Origin: Fontibacillus panacisegetis
GTDB lineage: Bacteria; Bacillota; Bacilli; Paenibacillales; Paenibacillaceae
Reading direction: 5' to 3'
Assembly (NCBI RefSeq): GCF_900102215.1
Contig: NZ_FNBG01000012.1
Location: 1 to 64,000, forward strand
DNA: 64,000 bases
Both the position numbers and the translations under genes were made by a program. Shown here one piece after another: positions 1 through 64,000 of this stretch. Each line of letters begins with the position of its first letter. The stretch's first letter is position 1. The notes under the pieces were generated by a model. It did not search any database. It was not told where the DNA came from and saw only the letters and a program-made list of their open reading frames with translations.

Positions 1-67
1 CACATTTGCAGGAATTTCAGGAATTCCGCAGCATGACACTATTACACATGAGATACGGTCATAGAAT
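1..67. repeat. Dispersed repeat, copy A (palindrome plus unique tail)
   Basis: These 67 bases match positions 51875-51941 at about 65 of 67 positions (differences near 22 and 31). The left part is half of a CTGCA..TGCAG palindrome of the family found in arrays at 36.2, 51.8 and 55.9 kb. The right part (MTLLHMRYGH-like if translated) is not otherwise explained. Both copies are on the plus strand. Confidence 0.85.
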
Positions 68-81
68 GTGTGGCAGGATCA

Positions 82-120
82 AGCGGTGCAGGGATCATCT
101 TCCTTGCACCGCTATTTCTA
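82..120. terminator. Hairpin terminator
   Basis: AGCGGTGCA (82-90) pairs perfectly with TGCACCGCT (105-113), with further GGG/CC pairing inside. A short T-rich tail follows on the plus strand. It lies just past the 3' end of the minus-strand GGDEF/EAL gene and could serve either direction. A near-identical stem occurs at 22.03 kb. Confidence 0.6.
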
Positions 121-176
121 GTTTTAACAGTAACCCTACTTTTGGAACAGCCCCTTTAAGAAGATTCATTCAAAAT

Positions 177-2558
177 TCAGGTTAGAAGCGCGTTTCGCTG
201 ATGAATAAAATGGAAGCAGTCCTCCGCGGTAAGCGGCTTGCTTACATAGAAGCCTTGAATGTCATCGCAGCCAAAGTCTTGAAGCATGTCCCATTGTCCG
301 CTCATTTCAACACCTTCAGCGATAACTCTTTTACCCAGATTGTGCGACATAGCAATGATCGCTTTGATAATCGCCCGATCGCTTTCGTCTGAGATCATAT
401 CCTTTACGAATGAACGGTCGATTTTAATAGAGTGTACGGACAGGTTTTTTAATAGTGAAAGGGAAGAGTAGCCTGTACCAAAATCGTCAATCGATAGCTT
501 GACCCCCATATTGAGAATCTGCTCGCATATGTTAAGACTATACTGTTCGTTTGTCATAGCTGTATGCTCAGTAATCTCCAGACATAGCAGGGAAGGATCA
601 ACACCGGTTCTGGATAATGTATGAGCCAAGCGGGCTGGAAAATGAAGGTCTAGAAATTGTTTGGCAGAAAGATTAATAGACATTTGCAGGGAGTCAATCC
701 CCCGATCCATCCAATCCTTTAATTGCTCACATGCTGTATCCAGCACCCAGTAGCCAATTTCAACGATCGCTCCTGTCTCTTCAGCAAGAGGGATGAATTT
801 TCCTGGAGAGAGGTTGCTGCTATCAGGATATTCCCATCGAATTAAAGCCTCCGTACCTGTAATCAAGCCGGATTGCAAATCGATTTGCGGTTGATAGTGA
901 AGCCGGAATCTCCCCTCGGACAAGCCCTTCCGAACAGTCTCTACGGTCATAAAAAGATCATTCTCATGACTCCGTAGAGAGCTGTCATAAATAACGTACC
1001 TATTCTTTCCTGACTTCTTGCCATGGTACATGGCAACATCGGCATGCTGCAGCAATTCATCTGCATGAACTCCATGCTCCGGTGAGATCGATATTCCGAT
1101 ACTGGCAGTAATGGTGAAGGATTTGCCATTATGTATGAACGGTGTATTGAATCCTTCCAGAAGTTGTTGACCTACACGGTGCAGATCTTCAATTGAATGA
1201 ATATCCGGGATGATCAGGGCAAATTCATCTCCTCCAAATCTAGCAATAAGCGTCTGATCATTTGTATTACGCACAAGCAATCTGGCTACGTGCTCCAGCA
1301 ATATATCGCCTGCATGATGTCCCTGTGTGTCATTGAGCTGTTTGAAGCCATCTAAATCTACTAGTAAAAGAGCGAAGGATGAGCTAGTTGCTATGGAGTG
1401 CTCCAGCTGTTCATGCAAACGTTTGCTAAACATGTAGCGATTGGCCAGCCCGGTTAATTGATCATGGCAGGCGAGGTAATTTGCCTTTCGTTCTGCAGAT
1501 TTTACATCTGTAATGTCCAAAAGCACAAGAAACTGAAATTGCTCTCCCTCGGTCACTACGTACTCGCTTTCGGCTTTCACATATTTGATATCTCCAGTTG
1601 AAGTCGTAATCGAGAACACTCCCTTAAACAGCTCCTCATCATTCATTTTGGAATTTCCAGCTGTTATAGGGGCCTCAAGAGTAAGAAATTTATAGAAATT
1701 GTGATTGATGAGCTCTCGCCGGGAATATTGGAACAGGATCGCAGCTTCCGGGTTGGCATCCCGAATCATCATTTGCTCGTCAAGGAGTAATATGGACATA
1801 GGTGATTTCTCATATAGGATTTGGTATTTTCTCTCGATCGAAGGTAAAAAATCATATTTCACCATCGCATAACGCAGCAAAAGAGCGAAAACGAATAGTC
1901 CGTAGCTCGCTAAATGAGGAAGACCGAGATCCTCTGGTAAAAATGCAGGTCGTTTTAAATAAGCTCCAAGTGTCGTAGAAATGATTCCAGTACAGATTAG
2001 CCCCCGTGTAATGAGGACAACTTGCTTACGTTTCAATAAAAACGCAGTACTATTTCTAGTATTTTTAAAAAAGATATAAAGAAAATATGATACGATCAGT
2101 ATGGAGTAAATAACGGTTAGTGAAAGAATAATTTTAAGTAAGGTGCTCGGATACACATAAGTCCATGCGCTTTCTTTGACATAGTTAAGGGATATTCCGT
2201 CGTTTAGAAAGAATATGAACAGGATAGATAGAGACGGAATATAGCAAATAGTAATAAGTGAAGGATATGAAATATTCAGCTGGTTTCCTACCAAGCTTGC
2301 GATGAAATGGAGCTCAAGACACAGTGTTAGAAATGCAGGAATGAGTATAAAAGTGATGACAACGCCATTTGCATACTCAAGAGGGGAGAAGTTCAACAAG
2401 AAAAAGCCAAGCATTAAAATCATCATTGCAATGAAAAAATAAGACGTGATCCTGTAAGTTGAATTGCTCCTATCACGGTGGTAGATTTCCACGGCCATAT
2501 AGAAGAGAAGTAGCACAGGAAGCAGGTAGGCGGCAATGGATATTATGAAGAGCGTCAC
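177..2558 (-). CDS. Membrane-bound GGDEF/EAL cyclic-di-GMP enzyme with PAS domain
   Basis: A 793-residue signalling protein predicted to make and/or degrade cyclic di-GMP at the membrane. Residues 1-235 hold about eight hydrophobic segments. A PAS-like sensor follows at about 245-355. A GGDEF domain (365-530) has an intact GGDEF motif at 442-446, but the inhibitory-site RxxD expected five residues before it reads NDQT, so product inhibition is probably absent. An EAL domain (540-790) has EAL at 570-572, ExTE at 661-664 and DDFGTGYS at 692-699, so the phosphodiesterase motifs look complete. Which activity dominates cannot be told from sequence. It is monocistronic. A cyclic-di-GMP riboswitch lies 12 kb away at 14.3 kb. 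Confidence 0.93.
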   Translation of the reverse strand: MTLFIISIAAYLLPVLLLFYMAVEIYHRDRSNSTYRITSYFFIAMMILMLGFFLLNFSPLEYANGVVITFILIPAFLTLCLELHFIASLVGNQLNISYPSLITICYIPSLSILFIFFLNDGISLNYVKESAWTYVYPSTLLKIILSLTVIYSILIVSYFLYIFFKNTRNSTAFLLKRKQVVLITRGLICTGIISTTLGAYLKRPAFLPEDLGLPHLASYGLFVFALLLRYAMVKYDFLPSIERKYQILYEKSPMSILLLDEQMMIRDANPEAAILFQYSRRELINHNFYKFLTLEAPITAGNSKMNDEELFKGVFSITTSTGDIKYVKAESEYVVTEGEQFQFLVLLDITDVKSAERKANYLACHDQLTGLANRYMFSKRLHEQLEHSIATSSSFALLLVDLDGFKQLNDTQGHHAGDILLEHVARLLVRNTNDQTLIARFGGDEFALIIPDIHSIEDLHRVGQQLLEGFNTPFIHNGKSFTITASIGISISPEHGVHADELLQHADVAMYHGKKSGKNRYVIYDSSLRSHENDLFMTVETVRKGLSEGRFRLHYQPQIDLQSGLITGTEALIRWEYPDSSNLSPGKFIPLAEETGAIVEIGYWVLDTACEQLKDWMDRGIDSLQMSINLSAKQFLDLHFPARLAHTLSRTGVDPSLLCLEITEHTAMTNEQYSLNICEQILNMGVKLSIDDFGTGYSSLSLLKNLSVHSIKIDRSFVKDMISDESDRAIIKAIIAMSHNLGKRVIAEGVEMSGQWDMLQDFGCDDIQGFYVSKPLTAEDCFHFIHQRNALLT

Positions 2559-2692
2559 ATAAGTTCCTCCTTATATCCACAAAAATTATAGAATTATCAT
2601 ATCACACTAATGTTAGCGATTGGATAGAAATTAACAGTCCGGATAATGAGGTATAATAAAGGGAGTTAAAATTAGGAGGGGAATACAACATC

Positions 2693-3256
2693 ATGTATAG
2701 ACAAGCTACAAAAAGTGACGCTTCGGCCGTTATTACACTTCTATTCTCAGCGATTGGCAACATCGCCAACACTTTAGCAGGTACGGACGATGATCAGCAG
2801 GCTCACCATGTGCTGGAGCATTTTTTTCAGCAGAAAGGCAATAGAATCAGCTATGAAAATGTAATGGTTAAAGAGGAAAATGGAGAGGTTATCGCGTTCA
2901 TGCTCACATATCATGGCAGCGATGCCGCCAGTCTGGATCAGCCGTTCATAGATCGCCTTGCTGCTAATGGAGTAATGGCGCCAGTAATTCAACGAGAAGC
3001 GAAGGATGACGAATTTTACCTCGATTCAATCGCGGTAGATCCCAATTACCAAGGACATGGTCTCGGAACTGAAATGTTGCAGTTATTCGAACGCCAGGCT
3101 TCAGAACGCGGATATGATAAAATCATGCTGCTCGTTGATCAGGACAACCCCGCTGCACGCAAGCTTTATCTCAGACAAGGCTACAGCGAGGATGGATCGA
3201 TTACAGTGAGTGGACATATTTTTGACCGAATGGTTAAAAAACCGGAGATCACGTAG
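2693..3256 (+). CDS. GNAT-family N-acetyltransferase
   Basis: A 187-residue protein of the GNAT acyl-CoA-dependent N-acetyltransferase fold. The acetyl-CoA loop is visible as DPNYQGHGLGTEML at about residues 121-134, preceded by the beta-strand FYLDSIAV and followed by the conserved NPAARKLYLRQGY segment. The N-terminal 20 residues (MYRQATKSDASAVITLLFSA) are typical of the family. The substrate cannot be inferred. The start is an ATG preceded by AGGAGGGG with suitable spacing. It is divergent from the upstream GGDEF/EAL gene, so the 135-bp gap probably holds both promoters. Confidence 0.9.
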   Translation: MYRQATKSDASAVITLLFSAIGNIANTLAGTDDDQQAHHVLEHFFQQKGNRISYENVMVKEENGEVIAFMLTYHGSDAASLDQPFIDRLAANGVMAPVIQREAKDDEFYLDSIAVDPNYQGHGLGTEMLQLFERQASERGYDKIMLLVDQDNPAARKLYLRQGYSEDGSITVSGHIFDRMVKKPEIT

Positions 3257-3298
3257 AAATAGCCCATGGATGCCAAGGGCTACTCAAACATAGAGGCT

Positions 3299-4801
3299 CT
3301 AAGTGCTTGTCATCACACCTAGCTTGTCAATTACGGAGCGGACTTCATCCATCTCCTGATGGATCGTAATGATACGGCTGTTCTGCTCCTCAATGGAGGA
3401 CAGCATTTCCTCGGCCGTTGCGGAATGCTCCTGCGTGATTGAAGCGATATCGCCAACCTGATCACGGATACCGCTGAATTGTTGAATCAAGCTATTCAAT
3501 TGCTCTGCTTCCACACGAATATGATCGCTTATTCCGACAAATCTATTCTCAATAGTCTGGAAGCTGCTGCGGAAGCTCGCGACAATTTCAGCTCCTTGCT
3601 CTGAAGCAGCATGTCCTCTTTGAACGTCAGCCAGAGCTTCTTGCGTATTCTGAGTCATTCCATCCACAATGCCCTGAATCCGTCCGGTCAAATTGCTTGT
3701 GTTGGAAGCGAGCTTGCGAATTTCTGTAGCGACAACGGCGAACCCTCGACCTGCCTCTCCGGCTCTTGCTGATTCAATCGCAGCATTGAGCGAGAGTAGA
3801 TTGGTTTGAGTAGAAATTTGCGTGATGGAGAGCAGAATATCGCTTATTTGTTCCATTCGTACATTCATATGAGATACTGCATCAAGTGCGGATTGAATAG
3901 CCCCCTGCACAACCGAGATTCGCTCCGTCAGCTCGGTGACTCCCTGGGAGCTTTTATTGACCAGCTCAGTAACCTCTGTGGAATCATCCAGAGTTGTCCG
4001 GGAGCTCTTATGTATTTCCTGTACGAGCTGGTCTATATCTAAAATTGACGAGTTAATATCGTTCAGGCTAGTCGCTTCCTGCTCTACTCCACGCGCAATT
4101 TCCTGTACTGCAAGAACGACGGTGCTGCTGATTTCCCTAGTTCCTGCAATGTTTATGTTGCTGCTGGTCACACTGTCATTTAATGTGCGTGTATAAGCGC
4201 GAATATCCTCCATATTTTTCCCCAGAGTAGTGTAAAGGTCAAGTGCCTCAGTCTCTTTTATCTTGCTCTCATCGATCAATCCTTTTCCCCACTTGGTCAA
4301 GAAATATAAGTAAACCACAGTACTATCAAGAAATATCAGACGTAGGATGAAGTCGGACAGCTCCCAATTTGGCCCCATAAGAGCTGTTGGGTTTATGATA
4401 AAAGTTGTAACTAAAAGTATGTTCAGTAAGCCTGAATAGGTAAGTAAAATATCTCTTCGAAAATACATGGCAGATGACACGATCGTGACAGGGAACACTA
4501 GAAAGAAACGAAAAGCACCCTGTTCGTAAATCAATAGGGTAAGGGCAATTACTGTAGGAGCAAGGGGCATTAAAGACCCAATCACATTTTCGGGCAATAA
4601 CTTTTTTAAATGAGCAAAATATATTGCAGATCCGATGAGACAGGTGATGATCATAACAGTGGAGATGCGAAGCCCGATTTCGCGTCCATGCATAAACGGA
4701 GCTTCAATAGCAAAAACCGAAGAACAGACGAGCAAAATAAAGTAGTTTATTTTAGTGACATGATGGAAACTGAATCTGCCCTGTAGATGCATACATAACA
4801 T
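3299..4801 (-). CDS. Methyl-accepting chemotaxis-type transducer
   Basis: A 500-residue protein. Residues 15-175 hold about six hydrophobic segments without an obvious extracellular ligand domain. A long coiled-coil signalling domain follows with the highly conserved hairpin tip around [20 protein letters not shown] and [15 protein letters not shown], which contacts CheA/CheW. No HAMP domain is apparent between membrane part and signalling part, so signal transfer differs from classical transducers. It could sense membrane state or a small hydrophobic ligand; this is speculative. It is a single gene, convergent with the upstream GNAT gene. Confidence 0.9.
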
Positions 4802-4965
4802 CCTTTCCTGTATGTAACGTATTTCACATTAAATATAGATTAATATATTGATTGTTAACGAAACTTGTCAATGTCATTTTTCCAAATTATATTGTTTGGC
4901 TGTCTGGGCTTTATGGCTTTAAGGTACATCAAAGGCATAAGTTCTTTTTTTATGCAGAATTAATT

Positions 4966-4984
4966 GACAATGATAATCATTATC
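4966..4984. promoter_or_regulatory. Fur box
   Basis: The 19 bases match the classical Fur consensus GATAATGATAATCATTATC at 18 of 19 positions (C for T at position 3). It lies 45 bp before the flavodoxin start codon at 5029. Iron-repressed flavodoxin is an established theme, so this supports iron-limitation induction of the downstream genes. Confidence 0.88.
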
Positions 4985-5028
4985 ACTTATATTCGAATTA
5001 GATTACTTTATTAAAGAGGAGAATATCC

Positions 5029-5484
5029 ATGAATAATAAAATTGTTATCGTATATGCAAGTTTGACAGGGAATACGGAAGAAATGGCATAGCTGATTGCT
5101 GAAGGTGTACGATCAACAGGCGCAACAGCTGATTTAAAAGTTGTGGATGAATGCAATGCCGTGTTATTGAAAAAATACGATGCTTTTATATTAGGCACAT
5201 ACACTTGGGGAGACGGGGAGCTGCCAGATGAATTTCTGGATTTTCTGGATGAGATGGAGGAGCTTGAGCTTAAGGGTGTAGTAACCTCTGTTTTTGGGAG
5301 TGGTGATTCGACTTATCGGCTGTTCTGCGGAGCTGTAGATGAATTGGAGGCAAAGCTGCAAGGGTGGGGTGCTGTAATCGCGCAAGAGAGCTTGAAGGTA
5401 GAGTTCGGGCCAACGAAGGAAGAGAAGCAGCTGTGTAGAGAATTTGGCGAAAAAATGGTTGCCCGGCTCAATGTGGTGAAATGA
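5029..5484 (+). pseudogene. Flavodoxin gene with in-frame amber stop at codon 21
   Basis: Starting at the ATG at 5029 behind AAAGAGGAG, the frame reads a flavodoxin N-terminus with the FMN-phosphate loop SLTGNTEE, then hits TAG at 5089-5091. The same frame continues without further stops through GTYTWGDGELPDEF (the isoalloxazine-binding 50s loop) to TGA at 5482-5484. Total length is about 150 residues, normal for short-chain flavodoxins. A fragment starting after the stop would lack the phosphate loop, so the gene is probably inactive unless the stop is a sequencing error or is suppressed. A perfect-looking Fur box lies upstream. The stop overlaps the start of the next gene (ATGA). Confidence 0.85.
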
Positions 5485-6143
5485 AATCAATGCTGGAAAC
5501 CATTAATGATTATGAGATTGAGGAATGGATTCGCAGCGGCTTGCCATTAGGCTCTACCCCAACACTTAAGCAGCTAACATGGCGCCAACATGTTCAGTAT
5601 GCGGTCGGGCACATCATTAACGACTACTATTCTAAATCGCCTGAGGTGAGAGAGCAGACCTCAGTTCAATTGCTTGTCGAACGGCGTTGGCCGAAAAAGC
5701 AAGATGGTTTTCTGAATGGTCTGCACTATTGGAAAGCTTATGACAGAGTTGCGGAACAGTTGACGAACATTTTTGATATCTCAGATCATTCAGCATATCC
5801 TGTTGCTCTCTATGAACAATGGAATACCCACGTGAAGGAACTGAATATAGATTTGACTATCATTTTTCAGGCTATATGGGATAGCGAAGAGAAAGCGGGC
5901 CAATTTACAATTCAAAAATTTATGGTTGATGAGGACATTGAAGTGATAAAAGCTTTTGTGTTTATGGCGAATGTGTTCTGGCACTCGGTTTATGGAGAAT
6001 CCCCCGGCAGTATTGAAATATACACGTTGATGAGTGGGCGCAAATACAGCTTTGCTAGAGAGAATCTTTGTTATCGTGAGTCGTTGGATTATGTGTACTT
6101 GTTATCAAAAAGGGCCCCTCATGCGCGAACTTGCAAGGCATGA
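5481..6143 (+). CDS. Unknown protein, translationally coupled to flavodoxin
   Basis: A 220-residue soluble protein that I do not recognise. It is rich in aromatic residues (Trp, Tyr) and has no signal peptide or membrane segment. Its ATG overlaps the flavodoxin TGA (ATGA), so it probably shares the Fur-controlled transcript and may depend on coupled translation, which the upstream amber stop would disturb. The last 25 bases overlap the 3' end of the convergent SDR gene. A role in iron limitation is suggested only by position. Confidence 0.7.
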   Translation: MKSMLETINDYEIEEWIRSGLPLGSTPTLKQLTWRQHVQYAVGHIINDYYSKSPEVREQTSVQLLVERRWPKKQDGFLNGLHYWKAYDRVAEQLTNIFDISDHSAYPVALYEQWNTHVKELNIDLTIIFQAIWDSEEKAGQFTIQKFMVDEDIEVIKAFVFMANVFWHSVYGESPGSIEIYTLMSGRKYSFARENLCYRESLDYVYLLSKRAPHARTCKA

Positions 6144-7078
6144 ATGGTATCGGATATGCCATCTTGAAATGATGTCGCTGGAATGGGGCCGATCAGTCGC
6201 TCATACTTCTCTCCACTGAGGACGAACGGTTCTTCCGTTAAGTAAAGCATTTCGACGACTTCCTTCATGACAGGTACAAAAAGCCCAATCAAAGAGAGGC
6301 TGAGTCTGCCCATAGGAAGTACTGGCTTCGAGGCTCCGCTAGCAGCTTGCTGAGCGATCCGCACAATTTCTTTACCTGAGATGATGCCAGAACCGGGAAT
6401 ATGCCAGTTTTGTCCGTAAGCATGATCCCTGTCGGCAAGCTCTACAATCATTTTGGCCGCGTCTGGCAAATAAATATATTCACGCGGAATATGCATATTG
6501 CCGATAAATGTGGCAGTTTTGCCGGCTGCAATAGCCTCCATCGTTGTTCCAAGATAAGACGCCTGATTGGCGGTAGGGCCGTAATAGTCCGGCAGACGAA
6601 CGATCATTTTTTGCACGCTGTCCCATTTGTCACTGAATAACATTTGTTCATACTTCAGTCTGATTTTACCTTTTCTCGTGTGAGGCTGCTTGGGGTGATC
6701 CTCAGTAGCCTTATTCATTTGGCTTCTTCCATACGGATAAATACCATCGATAACTATGACCTTAAGATTGAGGTGCTCCGCAGCTTCCATTACGGCTTCG
6801 CCAAGCGGAAGCAGTTTGCTTACCATCTCATGATATGGAACATTGGCACAGTGGAACAGAACATCTGCATCTTTAGCGGCGGCAATAATATCTTCTGCTT
6901 TAAATGCATCACCAGTGGATAGAGTCAGATGGGCAGGGCTTCCTATACGTAAAGCTAAATTCATTAGCTTCTCCCGAGAACGACCGAACGCAATAGTTTC
7001 TATACCTCTTTTACACAGCTCCTCCGTAATTGCTGCACCTGTTCCTCCTGTCGCACCCAAAACGATTGCTTTCTTCAT
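6119..7078 (-). CDS. NAD(P)-binding SDR-family epimerase/reductase
   Basis: A 319-residue extended short-chain dehydrogenase/NAD-dependent epimerase-like protein. The N-terminal dinucleotide-binding glycine motif GATGGTGAAI follows the first beta strand (residues 1-20). A central FHCANVPYHEM strand and a YEQMLF segment occupy the usual catalytic region, but a canonical YxxxK is not clear, so this is probably an atypical reductase or NmrA-like sensor. It lies downstream of a TetR gene on the same strand. Two copies of the presumed TetR operator sit in the 138-bp gap, which argues that the regulator controls it. Confidence 0.85.
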   Translation of the reverse strand: MKKAIVLGATGGTGAAITEELCKRGIETIAFGRSREKLMNLALRIGSPAHLTLSTGDAFKAEDIIAAAKDADVLFHCANVPYHEMVSKLLPLGEAVMEAAEHLNLKVIVIDGIYPYGRSQMNKATEDHPKQPHTRKGKIRLKYEQMLFSDKWDSVQKMIVRLPDYYGPTANQASYLGTTMEAIAAGKTATFIGNMHIPREYIYLPDAAKMIVELADRDHAYGQNWHIPGSGIISGKEIVRIAQQAASGASKPVLPMGRLSLSLIGLFVPVMKEVVEMLYLTEEPFVLSGEKYERLIGPIPATSFQDGISDTIHALQVRA

Positions 7079-7130
7079 AGAAAAGTTCTCCTTTCTTTTA
7101 TCAACATGTGATTTGTCTAATGCCAGTTAT

Positions 7131-7144
7131 TGATTGATCAATCA
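7131..7144. promoter_or_regulatory. TetR-type operator 1 (perfect palindrome)
   Basis: TGATTGATCAATCA is a perfect 14-bp palindrome, 53 bp before the SDR start codon. Related sequences occur at 7176-7189 and 7767-7780. Confidence 0.7.
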
Positions 7145-7175
7145 CTAACTTTATTACATCATAATCAATAGTGAG

Positions 7176-7189
7176 TGATTGGTCAATAA
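7176..7189. promoter_or_regulatory. TetR-type operator 2
   Basis: TGATTGGTCAATAA shares the TGATT..TCAAT core with the sites at 7131 and 7767. It lies between the TetR gene and the SDR gene. Confidence 0.65.
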
Positions 7190-7216
7190 CCAATTTTGAG
7201 CGGCTATTTTAGCCGT

Positions 7217-7741
7217 CTAGATTCCCTTTAGCTCTGGCATAGCGAGTGCCATCGAAATATTGCATAACATGCCCTTGGCAAGAAAAATAGTTGTCCGTTC
7301 TTCTGCATTGGGAAAGCCTGCTTTTTGAAAGGCTTCTAGTACCATGCCTTGAACCCCCCGAAATCCGTTGCGCATCGCCTTACGAATCGTGTCATCAGAT
7401 ATGGTTTGGGCTTGCATTTGCAGTAAGGTCTCATTTTTATGCTCCAAAAGGAGTTGGTCATAGGCTTCGATCAGTTCGGCTTCCAATCGGTCCGATGCGG
7501 CAGACGCTATTACTTGACGGAAAGCATCGATAATTCTTGCCCATGAAACCTCCAAAGCGGCTAATAGCAGAGCTTCCTTTGTGGCAAAAAACTTAAAAAC
7601 ATATGGTTGCGAAATAGCTGCTCGTTCGGCTACTTGTGCAGTAGTTGCTTTAAAATACCCAATTTCAGCAAATACCTCGATGGCAGCAGCGATAATTTCA
7701 TTTTTGCGGTTGACTGAGGCAGCGGTTTTATCCTTCGGCAT
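7217..7741 (-). CDS. TetR/AcrR-family transcriptional regulator
   Basis: A 174-residue regulator. The N-terminal helix-turn-helix runs through about residues 10-57 with the conserved IIAAAIEVFAEIGYFKATT and ISQPYVFKFFATKEALL segments, in which the recognition helix lies around YVFKFF. The C-terminal part is a helical ligand-binding domain without recognisable ligand residues. Matching 14-bp sites occur upstream of this gene (7767) and upstream of the SDR gene (7131, 7176). The regulator therefore probably represses itself and the SDR gene. Confidence 0.93.
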   Translation of the reverse strand: MPKDKTAASVNRKNEIIAAAIEVFAEIGYFKATTAQVAERAAISQPYVFKFFATKEALLLAALEVSWARIIDAFRQVIASAASDRLEAELIEAYDQLLLEHKNETLLQMQAQTISDDTIRKAMRNGFRGVQGMVLEAFQKAGFPNAEERTTIFLAKGMLCNISMALAMPELKGI

Positions 7742-7766
7742 ACTATTGTTCCTCTCAATCGATTAG

Positions 7767-7780
7767 TGATTAGTCAATAA
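7767..7780. promoter_or_regulatory. TetR-type operator 3
   Basis: TGATTAGTCAATAA lies 26 bp upstream of the TetR-gene start codon and matches the two sites before the SDR gene, which suggests autoregulation. Confidence 0.65.
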
Positions 7781-7845
7781 ATACGTGTGTTTATCATAAC
7801 GTATCGGATAGATGTCTGCAAATAGCAGACAAGGAACAATAACAA

Positions 7846-7881
7846 TAGCCGCCCCACAAAAGAAATTGCGGAACGGCTGAC
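7846..7881 (-). terminator. Possible terminator of the nucleotidyltransferase gene
   Basis: AGCCG and CGGCT arms with additional CCGC/GCGG-type pairing form a hairpin just after the minus-strand gene that ends at 7889. The T tract is weak. A separate perfect hairpin TGTCTGC..GCAGACA lies at about 7812-7830. Confidence 0.4.
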
Positions 7882-7888
7882 GAATGGC

Positions 7889-8995
7889 CTAACTATGAAG
7901 AGAGGCTGCAAATTGCTCCAGGGTATCGAAACGGTTGATTTTTACGCCTTTGTCTTTTAGGCAGGATTCAAACCGGGCATCAAGACGTTTAACAGCTTCA
8001 CACAATGGTGCTAAATCCTCAGGATCGAGATAAGAAACTAAGTCGGGAAATGCCAGGTTGTTGTACAACTCCTGATAATCCAAGGATAGATCCAATGCGA
8101 TAGGCCAATATCCTTTTTCCGCATGATAGATGAACATCGCAATTAATTCCTGGATTTCAACGGACCAAAAAAAGGCAGTAGTATAGTCATTGGCAGCGCA
8201 AGCCAGGATGATTTTGTCCAGCATCCCTTTAAGCTCCTCATATGCCCCTTTCATCCTGTCGTGATAGGAAGGAGGGGTTGAGAATGTTTCCTTTTGTTTC
8301 ATTAATAATTCCAGTGTCTCTTGCGTAAGTTCCTCGCAAGCATTCAGAACAGCATTACACGAGCCAGATTGAGTAATGGTGGTAATGTGCTTTTCAAGCT
8401 GTGCAGGACGCAGCTTGAATTTGTAGATTTGCTCCAGGTTTTTCCCCCAGCCTTTGGTGACATAAGTTTGATTTAACAGAGCAAGGCTATATAACACTTT
8501 TGTTAACACACTACGAGCTTCATAGCGGAAAAAAGCTATATTGTCCGAAGGCAGCATTCGGCTCATTTTATATAAATGCACATAAGTATCACGCAGCTCT
8601 TGTTCTGATTTTTCAAGCAATTGCAGTCCAGCTTGAGCTGTTGTAGTCACTTTATTATGCAACTGCTCAAAACGGGATCGGTCATCTTCGGAACGAGTGT
8701 ACAGCAGCTTGCTATCCGCGATCACAGATGTTTTAGGATCGTCAAAGCTGGCCATTTGCTCTGCACGCTCCCAACTGATGGGCCAAAAATCAAAACTTAT
8801 GTCTTTTAAAATAAATGCTATGCTTTGACGATAACCATCAGGTGTGGCAGGAATAAAGAAGAAGTCCAAGTCTGAGTGTTCTGTAGCTGTTCCTTGCGCA
8901 TATGATCCATAATAAGCAACGATAGCAATGTCATCCGGACAATTCGTTTTGATATGATTGACTAAAATATCTGCAACATTCATAACGTTCAACAT
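7889..8995 (-). CDS. Nucleotidyltransferase-fold protein (minimal NTase domain plus helical domain)
   Basis: A 368-residue protein. The N-terminus carries the polymerase-beta-like nucleotidyltransferase signature GSYAQGTATEHSDLDFF (residues 30-46) with the metal-binding Asp pair at 42 and 44. A third Asp may be in ISFDFWPISW. The long C-terminal part is helical. The arrangement resembles aminoglycoside nucleotidyltransferases and related stand-alone NTases, but the substrate is not determinable. The ATG at 8995 is preceded by AAGGGGGA at good spacing. The gene stands alone. Confidence 0.8.
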   Translation of the reverse strand: MLNVMNVADILVNHIKTNCPDDIAIVAYYGSYAQGTATEHSDLDFFFIPATPDGYRQSIAFILKDISFDFWPISWERAEQMASFDDPKTSVIADSKLLYTRSEDDRSRFEQLHNKVTTTAQAGLQLLEKSEQELRDTYVHLYKMSRMLPSDNIAFFRYEARSVLTKVLYSLALLNQTYVTKGWGKNLEQIYKFKLRPAQLEKHITTITQSGSCNAVLNACEELTQETLELLMKQKETFSTPPSYHDRMKGAYEELKGMLDKIILACAANDYTTAFFWSVEIQELIAMFIYHAEKGYWPIALDLSLDYQELYNNLAFPDLVSYLDPEDLAPLCEAVKRLDARFESCLKDKGVKINRFDTLEQFAASLHS

Positions 8996-9110
8996 ATGTA
9001 TTCCCCCTTATCTGCATACAGCATAACAAAGTTTCTCAGAAATTGTCTGGGGGACTTTGACTATAAATGAAAATTGCGAGTTAATAGTTTGCTTTTTGCT
9101 GTTGCTTATC

Positions 9111-10283
9111 TTACTTTGGATAATACGAGTATCCGGGATATTTTACTACAGGCCATTTTTCCTTTCTTAAAGCACCCATCAGCTCAGGTCCTGCGTTAAG
9201 ATTGCTTTGAACTAACTCGGCAGGGGTAAGCGCCATCCACTGATTAAGGGAAACATCTTCAAATCGGGCGCTTTTAAACATTTCGAGAAACCATAACGAC
9301 TGTGTGCCTGTATTTTGAATATAGTGTCCGAAGGCAAAAGGAACATAACCTACATCTCCTGCCCGATAGTCAAAAGTTCTAGCAGCACCATTGCCAGCGA
9401 ATACTGTCATGCGACCTTGACCAGTAAGATAATACTGCCATTCATCGTTATTTGGATGCCAGTGCAGCTCACGCATCGCGCCGGGCTCAATTTCTACAAG
9501 AGCTGCTGCAATCGTCTTGGAGATCGGAAAATTGGAGGAATCGACAATCCTTACGCTGCCGCCGGGAGTTTTGATGGGAGGCTGTGCAAGCAGCCGGTGC
9601 TTGAAGGTTTGAGGAATAATCCCGTATGGAGACTGGACCTTTTGGGTCTCAATGGCTCCGGGCACTTTATCCTGATAAATGTAAACCTGCAGTGAGGGAA
9701 TATGATTGAAAGCATCAGCAGGTACTCCGAAATTGGCAGAAAGAACATCCTTTGGGGTATGTGCGAACCAATCAGAAATGGATAATGTGTTGAGGTCTGA
9801 GAAATGGCCGTCATCAAAAACGAGCAGAAATTCACAGCCATCCTCCAGGCCTTGTATGGAATGGGGAATACCCGGTGGGAAATACCATAAATCGCCGGGA
9901 CCAATGTCGGCAATAAAGTTGCGTCCATTTTGATCGACTGCGGTTATTCGGGCATGACCGAGCAGCATATAAGACCACTCTGCTTGCTGATGCCAATGCA
10001 GCTCACGAACACCACCGGGCGTCAGGCTCATATTAACACCCGCTAGCGTCGTTGCGATAGGCAACTCGCGCACCGTAATTTCTCGGGACCACCCTCCTTG
10101 ATTCAGCTGCATATGGGTATCGGAGAAGGAGAACCTCAAATTCGGAATAAGCCCGGAATCGGTAACCGGGGGAACCATCATATCCGGATTTTGCTTGTCT
10201 CGAATAACGTCTCTGGGGCCCTTATCAACCGTACCTGCTCCGTCACTGCGTATCGGCTGAGGGATGTGTTCTTGTTCCATCAT
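9111..10283 (-). CDS. Bicupin oxalate decarboxylase-like protein with variant active-site lid
   Basis: A 390-residue bicupin of the OxdC/OxdD family. The start is ATG at 10283, preceded by AGGTGAG; a 20-residue upstream extension has no such site. Domain I manganese ligands are H96, H98, E102 and H141 (LHWHQQAEW). Domain II ligands are H274, H276, E281 and H320 ([10 protein letters not shown]), with E334 conserved and R93 present. Bacillus subtilis OxdC has the flexible lid SENST, whose Glu162 is needed for decarboxylation. Here the lid is SDLNT (162-166), with Asp replacing that Glu. The fold and metal sites are secure, but the reaction (CO2 plus formate, versus oxidase-like chemistry or another substrate) is open. 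Confidence 0.88.
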
Positions 10284-10398
10284 ACTCACCTCTTTTGGAT
10301 AAAAAGTCAGATGAGAAATAGATATGTTGTTTGAACTTGGCATATGCGCAGGGCTTGTTGAGCAGTTTCAAAATTCGCTGATACTGTGTTACGAAGAA

Positions 10399-10436
10399 GA
10401 GTATTCCATGACTTGTAATCAAGACGTGGAATACTC
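10399..10436 (-). terminator. Terminator of the SdpI-like gene
   Basis: GAGTATTCCA (10399-10408) and TGGAATACTC (10427-10436) form a perfect 10-bp stem just after the minus-strand gene ending at 10443. The tail in that direction is TTCTTCG, so the T tract is modest. Confidence 0.6.
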
Positions 10437-10442
10437 TGGTTG

Positions 10443-11069
10443 TTATCTTAACCGAGAATAATACATAACACTCGAGAAAATTGCTACTAGAAACAAGCTG
10501 AGGCTAATGAAAAAAGCAGGGAAGATATAGCTGTTGGGAAGCAGGGAGAGGAGCAGGAACACAAAACCTACAATTAGCATGAACCGTCCTTGAAACCGCA
10601 AGGCTTTACTTTGAACATGTTCTGGAAGCTTGGGAAACTGGACGGAGCTTTGTCTTAAACGCGGCATTAAGTTACCCATCAATACAAATACGATCCCGAC
10701 AATAATCGTTACGAATACAGCAACACCCATTTTGTAGCCTAAGTTGTAAGCAATCATAAAACAATGAACTGCAAACAGAGTTGTTGATACAATGGTTACA
10801 ATGTTGTTTAAGCTGGCTTCATTTCGTTGCCGTCTCTGTGGGTCCTTTTCAAATCTTATTGAAAAAATAGTTATAGCACCTACGAATAGAATGAGCGCAG
10901 GAAGCAAAAATGCACCTACTCCAGTAGATACCCAGTTATCTGGATTTTGAGTCGAACCGAAATGAATAACCATTCTCTCAGGGAGATCTCCATAAAAAAA
11001 CAGGCTTACAGCGACAGCTGCCAAGGTGAAAAGAAAAGGAATAATCATTTTTTTCATCGTGAATACCAT
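10443..11069 (-). CDS. SdpI/DUF1648-family membrane protein
   Basis: A 208-residue integral membrane protein with about six hydrophobic segments. The DUF1648-like motif LPERMVIHFGSTQNPDNW follows the first membrane segment. In B. subtilis, SdpI is both immunity protein for the SdpC cannibalism toxin and a membrane sequestrator of the repressor SdpR. Here an ArsR-type SdpR-like gene lies 13 bp upstream, matching the sdpRI pair. No SdpC-like toxin gene is visible nearby, so an immunity role is only inferred. A second ATG at 11057 is an alternative start. Confidence 0.82.
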   Translation of the reverse strand: MVFTMKKMIIPFLFTLAAVAVSLFFYGDLPERMVIHFGSTQNPDNWVSTGVGAFLLPALILFVGAITIFSIRFEKDPQRRQRNEASLNNIVTIVSTTLFAVHCFMIAYNLGYKMGVAVFVTIIVGIVFVLMGNLMPRLRQSSVQFPKLPEHVQSKALRFQGRFMLIVGFVFLLLSLLPNSYIFPAFFISLSLFLVAIFSSVMYYSRLR

Positions 11070-11082
11070 CCTTTCATTGTTC

Positions 11083-11343
11083 TCATTTGTTAAAATCCAT
11101 CATCCACTTCATGACATCCTGGAACACTGTAGTATTGAGCGAGTACACAATGTGTTGGCCTTTTCGTTCATCCCATACAAGATCTGCATGCTTTAAAATG
11201 TTTAGATGATTAGAGATGCTGGGCTTTGTCATGTCAAAATGCTCCGCGATTTCTCCTGCGGTTAGATCACCGTTCTTCAGCAGATCCAGCATTTTGCGGC
11301 GAGTGGGATCTGCCAATGCTTTAAAAGTGTCGTTCAAAGACAT
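11083..11343 (-). CDS. ArsR-family repressor, SdpR-like
   Basis: An 86-residue winged-helix regulator of the ArsR superfamily. It contains FKALADPTRRKMLDLL, the helix-turn-helix LTAGEIAEHFDMTKPSISNHL and the wing ERKGQHIVYSL, and lacks the metal-binding ELCVCDL cysteines, so it is probably not a metal sensor. A GTG nine bases upstream directly abuts AAGGAGG, whereas the ATG at 11343 has nine-base spacing, so the ATG is chosen. The downstream SdpI-like gene is in the same operon. A perfect palindrome at 11370-11385 is a likely autorepression site. Confidence 0.88.
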   Translation of the reverse strand: MSLNDTFKALADPTRRKMLDLLKNGDLTAGEIAEHFDMTKPSISNHLNILKHADLVWDERKGQHIVYSLNTTVFQDVMKWMMDFNK

Positions 11344-11369
11344 TGCTCTCACCCTCCTTGATAAGATAT

Positions 11370-11385
11370 TTAGATAATTATCTAA
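11370..11385. promoter_or_regulatory. Likely operator of the SdpR-like repressor
   Basis: TTAGATAATTATCTAA is a perfect 16-bp palindrome 27 bp upstream of the repressor start codon. Confidence 0.65.
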
Positions 11386-11475
11386 TAATTAAACAATAGG
11401 TGATGATGCATTTTTTGTCAATAGACTATATATGCATCGGATTAAACATGGGTGGCACAAAGCAGTTTTATTTAT

Positions 11476-12213
11476 TCAGGAGAGGTATACCTTAAGGAGA
11501 TCTTTAAGAGCCTTATTAATATCGCCTTGAAATAACCCGCCATGATAGCAAATGAGATGCTCGATATCATATTCAAGCAATTTTTGCACAGAGCGAACTG
11601 CCTCGTCCAAATCCCAGGCAAATTGCGGGTTGGCAATATTCAGTTTTCCTTCCTCGATGACGACGACATCTCCGGCGATCAGTGTTTTGCTGGTTGGAAG
11701 ATACAAAGATATATGACCTGGCAAATGACCGGGAGTATGGATAATTTCAATACCATCGCACCAAGGCAGGTGTTCGCCGCTAGAAACTGTTACATCCACA
11801 GAGGCTGGCTCAACTGACTGGAGGAAGGCAATAAACTGTTCGATGCCTGGCTTTTCTTCATCGGGTAATTGATCGAAAGTGGACTCGGCCTGTACAGCTC
11901 GCAGCGGTTTATTCTTGCCTTCGATGTATGGAGAATCCAGCTCATGCGCAATAATTTCAATTTGTGGGTACGCCTGCTTTAGTGCAGCGAGTGAACCAAT
12001 ATGGTCTACATCGTGATGGGTCACGATCAATTTGGTGATGGAATCCAGGCTGATGTTATGACGGTAGGCTGCCTCTTCAAGGAGTGGGATAAAATTAGGA
12101 TATCCGCAGTCAATAAGAATCGTATTCTCTTTATCCTTGAGGATAGTCGGAGTAATCGTTTGTCTTTGACCGTTAAATTCAAAATCGATTTCGAGTAAAT
12201 AAACGTTTTTCAT
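11476..12213 (-). CDS. MBL-fold metallo-hydrolase
   Basis: A 245-residue metallo-beta-lactamase-fold hydrolase. The metal-binding motif reads THHDVDHIG at about residues 60-68, the HxDxDH-like variant common in this subgroup. Further ligands are in TPGHLPGHISLYL (His) and AGDVVV (Asp), with a C-terminal CYHGG His. The substrate is unknown; the family includes thioesterase and lactonase types. ATG at 12213 follows GGAGG with five-base spacing; a TTG four codons earlier lacks this. It is a single gene, with a possible bidirectional terminator 120 bp beyond the start side. Confidence 0.88.
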   Translation of the reverse strand: MKNVYLLEIDFEFNGQRQTITPTILKDKENTILIDCGYPNFIPLLEEAAYRHNISLDSITKLIVTHHDVDHIGSLAALKQAYPQIEIIAHELDSPYIEGKNKPLRAVQAESTFDQLPDEEKPGIEQFIAFLQSVEPASVDVTVSSGEHLPWCDGIEIIHTPGHLPGHISLYLPTSKTLIAGDVVVIEEGKLNIANPQFAWDLDEAVRSVQKLLEYDIEHLICYHGGLFQGDINKALKDLLKVYLS

Positions 12214-12334
12214 ATATGCCTCCAAAAATTACACAAAAGTGATATTCAATTATAATCCCTAATACCCGAATTTAGGAAGCTTGAAATGAGGAATTATTAA
12301 TGTACTATCTTAGTTTTTTATGAATTTCTAAATC

Positions 12335-12377
12335 AAAAAGGTACTTCCCAGAATCACCGGAAAATACCCTTTTTTTG
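12335..12377. terminator. Probable bidirectional terminator
   Basis: An imperfect stem between AAAAAGGTACTTCC and GGAAAATACCCTTTTTTT, with T and A tracts at the two ends. It sits between the CHRD pseudogene and the MBL gene. Confidence 0.5.
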
Positions 12378-12394
12378 TTTGGAAAATCAATGAA

Positions 12395-12763
12395 TTACCT
12401 GTTTACTCTATTGACCTGACCGCGGATTTCGCCATCTGGGTGGCCGATGGTGTGGACATTAACATAAGCGTTTCCGTTTCGAAATTCACGTAAAAGATCG
12501 TTGATAGTTTTTCCACTGAGTGGACCAATGAGATCTTGATTGCTTAAAAACCCTCGAATTACGCAACGATAGGTCCATTTACACCTCGACGGCCAAGATG
12601 AATATGCGCTTGAGTCATGCGGGGAATATTATTTACTACTAGGCGGAATCTCAGGCGATTACCAACTACCTCAAAGACGGCGTTACCAGTTGAAATCGTC
12701 CGTACTGGCAAGGACTTCACTACGACCATTAAGCCCAGCTCTAAACGTTGGAATAGGGATCAC
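12395..12763 (-). pseudogene. Degenerate CHRD-domain protein gene
   Basis: Three frames on the minus strand spell successive pieces of a CHRD domain. The first is TFRAGLNGRSEVL. After a frameshift comes PVRTISTGNAVFEVVGNRLR continuing to AHIHLGRRGVNGPIVA, which hits a stop. After a second shift and an apparent deletion comes DLIGPLSGKTINDLL continuing to NAYVNVHTIGHPDGEIRGQV and a normal stop at 12395. AHIHLG, GNAYVNVHT and GEIRGQ are hallmarks of the family, which is usually secreted or spore-associated. At least two disruptions make it non-functional. Confidence 0.72.
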
Positions 12764-12876
12764 TCCTCTAGTTCAAGATAGTTTAGTAACATGCTGCAGT
12801 GGAGTGTATTGTTTATGTTTTAGTCCAGAGCCAGTTTTAAAAATAACTATTTTTATTGGTACCTTACCTAAGATGC

Positions 12877-13158
12877 TTATGTTAATTCTTGTGTTGATTC
12901 GATTGGAATTAACTCATACAAGTCACTTGCAGTACAACCGAGAGTATCAGCGATTGAAATTGCTGCCTTTAAGGGCATAATCCTCTTATTTTCAATATAA
13001 TCTGATAGTCGCTCGCTTTTATACAGCAAGGTTTGAGCTAGATCATCTATGGTCATTCCACAATCTACTAATCGCTCATGTAATAAGCAGCGGCCAAGTT
13101 CGAATTTCAATCTGTAATCCCCCGATACAAAAGATTGTTTACCTACATCATAACCCAT
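12877..13158 (-). CDS. XRE-family helix-turn-helix regulator
   Basis: A 93-residue protein with a Cro/C1-type helix-turn-helix in residues 35-85 (MTIDDLAQTLLYKSERLSDY, then KAAISIADTLGCTASDLYEL). The N-terminal segment LGRCLLHERL is typical of small Paenibacillus/Bacillus XRE proteins. No strong ribosome binding site is visible before the ATG, so the start may be further in. It lies immediately downstream of the secreted beta-propeller gene on the same strand (23-bp gap), so it could share the riboswitch-controlled transcript. Confidence 0.75.
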   Translation of the reverse strand: MGYDVGKQSFVSGDYRLKFELGRCLLHERLVDCGMTIDDLAQTLLYKSERLSDYIENKRIMPLKAAISIADTLGCTASDLYELIPIESTQELT

Positions 13159-13181
13159 TATTATGAAATTAATCCGAAACC

Positions 13182-14228
13182 TTAGCGCACTACGCTGCGA
13201 AGAGATATATTACCGGCATCATCCTGCATGAGAAGCTCGTCCCCTACAAAATAGAGAAAATTCGATTGATTTTTATTCATATCTCCGTAATTAAAGATGT
13301 TTCCCGTACGAAGGTCCATACCGCGCGCTATGTGTTTATCGTTAACCTTCTCTGTCCAGGCTACATAGTTCGTTCCCACAGATAGCAATTGGTTGGGCGC
13401 ATTATGTATGGAGGAAGAGAGATTAATTGTTTTCTGCTGTGCATTCGGCTTCGTTAAGTCGACAATGGTATAGGCATTAAGGTATTGTTTTTTCTTCGCA
13501 GGGTCAAGTCGAGTTTGCGTTTCTGTAAACCAAATGACATACTTGCCATTAAAAGCGGCATTGTGAAACTCCTGATTGTCTTTCATTGTAACCACAGAAG
13601 TTACTTTGTCAGTAGCTATATCATAAGTCGACAATGTGTAATCCGGGTAATCCTGCCTTACAAGCAATTTTCCATCCACGATATCCATCACTTTGTAAGA
13701 TTTATCAAGCACTTTAGTCTGCTTGGTCTTTAAGTTGATAATGGTATAACCGTCGTGACTTGTGGAATATACCAGATAATTACCATCGACATTGAGATAT
13801 TCAGGGTAATCTCCTTCGTCTAGTAGCTGCTGCGTTTCTTTGGTTTTCAAATTGTATTGGATAATATTTTTTCGATAGACATTTATATTTTTCGTTACAG
13901 GTATAGTTGATTCTAAGAAAAAGATATCGTCTCCTTTAATCCGGATACTGGTCTTAAAAGTGTTCGAATTAGTGATCTGTTCAAGTTTTCCTGTCTTCAC
14001 TGACCGTAAATATACTTGTGGGATACCGGCTTTGTCCTTTTCAATAAAGACAAAACGATCTCCGGAAATTCGGAAATTATAGCTTGGCTGAGTGCTGTTG
14101 GCAACCTTGCGGTCTTTTGTTTGGTACGTCCCAGCTCCAAATACCGGGGTTGCTGCTAAGAGTAGGGAAGCTATGATCATAAGCAGCATAGCACGCCCAT
14201 ACTTTTTGTTGCGGGAATTTGTGTACAT
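13182..14228 (-). CDS. Secreted TolB-like beta-propeller protein under cyclic-di-GMP control
   Basis: A 348-residue protein with a signal peptide: basic start, hydrophobic AMLLMIIASLLLAATPVFG, then a mature start near residue 32. The remainder shows repeated blades of the form GDRFVFIEKD, GDDIFFLEST, GNYLVYSTS, GKLLVRQDY, GKYVIWFTE, TNYVAWTEK and GDELLMQDD. That is about seven blades, as in TolB/DPP-IV N-terminal propellers. Such domains bind peptides or polysaccharides; the ligand is unknown. ATG follows AAGGAGG. A cyclic-di-GMP-I riboswitch lies in the 5' leader, so an exported matrix- or adhesion-related role is plausible. Confidence 0.82.
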   Translation of the reverse strand: MYTNSRNKKYGRAMLLMIIASLLLAATPVFGAGTYQTKDRKVANSTQPSYNFRISGDRFVFIEKDKAGIPQVYLRSVKTGKLEQITNSNTFKTSIRIKGDDIFFLESTIPVTKNINVYRKNIIQYNLKTKETQQLLDEGDYPEYLNVDGNYLVYSTSHDGYTIINLKTKQTKVLDKSYKVMDIVDGKLLVRQDYPDYTLSTYDIATDKVTSVVTMKDNQEFHNAAFNGKYVIWFTETQTRLDPAKKKQYLNAYTIVDLTKPNAQQKTINLSSSIHNAPNQLLSVGTNYVAWTEKVNDKHIARGMDLRTGNIFNYGDMNKNQSNFLYFVGDELLMQDDAGNISLRSVVR

Positions 14229-14278
14229 AATGATGATGTCCTCCTTCTGTTTTACATCGTTCTAATTTTTTCGACAAT

Positions 14279-14305
14279 AAAAAAACCAAGCTGCCGAAGC
14301 AACCC
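14279..14305 (-). terminator. Riboswitch-linked intrinsic terminator
   Basis: On the minus strand GGGTTGC and GCAGCTT pair around a TTCG tetraloop and are followed by GG and seven T. The 5' arm re-uses the GTTGC that closes the riboswitch aptamer, so the two structures are mutually exclusive. Confidence 0.75.
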
Positions 14306-14383
14306 CGCTGTCATGCCGCTTGAAGAGCGGTTTAGACCGGTAGCTTTGCGTCTTCCGCCTTTCGGACGAAAGTTGCCTTTGTT
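14287..14383 (-). ncRNA. Cyclic di-GMP-I (GEMM-I) riboswitch
   Basis: Minus-strand features match the class-I aptamer: AAAGGCAAC opening, GACGCAAAGC, CCGGTCTAAACC, a CCGCT..AGCGG stem, ATGACAGCGGGGTTGC closing. GCAAC (complement of 14372-14377) and GTTGC (complement of 14299-14303) form the closing stem. Because the terminator re-uses GTTGC, ligand binding should prevent termination, giving an ON switch for the beta-propeller gene starting at 14228. Confidence 0.92.
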
Positions 14384-14589
14384 CTACATCTTGGTGACGT
14401 GGAGAACAACATAAAATCTTGGATTATTTTGTCGCTTTTTAGAATATTCTAGGAGGAATGTGAATTTCCTCTTCTCCCACTCGAAATAAGGCACTTATCA
14501 AACAAAATCCCGAAGAGGGCAGCAACAGCCTGCCCATTGGCAACCTGTCTCAGCCCTCCAACCCGCGTCCGACGCGGTCTCTTAAGCTC

Positions 14590-14649
14590 TTACTCTTCCC
14601 CCGTCGCGATCGGGTTCTCCTCATAGCTAATCCAATCGCTCCAGCTTCT
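14590..14649 (-). pseudogene. 3'-end fragment of a sulfurtransferase gene
   Basis: The minus strand encodes SWSDWISYEENPIATGEE followed by a stop. The intact sulfurtransferase at 16.5 kb ends in the nearly identical SWSDWISYEENPVATGKEGKA. Homology extends into the 3' flank (about 14513-14650 versus 16459-16594) at roughly three-quarters identity. It looks like a remnant or homeologous copy left at the left border of the inserted segment. Confidence 0.85.
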
Positions 14650-14650
14650 T

Positions 14651-15162
14651 ACTCCCCCACGAACCCCCATGCTTGAATAGTTCCAACGTCAAAAAGTAGG
14701 GGTTCGGAGCAGCGCGGCGGGAATGCCTCGGAGGATATGCCAGCGCCCATGTGCAACGCCCTCCCTTGGCTACGCTTGGGAGGACTTGTGGAGCAAGAAG
14801 CCGTGGGGAAAGAGCTAGCGAAACAGTATGGTTTGAGCCAAGGGAACATATTCCCTTGTGGTTGGGTCAAGCCGAACAGGACGCTAATTAAAGTATAAGT
14901 GAAACAAGGTAGCATTCCAAAATCCGGATTGGCTACAAAGCTGATGTTTGCAAGCTGTTGGCGGTTGTTTGCAAGATTATTCTGCTTGATTCATTTAACC
15001 CAAACTAACCCTTGATATAATTAGAAATTTATTGAACAATAAAGTAGAAATAGTTGCACCAAACGAAGATTATGTGTCGGGCTGAGGTATGACAAGGGGA
15101 CGGAATATGCCTAAGTCGGATTGGTCGGCATACAGAGGATTATCGAGACTTGGAGGTGAAAC
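14651..15162. other. G+C-rich then A+T-rich stretch without a convincing gene
   Basis: From 14651 to 14930 the composition is clearly G+C-richer than the neighbourhood, with a CCTCCC..GGGAGG hairpin near 14770. Open frames on either strand have no start signals or recognisable motifs. From 14940 the sequence becomes A+T-rich and contains a possible promoter (TTTAAC, 16 bp, TATAAT near 15016) for the leader and methyltransferase. TGTTTGCAAGCTGTT near 14947 recurs near 16428. Confidence 0.5.
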
Positions 15163-15252
15163 ATGGCAATTACATTCGGTTATGTACTTGGCGCGCTCCA
15201 TGCAAGGTCTGTCAAACAGACGGCGAAACTTGCATGGAGCATAAGATACTAA
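15163..15252 (+). CDS. Putative 29-codon leader peptide
   Basis: ATG at 15163 is preceded by GGAGGTGAAAC, an excellent ribosome binding site. The frame runs 29 codons, beginning MAITFGYVLG and ending AWSIRY, then TAA. Both arms of a perfect 12-bp inverted repeat lie inside this small frame. A leader ORF that overlaps alternative hairpins just upstream of a ribosomal/RNA methyltransferase resembles antibiotic-inducible attenuators of the erm type. No matching known leader is recognised. Confidence 0.65.
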   Translation: MAITFGYVLGALHARSVKQTAKLAWSIRY

Positions 15253-15302
15253 TTTCGCCGTAACCGTTTGTCGGCCTTGCATCCTTAAAGATAATTTTAA
15301 GG
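15195..15302 (+). promoter_or_regulatory. Candidate attenuator with mutually exclusive hairpins
   Basis: Stem A: GCTCCATGCAAG (15195-15206) with CTTGCATGGAGC (15229-15240), enclosing GTCTG..CAGAC. Stem B: CGGCGAAA (15221-15228) with TTTCGCCG (15253-15260). The CTTGCAT of stem A recurs at 15276-15282 and can compete for the same partner. Stem C: CCTTAAA (15283-15289) with TTTAAGG (15296-15302) hides the AAGGAG of the methyltransferase. Confidence 0.65.
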
Positions 15303-15312
15303 AGCGGGTAAT

Positions 15313-16035
15313 ATGACAAACAAATTTAAAGCGTATAAAAAGGAATTTGAGATTTCCTACACGTCAGGCGCTTATGCGACGTTTGAGTTATTAAAAAAAC
15401 GTACTAGCGACGCCGAGTGCGTATACATCCACTCGGATTACCGCGACGACGATGGCCTTAGCGAGCTGTGCAATGCATTAAACGTGCCTCTAGTGCAGTC
15501 TGACAAGGCATTTAGCATTTTAAACCAAAAGGGAAACAGCTATGTACTCGGTGTATTTCGCAAATACGCGGACGCGCTTGCGGTAGATGAGCCACATATT
15601 GTGCTAGTAAATCCGTCCGATATGGGAAACCTCGGTACAATCATCCGCACGATGGCAGGACTGAACCTTAGAAATCTTGCCGTGATTGAACCGGCGGCGG
15701 ATGTGTGGAATCCAAAAACCGTTCGTGCCAGTATGGGCTCGTTGTTTCACATACGTCAATGCGTTTATGCGAGCTTTGACGAGTACCAGACGCAATATCC
15801 GCTCCACACCTTGTTTCCGTTCATGCTTACTGGCTCGATTGCGCCAGAGGACGCACCGCCGTGTCCACTCTTTACACTGATTTTCGGAAACGAGGCAAGC
15901 GGACTATGCGAAGCATTTGCCCATATTGGTCAAAGCGTTAAAATCCCGTTGTCTACCGATCTGGACTCGTTCAACCTTTCCATCGCGGCGGGGATAGGAA
16001 TGTATGCGTTCGCACGGAACAACAATTTGGTGTAA
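15313..16035 (+). CDS. TrmH/SpoU-family RNA 2'-O-ribose methyltransferase
   Basis: A 240-residue SPOUT-class methyltransferase. The three SpoU motifs are clear: NPSDMGNLGTIIRT (motif 1, about residue 98), LIFGNEASGL (motif 2, about 189) and IPLSTDLDSFNLSIAAGIGMY (motif 3, about 211-231), forming the knotted SAM site. A short N-terminal domain (about 90 residues) should bind RNA. The closest recalled types are Firmicute TrmH-family proteins and TsnR-like 23S rRNA enzymes, but the target base is unknown. The leader peptide and RBS-sequestering hairpin upstream make an inducible ribosome-protection role a reasonable hypothesis. Flanking duplicated sequence suggests acquisition. Confidence 0.85.
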   Translation: MTNKFKAYKKEFEISYTSGAYATFELLKKRTSDAECVYIHSDYRDDDGLSELCNALNVPLVQSDKAFSILNQKGNSYVLGVFRKYADALAVDEPHIVLVNPSDMGNLGTIIRTMAGLNLRNLAVIEPAADVWNPKTVRASMGSLFHIRQCVYASFDEYQTQYPLHTLFPFMLTGSIAPEDAPPCPLFTLIFGNEASGLCEAFAHIGQSVKIPLSTDLDSFNLSIAAGIGMYAFARNNNLV

Positions 16036-16458
16036 GTGCAATTAAGTTTAAGTGCCACAAGAGGCACAAGCACGTCTGGGCTGCGCGGGGTCATCCAGTT
16101 CGCTATCGTCTGCCGCGAGAGTGTGCAGCCAAGCCGTGTAAACATTTACTACTACCGATGCAGCGGAGAGGCTGGACGAATTGATAACAAGTGCAGCAGC
16201 AGCCATCCGTTCATGATCAGCTGTCACCATAGGCCGACCACCACCAAAACTCGTGGCAGTCACTTGAGCGTACCTTGCTCCGGTTGACTGCCTCTTGTTG
16301 TCACGGAGACGGCAGTGAACGAGAGCCGTAGAGAAGGTGACTGCAGGCGATAGAGGAGACAACAACCTGGATCCGACCGTCTCGCAGTGGCTGGCTCAGG
16401 GTTCCTGCAACTGTTTTCCTCGGGTTCTTGTTTGCAAGCTGTTTACAGAAAAGCCCAA
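16036..16458. other. G+C-rich intergenic stretch, no gene assigned
   Basis: About 420 bases between the methyltransferase and the sulfurtransferase 3' flank. A small GTGCC..GGCAC hairpin lies just after the methyltransferase stop (about 16052-16068). The rest is G+C-rich. Open frames exist on both strands (for example about 105 codons on the minus strand), but I see no start signal or family motif. It probably belongs to the acquired segment. Confidence 0.45.
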
Positions 16459-16524
16459 AGAGGGCCGCGACAGGTCACATGTTCACCACCTGTCACAGCC
16501 CCCAAACCCGTGTCCGACGCGGCC

Positions 16525-17388
16525 TTACGCCTTGCCCTCTTTCCCCGTCGCCACCGGATTCTCCTCATAGCTAATCCAATCGCTCCAGCTTCCTGAATAT
16601 AACTTCACTTGTTCATATCCTAGCCGATACAGAGCAAGGACATTTGGGCAAGCGCTCACACCGGAGCCGCAATAGACAATGACTTCTTTGCTGTGATCAA
16701 GCGCTTGCGTAATCGGGGCGAAGTGTTCTCGCAGCTCTTCTTCGTTTTTCCAAGAGCCTGAAACTTGATCCTTCAGTACGTTTTTCCATAAGGAATTTAT
16801 AGCACCCGGAATATGTCCAGCTTTAGCATCAATTGGCTCTTGCAGGCCTTGATAGCGGGCAGGTTCTCTGGAATCTACAAACAGGATGGAGGGGTTGTCC
16901 AGATTCAGTCCCACTGTCTGCATATCTACTACCATATCCTTACGAATTCTGTACTGGAAGGTAGAAGGGATTTGTACGGCAATAGCATCTGTAACGAGGT
17001 AGCCGGCTTCTTTCCAGCTAGTAAATCCTTCATCCATCACATACACGTTGTCATGCCCCAGCCAACGAAGAAGCCACCACAATCTGGATGCGTACATACC
17101 GCCTTGATCATCGTAGGCGATAATGTGGCTGCTATTGCTGATTCCTACTTGACCTAGCCGTTGTGCCAGAGTCTGAGGGTCGGGCAGTGGATGGCGTCCG
17201 CCATGCTCTCCGATTGGCGCTGATAAATCCTCTTCAAGATCAAGGTAAATAGCACCGGGTATATGAGAGGCCTTAAATGCATCTTGTCCAGCTTTCGGAC
17301 TGCCTAGTTGAAAACGACAATCTACTATAATGAGATCGGGTTCGTACATGCGTGCTAAAAGCCATTGTTTTGAAACGATTGAATCCAT
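16525..17388 (-). CDS. sseA: 3-mercaptopyruvate/thiosulfate sulfurtransferase (two rhodanese domains)
   Basis: A 287-residue sulfurtransferase. The inactive N-terminal rhodanese domain (about residues 1-145) contains DCRFQLG and HIPGAIYLDLEEDLS. The catalytic C-terminal domain (about 160-280) has the active-site loop CGSGVSA, which matches the mercaptopyruvate type (CGSGVTA) rather than the thiosulfate type (CRKGVTA). It transfers sulfur from mercaptopyruvate to a thiophilic acceptor in the cytosol. ATG at 17388 follows GGAGG. Its 3' end and flank are partly duplicated at 14.5-14.65 kb. Confidence 0.9.
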   Translation of the reverse strand: MDSIVSKQWLLARMYEPDLIIVDCRFQLGSPKAGQDAFKASHIPGAIYLDLEEDLSAPIGEHGGRHPLPDPQTLAQRLGQVGISNSSHIIAYDDQGGMYASRLWWLLRWLGHDNVYVMDEGFTSWKEAGYLVTDAIAVQIPSTFQYRIRKDMVVDMQTVGLNLDNPSILFVDSREPARYQGLQEPIDAKAGHIPGAINSLWKNVLKDQVSGSWKNEEELREHFAPITQALDHSKEVIVYCGSGVSACPNVLALYRLGYEQVKLYSGSWSDWISYEENPVATGKEGKA

Positions 17389-17561
17389 ATATATAACCTC
17401 CGATCACAAAATAAGTTCTTCCTGTATTTTATCATTATATTCTACAGCCATAGGATTGAATATAATGAGCTCGCAGAGAACGCTTCCTTAACTCTATAAA
17501 TATTCATATATTACTTTCCGAAATAAAGTATGTAAATACTTACTTATCAAGGAGAGGTTAG

Positions 17562-18014
17562 ATGAAGTACATAAAAGTGCTGGAATCAGGGGATGAGTTA
17601 AAGCTCACAACCGGATTTGGAGGGAAAATTAATGTCTTTTGGAACGGACTAAAAATCCAAAAATCAGATGGCAGGTATCCTGTAAATATGAATAACGAGT
17701 CCAAATCGCTTGATATTAGCAGGCATAAGTTTACGGGGTCACCTATCGTATTGCTCGATGGTCAGGAAATTGAAATTGCCAAAAAGCTAAAGGCATACGA
17801 ATGGGTAATCTCGATGCTGCCTTTATTGCTTATTTTTATTGGGGGAGCGCTTGGAGGACTGCTGGGAGCTCTCGGTTTTTCCGTTAATGTCTTGTTATTC
17901 CGCTCTAAGCTTCCTACGGCAGTGAAAGTGATTTTATCTATTCTTGTATTAGGAGTAACTGTTATTACTCATTTTGTCGTAGCGGGGCTGATCTATTACT
18001 ATATTGCATTCTAG
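17562..18014 (+). CDS. Unknown membrane protein
   Basis: A 150-residue protein with a soluble, beta-rich N-terminal part (about residues 1-80, LKVLESGDELKL-like strands). Two or three C-terminal membrane segments follow, including a glycine-rich LLLIFIGGALGGLLGALGF. I do not recognise a family. ATG follows AAGGAGAGG at ideal spacing and a terminator follows the stop, so it is a well-formed monocistronic gene. Confidence 0.75.
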   Translation: MKYIKVLESGDELKLTTGFGGKINVFWNGLKIQKSDGRYPVNMNNESKSLDISRHKFTGSPIVLLDGQEIEIAKKLKAYEWVISMLPLLLIFIGGALGGLLGALGFSVNVLLFRSKLPTAVKVILSILVLGVTVITHFVVAGLIYYYIAF

Positions 18015-18021
18015 AATTTAG

Positions 18022-18065
18022 AAAAAGCCGATCTAATTGTTTACAATTGACGATTGGCTTTTTTG
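18022..18065 (+). terminator. Intrinsic terminator
   Basis: AAAAGCC.ATC pairs with GAT.GGCTTTT across an inner CAATTG-type pairing and ends in a T tract, directly after the membrane-protein stop at 18014. Confidence 0.75.
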
Positions 18066-18177
18066 TTGATTGCTTGAATTTTATGTGCTCTATCATCAAT
18101 TCATATTTTCATGCTCTATGATCCATACCAATTCTGCTTTGAGGCATAAGATAGAGCAGAAAAGGAGGAATTTAATT

Positions 18178-18549
18178 ATGGTGAATAGAGCGTTTATCTC
18201 TCAAACTTTCCCGCGTCTGACTGTGTGGGATGAGGAGAATTTTCGCGGCTCCCGCAGAATATTTACTGGGAATTTGGGGATTAGAAACATAGACAATATT
18301 CTGGATGGTATTGAGAGTCTACGTTTTTTCTCGACTAGCGGCAATGCGACACTAGTTCTGTTTACGCGTACGAGATTTAGAGGCAATTTCCGTGTACTTC
18401 GTGGTAATCGCAGCATTGCAGATTTAGATGATTTTATCAACGGTAATGATGTTGAATCATTAATTTCTTCCAATCAGCGCCTGACACTGCAGCAAATCCG
18501 AAATATCCGAAGCAGTGGACAACTGCCTAGCGGCTACCGCACAATTTAA
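18178..18549 (+). CDS. Beta/gamma-crystallin-like protein
   Basis: A 123-residue small protein. ATG at 18178 follows AAAGGAGG with good spacing; a 36-codon upstream extension has none. Two Greek-key-like repeats are visible: LTVWDEENFRGSRRIFTGN and LVLFTRTRFRGNFRVLRGN. They are followed by NIDNILDGIESL and NGNDVESLISS, the second resembling the (N/D)(N/D)xxSS calcium-binding signature. No signal peptide is present. Microbial members bind calcium and are linked to spores or stress, but this is family knowledge only. Confidence 0.78.
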   Translation: MVNRAFISQTFPRLTVWDEENFRGSRRIFTGNLGIRNIDNILDGIESLRFFSTSGNATLVLFTRTRFRGNFRVLRGNRSIADLDDFINGNDVESLISSNQRLTLQQIRNIRSSGQLPSGYRTI

Positions 18550-18559
18550 TAAGGCAAAA

Positions 18560-18618
18560 ATCAAGGGAGTTCCTGACCATATCAAATGGCAGTTGGGACA
18601 CCCTTGTTTTTATTTTTT
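18560..18618. terminator. Terminator between convergent genes
   Basis: CAAGGG (about 18562) pairs with CCCTTG (18601-18606), with internal partial pairing and a T tract. It separates the crystallin-like gene from the convergent small gene at 18610. Confidence 0.55.
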
Positions 18619-18822
18619 TAATTCAAAAAACTGGCATTCCTTGCGTGGATGATAGGTAAGATCACTGACACTGGATTGTGTGATGATCGTTTCGTCCGTA
18701 AACCGAACCACAAAGCTGTCAGCCTCGATAAGATGACTGTCCCGAAAAATTCGAATATGGAGTTTCCGATCAACTGCTTCCTGAAAATCATGATCAGTGA
18801 AAAGACGTCTAATAGTAGGCAT
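18610..18822 (-). CDS. Small unknown protein
   Basis: A 70-residue protein with alternating charged and hydrophobic residues. It includes LHIRIFRDSHLIEADSFVVR, which reads as a small beta-rich domain. AAAGGAG lies 12 bases before the ATG. No family is recognised. It is convergent with the crystallin-like gene and its frame is free of stops, but it is short, so confidence is moderate. Confidence 0.55.
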   Translation of the reverse strand: MPTIRRLFTDHDFQEAVDRKLHIRIFRDSHLIEADSFVVRFTDETIITQSSVSDLTYHPRKECQFFELKK

Positions 18823-18958
18823 TGTAGCTTTTGTCTCCTTTGTTGCTATGATGGTATTTATTTTAACCTGTATCGAGGTCTATTGAAAGCAAACCTGACT
18901 GTGCCTACATACATTATAAAAACGAGGTTAGGCTGGGAATTCGGAAGGAGAGCTAGAA

Positions 18959-19567
18959 ATGGCAGTTTGGCTTAGCAAAAATGTTACAAAAGGCTTGATT
19001 AAAAATCATCCGCAATCTTACACCGGGATAACAGGAGGAATTGTGCAAAAGGTGGCCCTTGGCATGCTTCCTTTTTACATGGAAATTGCATCGAACAGAA
19101 GTTATGCGGAGGAGTGGAGCAAGGCGATTGTTTGTGCTGATTTGGATCATATGAAAATATTGCTGGGCTCTGTATCAAAGCTGGCTGCCAAGCAGGGACT
19201 TGGCACAAACGGGATAGGGTATTTTGTTGATTTTGATGATAAGCATCATCCATGGTCTTTTTCGAATGGGACGACGATTCCGCCCAGTAAAGTGAGATTC
19301 CACTTTAGTACGAGAGTGCATCGAGCGATTTCTAGAGCTGTGATTCCGTTCTACCGTCAGCTGGCTTCTAATCGCGTATTTGCAGATGCGCTGGCTGTGG
19401 CCATTCGCAGAAAAGAAAATGAGCTTGTCGAGAGGGTGGTTCGTGGGTTAGTATGCACACCTGCGCTAAAGTCCGTAAGCATTGAGGAGCATGGTATTGT
19501 GCTTTTGTTCAAATATCCTTCGAGTAAATACAGCTATGAAAATCTGTTGATCCGAGTGCCGAATTAA
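18959..19567 (+). CDS. Unknown protein with internal duplication
   Basis: A 202-residue protein of unknown family. Two halves resemble each other: LPFYMEIASNRSYAEEWSKAI near residue 37 and IPFYRQLASNRVFADALAVAI near residue 125. Each is followed by about fifteen residues ending in an LL/VV pair and a small loop. This suggests a duplicated helical domain. There is no signal peptide or clear membrane segment. ATG follows GGAAGGAGAG at suitable spacing. It stands between a divergent small gene and topB. Confidence 0.75.
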   Translation: MAVWLSKNVTKGLIKNHPQSYTGITGGIVQKVALGMLPFYMEIASNRSYAEEWSKAIVCADLDHMKILLGSVSKLAAKQGLGTNGIGYFVDFDDKHHPWSFSNGTTIPPSKVRFHFSTRVHRAISRAVIPFYRQLASNRVFADALAVAIRRKENELVERVVRGLVCTPALKSVSIEEHGIVLLFKYPSSKYSYENLLIRVPN

Positions 19568-19633
19568 TCAGATATTTATCATCACCCCTAAATGCTATAA
19601 TGATAAGGATGAAGGGAGTGTATGATGTAATCC

Positions 19634-21760
19634 ATGAAAACATTGATATTAGCAGAGAAACCCTCGGTTGCGCGGGAAATTGCTCGGGTGATGGGCAGCC
19701 GGGATAAACATAAGAGTTATATTGAAGGACCTAAATATGTTGTAACCTGGGCGCTGGGACATCTGGTCGGTCTTGCTGAACCTGAGGATTATGACGGTAA
19801 ATACGGCACATGGTCTCTTGAGGATCTTCCGATTCTCCCGGGGAAAATGAAGCTGAAGGTGCTGCGGGAGAGCAGCCATCAATACAAGGCGGTTGCGCAG
19901 CTTCTGCGCAGACAGGATATTGGAGAATTAGTTGTTGCAACGGATGCCGCACGGGAAGGTGAGCTGCTCGCGCGTTGGATTATGGATATGGCAAAATGGA
20001 ACAAACCATTCAAGAGACTATGGATTTCATCGCAGACAGATAAAGCCATTAAAGAAGGTTTTGCTTCCTTGAAGCCAGGGAATCAGTTCGATCGGTTGTA
20101 CCAATCTGCTCGCTGCCGTGCAGAGGCGGATTGGATGATCGGACTTAATGTGACGCGGGCGCTTACATGTAAATTTGGCTCGCCATTATCGGCGGGACGT
20201 GTACAGACCCCTACTCTGGGCATGATTATGCAGCGGGAGAAGGAAATAACCTCTTTTCGTTCCGAGGAGTATCATGTGCTGCGCGCTGATTTAGGCGGAT
20301 TTGAAGCGGTATGGCGAGGGAGTAATGGAGATTCGCGGATTTTTGATGCTGAGAAAGTTAAGAGTCTGCAGAGTAAATTGGATGGACGTTCTGGAGCTAT
20401 TGTTAAATTGAAAAAGAGTGAAAAGATCGTTCCACATCCACTTGCGTACGACTTAACCGAACTGCAGCGGGATGCTAATCGGATGCTTGGTTTCTCGGCA
20501 AAACAAACGTCAAATGTGCTGCAGCGATTATACGAGCAGCATAAGCTCGTTACTTATCCGAGAACGGATTCACGTTATTTGACTTCAGATATGTCCGATA
20601 CGCTTAAGGAGCGTTTGACCAGCGTAGCTGTAGGTCCGTATGCATCGCTTGCAAGACCATTGCTGCGAAAGCCGCTTCCACTAAGCAAAAGAATCGTTGA
20701 CGACAGCAAGGTAAGTGACCACCATGCGATTATTCCAACAGAACAGACTGTGATATTGGGATCGTTGAGTCCGGAAGAACGTAAGTTATATGATTTAATT
20801 GCGCGACGGTTTATCAGCTTATTTTATCCACCTGCCCGATTTGATAACGTTGCTGTAGTGATTGACGTTGCTGGGGAGACACTTCATGCCAAGGGCGTAA
20901 CTGTGAAGGATAACGGATGGAAGGCCGTTTATGATGGACAAGCGATGGAAGAGGATGAAGCTGATGGAGACAGTGATGATGACAGTGAAGCATCGACGCT
21001 TCCTGAATTAAAAGAAGGCCAGCATGTCACTATTACTCGCTGTCGTATTCAGAATAGCCGAACCCAACCTCCAAAACGTTACACTGAAGCTGCCTTGCTG
21101 ACTCAAATGGAGAAGCATGGTTTGGGCACTCCGGCGACCCGGGCAGACATTATCGAGAAGCTGGTTAGTTCAGATACGATTGATCGGCAGGGACATTCAC
21201 TGCATCCGACTGGAAAGGGTAAACAGCTAATCGAGCTGGCTCCAGCAGATCTTCGTTCACCGGAGCTTACTGCCAAGTGGGAAGCGGAGCTTGAAAGAAT
21301 CGCTAAAGGACAAGGTAAGCCAGATCCATTTCTTAGCGGTATTCGTGATATGACGCAGGGACTTGTCAGAGGTGTGAAAAATAGCGAAGCTACCTATAAG
21401 CCTCACAATGTCTCGAATAGTCACTGTCCAGACTGTGGGACAAGACTTCTGGAGAAGAAGAGTAAGCGCGGGCTCATGCTAATATGTCCAAATGAGGATT
21501 GTGGATATCGCCGGTCTGGTGAGAAAAGAGTTTCTAATCGCCGTTGTCCACAGTGTCATAAGAAGATGGAAATGAAGGAAGGTAAAGCAGGGTTATATGT
21601 ACAATGTATCACCTGCGGAATTACAGAGACAGTTAATAAGGATTCCAAGCATATCAATAAACGTGAACAACAGAAACTGGTTAAGCAATATTCTAAACAG
21701 GAGTCGATTGGATCGAATCTTGGTGACTTGCTGAGAGCTGCGATGGAGAAGAAGGAGTAG
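19634..21760 (+). CDS. topB: DNA topoisomerase III
   Basis: A 708-residue type IA topoisomerase that decatenates and relaxes DNA. The TOPRIM domain occupies about residues 1-140, with E8 in AEKPSVAREIA and ATDAAREGE at 102-110. The catalytic tyrosine is Y308 in LVTYPRTDSRYL. The RVQTPTLGMI segment (about 189) and PATRADIIEKL (about 500) are typical of TopB. Two C-terminal zinc-ribbon-like modules occur (CPDCG..CPNEDCG and CPQC..CITCG, about 600-670), longer than the E. coli enzyme's tail. An acidic linker rich in Asp/Glu at about 436-450 is unusual. It stands alone. Confidence 0.95.
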   Translation: MKTLILAEKPSVAREIARVMGSRDKHKSYIEGPKYVVTWALGHLVGLAEPEDYDGKYGTWSLEDLPILPGKMKLKVLRESSHQYKAVAQLLRRQDIGELVVATDAAREGELLARWIMDMAKWNKPFKRLWISSQTDKAIKEGFASLKPGNQFDRLYQSARCRAEADWMIGLNVTRALTCKFGSPLSAGRVQTPTLGMIMQREKEITSFRSEEYHVLRADLGGFEAVWRGSNGDSRIFDAEKVKSLQSKLDGRSGAIVKLKKSEKIVPHPLAYDLTELQRDANRMLGFSAKQTSNVLQRLYEQHKLVTYPRTDSRYLTSDMSDTLKERLTSVAVGPYASLARPLLRKPLPLSKRIVDDSKVSDHHAIIPTEQTVILGSLSPEERKLYDLIARRFISLFYPPARFDNVAVVIDVAGETLHAKGVTVKDNGWKAVYDGQAMEEDEADGDSDDDSEASTLPELKEGQHVTITRCRIQNSRTQPPKRYTEAALLTQMEKHGLGTPATRADIIEKLVSSDTIDRQGHSLHPTGKGKQLIELAPADLRSPELTAKWEAELERIAKGQGKPDPFLSGIRDMTQGLVRGVKNSEATYKPHNVSNSHCPDCGTRLLEKKSKRGLMLICPNEDCGYRRSGEKRVSNRRCPQCHKKMEMKEGKAGLYVQCITCGITETVNKDSKHINKREQQKLVKQYSKQESIGSNLGDLLRAAMEKKE

Positions 21761-21814
21761 TAGATCGAATAAATCGTGAATAGTTCGGGATGCTATAACT
21801 GGGAGGTGATAGGT

Positions 21815-21952
21815 GTGCCATATCACAAGTCTCGGAAAACCGAAAATCAGCAGAACAAGTCCAGCATTTTAGAAAAAACGATTGAGGCCAAACCGAAGAA
21901 ACAGGCCGATTGTCCTCCTAGTCTCAACGGGATTTCCAAGAACGAATCCTGA
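21815..21952 (+). CDS. Small hydrophilic protein of unknown function
   Basis: A 45-codon frame starting with GTG at 21815, preceded by GGGAGGTGA. The product (MPYHKSRKTENQQNK at the N-terminus) is basic and strongly hydrophilic with one Cys-Pro-Pro, and is probably disordered. It lies 54 bp after topB. I know no family. The strong ribosome binding site is the main evidence that it is translated. Confidence 0.5.
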   Translation: MPYHKSRKTENQQNKSSILEKTIEAKPKKQADCPPSLNGISKNES

Positions 21953-22022
21953 GAAGCACAATAGAGGGTGTGTCCCAATTAGGCTTGCTCAGCTCATGAA
22001 GGTTCACCTGATTTAAAAACCT

Positions 22023-22066
22023 AAAATCGCGGTGCAAGGGAGATTGCCCCTGCACCGCGATTTTGT
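22023..22066 (+). terminator. Strong intrinsic terminator
   Basis: AAAATCGCGGTGCA and TGCACCGCGATTTT form a 14-bp perfect stem with GGG/CCC extension and a T-rich tail. It follows topB and the small frame. Confidence 0.85.
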
Positions 22067-22260
22067 ATTATTGGTCTGTTGTTGCTTATCAGAAATTGAT
22101 ATCGCTACCAAAGATGAAATTCAACGGTTAAAGGGCGATCAAAAGCAACCGGGGATGTCAGTAATCAGCCTTTTTAAATATTTTGGTAAGAGTTATAATA
22201 GAAGTGTGAAGAGGCGAAAATAATGCCATAATATGCCGGAGTTAAAGGGGGAAAGTCGGT

Positions 22261-22524
22261 ATGAAGATTGGCGTGCTGTTGTGGTTCGCGGTCATTAACA
22301 TCATCGCGTATATCGTGATGTCAGATGACAAAAAGCGCGCTAAGCAAAGGAAGGAACGAATTCCTGAGAGGACTTTGTTTCTGCTCGCAGCAATTGGCGG
22401 GGCACTTGGGGTGCTGGTTGCGATGAATCGCAAGCGCCACAAAACGAAGCATACCAGCTTTGTCATCGGTGTACCGCTGCTTCTCCTTCTGAATGCGGTC
22501 TTGTACGGATATTTTTTAACTTAA
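22261..22524 (+). CDS. DUF1294-family small membrane protein
   Basis: An 87-residue protein with two or three hydrophobic segments separated by a very basic loop (SDDKKRAKQRKERIPERTL). The central LLAAIGGALGVLVAM and the RHKTKHTSF motif are characteristic of DUF1294 proteins, whose function is unknown. The gene is preceded by a moderate GGGGGAAAG site. It is located between the terminator at 22.02 kb and the universal-stress-protein gene. Confidence 0.85.
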   Translation: MKIGVLLWFAVINIIAYIVMSDDKKRAKQRKERIPERTLFLLAAIGGALGVLVAMNRKRHKTKHTSFVIGVPLLLLLNAVLYGYFLT

Positions 22525-22597
22525 TATCAGAATACCTTCGCCTCCAAGCTTTCTGATTTTATTGTGTGGATACTTAAAATGAGAGAGGTGCTTTCAA

Positions 22598-23032
22598 ATG
22601 TTATTCAACAAAATTCTCGCAGCATACGACGGATCGAAGGCAGCTAACAAAGCGCTGGACAAGGCAATTGAACTCGTAAAATTAACGCCGGGGGCAACGC
22701 TGGAAGTGATACATGTGTTTGATTATCCAAGATTTTATGTGGCGGATGGTTTCGCACCCGTACCGGCATCCGTGAATAAGGATTTTTATGAGCTCGCTGA
22801 AAGAACGGTAGAAGAAGCTAAAAATCGTCTGGAGGAAGCTGGGGTATCTGCTAAGGTAGAGATGTTCCAAGGGTCCCCTGCAGAAGTGATTTTAAGTTAC
22901 ACTAAGAAACATGATAATGATGTAATTATAATAGGCAGCCGTGGTCTGGGAACGATTCGTGAGTTTGTTCTCGGTAGCGTCAGCCATAATGTGGTTCAAA
23001 ATGCCAAAATTCCAGTATTGGTTATTAAATAA
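22598..23032 (+). CDS. Universal stress protein (UspA family)
   Basis: A 144-residue single-domain Usp. It begins FNKILAAYDGSKAANKALDKA with the nucleotide-contacting Asp. It ends with the ATP-binding signature GSRGLGTIREFVLGSVSHNVV (G-2x-G-9x-G-S). ATP-binding Usp proteins act in stress survival, though the specific role is unknown. It is monocistronic; a terminator follows at 23072-23108. Confidence 0.93.
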   Translation: MLFNKILAAYDGSKAANKALDKAIELVKLTPGATLEVIHVFDYPRFYVADGFAPVPASVNKDFYELAERTVEEAKNRLEEAGVSAKVEMFQGSPAEVILSYTKKHDNDVIIIGSRGLGTIREFVLGSVSHNVVQNAKIPVLVIK

Positions 23033-23071
23033 ATGGACTCTTTGATATATAAATAATTTTAGAAAATTGTC

Positions 23072-23108
23072 AAAAGAACTGCTGGAATAACTTCTAGTGG
23101 TTCTTTTC
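23072..23108 (+). terminator. Terminator of the universal stress gene
   Basis: AAAAGAAC..CT and AG..GGTTCTTTT form a long stem ending in TTTTCATT, 40 bp after the Usp stop. Confidence 0.75.
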
Positions 23109-23151
23109 ATTATTATGATGTTTGAAGTGCCTTGTATAAATTCACTCACCC

Positions 23152-23195
23152 AAAAGCGAACGTTTGGATATTAACGTATTATAATGTTCGTGTTT
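23152..23195. promoter_or_regulatory. Paired PurR boxes
   Basis: AAAAGCGAACGTT (23152-23164) and, on the other strand, AAACACGAACATT (23195-23183) each match the PurBox AWWWCCGAACWWT at about 11 of 13 positions. They are inverted with an 18-bp gap, close to the Bacillus arrangement, just upstream of the purine promoter. Confidence 0.7.
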
Positions 23196-23198
23196 AAG

Positions 23199-23228
23199 TT
23201 GACATGACATGTCCTGGATTGGTAAACT
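23199..23228 (+). promoter_or_regulatory. Sigma-A-type promoter of the purine operon
   Basis: TTGACA (23199-23204), 18-bp spacer, TAAACT (23223-23228). It sits directly after the PurR boxes and 40 bp before the riboswitch. Confidence 0.75.
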
Positions 23229-23267
23229 AAGAGGGCAAGGCAAAGAAACTGCCGAATATTCATATTA

Positions 23268-23336
23268 ACTCGTATAATGCCGGGGATATGGCCCGGAAGT
23301 ATCTACCTGAGAACCTTAAATTTTCGGACTACGAGT
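23268..23336 (+). ncRNA. Guanine-class purine riboswitch
   Basis: ACTCGTATAAT opens and GGACTACGAGT closes the three-way junction, with GATATGGCCCGGAAGTATCTACC and the AACCTTAAATT loop region between. The junction base corresponding to position 74 is C (GGACTAC), which specifies guanine/hypoxanthine rather than adenine. A terminator follows at 23472. Confidence 0.95.
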
Positions 23337-23471
23337 GAATACGTTACTTGAGTCAGATTGTTTGTGACATCATTCGAGATTCATGTACCTAGCCAAGTAC
23401 TTATGATTTTATTTACTGCGGCTTGTACGTGTCCTTTTGTCCAAATGATGATTCGGAGTATTCGCTATGTG

Positions 23472-23522
23472 TCCGGAAATGCTGAAAATAGTGTCTATTT
23501 TCCAGAGCATCCCGGATTTTTT
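23472..23522 (+). terminator. Riboswitch-controlled terminator before purE
   Basis: TCCGG-AAATGCT-AAAATA pairs with TATTTT-AGCAT-CCGGA and is followed by six T. Position between aptamer and purE fits transcription attenuation. Confidence 0.85.
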
Positions 23523-23608
23523 CATGTTTGCACATGTATTGGGACAGTTTACTGGTTAATGAATTTTAGATAGATCATTTCTAAAAATCACAGAAAGTAG
23601 GTTGAAGC

Positions 23609-24115
23609 ATGTCAGCACAGGTTGCAGTGATTATGGGCAGCAAATCAGATTGGGATACGATGTCTCATGCATGTGCTATTTTGGAGGAGTTAGAGATTCC
23701 TTACGAGAAACAGGTAGTCTCAGCTCACCGTACACCGGATTTGATGTTTGAATTTGCGGAGAATGCAGCACAGCGTGGGCTGAAAGTGATTATTGCTGGA
23801 GCGGGAGGCGCAGCGCATTTGCCGGGTATGGTTGCAGCAAAAACGGTGCTTCCAGTCATCGGTGTTCCAGTGAAATCCGCTGCGCTTAACGGCTTTGATT
23901 CCTTGCTTTCTATCGTGCAGATGCCAGGCGGCATCCCGGTTGCGACGGTTGCAATCGGTAAAGCTGGTGCTACAAATGCAGGTTTGCTTGCGGCACAAAT
24001 ACTGGGTGCTTATGATCCTGAACTTGCAAGTCGACTTCAGAAGCGACGGGACAGTCTGCGGGATGCAGTGCTGGAGAGCAGCCATGATCTCGTGTTGGAG
24101 GAGCGCGGTCAATGA
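23609..24115 (+). CDS. purE: N5-carboxyaminoimidazole ribonucleotide mutase
   Basis: A 168-residue class I PurE that converts N5-CAIR to CAIR in purine synthesis. [10 protein letters not shown] near the N-terminus and [13 protein letters not shown] carry the CO2- and phosphate-binding residues, and [15 protein letters not shown] the conserved glycine loop. First gene of the operon, behind the guanine riboswitch. Its TGA overlaps the purK ATG (ATGA), indicating translational coupling. Confidence 0.97.
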
Positions 24116-25266
24116 GTCAATCGGTTATTCGGCCAGGCTCCACGATTGGAGTGCTTGGTGGTGGACAGCTGGGACGTATGATGGCGCTGGCTGGCAGTAA
24201 TTTGGGATATCGGTTTATTGCGCTCGATCCTACGCCAGAGTCCCCCTGCGGTCAGGTCGCTGGACAAATTGTTGCGGGGTATAGTGACCAGACAGCGGCC
24301 CGTGAGCTCGCTGAACGCTCGGATGTAATTACTTATGAATTTGAAAATGTAGACGCTGAAGTGGCTGCTTTGCTTGAAGAGCTTTCTTATGTACCGCAGG
24401 GTAGCCGTCTTCTATATACTACGCAGCATCGTCTTCGTGAGAAGAGAGCGGTGGAGAAGGCGGGAGCGACGGTTGCTCCGTATGCAGAGATCGGTAGTGA
24501 GGCTGATCTGCGTGAGGCAGTATCAAGGCTCGGTATTCCATGCGTGCTTAAGACGGCGATGGGCGGATATGATGGCAAAGGACAATGGGTGATCCGGTCG
24601 GAATCGGAGATTGGCCCGGCTTATGCTGAGCTGAGTAAGGCTGGAGTCGAGCTAGTTCTCGAGCAATTCATTTCATTCGTCAAGGAGATTTCAGTTATCG
24701 CTGCACGCAGCCCGCGTGGGGAAATTAAAACTTTTCCTGTTGCGGAAAACATTCATGTAGATAACATCCTGCATGTTTCTATAGTTCCTGCACGAGTAAA
24801 TGAGAAGGTACAGCAGGAAGCAGAACGGTTAGCTGCTAATATCGCTGAATCGATGGAAGCAGTCGGATTGCTCGCGGTAGAGATGTTCCTGACTGAAGAT
24901 GGAGAGATTTACGTCAACGAGTTGGCCCCTCGGCCACATAATTCGGGACATTATACTATGGAGGCTTGTGCAACCTCGCAATTTGAGCAGCATGTCAGAG
25001 CTGTCTGCAATTTGCCGCTCGGCCCTACGAAGCTGCGGACACCTGTTGTGATGGTTAATGTGCTCGGTGAGCATACGGAAGATGTAGAGGGAATCGTAGT
25101 TAATAGTACGGAAACTGGATTTAATGTGATCCCGAAAGTACACTTATATGGTAAGAAAGGTTCGGCTCCTAAACGTAAAATGGGACATATCAATCTGCTC
25201 TGTGACGATGTAGAGGACGGCCTTAACTGGATACAGCAAACCAATATTTGGAGGAATCAGAACTAA
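24112..25266 (+). CDS. purK: N5-carboxyaminoimidazole ribonucleotide synthase
   Basis: A 384-residue ATP-grasp enzyme that makes N5-CAIR from AIR, ATP and bicarbonate. The N-terminal [15 protein letters not shown] pre-ATP fold, the central ATP-binding [14 protein letters not shown], and the metal-binding [18 protein letters not shown] are intact. It overlaps purE by four bases at its start, and its stop (TAA) overlaps the purB ATG (TAATG). Confidence 0.97.
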
Positions 25267-26564
25267 TGATCGAACGCTACAGTAGACCGGAAATGCGGGC
25301 CATTTGGACCGAAGAGAACAAGTTTAGAGCTTGGCTGGAAGTTGAACTTTGTGCTTGTGAGGCATGGGCTGAGCTAGGTGTTATCCCTAAGGAAGATACC
25401 GTATTGCTTCGCAAGAATGCAAAATTTGATATCGATCGAATCTATGAAATTGAACAAGAGACCAGACATGATGTTATCGCGTTTACACGTGCTGTCTCCG
25501 AGAGCTTGGGCGCAGAGCGGAAATGGGTACATTACGGTCTAACTTCAACGGATGTAGTTGACACTGCTCTTGGTTATTTGTTGAAACAAGCCAATGAGAT
25601 TTTGGAAAAAGACATTGTCAACTTCATCGAAATTTTGCGTGACAAAGCGATAGCTTACAAAGATACCCCGATGATGGGCCGTACACATGGCGTTCATGCT
25701 GAACCTACGACATTTGGTCTGAAAATGGCGCTCTGGTACGAAGAAATGAAACGTAATCTGGAGCGTTTCCGCCATGCGGCTGACAATGTTCAATACGGTA
25801 AAATTTCCGGTGCAGTAGGTACTTATGCCAACATCGATCCTTCTGTCGAACAGTTTGTATGTGACAAGCTTGGTACAAAGGCAGCTCCGATTTCTACTCA
25901 AACCTTGCAGCGTGATCGTCATGCTGAATATATGGCGGCTTTGGCGCTGATCGCTACATCGCTTGATAAATTTGCTACAGAAATTCGCGCTTTGCAAAAG
26001 AGTGAATTCCGTGAGGTAGAGGAAGCTTTTGCTAAAGGTCAAAAAGGTTCCTCCGCTATGCCGCACAAACGTAATCCTATTGGCTGCGAGAATATTTCAG
26101 GCCTGTCCCGTGTCATTCGTGGTCATATGATTTCTGCTTATGAGAATGTGACACTTTGGCATGAACGCGATATCTCGCATTCCTCGGTAGAGCGTATTAT
26201 TTTGCCGGATGCTACGATGCTTCTGAATTACATGCTGAACCGTTTTGGCAACATCGTTAAAAACTTGACCGTGTTCCCAGAGAACATGAAGCGTAATATG
26301 GGTAGTACTTATGGCGTTCCGTTCTCCGGACGGGTGTTGACGAAGCTGATCGACAAAGGCTTTAGCCGTGAGCAAGCCTATGACACTGTTCAACCTCGGG
26401 CAATGAAGGCGTGGGAGACACAACGTCAGTTCCGTGACATTGTTGAAGAGACGCCGGAAATTACGGCAGTGCTGAGTAAGGAAGAGATCGAAGATGCATT
26501 TAATCCTGCTTGGCATTTGAAGCATGTAGATACGATTTTCCGCAAGTTGGGACTCACAGAGTAG
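25266..26564 (+). CDS. purB: Adenylosuccinate lyase
   Basis: A 432-residue lyase acting twice in purine synthesis: SAICAR to AICAR, and adenylosuccinate to AMP. The signature [17 protein letters not shown] carries the catalytic serine loop. [10 protein letters not shown] and the catalytic [12 protein letters not shown] are also intact. The ATG at 25266 overlaps the purK stop; a six-codon upstream extension starting at 25248 is less likely because the family starts [10 protein letters not shown]. Confidence 0.97.
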
Positions 26565-26616
26565 TAAGCAAAGCTAAGTTAAGCTATACAGCTACAAAAT
26601 AAGGGGGATAGCGAAG

Positions 26617-27513
26617 ATGTCATTACTGGCAATTTCTACGGCGGCGGACTTGATTAATGCCCCGCTGCTCTACAAAGGCAAGGTACGGGAGCTATACGAT
26701 TTAGGGGAGCACTACCTGATCGTAGTAACCGACCGGATCTCCGCATTCGACTATGTTCTTGAGCCTGCAGTGCCGGACAAGGGGAATGTTCTGAACCGAC
26801 TAAGCTCATACTGGTTTGAGGTCACGGAGGATCTGATGGAGAACCATGTCGTTCATACGGATGTTGATCGACTTGGAGCTATTGTGAGTGATGAGAACAA
26901 GCCAGCGCTTCAAAACCGGATTATGGTTACCCGCAAAGCAGAGCGCATCGATATCGAATGTGTAGTGCGCGGATATATTACCGGCGGGGGCTGGAGACAG
27001 TATGAAAAAAACGGAGAAATTAACGGCATTCCGCTTCCGGCAGGCTTGCGCAAAAATGATAAGCTTGCTGAACCGATCTTTACGCCAGCAGCCAAAAACG
27101 ATGTTGGGCATGATGAAGACATATCGTTTGAGGCAATGGCAGATAAGGTGGGTAGCGAATTGGCCGACGAGCTGAAAACCCGTAGCCTTGAGCTGTATAG
27201 CTTTGCTCGTGATTTTTGCGAGGAGAGAGGCATTATTTTGGCAGATTGCAAATTGGAGTTTGGTCTTGTAGACGGCAAGCTGATTCTGATCGATGAAATT
27301 TTCACGCCGGATGCTTCGCGCTTCTGGTCAAAAGAAAATTACGCGCTCGACATCGAGATCGACAGCATGGATAAGGAGCCGGTTCGCACGTATTTGGCAG
27401 GCTCCGATTGGGACAAGAACAGTCAACCTGATCCTCTTCCGGCACATGTAGTCGAAGAAACGACTCGTCGTTACAGGGACATCTACAAACGCCTGACTGG
27501 CCAAGAGTTGTAA
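26617..27513 (+). CDS. purC: SAICAR synthetase, long form
   Basis: A 298-residue phosphoribosylaminoimidazole-succinocarboxamide synthase. It contains YKGKVRELYDLG, VVTDRISAFDYVLEPAVPDK, VRGYITGGGWRQYEKNGE and the ATP-binding IDEIFTPDASRFW. The motif DRISAFD..PDKGNVLNRLSSYWF and the length resemble the long yeast Ade1-type enzymes, rather than the roughly 240-residue B. subtilis form found at the same operon position. It follows purB with a 52-bp gap and its own AAGGGGG site. Confidence 0.96.
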   Translation: MSLLAISTAADLINAPLLYKGKVRELYDLGEHYLIVVTDRISAFDYVLEPAVPDKGNVLNRLSSYWFEVTEDLMENHVVHTDVDRLGAIVSDENKPALQNRIMVTRKAERIDIECVVRGYITGGGWRQYEKNGEINGIPLPAGLRKNDKLAEPIFTPAAKNDVGHDEDISFEAMADKVGSELADELKTRSLELYSFARDFCEERGIILADCKLEFGLVDGKLILIDEIFTPDASRFWSKENYALDIEIDSMDKEPVRTYLAGSDWDKNSQPDPLPAHVVEETTRRYRDIYKRLTGQEL

Positions 27514-27598
27514 GGAAATAGGAAGTTCATATGGTAATTATTCTTTTATTATAAATCTGCGGCATGGCCGCAAAAAACTTAGGAGGAACACGAGGAAT

Positions 27599-27844
27599 AT
27601 GATTAAAGCGATCGTTTATGTCACCATCAAGCAAAGCGTACTTGATCCGCAAGGAGTTGCTGTACAAGGAGCGCTGCATTCTATGGGATTTAAAGAAGTA
27701 GATAGCGTTCGAATCGGTAAGTATATGGAACTTCAACTGGACACTAACGACCGTAATGAAGCGGAAACCCGTGTCAAAGAAATGTGTGAAAAGCTTTTGG
27801 CAAATACGGTTGTAGAAGATTACCGCTTTGAATTGGAGGGCTGA
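27599..27844 (+). CDS. purS: FGAM synthase subunit PurS
   Basis: An 81-residue small subunit of formylglycinamidine ribonucleotide synthase. It bridges PurQ and PurL in the Gram-positive PurLQS complex. KQSVLDPQGVAVQGALHSMG is the conserved core. ATG at 27599 follows GGAGGAACACGAGGA. Three bases separate it from purQ. Confidence 0.96.
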   Translation: MIKAIVYVTIKQSVLDPQGVAVQGALHSMGFKEVDSVRIGKYMELQLDTNDRNEAETRVKEMCEKLLANTVVEDYRFELEG

Positions 27845-27847
27845 TTC

Positions 27848-28537
27848 ATGAAATTCGCAGTACTCGTATTTCCCGGTTCTAACTGTGATATTGACTGCTA
27901 CAAAGCGGTGGAAGATACGATTGGCCAACCTGTAGACTACGTATGGCATACAGCTACGGATCTTTCCGCTTACGATGGCATTCTTGTTCCTGGTGGTTTC
28001 TCTTACGGCGACTATCTCCGCTGCGGAGCAATCTCCCGTTTTGCGCCTGTAATGAATGAAGTAGCGAAGGCCGCTGAAGAAGGTAAGTTCATTCTTGGTA
28101 TTTGTAATGGATTTCAAATTTTGACTGAGGCGGGCTTGCTTCCAGGTACACTGCTTCGAAACACATCACTCAAATTCCGCTGCCACGATACAGTGCTTCG
28201 TGTTGAGAATAACACTAATCCTTTTACTTCGGAGTATGCAGCGGGTGAAGAGATTGTTATTCCTATCGCACATGGTGAAGGCAACTATTATTGTGATGAT
28301 GCTACTCTTGAGCAATTGAAAAAGAACAATCAAATTATTTTCACATATGTAAACAATCCGAATGGATCGCTTGAAGATATCGCAGGCATCTCAAATGAGC
28401 GCGGTAATGTAGTGGGGATGATGCCTCACCCTGAGCGCGCTGTGGATAGCTTGTTTGGATCAGAAGACGGCAAGAAAATGTTTACTTCGATACTAAAGGC
28501 TTGGAGGGATCGTCATGAGTCAGCAAGTGTCCGCTAA
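27848..28537 (+). CDS. purQ: FGAM synthase glutaminase subunit PurQ
   Basis: A 229-residue class I glutamine amidotransferase supplying ammonia to PurL. The nucleophile elbow [12 protein letters not shown] contains the catalytic Cys; the His and Glu of the triad are in [27 protein letters not shown] is typical. It overlaps the purL start by 23 bases. Confidence 0.97.
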
Positions 28538-30758
28538 GGAACCGAATGCAGAACAAATTGCAGAGCAGCAAATATATAAACAGATGGGCGTTTCGGACAG
28601 CGAGTATGAACTCATTTGTGGATTTCTCGGTCGTAAGCCGAACTATACGGAAATCGGCGTATTCAGCGTAATGTGGTCCGAGCATTGTGCTTATAAAAAC
28701 TCTAAACCACTTCTTCGTCGCTTCCCGACTAGCGGACCTCGCGTCCTGATGGGACCGGGTGAAGGTGCGGGGATCGTTGATATTGGCGACAACCAAGCGG
28801 TTGTATTCAAAATCGAGAGCCATAACCATCCTTCTGCAGTAGAGCCGTACCAAGGTGCTGCGACTGGCGTTGGCGGTATTATTCGCGATATTTTCTCCAT
28901 GGGTTCAAGACCTATCGCAGTTCTGAACTCGCTTCGCTTCGGCAAGCTTGAGAGTGATCGTGTTAAGTATTTGTTCGAGCATGTCGTATCAGGGATTGCT
29001 GGTTATGGTAACTGTATCGGTATTCCGACTGTCGGCGGCGAAGTTGTGTTCGATGATTCCTATGACGGTAACCCGCTTGTTAACGCGATGTGCGTCGGTT
29101 TGATCGATCATGACAAAATTCAGCGCGGTGTCGCTAAAGGTGTAGGCAATCCGGTATTTTATGTCGGGCCGCCAACTGGGCGTGACGGTATTCACGGCGC
29201 TACCTTTGCATCTGAAGAATTGACAGAAGAATCAGAAGCAAAACGGACAGCAGTTCAAGTAGGCGATCCATTTATGGAGAAGCTTGTTATGGAAGCTTGT
29301 CTTGAATTGATTGATACAGGAATCGTTCTTGGTATTCAGGATATGGGTGCGGCAGGTTTGACTTGCTCTAGTGCTGAAATGGCAAGTAAAGCAGGTAACG
29401 GTCTGGAATTGTATCTTGACCAGGTTCCACAACGTGAAGCAGGCATGACAGCTTATGAAATGATGCTGTCTGAATCTCAGGAACGGATGTTGTTCGTGGT
29501 TGAGCCTAAGGATGAAGCGCAAGCCCTTGAAATCTTCGAGCGATGGGGTGTTATCTGTGCAAAGGTTGGTAAGGTAACAGATGACGGACGTCTGAAGCTG
29601 TTCCATCACGGTGAAGTGGTTGGCGACATGCCAGTAACAGCGCTCGTTGATGAGTGTCCAATCTATGATAAGCCATCTACAGTTCCTGCTTATTATCTAG
29701 AAAATGAAAATGTAGACACAAATCGTTATGAAGAAGTTACGGATTTGGGCGGTGCACTGGACAAGGTGTTATCGTCTCCATCAGTAGCTAGCAAGGCTTG
29801 GGTATATGAGCAATACGATACAATGGTGCGTACAAGCACTGCAGTTCGTCCAGGCTCAGATGCCGCTGTTGTTACCGTTCGCGGAACACGCAAAGCTCTT
29901 GCGATGACGACAGATTGTAACGGACGTTTCGTATATTTGGACCCTGAAGTAGGTGGACGTATTGCGGTTAGTGAAGCAGCTCGTAACATCGTATGTTCCG
30001 GTGCTGAGCCGCTGGCAATTACAGATAACTTGAACTTCGGTAGTCCTGAGAAGCCGGAAATTTTCTGGCAAATGGAAAAATCGGTTGACGGTATGGCAGA
30101 GGCTTGCCGCGTTCTCGATACTCCGGTAATTGGCGGTAACGTCAGTCTGTATAACGAAAATGCAAAAGGTGCGATTTATCCGACTCCGGTTGTTGGTATG
30201 GTTGGGCTTGTACATGATACAGAGCATATTACAACCCAAGGCTTTAAGACCGAAGGCGATGCAATCCTCCTGTTGGGTGATACGTTCGCAGAGCTTGGAG
30301 GTAGTGAATTCCAGGCGATTGTTCATGGCGTAACTGAGGGACGCCCACCACAGCTGGATCTGAACACTGAACGTAAATTGCTCGATACAGTACTTGCAGC
30401 GATTCAAAATGGCTATGTACACTCTGCTCACGATTTGTCAGAGGGTGGACTTGCAGTTGCTCTTGCTGAATCCTGCATTAGCGGTGGTCTGGGAGCTAAC
30501 GTTCAATTGAATACAAATCTTCGCAACGACGCCCTGCTGTTCAGTGAGTCACAATCCCGCATCCTGCTTTCTGCTTCCGCAGACAAAGCAAAAGAGCTGG
30601 AAGACTTCATTGCATCCCGTGGCGTTCCCGTTCAAGTGATCGGTCAAGTACAAGGCCAAAATCTTGACATTCAAATTAATGGAGCGAAAGCTCTGAGCAA
30701 AACGGTGTCAGGATTGAAGCAGGTCTGGGAGGATGTTATTCCATGTCTGATGAAATAA
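28515..30758 (+). CDS. purL: FGAM synthase large subunit PurL (small type)
   Basis: A 747-residue synthetase that converts FGAR to FGAM with ATP. This is the short Gram-positive form lacking fused PurS and PurQ domains, which are encoded immediately upstream. [38 protein letters not shown] and the ATP-binding repeat [12 protein letters not shown] are present. The two AIRS-like halves are complete. It overlaps purQ at the start and purF at the end. Confidence 0.97.
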
Positions 30759-32221
30759 TTTCAGAGCGTCTTTGGACAGGAGATTATTACAATGAAGGCA
30801 CTGGTCGTAGCGATATTTTTGACACATTAAAAGAAGAATGCGGCGTATTCGGGGTGTTTGGTCACCCGGAAGCCGCTTCTTTGTCCTATTATGGTCTTCA
30901 CGCTCTTCAGCATCGCGGTGAGGAGAGCGCGGGGATCTGCGTATCAAACGGAGAAGAATTTAACTACCATCGTGGTATGGGACTCGTTAAGGAAGTATTT
31001 GATCGTGATAAATTGATGTCCCTTCGCGGCGAACGTTCCATTGGTCATGTTCGTTACTCGACTAGCGGTGACAGCCGCTTAACGAATGCTCAACCGCTTG
31101 TGTTCAAATATCGTGATGGTGATTTGGCGGTAGCAACGAACGGCAATATCGTGAACGCGCCGCAGATTCGCCGCGAGCTTGAGCAAAGCGGTTCGATTTT
31201 TCAGACAACAAGTGATACGGAGGTTATTGCCCACCTTATCGCACGTTCTCCTAAAGATTTTGTTGAAGCTGCAAAAGATGCATTACAGCGTCTGGTAGGC
31301 GGATTCGCCTTCCTGCTGATGACGAATGACAAGCTTATTGTTGCCAGTGATCCAAATGGACTTCGTCCGTTAACGATGGCTAAGCTGGGAGATGCTTATC
31401 TGTTCTCCTCCGAGACTTGTGCCTTTGAAGTTGTCGGTGCGCAGAGCATTCGAGACATTCTTCCAGGTGAGCTGCTTGTGCTGGATGGCAACGGGTTGCA
31501 TGAAGATCGTTACACGGCTCCTCAAAGAAAAGCGTTATGCGCGATGGAGTACATTTACTTTTCTCGCCCGGACAGTGATTTGAACGGTTCAAACCTGCAT
31601 GCTGCGCGTAAACGGATGGGTCAGATGATGGCTCAGGAATCTTTTGTAGATGCTGATGTTGTCACGGGCGTACCGGATTCCAGTATCTCCGCAGCGATTG
31701 GTTATGCAGAGCAGACGGGTATCCCTTACGAGCTTGGCTTGATTAAAAACAAGTACACAGGACGTACATTTATTCAGCCGAGTCAGGAGCTGCGTGAGCA
31801 GGGTGTAAAAATGAAGCTGAGTGCGGTTCGCAGGGTTGTTGAAGGTAAGCGGGTCGTTATGATCGATGATTCTATCGTTCGTGGCACGACATCGCGCCGG
31901 ATCGTCAATCTGCTGCGGGATGCAGGTGCTACTGAAGTGCATGTGCGTATTACTTCTCCACCTTTCAAAAACCCTTGCTTTTATGGCATAGATACTCCAG
32001 ATCGCGCCGAGCTGATTGCTTCTTACAAGACGATCGACGAGATTCGCCGTGAAATCAATGCTGACTCTTTGGAGTTTTTAAGTCCAGAAGGTTTGATTCA
32101 AGCAGTTGGCGGGGATAATGCGAGTGACTATAAAGGCGGTCTATGTATGGCGTGCTTTGACAACGATTATCCTACCCGGACAAGTTTTGAGGGCGAGGAA
32201 AAATTCGGCTGCAGCTGCTAA
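30743..32221 (+). CDS. purF: Amidophosphoribosyltransferase
   Basis: A 492-residue committed-step enzyme that makes phosphoribosylamine from PRPP and glutamine. Cleavage of a short propeptide before [11 protein letters not shown] would expose the N-terminal catalytic Cys, as in B. subtilis. The PRPP motif is [13 protein letters not shown]. Cysteines in [21 protein letters not shown] and [11 protein letters not shown] match the 4Fe-4S ligands of the oxygen-sensitive Bacillus enzyme. It is followed by an unusual 530-bp gap before purM. Confidence 0.97.
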
Positions 32222-32270
32222 ATTTCCTCATGCAGAATGTCAAGACGGGTATGAAGTCTTTTGAATGAGC

Positions 32271-32475
32271 ATAGAGGAAAAATAGTACGCTATTTATAAA
32301 AATTCGACCGGATTTTTGAAAATAGAGGAAGATAATTCCCTTATATTACAGAGATCAGAGTATTCACTGCTTGTTTTGGTGGTTTTACTCATATTAGAGG
32401 AAAAAAGTTCCCCTAATTTACGAAAATCACTTTGAAACGGGTGAATAGGGGAACATTTCTCCCTTATGTAACTCC
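32271..32475. repeat. Array of small palindromes, TAGAGGAA..TTCCCTTA family
   Basis: Units begin at 32271, 32322, 32394 and 32445 with A/TTAGAGGAA or ATAGGGGAA. Units 2-4 continue through a five-base loop into TTCCCTTAT or a variant ending TTAC/TAAC. The first unit lacks the right arm and instead has AATAG..CTATT. Unit starts are 51, 72 and 51 bp apart. Confidence 0.8.
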
Positions 32476-32537
32476 AGTCGTCCAAGCAGTAATTATCGAA
32501 AACACGATACTTCACATCATATGTAATTCATGAGTTT

Positions 32538-32735
32538 AACTACCTTATTAAAATCATGTTTAAAAATCGGATTTTCAGCACCGAGAAGGTTGAATAAAGC
32601 TGGGACTGAGGAACGGAGCGTACGTTTTGTGTACGTGAGTACCGGAAGGACCAGATGAATTCAAGATTCGATGTCGAATAAGCTCCTGGTTGAGCTTCGT
32701 GATCAAAAGCTGATTTTTAAACTACCTTATTAAAA
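32538..32735. mobile_element. Structured insert bounded by 16-bp direct repeats
   Basis: AACTACCTTATTAAAA occurs at 32538-32553 and again at 32720-32735; the second copy abuts the purM ribosome binding site. Between them lie 166 bp. Terminal arms TTTAAAAATC (32559-32568) and GATTTTTAAA (32712-32721) pair perfectly. Inside are three hairpins: CGTAC/GTACG (32619, 32631), ATTCG/CGAAT (32666, 32675) and AGCTC/GAGCT (32681, 32692). No coding frame is present. It looks like a non-autonomous mobile or structured RNA element. Confidence 0.6.
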
Positions 32736-32750
32736 GGAGAGTGTCCTTGA

Positions 32751-33794
32751 GTGTCTGAAGCGTATAAGAATGCCGGAGTAGATATCGCGGCAGGGAATGA
32801 AGCAGTAGAGCGGATGAAGAAACACGTCAAACGGACGTTTCGTCCGGAAGTGATGACGGATTTAGGCGGCTTTGGCGCTTTGTTCGGTCTGAACAAAGAT
32901 AAATATGAGGAGCCTGTGCTAGTATCGGGTACAGATGGTGTTGGTACGAAACTGAAAATCGCATTTGCGATGGACAAGCATGACACAATCGGAATCGATG
33001 CTGTAGCGATGTGCGTGAATGACATCGTCGTGCAGGGTGCTGAGCCGCTTTTTTTCCTTGACTATCTCGCATGCGACAAGGTTATTCCAGAGAAGATTGA
33101 AGCAATCGTATCCGGCATTGCAGAAGGCTGCAGTGAATCAGGCTGTGCGCTGATCGGCGGAGAGACTGCAGAAATGCCGGGGATGTACGCTGAAGGAGAA
33201 TATGATATTGCTGGTTTTACCGTTGGTGTTGTCGATAAAAGCAAGATCGTGAACGGAAGCTCCATTACTGCGGGCGACACGGTCATTGGCCTGGCTTCTA
33301 GCGGTGTTCACAGTAACGGCTTTTCGCTTGTTCGCAAGCTGCTTCTCGAGCAATCAGGCTACAGCCTGAAGGATAGTCTGCCTGAGTTAGGCGGCGAAGT
33401 TCTGGGTGATGTACTTTTGACGCCTACCAAGCTGTATGTGAAGCCGGTTCTGTCTTTGCTTGAACAAGTTAAGGTTAAAGGCATGGCTCACATTACGGGT
33501 GGAGGCTTTATCGAAAATATTCCTCGTGTATTGCCTGACGGAGTGAATGTAGAAGTAGACTATGGTACATGGCCGATTCTTCCTATTTTCTCTCTGCTAC
33601 AAGAAAAGGGGAATGTCAGCAATCGTGATATGTTTACGACATTCAATATGGGGATTGGATTTGTAATTGTCGTTGCTAAGGAAGATGAGGAAGCTTCTTT
33701 GGCTGCATTACGTGCTGCTGGAGAGAATCCTTATGTGATTGGACGCGTTACTGAGGGTGACCGTATCGTAACGTTCAAAGGAGCGGAAGTATAA
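32751..33794 (+). CDS. purM: Phosphoribosylformylglycinamidine cyclo-ligase (AIR synthetase)
   Basis: A 347-residue ATP-dependent cyclase producing AIR. The start is GTG at 32751, giving [12 protein letters not shown], as in the B. subtilis protein; AAGGAG lies 12 bases upstream within the right direct repeat of the inserted element. [26 protein letters not shown] and [12 protein letters not shown] are conserved. The stop overlaps the purN start (TAATG). Confidence 0.97.
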
Positions 33795-34411
33795 TGTCGT
33801 CACCTTACCGGATCGCGGTATTTGCCTCCGGACAGGGCAGCAACTTTCAGACGATGGCCGATGCTTCATTGTCCGGGTCACTTGGAGCAGAGGTTGTACT
33901 GCTCGTCTGCGACAAATCGCAAGCTCCGGTTGTAGAGCGTGCACGCAAGGCCGGGGTCGAATCTTATGTGTTCGATCCCAAAGCCTATGCAAGGCGTGAA
34001 GATTATGAAGCAGAAATAGCTGCTGAGCTGGAGAAAAGAAATGTGGACCTCGTGGTGCTGGCAGGATATATGAGACTGTTAACCTCTGTGCTAGTCGAGC
34101 GTTATGCGGGAAGAATGATCAATGTGCATCCTTCTTTATTGCCTGCTTTTCCAGGCAAAAACGCGATAGGACAAGCTTGGGATTATGGTGTTAAGCTGAC
34201 CGGAATTACTGTGCATTTTGTAGATGGCGGTATGGATAGCGGTCCTGTCATTGCTCAACAGGCGGTAGAAATTACATCTGAGGACACTTTGGATTCGCTG
34301 GAATCCAAGATTCATCAAGCTGAACAGCAGTTATATCCGCAGGTGGTAAGCATGTTTGCTAAAGGACTCGTTCGTCTGGAAGGCAGACAGGTTTCGATTC
34401 ATAATAAATAA
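33794..34411 (+). CDS. purN: Phosphoribosylglycinamide formyltransferase
   Basis: A 205-residue 10-formyl-THF-dependent GAR transformylase. FASGQGSNFQTM binds substrate phosphate. LAGYMRLL and INVHPSLLPAFPGKNAI carry the catalytic Asn/His, and VDGGMDSGPVIAQ the essential Asp. Translationally coupled to purM by a one-base overlap. A gap of 150 bp with a hairpin follows before purH. Confidence 0.96.
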   Translation: MSSPYRIAVFASGQGSNFQTMADASLSGSLGAEVVLLVCDKSQAPVVERARKAGVESYVFDPKAYARREDYEAEIAAELEKRNVDLVVLAGYMRLLTSVLVERYAGRMINVHPSLLPAFPGKNAIGQAWDYGVKLTGITVHFVDGGMDSGPVIAQQAVEITSEDTLDSLESKIHQAEQQLYPQVVSMFAKGLVRLEGRQVSIHNK

Positions 34412-34502
34412 ATCTGGTTTTTAGCGAACAATGTAGCGTTTCAAGCCTTGATTGCGAAAGAAGTCTTTTTCAGGAGGCTGGGATTACATTTCGATAATAT
34501 TT

Positions 34503-34524
34503 CGATATTTCCCGAGAAATATCG
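34503..34524. other. Hairpin in purN-purH gap
   Basis: CGATATTT and AAATATCG form a perfect 8-bp stem around CCCGAG. No T tract follows, so it is more likely an mRNA-processing or stability element than a terminator. Confidence 0.5.
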
Positions 34525-34560
34525 GGGTCATGATTCGCCATAATAAAGGAGGAGCCAATT

Positions 34561-36108
34561 TTGGGTATCAAGAGAGCACTGGTAAGTGTGTCGGATAAAA
34601 CAGGGATCGTGGATTTTTGCCGCGAGCTGTCTAAGCTGGGTGTGGAAATTATTTCTACAGGGGGAACCAAAAACCTTTTGTCGAAAGAGGGTGTGCCAGT
34701 AATTGGTATCTCTGATGTGACAGGTTTCCCGGAAATTTTGGATGGTCGCGTTAAAACGTTGCATCCTGCGGTTCATAGTGGATTGTTGGCAGTTCGTGAC
34801 AGTGAGGAGCATCAAGCTCAAATGAAAAAATTGGGCCTTGATTACATCGATCTGGTTGTCGTGAATCTGTATCCATTCCAAGAGACGATTGCAAAACCGG
34901 ATGTAACCTATGAAGATGCCATCGAAAATATCGATATTGGCGGACCAACTATGCTTCGTTCTGCAGCTAAAAATCATGCGTTTGTCAGTGTTGTCGTTGA
35001 TTCTGCTGATTATGCCAAGGTTTTGGAAGAGGTACGTGCGGATGGAGACACTACACTGGAGACTCGTAAACAGCTTGCTGCAAAAGTGTTCCGTCATACT
35101 GCGGCTTACGATGCCTTGATCTCCGATTATTTATCGAAAGTAACTGGCGATCCGCTTCCAGAACGCTTTACAGTAACCTATGAAAAAATTCAGGACCTCC
35201 GTTATGGTGAAAATCCTCATCAAAAAGCAGCTTTTTATCGCAAACCGCTTGCTGGAGCAGATACTTTGACAACAGCCGAGCAATTGCACGGGAAAGAGTT
35301 GTCATACAATAACATCAATGATGCTAATGCAGCACTCCAAATCGTTAAGGAATTTGAAGAGCCTGCTGTTGTAGCAGTAAAACATATGAATCCATGCGGC
35401 GTTGGCGTGGGTGAGAGCATTTATGAAGCTTACCGCAAAGCATACGATGCTGATCCAGTATCGATCTTCGGTGGAATTGTAGCAGCTAACCGGATTATTG
35501 ATGAAGATACAGCTATGCTGCTTAAAGAAATTTTTCTGGAAATCATTCTTGCTCCAGGGTTTACGAAGGAAGCTCTAGAGTTGCTGACGAAGAAGAAAAA
35601 CATTCGTTTGCTTAAAGTCGGCGGACTGGAACTTGGCGCAAGCCGCAGCAGCCAATTCGTGGTAACTTCCATCGATGGTGGCATGGTTGTTCAAGAGAGT
35701 GATGTCCACTCGGTTAGCGAATCTGATCTTCAGGTCGTTACAGATCGTAAGCCAACTGAGGAAGAGCTTAAGCAATTGCTGTTCGGCTGGAAAGTAGTTA
35801 AGCATGTGAAGTCTAATGCGATTGTTCTTGTTAAGGACAATATGACGATTGGCGTTGGTGCCGGACAAATGAACCGTGTAGGTGCAGCTAAAATCGCGAT
35901 CGAACAAGCCGGGGATAAAGTACAAGGCAGCGTGCTTGCCTCTGATGCTTTCTTCCCGATGGGCGATACTTTGGAGCTTGCTGCAAAAGCTGGTGTAACA
36001 GCTGTAATTCAACCAGGCGGTTCCGTAAGAGATGAGGAATCGATCAAAGTGGCTAATGAGTACGGGATTGCTATGGTATTCACTGGCGTGAGACATTTCA
36101 AACACTAA
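34561..36108 (+). CDS. purH: Bifunctional AICAR transformylase / IMP cyclohydrolase
   Basis: A 515-residue enzyme for the last two steps to IMP. It starts with TTG, 10 bases after GGAGGAG. The N-terminal MGS-like cyclohydrolase domain (about 1-195) has [20 protein letters not shown] and [10 protein letters not shown]. The C-terminal transformylase (about 200-515) has [24 protein letters not shown] and [13 protein letters not shown]. An intrinsic terminator immediately follows, cutting purD off from the main transcript. Confidence 0.97.
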
Positions 36109-36126
36109 GCTCTTCATGAAGCCTGT

Positions 36127-36159
36127 ACGGCAGGACTGCTACGGCGGCCTGCCGTTTTT
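36127..36159 (+). terminator. Terminator after purH
   Basis: ACGGCAGG (36127-36134) and CCTGCCGT (36148-36155) are perfectly complementary and followed by five T. It lies 20 bp after the purH stop. Confidence 0.85.
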
Positions 36160-36166
36160 CATTAAA

Positions 36167-36342
36167 CTGCAAAAGTGCAGCAATTTTAGACTAGAATGAG
36201 TTAGTAGAGTGAAAAGCCTGCAAAAGTGCAGGAATTCTGCGCCATTTTGGATAAATATTGAATCTGGGCCAGAAATAACTGCATTTTTGCAGGAATTCCA
36301 CATGGCGGATCTAGTACGAGACAAAAAGTTGTATTTTTGCAG
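36167..36342. repeat. Palindrome array, CTGCA-N4-TGCAG family, locus 1
   Basis: Four 14-bp units (CTGCAAAAGTGCAG twice, CTGCATTTTTGCAG, TTGTATTTTTGCAG) start at 36167, 36218, 36279 and 36329, so 51, 61 and 50 bp apart. Each is followed by a short AATT-type tail. Sequences between units are unrelated. Confidence 0.85.
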
Positions 36343-36362
36343 TAATTTTGCGCAGGCACTAG

Positions 36363-36504
36363 TTGTTATACAAATATGCATTATGCACGAGTTGTTATAC
36401 AAGCTGGGTACTATGCACCTGCGGAATTGTTATACAAATAGAAACTATGCGCATTCGGAGTTCTTATACAAGTAAGCGCTATACACACACGGGTTGGTTT
36501 ACAA
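36363..36504 (+). repeat. Degenerate tandem repeat, TTGTTATACAA units
   Basis: TTGTTATACAA or close variants start at 36363, 36392, 36427, 36461 and 36494 (29-35 bp period). Most are followed 8-10 bp later by ACTATGCAC-like sequence. The array lies directly upstream of purD. Confidence 0.75.
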
Positions 36505-36558
36505 GTTAGTTAGCGGAATTAATTTAGCAGAATTAGTTTAGGAGGAAAGATATACGAT

Positions 36559-37830
36559 ATGGATATTTTAGTAGTTGGCGGCGGCGGACGAGAGCATGCG
36601 ATTTGTTGGACACTTGCGAAGAGTCCGAAGGCGGGAGTCATCTATTGTGCACCAGGGAATGCGGGGATTGCGGAAGTAGCTCAGGTAGTTCCGATTCAGG
36701 TTGATGAATTCGATCGGTTGACAGAGTTCGCTCAAGAGAAAAACGTCGAGCTTGTTGTGATCGGGCCGGATGATCCGCTAGTAGATGGTATTGTTGATGC
36801 TTTTGAGGAGAAAAATATTCCGGTGTTTGGACCTCGTAAAAATGCGGCTTATATCGAAGGCAGCAAGACGTTTATGAAGGATTTGCTCAAAAAATACAAC
36901 ATTCCAACGGCTGCATACGAGAAGTTTGATAACTTTGAGAGCGCACAATCTTATCTGGATAATCAACCGCTTCCAATAGTGATCAAGGCTGATGGATTGG
37001 CAGCAGGTAAAGGTGTTACTGTTGCTTTTACCCGTGAAGAAGCAAACGAAGCCTTGAAGAGTATTATGGTCGATAAAGTATTTGGTGATTCGGGCAGTCA
37101 GGTTGTTATCGAGGAGTTCCTTGAGGGACAGGAAATGTCGATTCTGGCTTTTGTTGATGGAGAGACAGTACGCCCGATGTCAGCAGCGCAGGATCATAAG
37201 CAGGTATTTGATGGCGACCAAGGTCCGAACACAGGCGGTATGGGGACATATTCTCCGCTTCCACATATTGCAGACAGCCTCATTGAAGAGGCGATTGAGA
37301 CCATTATTAAGCCAACGGCAAAAGCAATGGTATCAGAAGGCCGTTCTTTCAGAGGTGTATTGTTTGCCGGATTGATGATTGCACCTGATGGTAAACTAAA
37401 GACGATTGAGTTTAACGCGCGTTTTGGTGATCCTGAGACTCAGGTTGTTCTGCCGCGATTGAAGAGTGATCTGGTTGATATTTTCCTCGCTGCGATTAAT
37501 GGCACTCTTGATGAAGTAGAAATTTCATGGAGCGATGAAGCTGCAGTATGTGTTGTATTGGCTTCTGGCGGGTATCCTGCTTCTTATCCGACCGGACTTC
37601 CGATTCTTGGGCAAGAAAAGGCCAAACAGAATGGCAGCCTTGTGTTCCATGCCGGAACCGCGACTAATGATGCTGGAGATCTAGTAACTAAGGGCGGGCG
37701 AGTTCTTGGTGTAGTGGGTCTTGGAAGCGACATTGCCGACGCTAGAAACAAAGCATATGCCGCTGCTGAGCAGATTACTTTTGAGGGCAAGCATAACCGC
37801 ACTGATATTGCCGTAAAAGCCCTGGTGTAA
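36559..37830 (+). CDS. purD: Phosphoribosylamine-glycine ligase
   Basis: A 423-residue ATP-grasp enzyme that forms GAR. VVGGGGREHAICWTLAKSP is the N-terminal signature. VIKADGLAAGKGVTVAF and GDQGPNTGGMGTYSP carry ATP/substrate contacts, and EFNARFGDPETQVVLPRL the metal ligands. ATG follows TTAGGAGGAAAG. Unlike in the compact part of the operon, a terminator and about 400 bp of repeats separate it from purH, so it may have its own promoter. Confidence 0.97.
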   Translation: MDILVVGGGGREHAICWTLAKSPKAGVIYCAPGNAGIAEVAQVVPIQVDEFDRLTEFAQEKNVELVVIGPDDPLVDGIVDAFEEKNIPVFGPRKNAAYIEGSKTFMKDLLKKYNIPTAAYEKFDNFESAQSYLDNQPLPIVIKADGLAAGKGVTVAFTREEANEALKSIMVDKVFGDSGSQVVIEEFLEGQEMSILAFVDGETVRPMSAAQDHKQVFDGDQGPNTGGMGTYSPLPHIADSLIEEAIETIIKPTAKAMVSEGRSFRGVLFAGLMIAPDGKLKTIEFNARFGDPETQVVLPRLKSDLVDIFLAAINGTLDEVEISWSDEAAVCVVLASGGYPASYPTGLPILGQEKAKQNGSLVFHAGTATNDAGDLVTKGGRVLGVVGLGSDIADARNKAYAAAEQITFEGKHNRTDIAVKALV

Positions 37831-37967
37831 TAACAGTGCGCAGGTCCGAGAAATCGAACGACATAGCGTTTATCGGTGCGGATAATTGTCATCCTTTTGG
37901 TGAATGGTAACAGGGAGAGGTTGTTCACTTTTACTTTCTGTCATGAACTAAGGGAGGGCAAATGAAG

Positions 37968-38222
37968 ATGAGCAGTGAAAACTACGATATGGACCCGATC
38001 TCTCGAGAGATCGTAAATGTTGAAGGTGTATATACGGATGAAAACGGTCGTGAGGCATATTTGCATAAAGGGGAAGCGTTTCCGGCTGATCTCATTATGG
38101 GAACGACGGAATGGAGGCTGACTGAACTGGCTCAGGTGAAGCATTCCGATGGTGAGACCAGTCGTCATCTTATTCCTAAAAAGAGACCGAAGGATCAAAA
38201 TCATCAAAATGAGCACAGTTGA
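37968..38222 (+). CDS. Small unknown protein
   Basis: An 84-residue hydrophilic protein. It contains VEGVYTDENGREAYLHKGE and a Lys/His-rich tail, without signal peptide or membrane segment. Two ATGs lie close together (37962, 37968); the second has nine-base spacing from AGGGAGGG and is chosen. The GxYxDExGRExxLxKGExFP pattern suggests a small beta domain, but no function is known to me. A terminator follows. Confidence 0.7.
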   Translation: MSSENYDMDPISREIVNVEGVYTDENGREAYLHKGEAFPADLIMGTTEWRLTELAQVKHSDGETSRHLIPKKRPKDQNHQNEHS

Positions 38223-38246
38223 ACTTTAGTGTAATATGAAATGCTT

Positions 38247-38295
38247 GAAAAGCTCCGTGATCGCAAATAATATTGCGAAGCATGGGGCTTTTGCT
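38247..38295 (+). terminator. Intrinsic terminator
   Basis: AAAAGCTCCGTG pairs with CATGGGGCTTTT, with GATCGCAA/TTGCG inner pairing, and a T-rich tail. Confidence 0.8.
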
Positions 38296-38370
38296 ATTAT
38301 ATTGAGGTGAATTGTGGGCTCCTTATCGCTATAATGATTTAATGTAGTGTAATTATCGGGAGGACTGGTC

Positions 38371-39309
38371 ATGACAACGACTACAGACGGAATACATCAT
38401 ATTACAGCTTTTGTGAATGATGTACAGGAGACCGTTGATTTTTATGCGGGTGTCTTAGGGCTCAGATTAGTGAAGAAAACCATTAATTTTGACGCTCCGG
38501 AAATATACCATTTATATTTTGGCAATGAGACAGGTGAACCGGGAACAATCATTACTTTCTTCCCACAGGAAAATGCGCGGCAAGGAATTCTTGGCGGTGG
38601 TCAGGTAGGTGTTACGGTGTATGCCATCCCGCCAGGCAGTCTGTTTTTTTGGCGTGATCGACTGAAGAAGTATGAAGTAAAGTCCATGGATACCGTACGC
38701 TTTGGAGAGGATTATGTTCGGTTTACTGATCCATCAGGACTGCTGATCGATTTAGTTGAGCGGGATGAAGGGATGGGGAATACTTGGTCCTTTGGCGGAA
38801 TTTCGCAAAAGTATGCTATCAAGGGCTTTGGAGGCGCCTTGCTGTTCAGCAGAGCCAGCTCCAAAACAGCATTGGTCCTTGAAAATGTACTCGGTCTTGA
38901 ACGTATAGCTGAAGAGGACGGATTAATCCGTTACAAGTCCCATGGTGATCGCGGGAATGTAATTGATTTGAACGTCGAGAATATGGAGTCTGGACTCGGC
39001 GGAGCCGGAACGGTTCATCACATCGCCTGGCGAGTGCAGGATGATGACGAACAACTGCTGCTGCATAATCTTCTGGATGCGATTGGCTTTCAGCCAACTC
39101 CGATCGTGAATCGTCAGTATTTTAAGGCGGTATATTTTCGCGAAGGCGGGGGGATATTGTTTGAAATTGCTACTGATCCGCCAGGCTTTGCCACGGATGA
39201 ACCGGAGGAATCACTCGGTGAGAAGCTCATGCTTCCTGACTGGTATGAATCGGAACGATCCGTTATTGAAAGCTTGCTGCCACCTTTTGAGATCAGATCC
39301 CTGGAATAG
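38371..39309 (+). CDS. Ring-cleaving dioxygenase of the glyoxalase/VOC superfamily (MhqO-like)
   Basis: A 312-residue protein with two VOC modules. The first starts GIHHITAFVNDVQETVDFYAG. The second starts TVHHIAWRVQDDDEQ at about residue 210 and ends with GGGILFEIATDPPGF. The two His and one Glu expected to bind iron are present (H in HHITAF, H in HHIAW, E in LFEIATD). Such Firmicute proteins are induced by quinones and aromatic electrophiles and open hydroquinone-like rings. No MarR gene lies adjacent. Substrate unproven. Confidence 0.88.
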   Translation: MTTTTDGIHHITAFVNDVQETVDFYAGVLGLRLVKKTINFDAPEIYHLYFGNETGEPGTIITFFPQENARQGILGGGQVGVTVYAIPPGSLFFWRDRLKKYEVKSMDTVRFGEDYVRFTDPSGLLIDLVERDEGMGNTWSFGGISQKYAIKGFGGALLFSRASSKTALVLENVLGLERIAEEDGLIRYKSHGDRGNVIDLNVENMESGLGGAGTVHHIAWRVQDDDEQLLLHNLLDAIGFQPTPIVNRQYFKAVYFREGGGILFEIATDPPGFATDEPEESLGEKLMLPDWYESERSVIESLLPPFEIRSLE

Positions 39310-39397
39310 AAGTTGAACCAACCCGCATTCAGGTGTATCTTAAGAACAATGAGATAGTGAGATATTAAGAAGCAGTGTATAAAGTGAGGAGAAAGAA

Positions 39398-40657
39398 ATG
39401 AGTACTGAACGGCAAACGGTAGGAATGGAAGATATTATACGAGCACATCATGTGCTAAAAGAAGTTGTAAGACGAACCCCGCTCCAACTGGACGCGACAT
39501 TGTCGGCAAAATACGAATGCAACGTGTATCTGAAGCGCGAGGATTTGCAGATGGTACGTTCATTTAAAATTCGTGGAGCCTACAATATGATTCGAAGCCT
39601 CAGTGATGAGGAATTAGCAAAAGGTGTAGTGTGTGCAAGTGCAGGCAATCATGCTCAAGGTGTGGCTTTTTCGTGTAACGCTTTGGGTATTCACGGCAAA
39701 ATATTTATGCCGAGCACGACGCCGAATCAGAAGGTTAAGCAGGTTAAACGTTTTGGAGGATCTTCGGTAGAAATTATTCTGATTGGAGATACTTTTGATG
39801 ACGCTTATGAGGAAGCAGTAAAAACATGTGATGAGAATGGCATGATCTTTATTCATCCTTTTGACGATCCTAAAATTGTTGCTGGCAACGGAACGATTGG
39901 TATGGAGATCATGGAAAGTCTGGATACTCCAGCGGATTACGTGTTTGTAACGATCGGCGGCGGCGGTCTGGTCTCCGGTGTAGGTACTTACATTAAGACA
40001 ATGAGTCCTCAAACGAAGTTGATCGGAGTTGAACCGTCCGGTGCAGCTTCAATGACAGAGGCATTAAAACAGAAAAAAGTAATATCGCTTGAAACGATTG
40101 ATAAATTTGTGGATGGGGCCGCGGTAAAACGTGTTGGCGATTTGAACTATGAAATCTGCACCCGCGTATTGGACGAGACGGTTAAAGTTCCAGAAGGCAA
40201 AGCTTGCACAACAATTATCGGACTATACAATGATAGTGCAATTGTTGTTGAGCCTGCCGGAGCACTCCCAGTGGCAGCATTAGACATGTATCGTGATGAG
40301 ATTCGCGGAAAAACAGTCGTATGTATCATTAGCGGCGGGAACAACGATATTGACCGTATGCAGGAAATGCAGGAACGATCGCTTATTTATGAAGGCTTGA
40401 AGCATTACTTTATTATTAATTTTCCCCAGCGTGCAGGAGCACTTCGTGAATTTTTGGAAGAGATTCTTGGACCCAATGATGATATTGCACGTTTTGAATA
40501 TACGAAGAAGCACAATAAAGAGAATGGGCCTGCGCTGGTAGGCATTGAGCTAAGTGATAAGGATGATTATAAGGCATTGATTGAACGTATGGATGAGAAG
40601 GGCATCACCTATACCGAGCTGAATCGAGACCTGAACTTGTTCAATTTATTAATTTAA
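39398..40657 (+). CDS. ilvA: Threonine ammonia-lyase (biosynthetic threonine dehydratase)
   Basis: A 419-residue PLP enzyme converting threonine to 2-oxobutyrate for isoleucine synthesis. The PLP lysine is in MVRSFKIRGAYNMI. ASAGNHAQGVAFS and the phosphate-binding GGGGLVSGVGTY are intact. A C-terminal single regulatory ACT-like domain (about residues 330-419, YFIINFPQRAGALREFLEE) matches the B. subtilis type. It is monocistronic with its own terminator. Confidence 0.94.
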   Translation: MSTERQTVGMEDIIRAHHVLKEVVRRTPLQLDATLSAKYECNVYLKREDLQMVRSFKIRGAYNMIRSLSDEELAKGVVCASAGNHAQGVAFSCNALGIHGKIFMPSTTPNQKVKQVKRFGGSSVEIILIGDTFDDAYEEAVKTCDENGMIFIHPFDDPKIVAGNGTIGMEIMESLDTPADYVFVTIGGGGLVSGVGTYIKTMSPQTKLIGVEPSGAASMTEALKQKKVISLETIDKFVDGAAVKRVGDLNYEICTRVLDETVKVPEGKACTTIIGLYNDSAIVVEPAGALPVAALDMYRDEIRGKTVVCIISGGNNDIDRMQEMQERSLIYEGLKHYFIINFPQRAGALREFLEEILGPNDDIARFEYTKKHNKENGPALVGIELSDKDDYKALIERMDEKGITYTELNRDLNLFNLLI

Positions 40658-40673
40658 TATTGACTAACAGTCG

Positions 40674-40716
40674 GAACCTTTGCAATCACCACAAGGTGAG
40701 AGCGAAGGTTCTTTTA
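40674..40716 (+). terminator. Terminator of ilvA
   Basis: GAACCTT and AAGGTTC arms, with an inner CACC/GGTG pairing, followed by TTTTAATTTT. Confidence 0.75.
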
Positions 40717-40719
40717 ATT

Positions 40720-40855
40720 TTATCCACATTCATACTAGCAAAATATCGCTTACCCACAGTTCGCACACGATTATTCACAATTAATCCACGGAAAAAATAC
40801 ATAAGTCCACAAACTTATTCCACTAATCCACAGGTTGTGCACAGTGTTATCCACA
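40720..40855 (+). other. Cluster of DnaA boxes
   Basis: Perfect TTATNCACA boxes occur at 40720-40728, 40771-40779 and 40847-40855. One-mismatch boxes occur at 40750 (TTACCCACA), 40824 (TAATCCACA) and 40835 (TTGTGCACA), all on the same strand. More distant TCCAC-containing copies lie between. It lies in the gap between ilvA and the ABC operon, with no replication gene nearby. It resembles DnaA-titrating box clusters rather than an origin. Confidence 0.75.
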
Positions 40856-40885
40856 TTAATCACAGGATTATTTTATAAAAAAGGC

Positions 40886-40932
40886 TTTACAGGGTTAAAA
40901 TACTAGTGTACTATTCAACTATAACACTAGTA
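40886..40932 (+). promoter_or_regulatory. Promoter and YtrA-type operator of the ABC operon
   Basis: TTTACA (40886-40891), 17 bp, TACTAT (40909-40914). A perfect inverted repeat TACTAGTGT (40901-40909) / ACACTAGTA (40924-40932) overlaps the -10. It is a likely binding site for the GntR/YtrA-type regulator at 42761. Confidence 0.75.
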
Positions 40933-40951
40933 CGTTGAGAGGTGAATCTGC

Positions 40952-41950
40952 GTGACACTTGATAATGAACAAATCAGTGAAAGTAACATTCAAGCGGTAC
41001 TTTCCGTAAAAGGCATCACCAAAATAATGGGTAAACAAAAATTAGTGAACCAGCTGTCCTTTGATATGCATCAAGGGGAAATCGTTGGGCTGCTTGGTCC
41101 TAATGGAGCAGGAAAGACGACAACGATTCGTATGATTGTAGGCTTGATCGCAATGAATGAAGGAGATGTATTGGTTAAGGGGCACAGCATTCGTACGGAT
41201 TTTGCCAAAGCTATATCACATGTGGGAGGTATTATAGAGAATCCTGAGTTCTATCCCTACATGACGGGGTACGACAACTTGAAGCAATATAAGCGAATGG
41301 GCGAAGGGATTACCGAGGAACGGATTTCTGAAGTGGTGAAGCTTGTTGGTCTTGAGGGCGCTATGAGCAAAAGAGTAAAGGCCTACTCCCTGGGAATGCG
41401 TCAGCGACTTGGTATTGCGCAAGCACTCCTGCATAAGCCAGCCATTCTTATTCTGGATGAGCCAACGAATGGACTTGATCCCGCGGGGATTCGGGAAATG
41501 CGTGATTATTTGAAGAAAATCGCTAGTGAGGAAGGAATTTCGATTCTAGTATCCAGTCATTTGCTGGCGGAGATGGAACTGATGTGTAACCGTGTTGTGG
41601 TTATTCAGGAAGGTAAGCTGGTTACGGTTAGAACATTAGGAGCTGCGAATATCGAGAACAACGGTGTGGATGCAGTGAATGGAACCAATAGATCCAATAT
41701 TGTGCAAATTAACCTTCGAGTGAATGATGTCGTTCAAACCAAGGATAGCTTGCTGCATTTGAAGGATATTCGCATAGTGGGAATTTCACCGGAAAAGAAT
41801 GATATAACGGTAGCCATTGATGATAGCTCTATTCCTCTGCTCGTCAACACTTTATGCGAGAAGGGGATTGCCCTGTATCGGATGGAGGAAGTGAAGGAGT
41901 CGCTTGAGGATGAATTCTTAAAATGGACTGGAGGGAACCAAATTGCTTAA
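40952..41950 (+). CDS. ABC transporter ATP-binding protein (BcrA/YtrB-like)
   Basis: A 332-residue ATPase. Walker A is LGPNGAGKTTTIRM; the signature is YSLGMRQRLGIAQAL; Walker B is ILILDEPTNGLDP; the switch His is in LVSSHLLAEME. An extension of about 90 residues follows the nucleotide-binding domain, as in bacitracin/lantibiotic-type exporters. The GTG start at 952 of this kilobase follows GAGAGGTGA. Its stop overlaps the permease start. The partner permease is next. Cell-envelope stress or peptide-antibiotic export is a family-based guess. Confidence 0.92.
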   Translation: MTLDNEQISESNIQAVLSVKGITKIMGKQKLVNQLSFDMHQGEIVGLLGPNGAGKTTTIRMIVGLIAMNEGDVLVKGHSIRTDFAKAISHVGGIIENPEFYPYMTGYDNLKQYKRMGEGITEERISEVVKLVGLEGAMSKRVKAYSLGMRQRLGIAQALLHKPAILILDEPTNGLDPAGIREMRDYLKKIASEEGISILVSSHLLAEMELMCNRVVVIQEGKLVTVRTLGAANIENNGVDAVNGTNRSNIVQINLRVNDVVQTKDSLLHLKDIRIVGISPEKNDITVAIDDSSIPLLVNTLCEKGIALYRMEEVKESLEDEFLKWTGGNQIA

Positions 41951-42713
41951 CTTTGGGAATCTAGTAATTAATGAGTGGTTGAAAATGTATAAGAAACGAA
42001 GCTTCTTCATCCCCTTTGCGATTATGGCGGTAATTATCATTGGATTTGTGTATCTGATGAAGTCATTCGCTCCGGCAACGATAACAGCAGGTATAACAAG
42101 CTTTGATGTAATTAATGAAATGATGAACTATAACGGGTTAGGGCAGATCATTACATTTCTTGCGATCATATGTACAGCGGGTTCTGTAACGAAGGAGCAT
42201 AGCCAGGGGACGATAAAGTTCCTGTTGATCCGTTCTCATAGCCGAAGTGCGATTTTAGCATCCAAATATGTAACAGTATTGTTGTTCATCGTTATGCTCA
42301 CTTTATTTACATTGGCAGTATCTTTTGCAGCGGGGGTAATTGTATACGGATTTGAGATACATGATGTCACATGGAGGGATGTACTTTTAACGACTGCGGC
42401 TGCCTTAATAAGAACATGGGTATACGCGACGATTACTTTCATGCTTGGAGTGTTAACGCGCTCAACCGGGGCTACGATAGGAGCGAGTATGGTAATTGTG
42501 GTACTGAATGGCCTGATCATATTTTTGCTCTCCAAATATGCCTTTATTAAATATGTGCTGTTTACGAATATAGATTTGTTGCCTTATTTCTATAACCAGA
42601 ATCCACCGTACGAGGGGATGACACTAGGTTTCTCGATCAGCGTAATTGCAGTGTATGTGTTCTTGTTTCTTGCAGGGAGCTTTGTTACGTTTAAGAAACG
42701 GGATATCGCTTAA
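41943..42713 (+). CDS. ABC-2-type permease
   Basis: A 256-residue membrane protein with six predicted segments (for example FIPFAIMAVIIIGFVYLM and IITFLAIICTAGSV). It has the EHSQGTIKFLLIR segment after the second segment, which is the coupling region of ABC-2 permeases next to BcrA-like ATPases. It starts with TTG, eight bases after GGAGGG, overlapping the end of the ATPase gene. Confidence 0.88.
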   Translation: MLNFGNLVINEWLKMYKKRSFFIPFAIMAVIIIGFVYLMKSFAPATITAGITSFDVINEMMNYNGLGQIITFLAIICTAGSVTKEHSQGTIKFLLIRSHSRSAILASKYVTVLLFIVMLTLFTLAVSFAAGVIVYGFEIHDVTWRDVLLTTAAALIRTWVYATITFMLGVLTRSTGATIGASMVIVVLNGLIIFLLSKYAFIKYVLFTNIDLLPYFYNQNPPYEGMTLGFSISVIAVYVFLFLAGSFVTFKKRDIA

Positions 42714-42760
42714 ATGATATACTTGAGATTCGTTATTTTGGCAGAAAGGAGCGACCCGGT

Positions 42761-43135
42761 GTGACTATTGAATTCGATAACAATTTACCGATTTATTTGC
42801 AAATTATGAACTATATCAAACGAGAGATTGTGACAGGCAAGCTGAAGGCAGGAGATAAAATTCCATCCGTCCGTGAACTGGCTGCTGAGCTGCAAATTAA
42901 TCCTAACACGATTCAACGGACGTTTCAGGAACTGGAGAGGGAAGCCGTGGTAGAGACGAGACGTGGGCTTGGAAGATATGTAACAAGCGAGGAGTCTAAA
43001 ATTATGACAATTAAAAAAGAGATGGCTGGAGATTTGCTGGAACATTTTATTCATGGAATGCAGGAGCTTGGTTTTACTAATCAGGATATTGCGGTAATTG
43101 TGGCAGAAGCGGTTAAGGTAGAAAATCAAGAATAG
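42761..43135 (+). CDS. GntR-family regulator, YtrA subfamily
   Basis: A 124-residue repressor. The N-terminal winged helix (about residues 8-75) has PIYLQIMNYIKREIVTGKL, IPSVRELAAELQINPNTI and the wing TRRGLGRYV. The short C-terminal helical part (about 50 residues) defines the YtrA type. GTG start. It lies inside the ABC operon, as YtrA does, and the inverted repeat over the operon promoter is its likely target. Confidence 0.93.
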   Translation: MTIEFDNNLPIYLQIMNYIKREIVTGKLKAGDKIPSVRELAAELQINPNTIQRTFQELEREAVVETRRGLGRYVTSEESKIMTIKKEMAGDLLEHFIHGMQELGFTNQDIAVIVAEAVKVENQE

Positions 43136-43183
43136 CCTGTGTTACTAAGGATTGAAATTTTTGAGGAGGAGACTTGAACGAGT

Positions 43184-43882
43184 ATGGAAAATATACTTCA
43201 GTTTCAGGGGATATCTAAATCCTACGGGTCTAAAAAAGCACTGCAGGACGTGACCTTTAGTATTGGTGCTGGCAAGATCGTAGGTTTGCTAGGCACGAAC
43301 GGAAGCGGCAAAAGTACATTAATGAAAATAGCGGCAGGTCTTATTCAGGCTTCAGCTGGGACGGCAACAGTGACCGGGGTTCAGGTGGGGCTTGAAACGA
43401 AATCATTAGTATCTTTTATGCCGGATCGTCCTTTAACTGAGTCATGGATGAAGGTTCGAGACGCGATCCAGTTCTACAAGGATTTCTATAGTGATTTCGA
43501 TTCAGAGAAGGCACGTCGGATGCTGGACTTTATGAATTTGAATGAGCGAGATCGGGTATCCACATTGTCTAAAGGGATGAATGAAAGGCTGCAGTTGAGC
43601 CTTGCATTGTCCCGCAATGCGAAGCTGTATTTGCTGGATGAACCGATTGGCGGAGTTGATCCGGTGGCCAGAACGAAAATATTAGATGCAATCGTGGAGT
43701 TCTATAGCGAGGACAGCACTGTGATTATTTCGACGCATTTAGTCCGTGATATCGAGCGGATTTTTGATGAAGTTATATTTATTAAGAATGGTTCTATCGT
43801 TATGCAGGAGGAAGTGGAGGATCTTAGGATCAGACATGGTAAAGGTGTTGATGACATGTTCAAAGAGGTGTTTGCAGAATGA
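43184..43882 (+). CDS. ABC transporter ATP-binding protein (second ATPase of the operon)
   Basis: A 232-residue ATPase. Walker A is GLLGTNGSGKSTLM. The signature region is TLSKGMNERLQLSLALS, with a degenerate SKGM in place of SGGQ, typical of YtrB/YtrE-like proteins. Walker B is LYLLDEPIGGVDP; the switch His is in STHLVRD. It overlaps the downstream membrane gene by four bases (ATGA), making a second ATPase/permease pair. Confidence 0.92.
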   Translation: MENILQFQGISKSYGSKKALQDVTFSIGAGKIVGLLGTNGSGKSTLMKIAAGLIQASAGTATVTGVQVGLETKSLVSFMPDRPLTESWMKVRDAIQFYKDFYSDFDSEKARRMLDFMNLNERDRVSTLSKGMNERLQLSLALSRNAKLYLLDEPIGGVDPVARTKILDAIVEFYSEDSTVIISTHLVRDIERIFDEVIFIKNGSIVMQEEVEDLRIRHGKGVDDMFKEVFAE

Positions 43883-44640
43883 TCAAATTGCTGAAGTATG
43901 ATTTTAGGCAAAATATGAATACAATTCTGGGCACATTTGCAGTACTGATAATTGTGCAGATCATGCTCGCCATCACTGCTCAAGTAAGGGGATGGGATCA
44001 GACGCTAGTGCTAGGCGGAAGTATTGCCCTTTATATGATTGTAAGCTGCAGCGTGATAATTATGATGTGTAAAACGTTTCGAACAAATATCATGGCTTAT
44101 CATATCAGATTGCTGCCTATACGACCTGTCTGGATGATAGTATCATCACTGTTATTGGGTATGATTGTTGTGGGCGGCGTGGTAGTGTTAATGATGATTC
44201 ATACTATGGTCTATCGGGAGAACTTTCAAATTTTGATGCAAGAGGTTGAATTAAGCTTATTAAGCAATAAAGAGTTAGCTATAATTTTCCTAAGGGTTAT
44301 CTGGAACTGCATTGTTACGATCATAATGATCTTATTGGCCATCACAGTTGGATATAGTGTGCAAAAGGGTAAACGTATAGGAATATGGCTTGGGATCATT
44401 ACATTTTTTGTTCTGCAATATATAGTATCCTGGATCGAGACGAAATTGTTTTATCAAACGGATAAGCTGAGTCTTCCATTTATTGAAACGAATACGAATG
44501 TAATCAATACCGGAATTAATGCTGAAATAAAAGCAAATATACTGGATTTCCCATGGGGATTGTTTGCATTTGAATTGGTTGTAACCGGTCTGATGATCTG
44601 GGCAATCACATACTTGATTAATAAACGGGTAGAGGTTTAA
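43879..44640 (+). CDS. Membrane protein, probable permease partner
   Basis: A 253-residue protein with six hydrophobic segments (TFAVLIIVQIMLAITAQV, SIALYMIVSCSVIIMMC and others). It lacks strong family motifs. The four-base overlap with the preceding ATPase gene and the operon context suggest it forms that ATPase's membrane channel. A terminator follows its stop, ending the five-gene operon. Confidence 0.8.
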   Translation: MIKLLKYDFRQNMNTILGTFAVLIIVQIMLAITAQVRGWDQTLVLGGSIALYMIVSCSVIIMMCKTFRTNIMAYHIRLLPIRPVWMIVSSLLLGMIVVGGVVVLMMIHTMVYRENFQILMQEVELSLLSNKELAIIFLRVIWNCIVTIIMILLAITVGYSVQKGKRIGIWLGIITFFVLQYIVSWIETKLFYQTDKLSLPFIETNTNVINTGINAEIKANILDFPWGLFAFELVVTGLMIWAITYLINKRVEV

Positions 44641-44650
44641 TAAAGATAAG

Positions 44651-44696
44651 AAAAAGATGGCGGATCTGCTTATACAGCAGACAGCCATCTTTTTTG
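44651..44696 (+). terminator. Terminator of the ABC operon
   Basis: AAAAAGATGGC pairs with GCCATCTTTTTT around CTGC/GCAG inner pairing. Confidence 0.85.
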
Positions 44697-44705
44697 TCTG
44701 AAGCT

Positions 44706-45407
44706 CTATTTGGATTTATTACGTCCATAAATGAATTTTTGTCCTATAATACCGATTACAAAAATGATCAGGCTGTCCCATGGCGATACTGTAAACGAGG
44801 GCATAATCCGGGTCAGAAGCAGGCCGATCGCGACGATAGCAACAGCGATACCGATATAAATTCCTAATGCTTTTATATCAAATTTGCGATTAGGTTCATT
44901 TTGTCGTTCTTGCTCATCGTTCTTTCGGGAACCGGGCCCAAGATAACGGATAACCAATTCAACCAGCACGATAGATAACGCTGCGATCAGAAGCAGGGAA
45001 GCACTGCTAATCAGAGTGTACTCAAGCTCGCCGCCGAACCATTTACTGAAGAAGCCGGTAATCATGTAAATGAAAAATACCCAAGTCAGTGCAATCCAGG
45101 GAATCATGGTATAGTACATGATTTTGTCCCTTGTGCTGCGAGGTTTACGCATGGATACATCTTCTGCGAGCTGTTTGCTATAAGCAGCCGCGTCGGGGCC
45201 AAATAGATCTTTGGCCAGGATGTCCTTTTCCTGATTCTTCACAATTTTGCGGGCTAGTCCTAGAAGCACTTCTTCACCTTTAGCTTCAGTTAAGGGACTG
45301 GAACCGGATCGGATGTACATGACCATTTCGCCGAAATAGGCCTCATTAACCGGATTCATTTGCTGTCTTAATTGTTTAGTCTCTTGAATCATTTCATGAA
45401 TATACAA
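44706..45407 (-). CDS. DUF1129-family membrane protein
   Basis: A 233-residue protein with a soluble helical N-terminal half (NPVNEAYFGEMVMYIRSGS and LFGPDAAAYSKQLAED are hallmarks) and four C-terminal membrane segments. Function is unknown. The TTG at 45407 is chosen because GGAGGAGAGG precedes it by eight bases; a longer frame beginning at 45428 would have this ribosome binding site inside it. It is convergent with the ABC operon. Confidence 0.8.
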   Translation of the reverse strand: MYIHEMIQETKQLRQQMNPVNEAYFGEMVMYIRSGSSPLTEAKGEEVLLGLARKIVKNQEKDILAKDLFGPDAAAYSKQLAEDVSMRKPRSTRDKIMYYTMIPWIALTWVFFIYMITGFFSKWFGGELEYTLISSASLLLIAALSIVLVELVIRYLGPGSRKNDEQERQNEPNRKFDIKALGIYIGIAVAIVAIGLLLTRIMPSFTVSPWDSLIIFVIGIIGQKFIYGRNKSK

Positions 45408-45647
45408 TGAAAATTCCTCTCCTCCCAAGCTGCAAGCATTACTCCAAAATTGCCAAACGAGTTAATAAATTGTCGATTTTCTCCAGTAGTATACTGCAAA
45501 TTTTGTTGTTTTCGCAAGGGACTAGGGAAGTGAGTGGCTTGTAAATAGGCAAAAGCTATTATATTCATAGTATTTATATATTATAACAATTGGGATACTT
45601 TGGAATATGATATACCTACAGTTAATTTAAAATCGGGAGGTCCTACT

Positions 45648-46364
45648 ATGGAGAGCAAGAATGAAGTAAGCATCAAATTCAATAAGGCAGCTCGGGATTA
45701 TGATAAACAGCGTCGTAAATTGATACCTTGCTTTGATGATTTTTATAACATTGCTGTGTCTCTGCTACAATCGGATGCTCAACACCCTAGAATATTAGAT
45801 TTAGGTGCTGGTACAGGATTGTTATCGTCCATGCTGCATCAGAAATATCCTGAAGCTCATTTTACGCTGATAGATCTATCTGAAAAAATGCTGGAGATGG
45901 CTAAAAAAAGATTTGATGGATATAACAATGTCAGTTATGTTCTAGGCGACTACACGAATTATGTGGAATATGATTCCCAGAACAAATACGACTTCATTGT
46001 GTCGGCGCTCTCCATACATCATCTGAACGATGAGGATAAGGTGGAATTGTACCAGAATGTTTATGAGAATCTAAAGGACGGTGGAATATTTGTAAATGCC
46101 GACCAAGTGTTGGGCTCCACTTTATTTCTGGAATCGCTCTATACAAGTGACTGGAGGCAAAAGGTAGAAGCCAGTGATTTGTCCCGCGATGAAATTGATG
46201 CAGCTTATGAAAGAACCAAGCTTGATCAAATGGGGAGCCTCGAATCACAAATTAAGGCTATGCAAAAAATTGGATATTTAGACGTGGATTGTGTGTACAA
46301 GAATTATAATTTTGTTGTTTTGCATGGAAGAAAAGCAAAATCACATAGTTTGAAGACTCTGTGA
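45648..46364 (+). CDS. SAM-dependent methyltransferase (class I)
   Basis: A 238-residue methyltransferase. SAM-binding motif I is ILDLGAGTGLLSSML at about residues 45-59. Motif II contains TLIDLSEKMLEMAKK, and SALSIHHLNDEDK carries the post-II His pair. The acceptor is unknown. ATG at 45648 follows GGGAGG with seven-base spacing; sixteen upstream codons lack such a site. Confidence 0.88.
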   Translation: MESKNEVSIKFNKAARDYDKQRRKLIPCFDDFYNIAVSLLQSDAQHPRILDLGAGTGLLSSMLHQKYPEAHFTLIDLSEKMLEMAKKRFDGYNNVSYVLGDYTNYVEYDSQNKYDFIVSALSIHHLNDEDKVELYQNVYENLKDGGIFVNADQVLGSTLFLESLYTSDWRQKVEASDLSRDEIDAAYERTKLDQMGSLESQIKAMQKIGYLDVDCVYKNYNFVVLHGRKAKSHSLKTL

Positions 46365-46429
46365 ACGAAGAATAAAAAATACCCTCCTCTGACGAAACTA
46401 CAGCATGTGCGAAAAGGAGGATGGGAGTA

Positions 46430-46603
46430 ATGGAGAAATATGAATCTGAATTAACTCGCAGGTATTTGCTGAACAGCCATTCCCGCGGCAGTCTGGAGGA
46501 GGTAATATCTGACGAAGAAGGCTTCGAAGCAGAAACGGAGATGCTCGAAATGGAATCTGCTTCCGATGTTACGCGCGATTTGCTCAGATTGTATTATGAA
46601 TAA
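46430..46603 (+). CDS. Small acidic protein
   Basis: A 57-residue acidic protein (MEKYESELTRRYLLNS at the start, Glu-rich centre, DLLRLYYE at the end), probably helical. AAAGGAGG lies nine bases before the ATG at 46430; the ATG at 46421 directly abuts it and is rejected. Family unknown. Confidence 0.55.
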   Translation: MEKYESELTRRYLLNSHSRGSLEEVISDEEGFEAETEMLEMESASDVTRDLLRLYYE

Positions 46604-46633
46604 CAAAAAAAAACTACAAATTAACATTACTGA

Positions 46634-46691
46634 TTGACACCCCGTAGCTTGTGATGCTAAGATAAGTTTAATAAATCACATTAAACTTATC
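46634..46691 (+). promoter_or_regulatory. Promoter with downstream 12-bp inverted repeat
   Basis: TTGACA (46634-46639), 18 bp, TAAGAT (46658-46663). GATAAGTTTAAT (46661-46672) and ATTAAACTTATC (46680-46691) form a perfect inverted repeat overlapping the -10 and start region, a candidate operator for the hydrolase gene at 46743. Confidence 0.65.
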
Positions 46692-46742
46692 GGAATTAAA
46701 TGATTATATAAAGCAAGATGCAAGTGCGGGGAGGATTTTAGT

Positions 46743-47570
46743 ATGGAACGGCAAATTATCATTCAGCATGGACAAGAGGAAATCGCAGCTAGTATTCATT
46801 ATGCAGCACCAGCCAAGCAAGAAGGACGCTGTAAGGAGCGTCTTCCGCTGGTTGTTATATGTCATGGTTTTGTCGGCAGTCGAATCGGAGTAGATCGTTT
46901 GTTCGTCAAGACTGCTCGCGAACTGGCGGAGCAAGGGTTTCTTGTTGTCCGTTTTGATTATATCGGTTGCGGAGAGAGCAGTGGTGAGTACGGCAGGGAA
47001 GGCGTAGAGTCGATGATTGCCCAGACGCGAACCGTTCTGGACTATGCACATTCTATCGGCGATATTGATCCTACAAGAGTTACGTTGATCGGACACAGCT
47101 TAGGCGGTGTAGTAGCTCTATTGACATCGGTACGTGATCGTAGAGTAAAGAATCTTGTATTATGGTCCTCAGTAGGCTATCCGTTTAATGATATTGTGAA
47201 AATAACCGGAAGAGACGTATACGATAATGCGATTAAGCGCGGTACGGCAGATTATTTAGGCTACGACTTTGCTCCTGTCTTTTTCGATTCACTTGGAGCA
47301 TATCAGCCGTTTCAAGAGGCTTTGAAGTTTACTGGAAACGTACTAGTGATTCATGGAACGTCAGATGATGACATCCCGGTGGATTATGCTTTTTTATTCC
47401 AAAAGGTGTTCTGGATGCGTCCTGAGGGAAGGTGCGATAAGGAAATTATTTTCCAGGCGGACCATACTTATTCTAACGGAAAGCATCGAAGACAATTGCT
47501 GCAAAAAACCAAGGAATGGCTTAACGGGCTCGAAGGAGTTCAGAGTGAATGGCAGCATTGGATGATTTAG
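46743..47570 (+). CDS. Alpha/beta-fold hydrolase
   Basis: A 275-residue serine hydrolase. The nucleophile elbow is LIGHSLGGVVALL. The oxyanion/HG motif is VICHGFVGSRIGVDR; the acid is probably in IHGTSDDDIPV and the His in QADHTYSNGKHR. It resembles BD-FAE-like or YfhR-like cytosolic esterases. Substrate unknown. A TTGACA promoter with a 12-bp inverted repeat precedes it. Confidence 0.88.
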   Translation: MERQIIIQHGQEEIAASIHYAAPAKQEGRCKERLPLVVICHGFVGSRIGVDRLFVKTARELAEQGFLVVRFDYIGCGESSGEYGREGVESMIAQTRTVLDYAHSIGDIDPTRVTLIGHSLGGVVALLTSVRDRRVKNLVLWSSVGYPFNDIVKITGRDVYDNAIKRGTADYLGYDFAPVFFDSLGAYQPFQEALKFTGNVLVIHGTSDDDIPVDYAFLFQKVFWMRPEGRCDKEIIFQADHTYSNGKHRRQLLQKTKEWLNGLEGVQSEWQHWMI

Positions 47571-47671
47571 CTTGTGAAGGTCGTTTCAACAGGAAATTGA
47601 GAACTGGTAAATAATATCCCGTCGGTGATAAAATAGAGATGTAACCAAATTGGCGTCGGGAGGTAGGTTCT

Positions 47672-48457
47672 ATGACTCAGCCTTCATTGTTTATCGCACA
47701 CGGGTCCCCAACACTGGCTATTGAACACAATGCATACACTGGATTTCTTAAAGAATTGGGACAGCAAATAATGAGTGTGCCTCCTCGAGCGGCTCTGATA
47801 TTCTCAGCCCATTGGGATTCACCAGTCCAGTATGTAAGTAATGATACTCTTCATGAGACGATGCATGATTATTATGGCTTTCCTGAAGAGATGTATCATA
47901 TTCGCTATCCGGTTAAGGGTGATCCTGAACTTAGTGAGTGGATCAGCAGCATTTTTAAGTCAGGCAATTTACCGTATCAAATGAGCTCAGGTAGAGGATT
48001 GGATCATGGAGCATGGGTAGTACTTCGCGCACTGTTTCCGAGCGGGGGCATTCCGGCAGTCGCCTTGTCTGTGGATTCCAAACGATCACCTGCAGAACAA
48101 TATGCGATTGGCAAAATGCTGACAGAGTTGCGAAACCGTAACGTTCTAATTATTGGCAGCGGCGGTTTGGTACACAATCTCCGTCTGATGGAAAACAGGG
48201 ATGATCCTAACCCGTGGGCTACTGAATTCGATGATTGGATCGGAGAACAGTTAACCAACTGGAATCTTCGTACGTTGTTTGATTATGAAAAAAAAGCACC
48301 ACACGTCAAAGAAGCTGTACCCTCCTATGCAACAGAGCATTTTGCCCCGCTTCTGTATGCGATGGGAGCTAGTGATAATGATCGGCATGCCAGTCGTTTA
48401 TTTCAGGATTATCAATACGGTAGTCTCAGTCTAAATGCTTGGCAGTTTGGTAGTTAA
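47672..48457 (+). CDS. DODA-type extradiol dioxygenase (LigB family, YgiD-like)
   Basis: A 261-residue metal-dependent dioxygenase-like protein. IAHGSPTLAIEHN, FSAHWDS, RGLDHGAWVVLRALFP and GSGGLVHNL supply the His/Glu metal ligands of the family. Bacterial YgiD acts on L-DOPA-type catechols; the physiological substrate here is unknown. A terminator follows, and the gene is preceded by CGGGAGG. Confidence 0.9.
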   Translation: MTQPSLFIAHGSPTLAIEHNAYTGFLKELGQQIMSVPPRAALIFSAHWDSPVQYVSNDTLHETMHDYYGFPEEMYHIRYPVKGDPELSEWISSIFKSGNLPYQMSSGRGLDHGAWVVLRALFPSGGIPAVALSVDSKRSPAEQYAIGKMLTELRNRNVLIIGSGGLVHNLRLMENRDDPNPWATEFDDWIGEQLTNWNLRTLFDYEKKAPHVKEAVPSYATEHFAPLLYAMGASDNDRHASRLFQDYQYGSLSLNAWQFGS

Positions 48458-48468
48458 ATGAATGGCAG

Positions 48469-48525
48469 ACAGGCTGATTTCCCTAACACATCTCTATGGG
48501 TTAAATGGGAATCGCCTGTTTTTTT
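48469..48525 (+). terminator. Terminator after the dioxygenase gene
   Basis: ACAGGC-GATT-CCC pairs with GGGAATCGCCTGT, followed by seven T. Confidence 0.8.
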
Positions 48526-48625
48526 GTTGAAGGTTTCTCCTTAAAGTGTGAATCCTATCTTTTCCATACGACTCCATTCGACGTATAATAGATTAAATAC
48601 ATAATGATAGACAAATGGAGGAGTT

Positions 48626-49696
48626 ATGAAATTAAACCTGTCTAAAATAGGACTACCGCTTGTGATGGCGGCTTGTCTACTGCTAACTTCCGCTTGTGGA
48701 GGCAATAAGACTGCACTCCCTGAGGCTGACCCTGCAAATTCTGTAACCGTAGAGAATGACAACACTGAACTACCTTCTGAGCCTGCTCCCCCGGCCTATA
48801 CCTCACCTTTATCAGGAAAACCATTGGATGAACCTATAACTCAGCGTCCACTTGCTGTTATGATTAACAATGCTCCGGCTGCAAGACCCCAGTCAGGTCT
48901 TAATGAAGCAGATATCGTCTATGAAGTATTGGCAGAAGGCGGAGTAACCAGGCTGATTGCTATTTTTCACAGTGGTGAAAAGGTAGCTAAAATCGGCCCG
49001 ATTCGCAGTATCAGACCGTATATGATTGATCTTGGAGAGAGCTACCATGGCGTTCTGGTGCATGCTGGTGCTAGTAATGATGCGTATGCGATTATACAGC
49101 GTCAGCATAAAGAGGATCTTGATGAAATTACGAATGCGGGTTCCTTTTTCTGGCGGGATAAATCGAGAAAAGCACCTCATAATTTGTATTCTAATGTAGA
49201 GAAGCTTGTGGAAGGGGCCCTTAAGAGAAACTATGTCATGGAGGACACCGCGGTTCCTGCATACACTTTTCGAGATGAGAATGATCCGGTTGAAGGTGAT
49301 ATTGCCAACTCCGTAGAGATTAAATTTCAGTTAAGCAATTATTTAGTAACTTATGAATATGATGCAACGACCAAGCTGTATAAACGATATATCAATGGAA
49401 AACCGCATACTGATTTAGACACTCAGGAGCCGATCACCGCTGCCAATGTAGTTGTGCTTGGAGCTGATCATAAGGTATTGGATGATGTTGGACGTCTCGA
49501 GGTCAACCTGGAGACAGGTGGAGAAGCGATACTTTTTCAGCGCGGTAAAATGATTCGAGGACAGTGGGTGCGCAAGTCGGACGATGTCATCCGATTTATC
49601 AAAGACAATAAAGAGATTCCATTTTATCCAGGAACTACATATTTCAACGTTGTGCCCAATAATCCTGATTTTGATAGCCATATTAAGGTAGATTAA
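48626..49696 (+). CDS. DUF3048 (YerB-like) lipoprotein
   Basis: A 356-residue secreted lipoprotein. The signal peptide ends with the lipobox LTSAC, so the mature protein would be anchored by the Cys at about residue 24. The DUF3048 hallmarks are RPLAVMINNAPAARPQSGL, IGPIRSIRPYMIDLG and HAGASNDAY. The N-terminal domain (about 60-205) and C-terminal domain (about 240-350) are both complete. B. subtilis YerB is functionally obscure. ATG follows GGAGG. Confidence 0.9.
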   Translation: MKLNLSKIGLPLVMAACLLLTSACGGNKTALPEADPANSVTVENDNTELPSEPAPPAYTSPLSGKPLDEPITQRPLAVMINNAPAARPQSGLNEADIVYEVLAEGGVTRLIAIFHSGEKVAKIGPIRSIRPYMIDLGESYHGVLVHAGASNDAYAIIQRQHKEDLDEITNAGSFFWRDKSRKAPHNLYSNVEKLVEGALKRNYVMEDTAVPAYTFRDENDPVEGDIANSVEIKFQLSNYLVTYEYDATTKLYKRYINGKPHTDLDTQEPITAANVVVLGADHKVLDDVGRLEVNLETGGEAILFQRGKMIRGQWVRKSDDVIRFIKDNKEIPFYPGTTYFNVVPNNPDFDSHIKVD

Positions 49697-49800
49697 GCGT
49701 TTCCAGAGGGATTTATTGTATGAATAAGGATATATGTGGATGGTAATGGTAAAGTTGGTGCAAAAATTAGTGACCGAACGTGAAATGTTTGCGACAAAAT

Positions 49801-49814
49801 TACCTATATAGGTA
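49801..49814. promoter_or_regulatory. Perfect palindrome upstream of the Pit operon
   Basis: TACCTATATAGGTA is a 14-bp perfect palindrome about 90 bp before the DUF47 gene start. Which regulator binds, if any, is unknown. Confidence 0.4.
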
Positions 49815-49903
49815 TTAGTTGTGTTAAGATATTCAAGGTTATGTAATAAGAGTGTAATAGGAGTGTAAAACTGTATTCACACTTAGAGAAGAGGGGATAC
49901 CAC

Positions 49904-50518
49904 ATGCGAGTCAAGAAAAAGGATATCTTTTTCCAAACATTGGAGAACATGGCAGATACTATCGTGAATTCTGCAGATTATTTTGCTGAGCAGGTAGCGC
50001 AATTCAAGGATGTAGAACAATTTGCCAAAAAAATGAAGGAATTTGAATCCCAATGTGACGAATACACGCATACAATTATTGTCGAATTAAATAAGACGTT
50101 CATTACTCCGATTGAACGCGACGATATTATGAATTTGACGACAACGCTTGATGATGTCATGGACGGATTGGAAGCGACAACTTCACGTTTCTTTATGTAT
50201 CATCTTAGTGAACCTGATGAGTATATCATTAAGTTTGCTGAGATTTTGCGCAATTCGGCCTATGAAATTCAAAAAGCTATTCATTTGCTGTCCGAGAAGA
50301 AGCTGCTGGCGATACGCGAATATACGATTCGTTTGAACGATCTTGAGAATCAAGGGGACGAGCTGCTGCGGATTTGTATTAATGAATTGTTCGTCAAGGT
50401 AACTGACCCGATCATACTGATCAAGAAAAAAGAAATATACGAACGTCTTGAAACGACGACTGATGCGTGCGAGCACGTAGCAAATATGTTGGAATCCATT
50501 ATCATGCGCAATTCATAA
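49904..50518 (+). CDS. DUF47 (PhoU-like) accessory protein of the Pit transporter
   Basis: A 204-residue helical protein of the DUF47/YkaA family, related to PhoU. It has FITPIERDDIMNLTTTLDDVMDG, the conserved signature, and LETTTDACEHVANMLESI near the C-terminus. The adjacent downstream gene encodes PitA, a standard pairing; the protein probably modulates phosphate transport. It starts after AGAAGAGGGG. Confidence 0.93.
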   Translation: MRVKKKDIFFQTLENMADTIVNSADYFAEQVAQFKDVEQFAKKMKEFESQCDEYTHTIIVELNKTFITPIERDDIMNLTTTLDDVMDGLEATTSRFFMYHLSEPDEYIIKFAEILRNSAYEIQKAIHLLSEKKLLAIREYTIRLNDLENQGDELLRICINELFVKVTDPIILIKKKEIYERLETTTDACEHVANMLESIIMRNS

Positions 50519-50607
50519 GAATCGTGGCGTGACGATATACAATCGATATTCGGGAGGTTGGGATTGCGCGGATTTCTAGAGAGATACCCAATCTGTGCAA
50601 ATAAGCT

Positions 50608-51597
50608 ATGGATACGAGTTTGTTGATTATGATGATCGTCATCATCCTGGCGCTTGCGTTTGACTTCATTAACGGATTTCATGATACGGCAAATGCGATT
50701 GCAACTTCTGTATCTACGAGAGCGTTGAAGCCACGTACAGCGATACTGATGGCGGCTGTGATGAATTTTTTGGGTGCGATAATGTTCACCGGGGTAGCAA
50801 AAACGATTGGCGGCAGTGTAGCTAACCCAGCTGCACTTGATAATGGGCTGGAAGTGTTGACTGCCACGTTGCTTGCTGCGATCATTTGGAATCTTATTAC
50901 CTGGTGGTTTGGAATTCCATCCTCATCGTCTCATGCCTTGATAGGGGCTCTTGCTGGTGCAGTATATGTAGGTGCAGGACCGGACAAGCTCAACTGGAGC
51001 GGGTTTAAGACGATTATTGAGGGGCTAGTATTTTCTCCAATCATTGCATTTGTTATTGGTTACATCGTTATGATGGTGCTGAAATGGATTTTCGCCAAGC
51101 GCAGTCCACATACCGTGAACAAGGGCTTCCGTTCCATGCAGGTGATTACGGCGGCCATTCAAAGCTTCACTCACGGGACCAACGATGCGCAAAAGGCAAT
51201 GGGTATTATTACTTTCGCATTGGTTACAGCCAAGTATCAGGATCATATGGAGGTTCCGCTTTGGGTTAAGCTCTCGGCGGCTACCGCTATGGCACTCGGT
51301 ACTTCTATTGGTGGCTGGAAGATCATTAAAACAATGGGTACAAAAATTTTCAAAATTGAACCAATTAACGGCTTTGCAGCCGATCTTACCGGAGCATCTG
51401 TTATTTTTAGCGCCACATTACTTCATCTGCCGGTCAGCACTACGCATGCAATTACATCGGCGATCCTGGGCGTAGGTTCGGCGAAACGGTTCTCTGCCGT
51501 CAAATGGTCACTTGCCGGACGTATCGTTATAGCATGGGTCATCACGATCCCTATTGTGATGATATTGTCAGGATTGATCTATATTGTGTTGTTCTAA
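50608..51597 (+). CDS. pit: Low-affinity inorganic phosphate transporter
   Basis: A 329-residue permease of the PiT family. Two inverted repeats carry the GFHDTANAIATSVSTRALKP and SFTHGTNDAQKAMGII signatures, which bind phosphate and cation. About ten membrane segments. It is co-transcribed with the DUF47 gene (89-bp gap). A strong terminator follows. Confidence 0.95.
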   Translation: MDTSLLIMMIVIILALAFDFINGFHDTANAIATSVSTRALKPRTAILMAAVMNFLGAIMFTGVAKTIGGSVANPAALDNGLEVLTATLLAAIIWNLITWWFGIPSSSSHALIGALAGAVYVGAGPDKLNWSGFKTIIEGLVFSPIIAFVIGYIVMMVLKWIFAKRSPHTVNKGFRSMQVITAAIQSFTHGTNDAQKAMGIITFALVTAKYQDHMEVPLWVKLSAATAMALGTSIGGWKIIKTMGTKIFKIEPINGFAADLTGASVIFSATLLHLPVSTTHAITSAILGVGSAKRFSAVKWSLAGRIVIAWVITIPIVMILSGLIYIVLF

Positions 51598-51627
51598 ATA
51601 AGTGTATGAAAGCCAATTTAAAGATAG

Positions 51628-51674
51628 AGGCGTCCCGAAAGTTATCTAAGATAACTTTGAGGGACGCTTCTTGT
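51628..51674 (+). terminator. Terminator of the Pit operon
   Basis: AGGCGTCCC pairs with GGGACGCTT, and inside it AAGTTATCT with AGATAACTT, giving a near-continuous long stem. Confidence 0.85.
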
Positions 51675-51759
51675 TTAGCAGTGGAAAGGCAAGATAATCA
51701 GGAAAAGCATGTAAAAATACATCTTTTTTAGAAGTAGCCATGAAAGGATGAGCCAAAGC

Positions 51760-51941
51760 CTGCAAAAATGCAGGAATATTGTTCAGAATAGACTAGTTTG
51801 AAGAGAATCCCAGAGAAAGCCTGTACATCTGCAGCAATTTAGGGCATTTAGAGGCTTTACATAAACAAAGCCTGCACATTTGCAGGAATTTCAGGGATTC
51901 CGCATCATGACACTATTACACATGAGATACGGTCATAGAAT
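51760..51941. repeat. Palindrome array locus 2 plus dispersed repeat copy B
   Basis: CTGCAAAAATGCAG (51760), CTGTACATCTGCAG (51821) and CTGCACATTTGCAG (51872) are 61 and 51 bp apart. Each is preceded by AAAGC. From 51875 to 51941 the sequence repeats window positions 1-67. The array ends about 80 bp before the corA start. Confidence 0.85.
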
Positions 51942-52023
51942 AATGGTAATGGTGATAAATGCTACAGGTATTGATACAATGCTATATGTATCGGATAATG
52001 TCACTGTGCAGGGGGGGACTCTA

Positions 52024-52983
52024 TTGATCAGAGTAATGGGGATTACGCATGAGCATAAGGTAGAGGGAGATATTCCTCTCGAGCGAATTCATGATACGAA
52101 ATATGCATGGAGCTGGGTAGATTTTAGTGTGCCTTCGGACGAGGAAGCCGAAAAGCTGGATTCCTTCTTCGGATTTCACCCGCTTGCTATTGAGGATTGC
52201 CTCCTCGTATTGCAGCGACCTAAAATAGACTATTATGATGATTATCAATTTTTAGTATTGCATGATTTAGACCCAGGAACGCTGGAAACGGTAGAGGTCA
52301 ATTTGTTTATCGGCAGTAAGTATATCGTGTCCTTTCATCACAAGCCTCTGGAAGAAATCGACGGAGTTTGGGACAAGCTGATGAAGCAAACGCAGAGTAA
52401 AAAAGGCTGGGCTCGTGGACCGTTCTCTGCCGCTTATATGATTATTGACAGCTTGGTGGATCAATATTTTCCTTGTGTCTATGCTGTTGAGGATGAGCTT
52501 GATGAGCTGGAGAAGCAGGGTGGACACGAATCTGTAGAAACTTTGATGAACCAGGTATTTGATCTGAGAAGTCGATTGCTTAAGCTTCGCCGATCGATTG
52601 TACCGATGCGGGATTTAATGTACCGTCTACTCAATTCACAGCATATTCAAGGTGAACGGGAACCAAGGGCCCATTTTGCGGATATACATGATCACTTGCT
52701 CAAGCTATCTGAAATGATCGAGACGGATCGTGAAATGACTGCTGATTTGCGGGACTCCTATATTTCACTTAATTCTAATCGAATGAATAGCATTATGAAG
52801 ACACTCACGGTTATTACTACGGTGTTTATGCCACTATCTTTAATAGCGGGAATTTACGGGATGAACTTTACCAATATGCCGGAGCTTGGGTGGCATTATG
52901 GGTATTTTGCTGTAATCGCATTGATGTTACTGCTTAGTGTTTGGATGATCCTCTATTTTAAAAGACGAGGTTGGTTCAAATAA
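52024..52983 (+). CDS. corA: CorA-family magnesium/divalent cation transporter
   Basis: A 319-residue CorA protein. The C-terminal pair of membrane segments includes the pore signature YGMNFTNMPE. The N-terminal cytoplasmic alpha/beta domain has FHPLAIEDCL and RPKIDYYDDYQFLVLHDL. TTG at 52024 is chosen because a GGGGGGGA site precedes it and the resulting length equals Bacillus YfjQ. The open frame extends 48 codons upstream, but that part lies in repeat copy B and shows no family similarity. Confidence 0.92.
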   Translation: MIRVMGITHEHKVEGDIPLERIHDTKYAWSWVDFSVPSDEEAEKLDSFFGFHPLAIEDCLLVLQRPKIDYYDDYQFLVLHDLDPGTLETVEVNLFIGSKYIVSFHHKPLEEIDGVWDKLMKQTQSKKGWARGPFSAAYMIIDSLVDQYFPCVYAVEDELDELEKQGGHESVETLMNQVFDLRSRLLKLRRSIVPMRDLMYRLLNSQHIQGEREPRAHFADIHDHLLKLSEMIETDREMTADLRDSYISLNSNRMNSIMKTLTVITTVFMPLSLIAGIYGMNFTNMPELGWHYGYFAVIALMLLLSVWMILYFKRRGWFK

Positions 52984-53000
52984 AAAGGCTGCCGTCGCAT

Positions 53001-53504
53001 TTAGCGACGGCGTTTTCCGGTTTTTTTGCGGCCTCGGGAGTTGGACGTACGTTTGCGACTGCTCTTTTTACCTCTACTTTTACGCCGTGGCTTGTATTCG
53101 TCCAGCTTTCCGTTGTTTCCACCTTGGAGCTTAAGCCCCTTTCCTCCGGGAAGAAAACCGGCTACCATTTTGGCCATAGGAGCGAATTGCTGTACCGTCT
53201 GCATGACCTTTTGAACCTTTCCCATTGTTGCGAGAATACCATCGATACCGCCAAGTCGTTCCACAATTCCACCGAGATTGGCTAGCGAGAATCCACTGGC
53301 TGCTGTGCTTGCAGCCGACTCTGCGGCAGCGGCCCCAGGAAGAACAGAGACGGGGTTGCTTGCTACGGGTGAGTAGGGAACAAGCGCCGAGGCTTCAGCT
53401 TTTGGCAAATCCAAAGCACCAACCGGACCGATTCCGGGATATAGGCTGGAGTCAGCATAAGGGAAAGGCGCGGCACTGCGTTTTGAAGAATGATAATGAG
53501 GCAT
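53001..53504 (-). CDS. YqfQ/VrrA-like protein
   Basis: A 167-residue protein. The N-terminal half is rich in Ala, Pro and Ser. It is followed by the conserved IVERLGGIDGILATMGKVQ and VMQTVQQFAPMAKMVAGFLPG segments seen in YqfQ/VrrA-type proteins of spore formers. The C-terminal 35 residues are almost entirely Lys/Arg/Ser (GKRRR end), suggesting nucleic-acid or spore-coat association. It is convergent with corA. Confidence 0.8.
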   Translation of the reverse strand: MPHYHSSKRSAAPFPYADSSLYPGIGPVGALDLPKAEASALVPYSPVASNPVSVLPGAAAAESAASTAASGFSLANLGGIVERLGGIDGILATMGKVQKVMQTVQQFAPMAKMVAGFLPGGKGLKLQGGNNGKLDEYKPRRKSRGKKSSRKRTSNSRGRKKTGKRRR

Positions 53505-53728
53505 TATATCACTTTCCTTTTCATATATTTTCGGGCAATAGGCATTTGATTACTATACTGTATGTGTTCGGGGCTTTCGGCGTATAGACGATTATCACGG
53601 TTTTTGTGGGCTATTGCGGATTTTGGCCTTCTTTCTGTAATGCGTGAAATCGTTAATGCTTGAAAAGGGGGATGCTGCTCGGGTACAATAGTAATGCGGT
53701 TACAGTAATGGTAGGGGATGATTATTCA

Positions 53729-54019
53729 GTGCAGCTTAAGAAGTTGAATGATAAAACGATTGATCAATTATTCGAAGCAATTCTTACTTTGAAGGATATT
53801 GAGGAATGTTATACTTTTTTTGATGACTTATGTACAGTTAATGAAATACAGTCCTTGTCTCAGCGTCTTGAAGTAGCGCGTATGCTGGGTAAAGGGAATA
53901 CTTACAACCAGATTGAGGCTGAGACGGGAGCCAGCACGGCTACGATCTCACGCGTGAAGCGCTGCCTTAATTATGGTAACGATGGCTACAAAATGACGCT
54001 GGACCGTTTAGGACGTTAA
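53729..54019 (+). CDS. YerC/YecD-family (TrpR-superfamily) DNA-binding protein
   Basis: A 96-residue protein with the TrpR-like helix-turn-helix FFDDLCTVNEIQSLSQRLEV, AETGASTATISRVKRCLNYG. B. subtilis YerC begins MQIDKLRGKELDQLF. The GTG at 53729 gives MQLKKLNDKTIDQLF and has AGGGGA ten bases upstream, so it is preferred over ATG starts at 53672 and 53708. Two bases separate it from the next gene, forming an operon with the chelatase-like and lipid-kinase genes. Confidence 0.85.
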   Translation: MQLKKLNDKTIDQLFEAILTLKDIEECYTFFDDLCTVNEIQSLSQRLEVARMLGKGNTYNQIEAETGASTATISRVKRCLNYGNDGYKMTLDRLGR

Positions 54020-54021
54020 TA

Positions 54022-54792
54022 GTGAAGCTAGGCGTTCTAGTTATTAGCCATGGTTCACCCGATCCTAATTGGGTGAACCTTGTTGATGATGCTATTCAAA
54101 TTGCAGCAACTGATCTGCCGGACGGCCTTCCGATCGTGGCCTCTTTTTTAGAGGTCGTCGAGGGGCGTTTTATTCAAGATGGAATCGATCAATTGGAGAA
54201 ACAAGGAGTAACGGAGCTTATCGTTATTCCTTTGTTCGTATCCTCAGGAAGTACTCATATAGACGAAATTGCATATGCGTTTGGTGTGAAGAACACGCCG
54301 GATAAGGAGACGGATCTTAAGCCTTTTCGCCTCCATTCCCACGTGTTCTTTGGCGATCCAATCGATGACGATCCGGTGATCGCCCAGATGATCTGGGACA
54401 AGGTGCAGGGACTGTCTCTTCAGCCAGAGCGTGAAGTGATTCTTTTGGTTGGTCATGGAAGTATTCATGATGGCTTCCGCCAACGCTGGGAACGAGGGAT
54501 TTCATCATTGTCTAGCCGGGTAGGCAAGCTTAGCGGACTAAAGGCCAGTGATTATGCGCTGTTAAATCCTGATAGTGTCAGGCAGAAAGTGACTAATTGG
54601 CAGGAACGAGGATATGATGTTATTATTGCTCCGCTTTTTTTGAGTGCAGGTTATTTTACAAAGAAAGCGATCCCTTCCAGGCTTGAAGGCTTGAACTATC
54701 GGTATACAGGTGAGGCTCTTTTGCCACATTCGCTGTTGCCTTACTGGATGTCTCAGCAAATATTGAATATAATGGGATCAATGAGATTATGA
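54022..54792 (+). CDS. CbiX/SirB-type sirohydrochlorin chelatase-like protein
   Basis: A 256-residue protein made of two CbiX-like halves. VLVISHGSPDPNW and VIPLFVSSGSTHIDEI are in the first half. LLVGHGSIHDGFRQRW and IIAPLFLSAGYFTKKAIP are in the second. The HG residues are those that coordinate the metal in cobalt/iron insertion into sirohydrochlorin. No siroheme or cobalamin genes are nearby, so the metal is unknown. GTG start two bases after the YerC-like stop. Confidence 0.88.
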   Translation: MKLGVLVISHGSPDPNWVNLVDDAIQIAATDLPDGLPIVASFLEVVEGRFIQDGIDQLEKQGVTELIVIPLFVSSGSTHIDEIAYAFGVKNTPDKETDLKPFRLHSHVFFGDPIDDDPVIAQMIWDKVQGLSLQPEREVILLVGHGSIHDGFRQRWERGISSLSSRVGKLSGLKASDYALLNPDSVRQKVTNWQERGYDVIIAPLFLSAGYFTKKAIPSRLEGLNYRYTGEALLPHSLLPYWMSQQILNIMGSMRL

Positions 54793-54811
54793 TAGCGGGT
54801 GGCGTTCAGAA

Positions 54812-55693
54812 ATGAAAAAAGCAAGGTTGATCTATAATCCAACCTCCGGTCGAGAGGAAATGAGAAGGTTGCTTCCGGATATATTGGAGCGTTTGGATCG
54901 TGCCGGCATTGAGACGTCCTGTCATGCTACCACTGGAGAAGGCGATGCTACGCGTGAAGCGTCAGAGGCCGTTGATCGTGGTTATGATATTATTATGGCG
55001 GCTGGCGGTGACGGTACCCTGAATGAAGTAATTAACGGGATGGCCGGAAAGAACGACTTGCCACCGTTAGGTATTTTTCCGCTTGGGACAACGAATGATT
55101 TCGCTCGTGCTATGGGAATTCCAAAGCGCTGGGAAGATTATTGCGATTTAGTGATCGAGAATAAGACTAGACCTATCGATATAGGCATAGCAAACGGACG
55201 CCATTTTATAAATATTGCAGGCGGTGGTTCCTTAACTGAGCTTACTTATGAGGTGCCGAGCAGGCTAAAGACCATGATCGGCCAGCTTGCCTACTATATG
55301 AAGGGCATTGAGAAAATGGCCAGCCTATCGCCGATCCGACTCGAAATTCGTGCTGAAGGACTTGATTTGATCGAAGGCGAATTCATGCTCTTCCTTATAG
55401 CAAACAGCAATTCGGTTGGAGGTTTTGAGAAGCTGGCCCCGGATGCAAGAATTGACGATGGCATGCTCGATGTAATTGCACTTAAGAAATGCAATCTGGC
55501 AGAGTTTATCCGCCTCGTAACGATGGCGCTTCGCGGCGACCATTTTAACGATCCACGTGTCGTCTATTTCAAAACTAGCAAAATGGAAGTCAGCTCACCA
55601 GACCACGTCCAGCTGAATCTCGACGGCGAGCTAGGCGGCGAACTGCCTGGCGTGTTCGAAATACTGCCGCAGCATTTGCGGATTTTTGTGTGA
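54812..55693 (+). CDS. dgkB: Diacylglycerol kinase (DgkB/YegS family)
   Basis: A 293-residue lipid kinase. RLIYNPTSGREEMRR and the nucleotide-binding AAGGDGTLNEVINGM define the DAGK catalytic domain. GIFPLGTTNDFARAMGIP and NIAGGGSLTELTYEVP follow, and NLDGELGGELP near the C-terminus is the second conserved lobe. It recycles diacylglycerol to phosphatidic acid at the membrane. Twenty bases separate it from the preceding gene. A repeat array follows. Confidence 0.9.
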   Translation: MKKARLIYNPTSGREEMRRLLPDILERLDRAGIETSCHATTGEGDATREASEAVDRGYDIIMAAGGDGTLNEVINGMAGKNDLPPLGIFPLGTTNDFARAMGIPKRWEDYCDLVIENKTRPIDIGIANGRHFINIAGGGSLTELTYEVPSRLKTMIGQLAYYMKGIEKMASLSPIRLEIRAEGLDLIEGEFMLFLIANSNSVGGFEKLAPDARIDDGMLDVIALKKCNLAEFIRLVTMALRGDHFNDPRVVYFKTSKMEVSSPDHVQLNLDGELGGELPGVFEILPQHLRIFV

Positions 55694-55781
55694 TGGCTTG
55701 ATGGATATGGGTTGATGGATGGATGCTGGATTGGCTGCTGCTTAGCGGCTGAGTAGATGGTGTAGTGCAGAGACTGAATTG

Positions 55782-56101
55782 CAGCAGGAGCTAATGTCCC
55801 GTAGTCAACAGGAGCGAATTCGTTGGATAGATAGTGCGTAGGGATGAATTGCTGCAAAAGCTAAAGCCAATGTCCGCAGTCCAACAGGGTGAATTCGAGG
55901 GATAGATAGTGCGGGAATGAATTAATGCAAAAGTGCAGTTTTTTGCGTCGGAATGAGCTGGGAATGATGATATTGCTGCAAAAACGCAGTTTTTTCGGAG
56001 TGTATCCTCGGCTGTAGGATGAAATGGTATAACATTGCTGCACATTTGCAGGCTTTTTCTAAAAGGACTGGCTTGTCTCGGTAAAAAATGCATTTTTGCA
56101 G
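55782..56101. repeat. Palindrome array locus 3, with a 70-bp tandem duplication
   Basis: Units related to CTGCA-N4-TGCAG start at about 55782 (degenerate), 55852 (half unit), 55925, 55976, 56038 and 56088; spacings are 70, 73, 51, 62 and 50 bp. Two tandem copies containing GGATAGATAGTGCG fill the first part. The last four units are followed by GTTTTTT or GGCTTTTT. Confidence 0.8.
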
Positions 56102-56242
56102 GCTTTTTGCTGGATAGTAGCTAAATACATGTGATCATAGAATATCCCCTGTCATCATGGCGGGGGTTTTGTGCGGATATGGTAAAATAGAGGCTAAAAG
56201 TGCAGGAAGAAGTAATTAAAAGGAAATGAGTGAAGTAATCGG

Positions 56243-57871
56243 ATGAAAAAGCAGCAGGCAGCACGGACAAACGGAAAAAGCGCCGAAGCTAGCAGGAACA
56301 ATCGCAATCCTAGAAACAGTATGAAAGCTGGAAATAAAAACAGAAGACATGATTCGGTGCAGATCGAGAAGGACATTCCGGGTGTGCCTGTTGCGAAAAA
56401 TGATGAGGTTATCATCGATATCATTGGCATGAATCACGATGGGGAAGGCGTGGGCAGAGCAGAGGGGTATACGCTTTTTGTGCAAGGTGCGCTTCCTGGT
56501 GAGAAAGTAAGTGTAAAGGTACTCAAAACCAAAAAGCAATACGGCTATGCCAAGCTGTTGAACGTGTTGAAAGCGAGTCCTGATCGGACTGCTGCTCCAT
56601 GTCCTATTTATGATAAATGCGGCGGGTGCCAGCTTCAGCATCTTAGCTATGAGGGCCAGCTTGCGTGGAAAAGACAGCATGTCGTGGACGCGCTGGAGCG
56701 GATTGGGAAGCTGAATGTAGCGAGCTCTATGGGGGAAAATCATACGAGTGAATTGGAGACGGTACAAGCTGCACACAATGCAGGGAATTCAGAGGCTGGT
56801 AATCATGGCGGTAATAAAGCCTCAAGTGCAAGTCTGCATGAGATTACAGTGCTCCCTACACTTGGGATGGCGGAGCCTTGGCGTTACCGCAACAAAGCAC
56901 AAGTACCGATTGGAGTTACGGATGGCGGCTTGGTCGGAGGATTTTATGCGCGCAGCAGCCATCGTATCATCGACATGGAGACTTGTCTCATCCAGCATGA
57001 CAAGAACAATGAAGTCGTTGCCCGCGTCAAGGCGATAGCTCGCCGCTTCGGCATCAGCGCCTATAACGAGGAGACAGGCGGCGGCCTGCTTCGCCACGTT
57101 GTGGTCAAGGTCGGCTTCCGCACCGGAGAAATGATGCTTGTCCTAGTTACGAACGGCGAAGAAATCCATCACGTTGAAGAATGGATCGCCGCGATCCGCG
57201 ACGAGCTGCCTTCCGTGGTCAGCATCTGCCAAAACGTGAACACTCGCAAAACGAATGTCATTTTTGGCGATGTAACCCGTGTTCTGTGGGGAAGTGAAGT
57301 CATATACGACTATATCGGAGACGTTAAATTTGCCATTTCCGCACGCTCCTTTTATCAGGTGAACCCAGTGCAGACCGAGGTGCTGTACGGGAAAACCGTT
57401 GAATATGCTGGACTTACAGGCAACGAGACCGTTATTGACGCATACTGCGGGATCGGTACGATTTCACTCTTTTTGGCTCAGCACGCTAAAGAGGTTTACG
57501 GTGTCGAGATTGTTAAAGAAGCGATTGAGGACGCTCGAGTGAATGCCCGGTTAAACGGGATGGAGCATGTAACATTTGAAGTGGGCGCATCAGAGGATGT
57601 CATCCCACGCTGGAAGGAAGAAGGCATCGAAGCCGACGTCATCGTCGTCGATCCTCCGCGCAAGGGTTGCGACCCGCGACTGTTGGAGACGATTCTGGAA
57701 ATGAAGCCAGAGCGGGTTGTATATGTGAGCTGTAATCCGTCTACGCTGGCGAGGGATTTACGTGTGCTGGAGGACGGCGGGTATCGCACGGTGGAGGTGC
57801 AGCCGGTGGATATGTTCCCGCATACGGTGCATGTGGAGGTCGTAATAGGAATGCAACGAATAGATACGTAG
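56243..57871 (+). CDS. 23S rRNA (uracil-C5)-methyltransferase, RlmD/RlmCD type
   Basis: A 542-residue class I methyltransferase. A very basic N-terminus (about 50 residues) precedes a TRAM domain. The iron-sulfur cluster motif is CPIYDKCGGCQLQHL. The C-terminal SAM domain has VIDAYCGIGTISLFLA and the catalytic Cys in YVSCNPSTLARD. It methylates uracils such as 1939 and/or 747 in 23S rRNA. Residues about 160-195 are a low-complexity Asn/Ser/Gly insertion not usual in the family. A hairpin terminator lies at 58064. Confidence 0.93.
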   Translation: MKKQQAARTNGKSAEASRNNRNPRNSMKAGNKNRRHDSVQIEKDIPGVPVAKNDEVIIDIIGMNHDGEGVGRAEGYTLFVQGALPGEKVSVKVLKTKKQYGYAKLLNVLKASPDRTAAPCPIYDKCGGCQLQHLSYEGQLAWKRQHVVDALERIGKLNVASSMGENHTSELETVQAAHNAGNSEAGNHGGNKASSASLHEITVLPTLGMAEPWRYRNKAQVPIGVTDGGLVGGFYARSSHRIIDMETCLIQHDKNNEVVARVKAIARRFGISAYNEETGGGLLRHVVVKVGFRTGEMMLVLVTNGEEIHHVEEWIAAIRDELPSVVSICQNVNTRKTNVIFGDVTRVLWGSEVIYDYIGDVKFAISARSFYQVNPVQTEVLYGKTVEYAGLTGNETVIDAYCGIGTISLFLAQHAKEVYGVEIVKEAIEDARVNARLNGMEHVTFEVGASEDVIPRWKEEGIEADVIVVDPPRKGCDPRLLETILEMKPERVVYVSCNPSTLARDLRVLEDGGYRTVEVQPVDMFPHTVHVEVVIGMQRIDT

Positions 57872-58303
57872 AAATCCTTTGTTTTCAACACTATGCGCCG
57901 TTTACGACCTTTACGAAGGATGGCGCTGATTTCAAAAATAAGGTGCTGAAGGAAACAATTGAAGTTTCGGTCGTGCTGGACCTTGGTTTTGACGTCGAGT
58001 GTGTAGACAGGTCAGAGGATAGCAAATGAGAGAGTAATAAATTCATTTATAGGAAATTTTGATGAGAGCGTCCTTGGATAGCTCTCTTTTTTAGACCGAA
58101 ATTATTAAGGTGAAATTTGGAGGAAATGGTTCTCTTAGAAGGATTTATAGGTCTTGAAGTCGAAAAAAAGTAACAGGATTCAGAAAAGGTAATTGAGTAA
58201 TTTGGAAATTATATGTATTTATTGACTTTGAGGTTAGATATAGCGAAGGTGGGTCTTGTAATGAAATCTACTGACGTTAAGCATTCAATAGCGGGGTTTT
58301 ACA
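57872..58303. other. Degenerate intergenic stretch after rlmD
   Basis: A stop-free frame of about 45 codons (57890-58029) continues from an out-of-frame overlap with the end of the methyltransferase gene (for example TTFTKDGADFKNKVL, ending RSEDSK). It looks coding-like but has no start. It is followed by a terminator and A+T-rich sequence. Probably a gene remnant of unknown family. Confidence 0.4.
58064..58092 (+). terminator. Intrinsic terminator
   Basis: GAGAGC (58064-58069) pairs with GCTCTC (58081-58086), followed by six T. Confidence 0.7.
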
Positions 58304-58422
58304 TGCAGTAATGGTGCATTTTTTGTTACTGATGATAGGAATTTAAAAGAGAGGGCTTCATTGATATATAGGCATTAGGGATTGACACACAAGTCCCATC
58401 ACCGATCCAGTTAATAGAATAA
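58304..58422 (+). pseudogene. Possible PIN-domain protein remnant
   Basis: A plus-strand frame reads CSNGAFFVTDDRNLKERASL, then meets a stop. A neighbouring frame continues ALGIDTQVPSPIQLIE and a stop. The TDDRNLKERA pattern and the closing strand resemble the C-terminal third of PIN-domain toxins. The evidence is short and frameshifted. Confidence 0.3.
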
Positions 58423-58469
58423 CTGAAAAATTAGGATTTATTTTCATGAAACCTCCAATTTGTACCATT

Positions 58470-58585
58470 TATTTTTTTAAATTCGGCTGTAAACGTGCGT
58501 CGTTGTTGTTTAGGCATTGTAGAGTGATCCGCTCCTTAACTTGATAGGTTTATTCTACAAGCCCCTATTTTTTTCTGTCCAACTT
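58470..58585 (-). mobile_element. IS3-family left-end remnant
   Basis: On the minus strand, a short terminal-like sequence (TTGGACAGAAAAAAATAGGGG) precedes AAGGAG and an ATG (58517) starting MPKQQRRTFTAEFKK. This is the typical OrfA N-terminus of IS3/IS150-type elements. The frame then runs into unrelated sequence, so only the first 15 or so codons remain. Confidence 0.72.
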
Positions 58586-58708
58586 AGTGTAGCCGATCCA
58601 TAGTCCTTTTTTGTATGGAATTAAGTTGCTCAAAGTAGAAGCTTGCGCGTTTTCGTTGTATGATTTACGTATTATAGTAGTTTACAAGTATTATTCGAAT
58701 TTCCAAGG

Positions 58709-58908
58709 GTGATTTCTATTAAAATTTTCATCGAAGTAATAGACCATGCAGAAGAAGAGGAAATCCGTATCAGATGTCACCAAATAGACGACGACATACA
58801 TAAGCTCATCAATAAAATAAAAAACGAAACGCTCATAATACTTGGTTATCATGAGGATAAAATCAGCCGCATCAAACTTAGTGATATTTATTATTTTGAA
58901 GCTGTTAT
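58709..58908 (+). pseudogene. Truncated LytTR-type regulator gene
   Basis: The frame reads IKIFIEVIDHAEEEEIRIRC, then ETLIILGYHEDKISRIKLSD and IYYFEAV, which is the start of small LytTR DNA-binding regulators (usually about 150 residues). After FEAV it runs into transposase sequence and stops at 58933. The codon after AAGGGTGATTTCT is ATT where family members have ATG, so the start may be mutated too; GTG at 58709 is the only alternative. Confidence 0.7.
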
Positions 58909-59056
58909 TTGGCGTCCACCACTGCTTTCTTGAGCAGATTGTGGGCAAGCAAAAGCCATCCGACCTCCAAGATTTACTTTTGGTAAGCCTCAAAGTAGAG
59001 AGCTTTTGAAGCCACGGTTGCTCTTCATATCGCCAAACACAGGCCCCGGCTCAATC
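58906..59056 (-). mobile_element. IS1182-like transposase 3'-end remnant
   Basis: Minus-strand frames spell the conserved C-terminus of IS1182-type DDE transposases: PVFGDMKSNRGF, a stop-interrupted GLPKVNL, then after a frameshift WLLLAHNLLKKAVVDAK and TAA at 58906. It abuts the truncated LytTR gene on one side and the response-regulator stop codon on the other. Confidence 0.78.
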
Positions 59057-59837
59057 ATCCGCCAGGGTAACCCTTCTTATAATCCAGCGGAGATAGGCCG
59101 ACCCTATTTTTGAAGACGCGGCTGAAATAATACTGGCTCTTATACCCCACCTTGATAGCCAAATTTCCGATTTTGATATTTGAAGTTACATCGTCCAGAA
59201 TTTCCTTTGCTTTGGCGATCCTTAGCTCTGTCACATAATCTAAGAATGATAGGCCAATCTCCTGCTTCATCCGCTTACTAAGATAGGTAGGGTTAATATG
59301 GAATAAGGAGGCTACACGGCTGATGGAGAGCTCTGGGTCCTGATAGTGATCATTAATATATTCCGTTACCTTATTTACGAGCACTGTTCCATCCCCTGTG
59401 AAAGTTGGCTGCTCTAGTTCCTTCGTTTCTCTCCTTGAATGACGCCGCTCAGGATATTTCATTTGCAAGTGCTCATCCAAGCGAAACAACAGCTTGTTCA
59501 GATCACTCTTTGGCACGGGCTTCAACACATAGTCGAACGCTTGCAGTTGTACCGCTTGGCGTGCATATTCGAAGTTATCATATCCACTGACAATAACAAC
59601 AACTGACGAATATCGCTCTTTCATGAGACTGATCATATCTAGTCCATTCATGTTCGGCATATTAATATCCACTAAACAAACATCTGCTTGAGCGTTCTCT
59701 AGCTGTTGCAGCGCTTCACCTGCACTTTTAGCCTCCCCTATCACTTCAAAGGGATAAGAACTTTCCTCGATATATTGTTTTAACCCCCTGCGAATGATCT
59801 TCTCATCATCGACGATTACGATCTTCCACATCCTCAT
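59055..59837 (-). CDS. AraC-type response regulator (YesN-like)
   Basis: A 260-residue regulator. The receiver domain (about 1-120) has VDDEKIIRRGL, the phospho-acceptor Asp in CLVDINMPNMNGLD and the switch lysine in DYVLKPV. The C-terminal AraC/XylS DNA-binding domain (about 160-258) has ISRVASLFHINPTYLSKRM and KVGYKSQYYFSRVFKNRVG. It overlaps the upstream sensor kinase gene by 32 bases. The C-terminal end is flush with an IS remnant (KKGYPGG, stop). Confidence 0.95.
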   Translation of the reverse strand: MRMWKIVIVDDEKIIRRGLKQYIEESSYPFEVIGEAKSAGEALQQLENAQADVCLVDINMPNMNGLDMISLMKERYSSVVVIVSGYDNFEYARQAVQLQAFDYVLKPVPKSDLNKLLFRLDEHLQMKYPERRHSRRETKELEQPTFTGDGTVLVNKVTEYINDHYQDPELSISRVASLFHINPTYLSKRMKQEIGLSFLDYVTELRIAKAKEILDDVTSNIKIGNLAIKVGYKSQYYFSRVFKNRVGLSPLDYKKGYPGG

Positions 59838-61437
59838 CCCGCTCCCATTCCAAAGGTATTCTGATCATCATCTTCGTAATGCCCCCGCTGCTGCTAACCG
59901 TTAGCCCATACGCTGCGCCAAACGCTAACCGAATCCGATGATTGACACTATACAATCCAAATCCTGTGGCAGAACTGTCATAATTGTCCTCTACCAGCGC
60001 TTGATTGATCTGAGTTAGCTTTTGCTCTGGAATCATGACCCCATTATTTTCAACCTTAATGACAACATTCTGATCCTTCTTATAAGCAAAAATAGAAATC
60101 GTACACTTCTGATCCCCTAAAGGCTTGATCCCATGATAAATCGCATTCTCCACCAGCGGCTGCAACATAAATCGAATAATGTTTCGCTGAAGCAATTCTT
60201 CATCATAATGGAGTTGATAATCAAGAATCTCCTCATATCGCACACATTGAATATGAAGGTAGCTCTCCACATGATATAATTCCTGCTCTAACGGAATATA
60301 AGGGCTTCCAACACCTAGACCGAGTCTGAAATAAGTGCTTAATGCCTCGACCATTTCCACTACATTGTCCGCGCCATAATCAGCTGCCATCCATTGAATC
60401 GTGTCCAAAGTATTGTACAAGAAGTGAGGTTTGATCTGCTCATGTACAAGTTTAAGCTCGCTCTCTTTCTTCTCCTGCTCTGAACGATATAACTGAACAA
60501 GCATCTCGTTGAAGCTGCGCCCTAGATCTCCAATTTCATCATTGCGCGATTCGTCAGCTCGGATGTATTGGTCACCTTTTTGTACATTCTTCATCACTTG
60601 CCGCAAAGATTGAATTGGCCGAATAATTGATGATGCGAGCAGCGTCAGCAGAACAATAAATACGCCGCCAATCAGAATGCCGACCAGCAACGCTGTTCGT
60701 TGGGTCTTCATAACCGCAAGTGAAAGCTCTGAATTCGGCACTTCAAGCACCAGCTTCCAGCCTTGGACACTATTAATCGTAGCCTCAAATAAGCTGACAT
60801 CTTGATTTGTCTGGTGCTTGCTCGTCTTTACATCACCAGCTTGTGCGTTGGCGACAATAAGCTGCCCCGATCGATCATACAACGAGATGTCCTGAGCAAT
60901 CTCCTTCATTTTCTCGATAGAGACTGCAGCAGCAATGTAGACAACCTCCTCATTCACAACCGGATTCACCCGATATAAAATGACTACGATCTCTGCACCG
61001 TTAGCCTTCGAGACAATCGGATTACTTACTACATATTGAGCGTTGGATTCGATCAAATGCTGATAGTAGGGCCGGATCAGAATGGAGAAGGGTCGATCCT
61101 CTTGAGACCAGGAATTGGCTTGTAAGTCAACAACACGGATCGATTCATACTCTTCTTCCATTTTTGTCTCAAACTTACGGGTCTCCTGAAGCAGCTCAGC
61201 CCGCGTCCACCTGTGATCAGAAGCTAATGAAGCAAGCATATCGATCTCGCCAATGCGCTGATTGAACCAATAATCAATTTGCTGGCTCCGTGCATTCACA
61301 ACCTGTTGAGTTAAGCTTCTATTTAATGGAACAACTGTATGATTCATTTCCATGTAAATCGCAACAAGCAGTGCAAGGAACAGCAGTGTAAAGCATCCTC
61401 CTGCATATAATGCTATCTTTTTTTGTATGGAAATCAT
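59806..61437 (-). CDS. Sensor histidine kinase (YesM-like)
   Basis: A 543-residue membrane kinase. There are membrane segments at about 8-30 and 235-260. Between them lies an extracellular Cache-like sensor (YYQHLIESNAQYVVSNPIVS, VVILYRVNPV). A HAMP linker is at about 260-315. The phosphorylation motif is VHEQIKPHFLYNTLDTIQ; the ATPase part is in LQPLVENAIYHGIKPLG and ATGFGLYSVNHRI. It pairs with the AraC-type regulator. The divergent flavocytochrome-type reductase gene at 61669 is the obvious candidate target, since its substrate could be the sensed ligand. Confidence 0.94.
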   Translation of the reverse strand: MISIQKKIALYAGGCFTLLFLALLVAIYMEMNHTVVPLNRSLTQQVVNARSQQIDYWFNQRIGEIDMLASLASDHRWTRAELLQETRKFETKMEEEYESIRVVDLQANSWSQEDRPFSILIRPYYQHLIESNAQYVVSNPIVSKANGAEIVVILYRVNPVVNEEVVYIAAAVSIEKMKEIAQDISLYDRSGQLIVANAQAGDVKTSKHQTNQDVSLFEATINSVQGWKLVLEVPNSELSLAVMKTQRTALLVGILIGGVFIVLLTLLASSIIRPIQSLRQVMKNVQKGDQYIRADESRNDEIGDLGRSFNEMLVQLYRSEQEKKESELKLVHEQIKPHFLYNTLDTIQWMAADYGADNVVEMVEALSTYFRLGLGVGSPYIPLEQELYHVESYLHIQCVRYEEILDYQLHYDEELLQRNIIRFMLQPLVENAIYHGIKPLGDQKCTISIFAYKKDQNVVIKVENNGVMIPEQKLTQINQALVEDNYDSSATGFGLYSVNHRIRLAFGAAYGLTVSSSGGITKMMIRIPLEWERDEDVEDRNRR

Positions 61438-61545
61438 CGCTCGTTCTAACCTCCCCTAAACACCACAGCCTTTGCATAAAGCCCGAAAAAGACAAAAAAA
61501 AACTAGAATGTGCAAATACATATGTCTTCATCAACTTTATAATAG

Positions 61546-63462
<1,917 letters not shown>

Positions 63463-63476
63463 ACTAATCAACAAAC

Positions 63477-63515
63477 AAGAGATGATTCCTGTATTGAACA
63501 GGGGTCATCTTTTCT
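63477..63515 (+). terminator. Terminator of the reductase gene
   Basis: AAGAGATGA-CCTGT pairs with ACAGG-TCATCTTTT and ends in T-rich sequence, 15 bp after the stop. Confidence 0.75.
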
Positions 63516-63544
63516 AGCTCTTTTTCCCGCAACTTGATTTTGCC

Positions 63545-63721
63545 TTACAGATAACCAGGCAATTTGGTATCTTTATTTCCTTTTGCCGAATTAACCTGGG
63601 CTTGTGTCAGAAAAATACTGTCCCTTAAATCGGCTCCGGACACATCCGCATCCCTAAAGTCAGCACCGATAAAATCAGCTCTTCTTAAGTTCGCGGGATC
63701 GAATCTATCCCCGGACGTCAT
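63545..63721 (-). pseudogene. C-terminal fragment of a pentapeptide-repeat protein
   Basis: The minus strand encodes FDPANLRRADFIGADFRDAD, then SGADLRDSIFLTQAQVNSAK and KDTKLPGYL with a stop at 63545. These are A(D/N)LxxADFxGADF pentapeptides with the closing FLTQAQVNSAKGNxxTKLP typical of larger (about 200-280 residue) proteins. Only about 58 residues remain after the ATG at 63721, with no ribosome binding site. Confidence 0.72.
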
Positions 63722-64000
63722 TATCGCCGATCCAGAATAACACGACGATACCTCCTAAGATACCGCCCTATCCTTAAAAAAGGGCGACTTTAATACACCC
63801 TCCTAATTTCCAATTTTGAAAAAGGAAAACGGCGGTTTTGATTGTTATTTCAAAACCGCCGCATGGCCACATTGGGGCTGTGTAGGATGGATTCTGTATT
63901 TTCAAGGTCCAAAGCGCCTTTCGGGACGATTGCGAATCACTTGAACCCAATCACGCAGATGTTTTTTGATTTTGAATCAAGTCATATCATCCCGAAGCGC
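63722..64000. other. Fragmentary region at the window end
   Basis: Contains a perfect 10-bp hairpin GGCGGTTTTG (63831-63840) / CAAAACCGCC (63851-63860). Beyond it a minus-strand piece reads KKHLRDWVQVIRNRPERRF before a stop at 63902, and is closed upstream by another stop after about 25 codons. This looks like a gene remnant, possibly a transposase end, but I cannot assign a family. Confidence 0.45.

Follow-up and report, generated by a model that had tools for sequence, protein, structure and literature searches.

The window analysed here, a continuous stretch of 64,000 nucleotides, carries a gene for a SpoU/TrmH-family 2'-O-methyltransferase that is preceded by a short leader open reading frame (ORF) and a series of RNA arms capable of alternative pairing. 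The features of this locus are the following:

15152-15159, forward strand: SD of the leader, GGAGGTGA, read from the sequence
15163-15252, forward strand: leader ORF of 29 codons plus stop, MAITFGYVLGALHARSVKQTAKLAWSIRY, with ATG at 15163 and stop at 15250-15252
15184-15186, forward strand: stall codon predicted by constrained folding, with Val8 in the P site and Leu9 in the A site
15195-15209, forward strand: arm 1, of which 15195-15206 pairs with arm 2 and 15200-15209 with arm 3
15220-15228, forward strand: B, the 5' half of a stem spanning the leader stop (sequence and shuffle test)
15229-15240, forward strand: arm 2, pairing with 15195-15206
15253-15261, forward strand: B', the 3' half of the stem spanning the leader stop (sequence and shuffle test)
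15273-15289, forward strand: arm 3, of which 15273-15282 pairs with arm 1 or with the region past the SD, and 15282-15289 with the SD
15296-15308, forward strand: arm 4, the methyltransferase SD (AGGAG, 15300-15304) and the bases past it
15313-16035, forward strand: SpoU/TrmH-family 2'-O-methyltransferase of 240 aa (Pfam SpoU_methylase)

The first-pass annotation had described a 29-codon leader frame overlapping a perfect 12-bp hairpin, and both are present, at 15163-15252 and 15195-15240, respectively; the hairpin (1:2) is formed by 15195-15206 and 15229-15240. The alternative pairing of ATGCAAG with CTTGCAT (1:3) is longer than had been claimed, since ATGCAAGGTC (15200-15209) and GGCCTTGCAT (15273-15282) form 10 pairs, one of them G-U, and the stem bridging the leader stop (B:B'), given as 8 bp, has 9 pairs between ACGGCGAAA (15220-15228) and TTTCGCCGT (15253-15261). 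The SD of the methyltransferase, whose start ATG lies at 15313, is hidden as stated in a final hairpin of TCCTTAAA (15282-15289) with TTTAAGGA (15296-15303). Together these parts exceed chance: the RNA 15163-15320 folds at -55.8 kcal/mol against a shuffle mean of -37.1 (z -4.73), with one of 200 dinucleotide shuffles as stable, none of 100 shuffles gave an equally good B:B' helix, and the parts recur in independent loci. In the window, the element matches no Rfam family. Control is placed at the level of translation because no terminator-like site was found in 14900-16400, and transcription attenuation was ruled out at this locus on the same ground.

The 240-aa protein passes Pfam SpoU_methylase with 92 bits (cut-off 29.7), in line with the SpoU-type enzyme annotated at first, and the G-N-x-G, E and S-x-N-L positions, which we take to be the SpoU motifs, are invariant in 29 aligned methyltransferase sequences. 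It reaches no cut-off in NCBIfam, scoring 44.9 of 160 bits for RlmB, 41.8 of 191 for TrmL and 39.1 of 167 for TrmJ. Two riboswitches were detected elsewhere in the window: a c-di-GMP-I riboswitch (14295-14387, reverse strand, 61.6 bits) before a 348-aa ORF without a Pfam match (13182-14228, reverse strand), and a Purine riboswitch (23250-23351, forward strand, 84.8 bits) before ORFs named purE-like (23609) and purK-like (24112) by sequence reading.

Relatives of the methyltransferase and its leader

Relatives of the enzyme were taken as the best 80 of 117 loci from a scan of genome contigs, and two more were obtained by whole-genome searches of 98 genomes, one from the same genus (54% identical) and one from the same order (49%). 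A covariance model of the RNA element matched upstream of nine of 83 related methyltransferase sources, the window counted; these are the window, L084, L085, three Tissierella loci, L005, L031 and L007, and the remaining sources gave no element match at E 0.01. L005 carries the label Parabacteroides but comes from a metagenome bin, as a contig of 5.3 kb, so its host is doubtful. In eight of the nine, the leader is MA[IV]x[FY]Gx[TV]L...[LI]HA[RK]S with arm 1 from codon 12, and the leader of L007 has a different, longer start. The start MA[IV]x[FY]Gx[TV]L and all arms thus recur in other loci, and the non-conservation of leader and stems that the first-pass annotation had named as a refutation is not what is observed. 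Over all pairs of the eight TrmH leaders, codon differences in the leader frame are 81 synonymous to 122 nonsynonymous, versus 27:158 and 3:171 in the other frames.

In L001 (65% identical), the leader start, arm 3 and SD are kept and arms 1 and 2 are absent, and the leader frame continues through the SD into the methyltransferase start (upstream of 5001). Judged by this arrangement, L001 looks like a natural constitutive variant, and its loss of arms resembles the deletions that make erm genes constitutive. The leader-bearing enzymes cluster in a tree of 29 sequences in which L001 was counted as leader-bearing (2 changes; none of 500 shuffles as low). The methyltransferase gene is accessory in the genus, being found in 2 of 40 genomes, its own included; the neighbouring rhodanese gene is found in 35 of the 40. 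In G001, the rhodanese gene and the methyltransferase lie on different contigs. No plasmid or phage record with a copy of the methyltransferase was found at 80% query coverage.

Distribution and conservation of the cassette

By way of a weak BLAST match (E 6), the same arms were recognised on a Subdoligranulum plasmid, ahead of an MFS-type ORF. Among 391 genomes of the Tissierella class, five carried the arm 1-arm 2 pattern, one of them being the centre genome (reversed control, 0); so did 9 of the 13 genomes or records from which chosen loci derive. No exact match to the pattern was found in viral contigs. Based on the covariance model, which encodes 1:2 and 3:4 as pairs and from which 1:3 is absent, the element is present in 16 of 58 genomes of one order (E<=1e-4), in 56 of 194 and 16 of 120 genomes of two further orders (E<=1e-6) and, for the class to which the window belongs, in 46 of 348, every positive tally including at least one genome that supplied model sequences (G402, G426, G099, G100, G063 and G000). 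The control class, that of a Bacteroidetes genome, gave the model 0 of 199 genomes with an element. The attenuator cassette is real and widespread, and the window carries one copy of it. For the analyses below, 104 aligned matches were reduced to the first match per locus (81 loci; 23 second matches, mostly antisense, were dropped) and then to a non-redundant set of 62 elements by excluding rows of >=85% identity; L122 represents the antisense strand of L121, and L149 stops at a contig end.

The same RNA cassette heads unrelated genes, including Cfr, Lsa-family ABC-F proteins and MFS pumps; the commonest among them encodes a small protein of the CD3324 family. Among 72 loci, which are those returned for the better model matches in three orders rather than all places, the next gene encodes a small protein of one cluster in 33, an MFS pump in 17, Cfr in 9, a ceramidase-like protein in 4, an ABC-F protein in 3, TrmH in 2 and an APH-like protein or one with DUF4037 in 1 each; one contig end and one antisense artefact make up the rest. 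L105, the representative of the 33-member cluster, belongs to the CD3324 family (114 bits, cut-off 65). In the window's class, 58 places gave 20 loci, two of them with TrmH (L179, L180), and by eye a CD3324-like gene follows in all 18 others that were read. The cassette is therefore general and not special to the TrmH methyltransferase, which the first-pass annotation had missed. Curated cut-offs were passed by the one Cfr (598 vs 550 bits) and the one Lsa (759 vs 750) that were tested, and the MFS protein of L099 resembles Mef models, far under their cut-offs.

Several genomes contain more than one element. In G099, G758 and G812, a second element lies ahead of an Lsa-type gene about 1.6 kb from the Cfr element, and two elements at the same spacing occur in G681 (second gene unread) and G480 (neither gene read). 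G099 (Tissierella sp. P1, the genome of L004) has four, ahead of TrmH, Cfr, Lsa and a CD3324-type gene. Some arrangements deserve mention in their own right: the tandem of Lsa-type ABC-F and Cfr, each with its own cassette about 1.6 kb apart (L158/L175, L161/L176, L177/L178); the CD3324-family small protein as the commonest gene after the cassette (L105-L107, L125 onward, L181-L198); and a ceramidase-like protein after a cassette with an LCIVFAPC leader (L110, L112, L114, L147), which is unexpected for drug resistance and in L110 scores 31.3 bits in Pfam, just below the cut-off of 32.1. The cassette was rejected as the leader of mobile cfr genes, the upstream sequence being different in three plasmid records (one each for cfr, cfr(B) and cfr(C)) examined of 180 with a match.

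An ORF enters arm 1 in 81 of 81 elements, compared with 70% of random positions, and a leader ATG with an SD match of at least 5 bases accompanies 65% of elements, compared with 4% of random positions; the ORF upstream of arm 1 is likely translated. Arm 1 is read in frame 0, 1 or 2 of the leader ORF in 52, 25 and 4 elements, respectively, and is therefore kept as RNA, a point that the first-pass annotation had also missed. Peptide-only conservation of LHAKS was rejected, the same DNA reading APCKV or SMQS elsewhere.

Compensatory changes in the stems, proposed at first as a check, are evident for the alternative 1:3 helix, with 50 double-changed paired cells in the 62 elements against 18.4 in shuffles (none of 1000 as high), but not for the SD-closing 3:4 helix. 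The counts for 1:2 (42 double-changed paired cells vs 11.2 shuffled, none of 1000 as high, 62 elements) and for 3:4 (consistent in 89% of cells) lean to structure because these pairs are in the model, arm 2 having moreover been located by complementarity for 1:2. Covariation of 3:4 does not go beyond shuffles (163 of 500 on cells paired), its changes being one-sided but for one cell, so mutually exclusive helices are found of which the one closing the SD is without covariation support. In a set of 14 sequences, 1:3 has 12 double-changed cells against 5.2 shuffled (0 of 500), and sliding the partners lowers pairing from 90% to 17-43%; pairs of 1:3 changed on both sides number 4 vs 2.8, a value reached by 101 of 500 shuffles, and further pair types are unremarkable in this set (25 of 500 shuffles). 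The B:B' helix beats shuffles (p<=0.05) in 45 of 62 elements.

Predicted stall position, mechanism and alternatives

Constrained folding was performed on the 62 elements with a ribosome footprint from P-14 to P+16 forced unpaired, and the cost of opening the SD and start region was computed. The mean gain is +3.25, +3.44 and +3.15 kcal/mol with the P site at -14, -13 and -12 from arm 1, respectively, and +0.3 kcal/mol at -20; a ribosome on arm 1 brings a loss of about 2 kcal/mol. When 1:3 is forbidden, the mean peak is gone (0.06-0.12 kcal/mol), and 11-15 of 62 elements still gain at least 2 kcal/mol at -14 to -12. In 50 of 62 elements the best gain at these positions is at least 2 kcal/mol, and in 12 it is smaller; in four of the 62 (L005, L098, L144 and L170) the gain there is nil or negative. 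For the window, with the same footprint assumed, the best codon is 8, where the ribosome lowers the probability of 1:2 from 0.997 to 0.004, raises that of 1:3 from 0 to 0.69 and brings B:B' to 0.96. The outer part of 3:4 falls from 0.59 to 0.04 and the inner SD hairpin stays at 0.965; the opening cost therefore falls only from 13.8 to 9.6 kcal/mol, not to zero, and it is chiefly the start-codon side that the predicted switch opens.

The P-site codon predicted from the RNA meets conserved leader residues in four groups. Leaders of Cfr and Lsa have [VIL]-T-H at the site in 12 of 12 cases, many of them near copies and only three under 85% identity, and TrmH leaders have [TV]-L in 8 of 8, seven of them under 85% identity. 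In the leaders of MFS and ceramidase-like proteins, Leu or Phe precedes the site in 20 of 23 and Ile follows it in 20 of 23; in the 19 with both, the site is at codon 3 to 7 and holds Cys, Thr, Asn or Ala. No clear stall motif was found at the predicted site in the leaders of CD3324, the largest class (35 of 81), nor in those of APH and DUF4037. In PMC11832420, chloramphenicol stalling is reported to favour Ala and, less so, Ser and Thr at the penultimate position. A P site one codon later would put a small residue there, which makes drugs of the peptidyl transferase centre (PTC) the first candidates as inducers by analogy; Val stands at the would-be penultimate position in 5 of 8 TrmH leaders.

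It is quite probable that the element is a leader-peptide translational attenuator and that the resulting rise in TrmH serves to methylate 23S rRNA and protect the ribosome; the inducers are probably drugs acting on the 50S subunit. In the absence of drug, 1:2 and 3:4 would pair, and the methyltransferase SD and start codon would be closed. A drug would halt the ribosome near leader codon 8, with the nascent chain MAITFGYV, and the leading edge of the stalled ribosome would cover the first half of arm 1, by which 1:2 is broken and GCAAGGTC stays free. The free GCAAGGTC may then pair with arm 3, aided by B:B', and draw it off the start region, so that translation of the methyltransferase would rise and the enzyme would probably methylate 23S rRNA and shield the ribosome. 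The ribosome-stalling attenuator with erm-like parts that the first-pass annotation suggested has in its favour the parts themselves, their conservation, the covariation of 1:3, the position-dependent switch in folding and the company of Cfr and Lsa, all seen by computation. Against it stand the inner SD hairpin that persists in the window, the elements with little or no gain, those that still gain with 1:3 forbidden, the absence of covariation in 3:4 and the CD3324, APH and DUF4037 leaders in which no clear motif was found. We infer stalling itself, an inducer acting at the PTC or the exit tunnel, and the rRNA target.

For the predicted switch, any cause of a ribosome halt at -14 to -12 relative to arm 1 would do, and the leader might accordingly sense general translation stress, such as amino-acid shortage, uncharged tRNA or slow codons, rather than an antibiotic. 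The commonest downstream gene, of CD3324 type (33 of 72 loci and 18 of 18), has leaders without a common stall motif, as such sensing would allow. Biosynthetic attenuators, however, have runs of one amino acid in the leader, whereas the conserved residues at the site vary here by gene class (L-C-I, T-H and [TV]-L) with no single-amino-acid run, and the drug-resistance genes Cfr and Lsa are among those downstream; stress sensing is therefore considered unlikely.

Direct binding of an antibiotic or other ligand by the RNA, as a riboswitch with 1:2 and B:B' forming a pseudoknot, would suit the position of B in the 1:2 loop and of B' past arm 2, which is the order of an H-type pseudoknot, as well as the B:B' helices that beat shuffles in 45 of 62 elements and the arm 1 sequence kept in all three reading frames. 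Yet B:B' also nests within 1:3, which makes a pseudoknot unnecessary, the base conservation of arm 1 is explained by its two pairing partners, and a riboswitch does not account for the likely translated leader ahead of arm 1 or the conserved stall-site residues in four groups, so that we give this reading very little credence. Least probable of all is a conserved leader that merely tunes basal or coupled expression with no inducible switch: L001, without arms 1 and 2 and with its leader frame running into the gene start, would give such steady coupled translation, but the covarying 1:3 helix and the positional peak that depends on it are needed by a switch and not by a tuner.

In this same reading, the cassette is a general module placed ahead of several resistance-type genes. 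A broader reading may also be drawn. We lean slightly towards a portable Firmicutes cassette that senses ribosome drugs by nascent-peptide stalling through many leaders and in any frame, serves eight unrelated families in the loci read, has in CD3324 an antibiotic-induced regulator and in uup RNA a relative with terminator output. Many leaders in any frame would be allowed because the sensing part (the codons before arm 1) is separable from the switching part (arms 1-B-2-B'-3-4). If this is true, Cfr, Lsa, MFS pumps and uncharacterised genes in Firmicutes would have one common control, and the covariance model would allow hidden resistance genes that are drug-induced to be detected computationally from their switch and not from homology. 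The TrmH enzyme and the CD3324 family would be pointed to as ribosome-drug genes, the orphan uup RNA would be offered a reading, and the fixed distance from stall codon to arm 1 would make drug sensing by the nascent chain testable on dozens of natural leaders.

Comparison with known systems

As far as the literature was searched, the kind of cassette is known and the variant and its reach are new; no report of the cassette was found by narrow searches of the open-licence literature.

The orphan motif uup RNA (Rfam RF03060), which probably goes back to Weinberg in 2017, shares with the cassette the hairpin GCUCCGUACAA...UGUACGGAGC, the overlap with a leader ORF and, in L123, an ABC-F-like gene downstream. 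No match to it was found in window positions 15000-15400 up to E 10, and the 1:2 hairpin of L121 scores 25.2 bits, below the gathering cut-off of 36.8. In the true uup loci L123 and L124 (about position 1500), uup RNA lies within leader ORFs with an ICSVQ motif and is followed, by sequence reading, by an ABC-F-like gene in L123 and a methyltransferase-like gene in L124; arm-1:arm-3 pairing in the two loci is not better than in shuffles. A terminator-like site downstream in L124, the only uup locus scanned, suggests transcription attenuation there. From these comparisons, uup RNA appears to be a relative in design and, by test, not of the same family. According to a 2024 review (PMC11477304), no further evidence supports a riboswitch function of uup RNA.

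The leader of VmlR in B. subtilis likewise exerts leader-region control that includes translation attenuation, and VmlR acts against pleuromutilin, lincosamide and streptogramin A (PMC9226507). It differs in that the title of this paper also names transcription attenuation and pausing of RNA polymerase.

The SpoU resistance methylases AviRb and NshR/TsnR belong to the same superfamily as the window enzyme. Its sequence matches in the PDB include 1x7o (E 1.9e-10), presumably AviRb, and 3nk6 (E 1.6e-7). It differs from NshR/TsnR in reaching 36.3 bits against the cut-off of 425 for that 23S rRNA methyltransferase, and 5kzk and 7qiu are nearer to it in the PDB.

The erm attenuators of the ermC and ermB types have in common with the cassette a leader peptide, mutually exclusive hairpins and a methylase start that is closed until the leader stalls, and the stall codon predicted in the window, 8, is close to codon 9 of ErmCL. 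The principle of erm-type translational attenuation is set out in PMC11264731. In contrast to erm, the predicted stall in the window covers half of arm 1, 1:3 replaces 1:2 and the sequence is its own, while a SpoU enzyme stands in place of Erm and one cassette serves several gene families.
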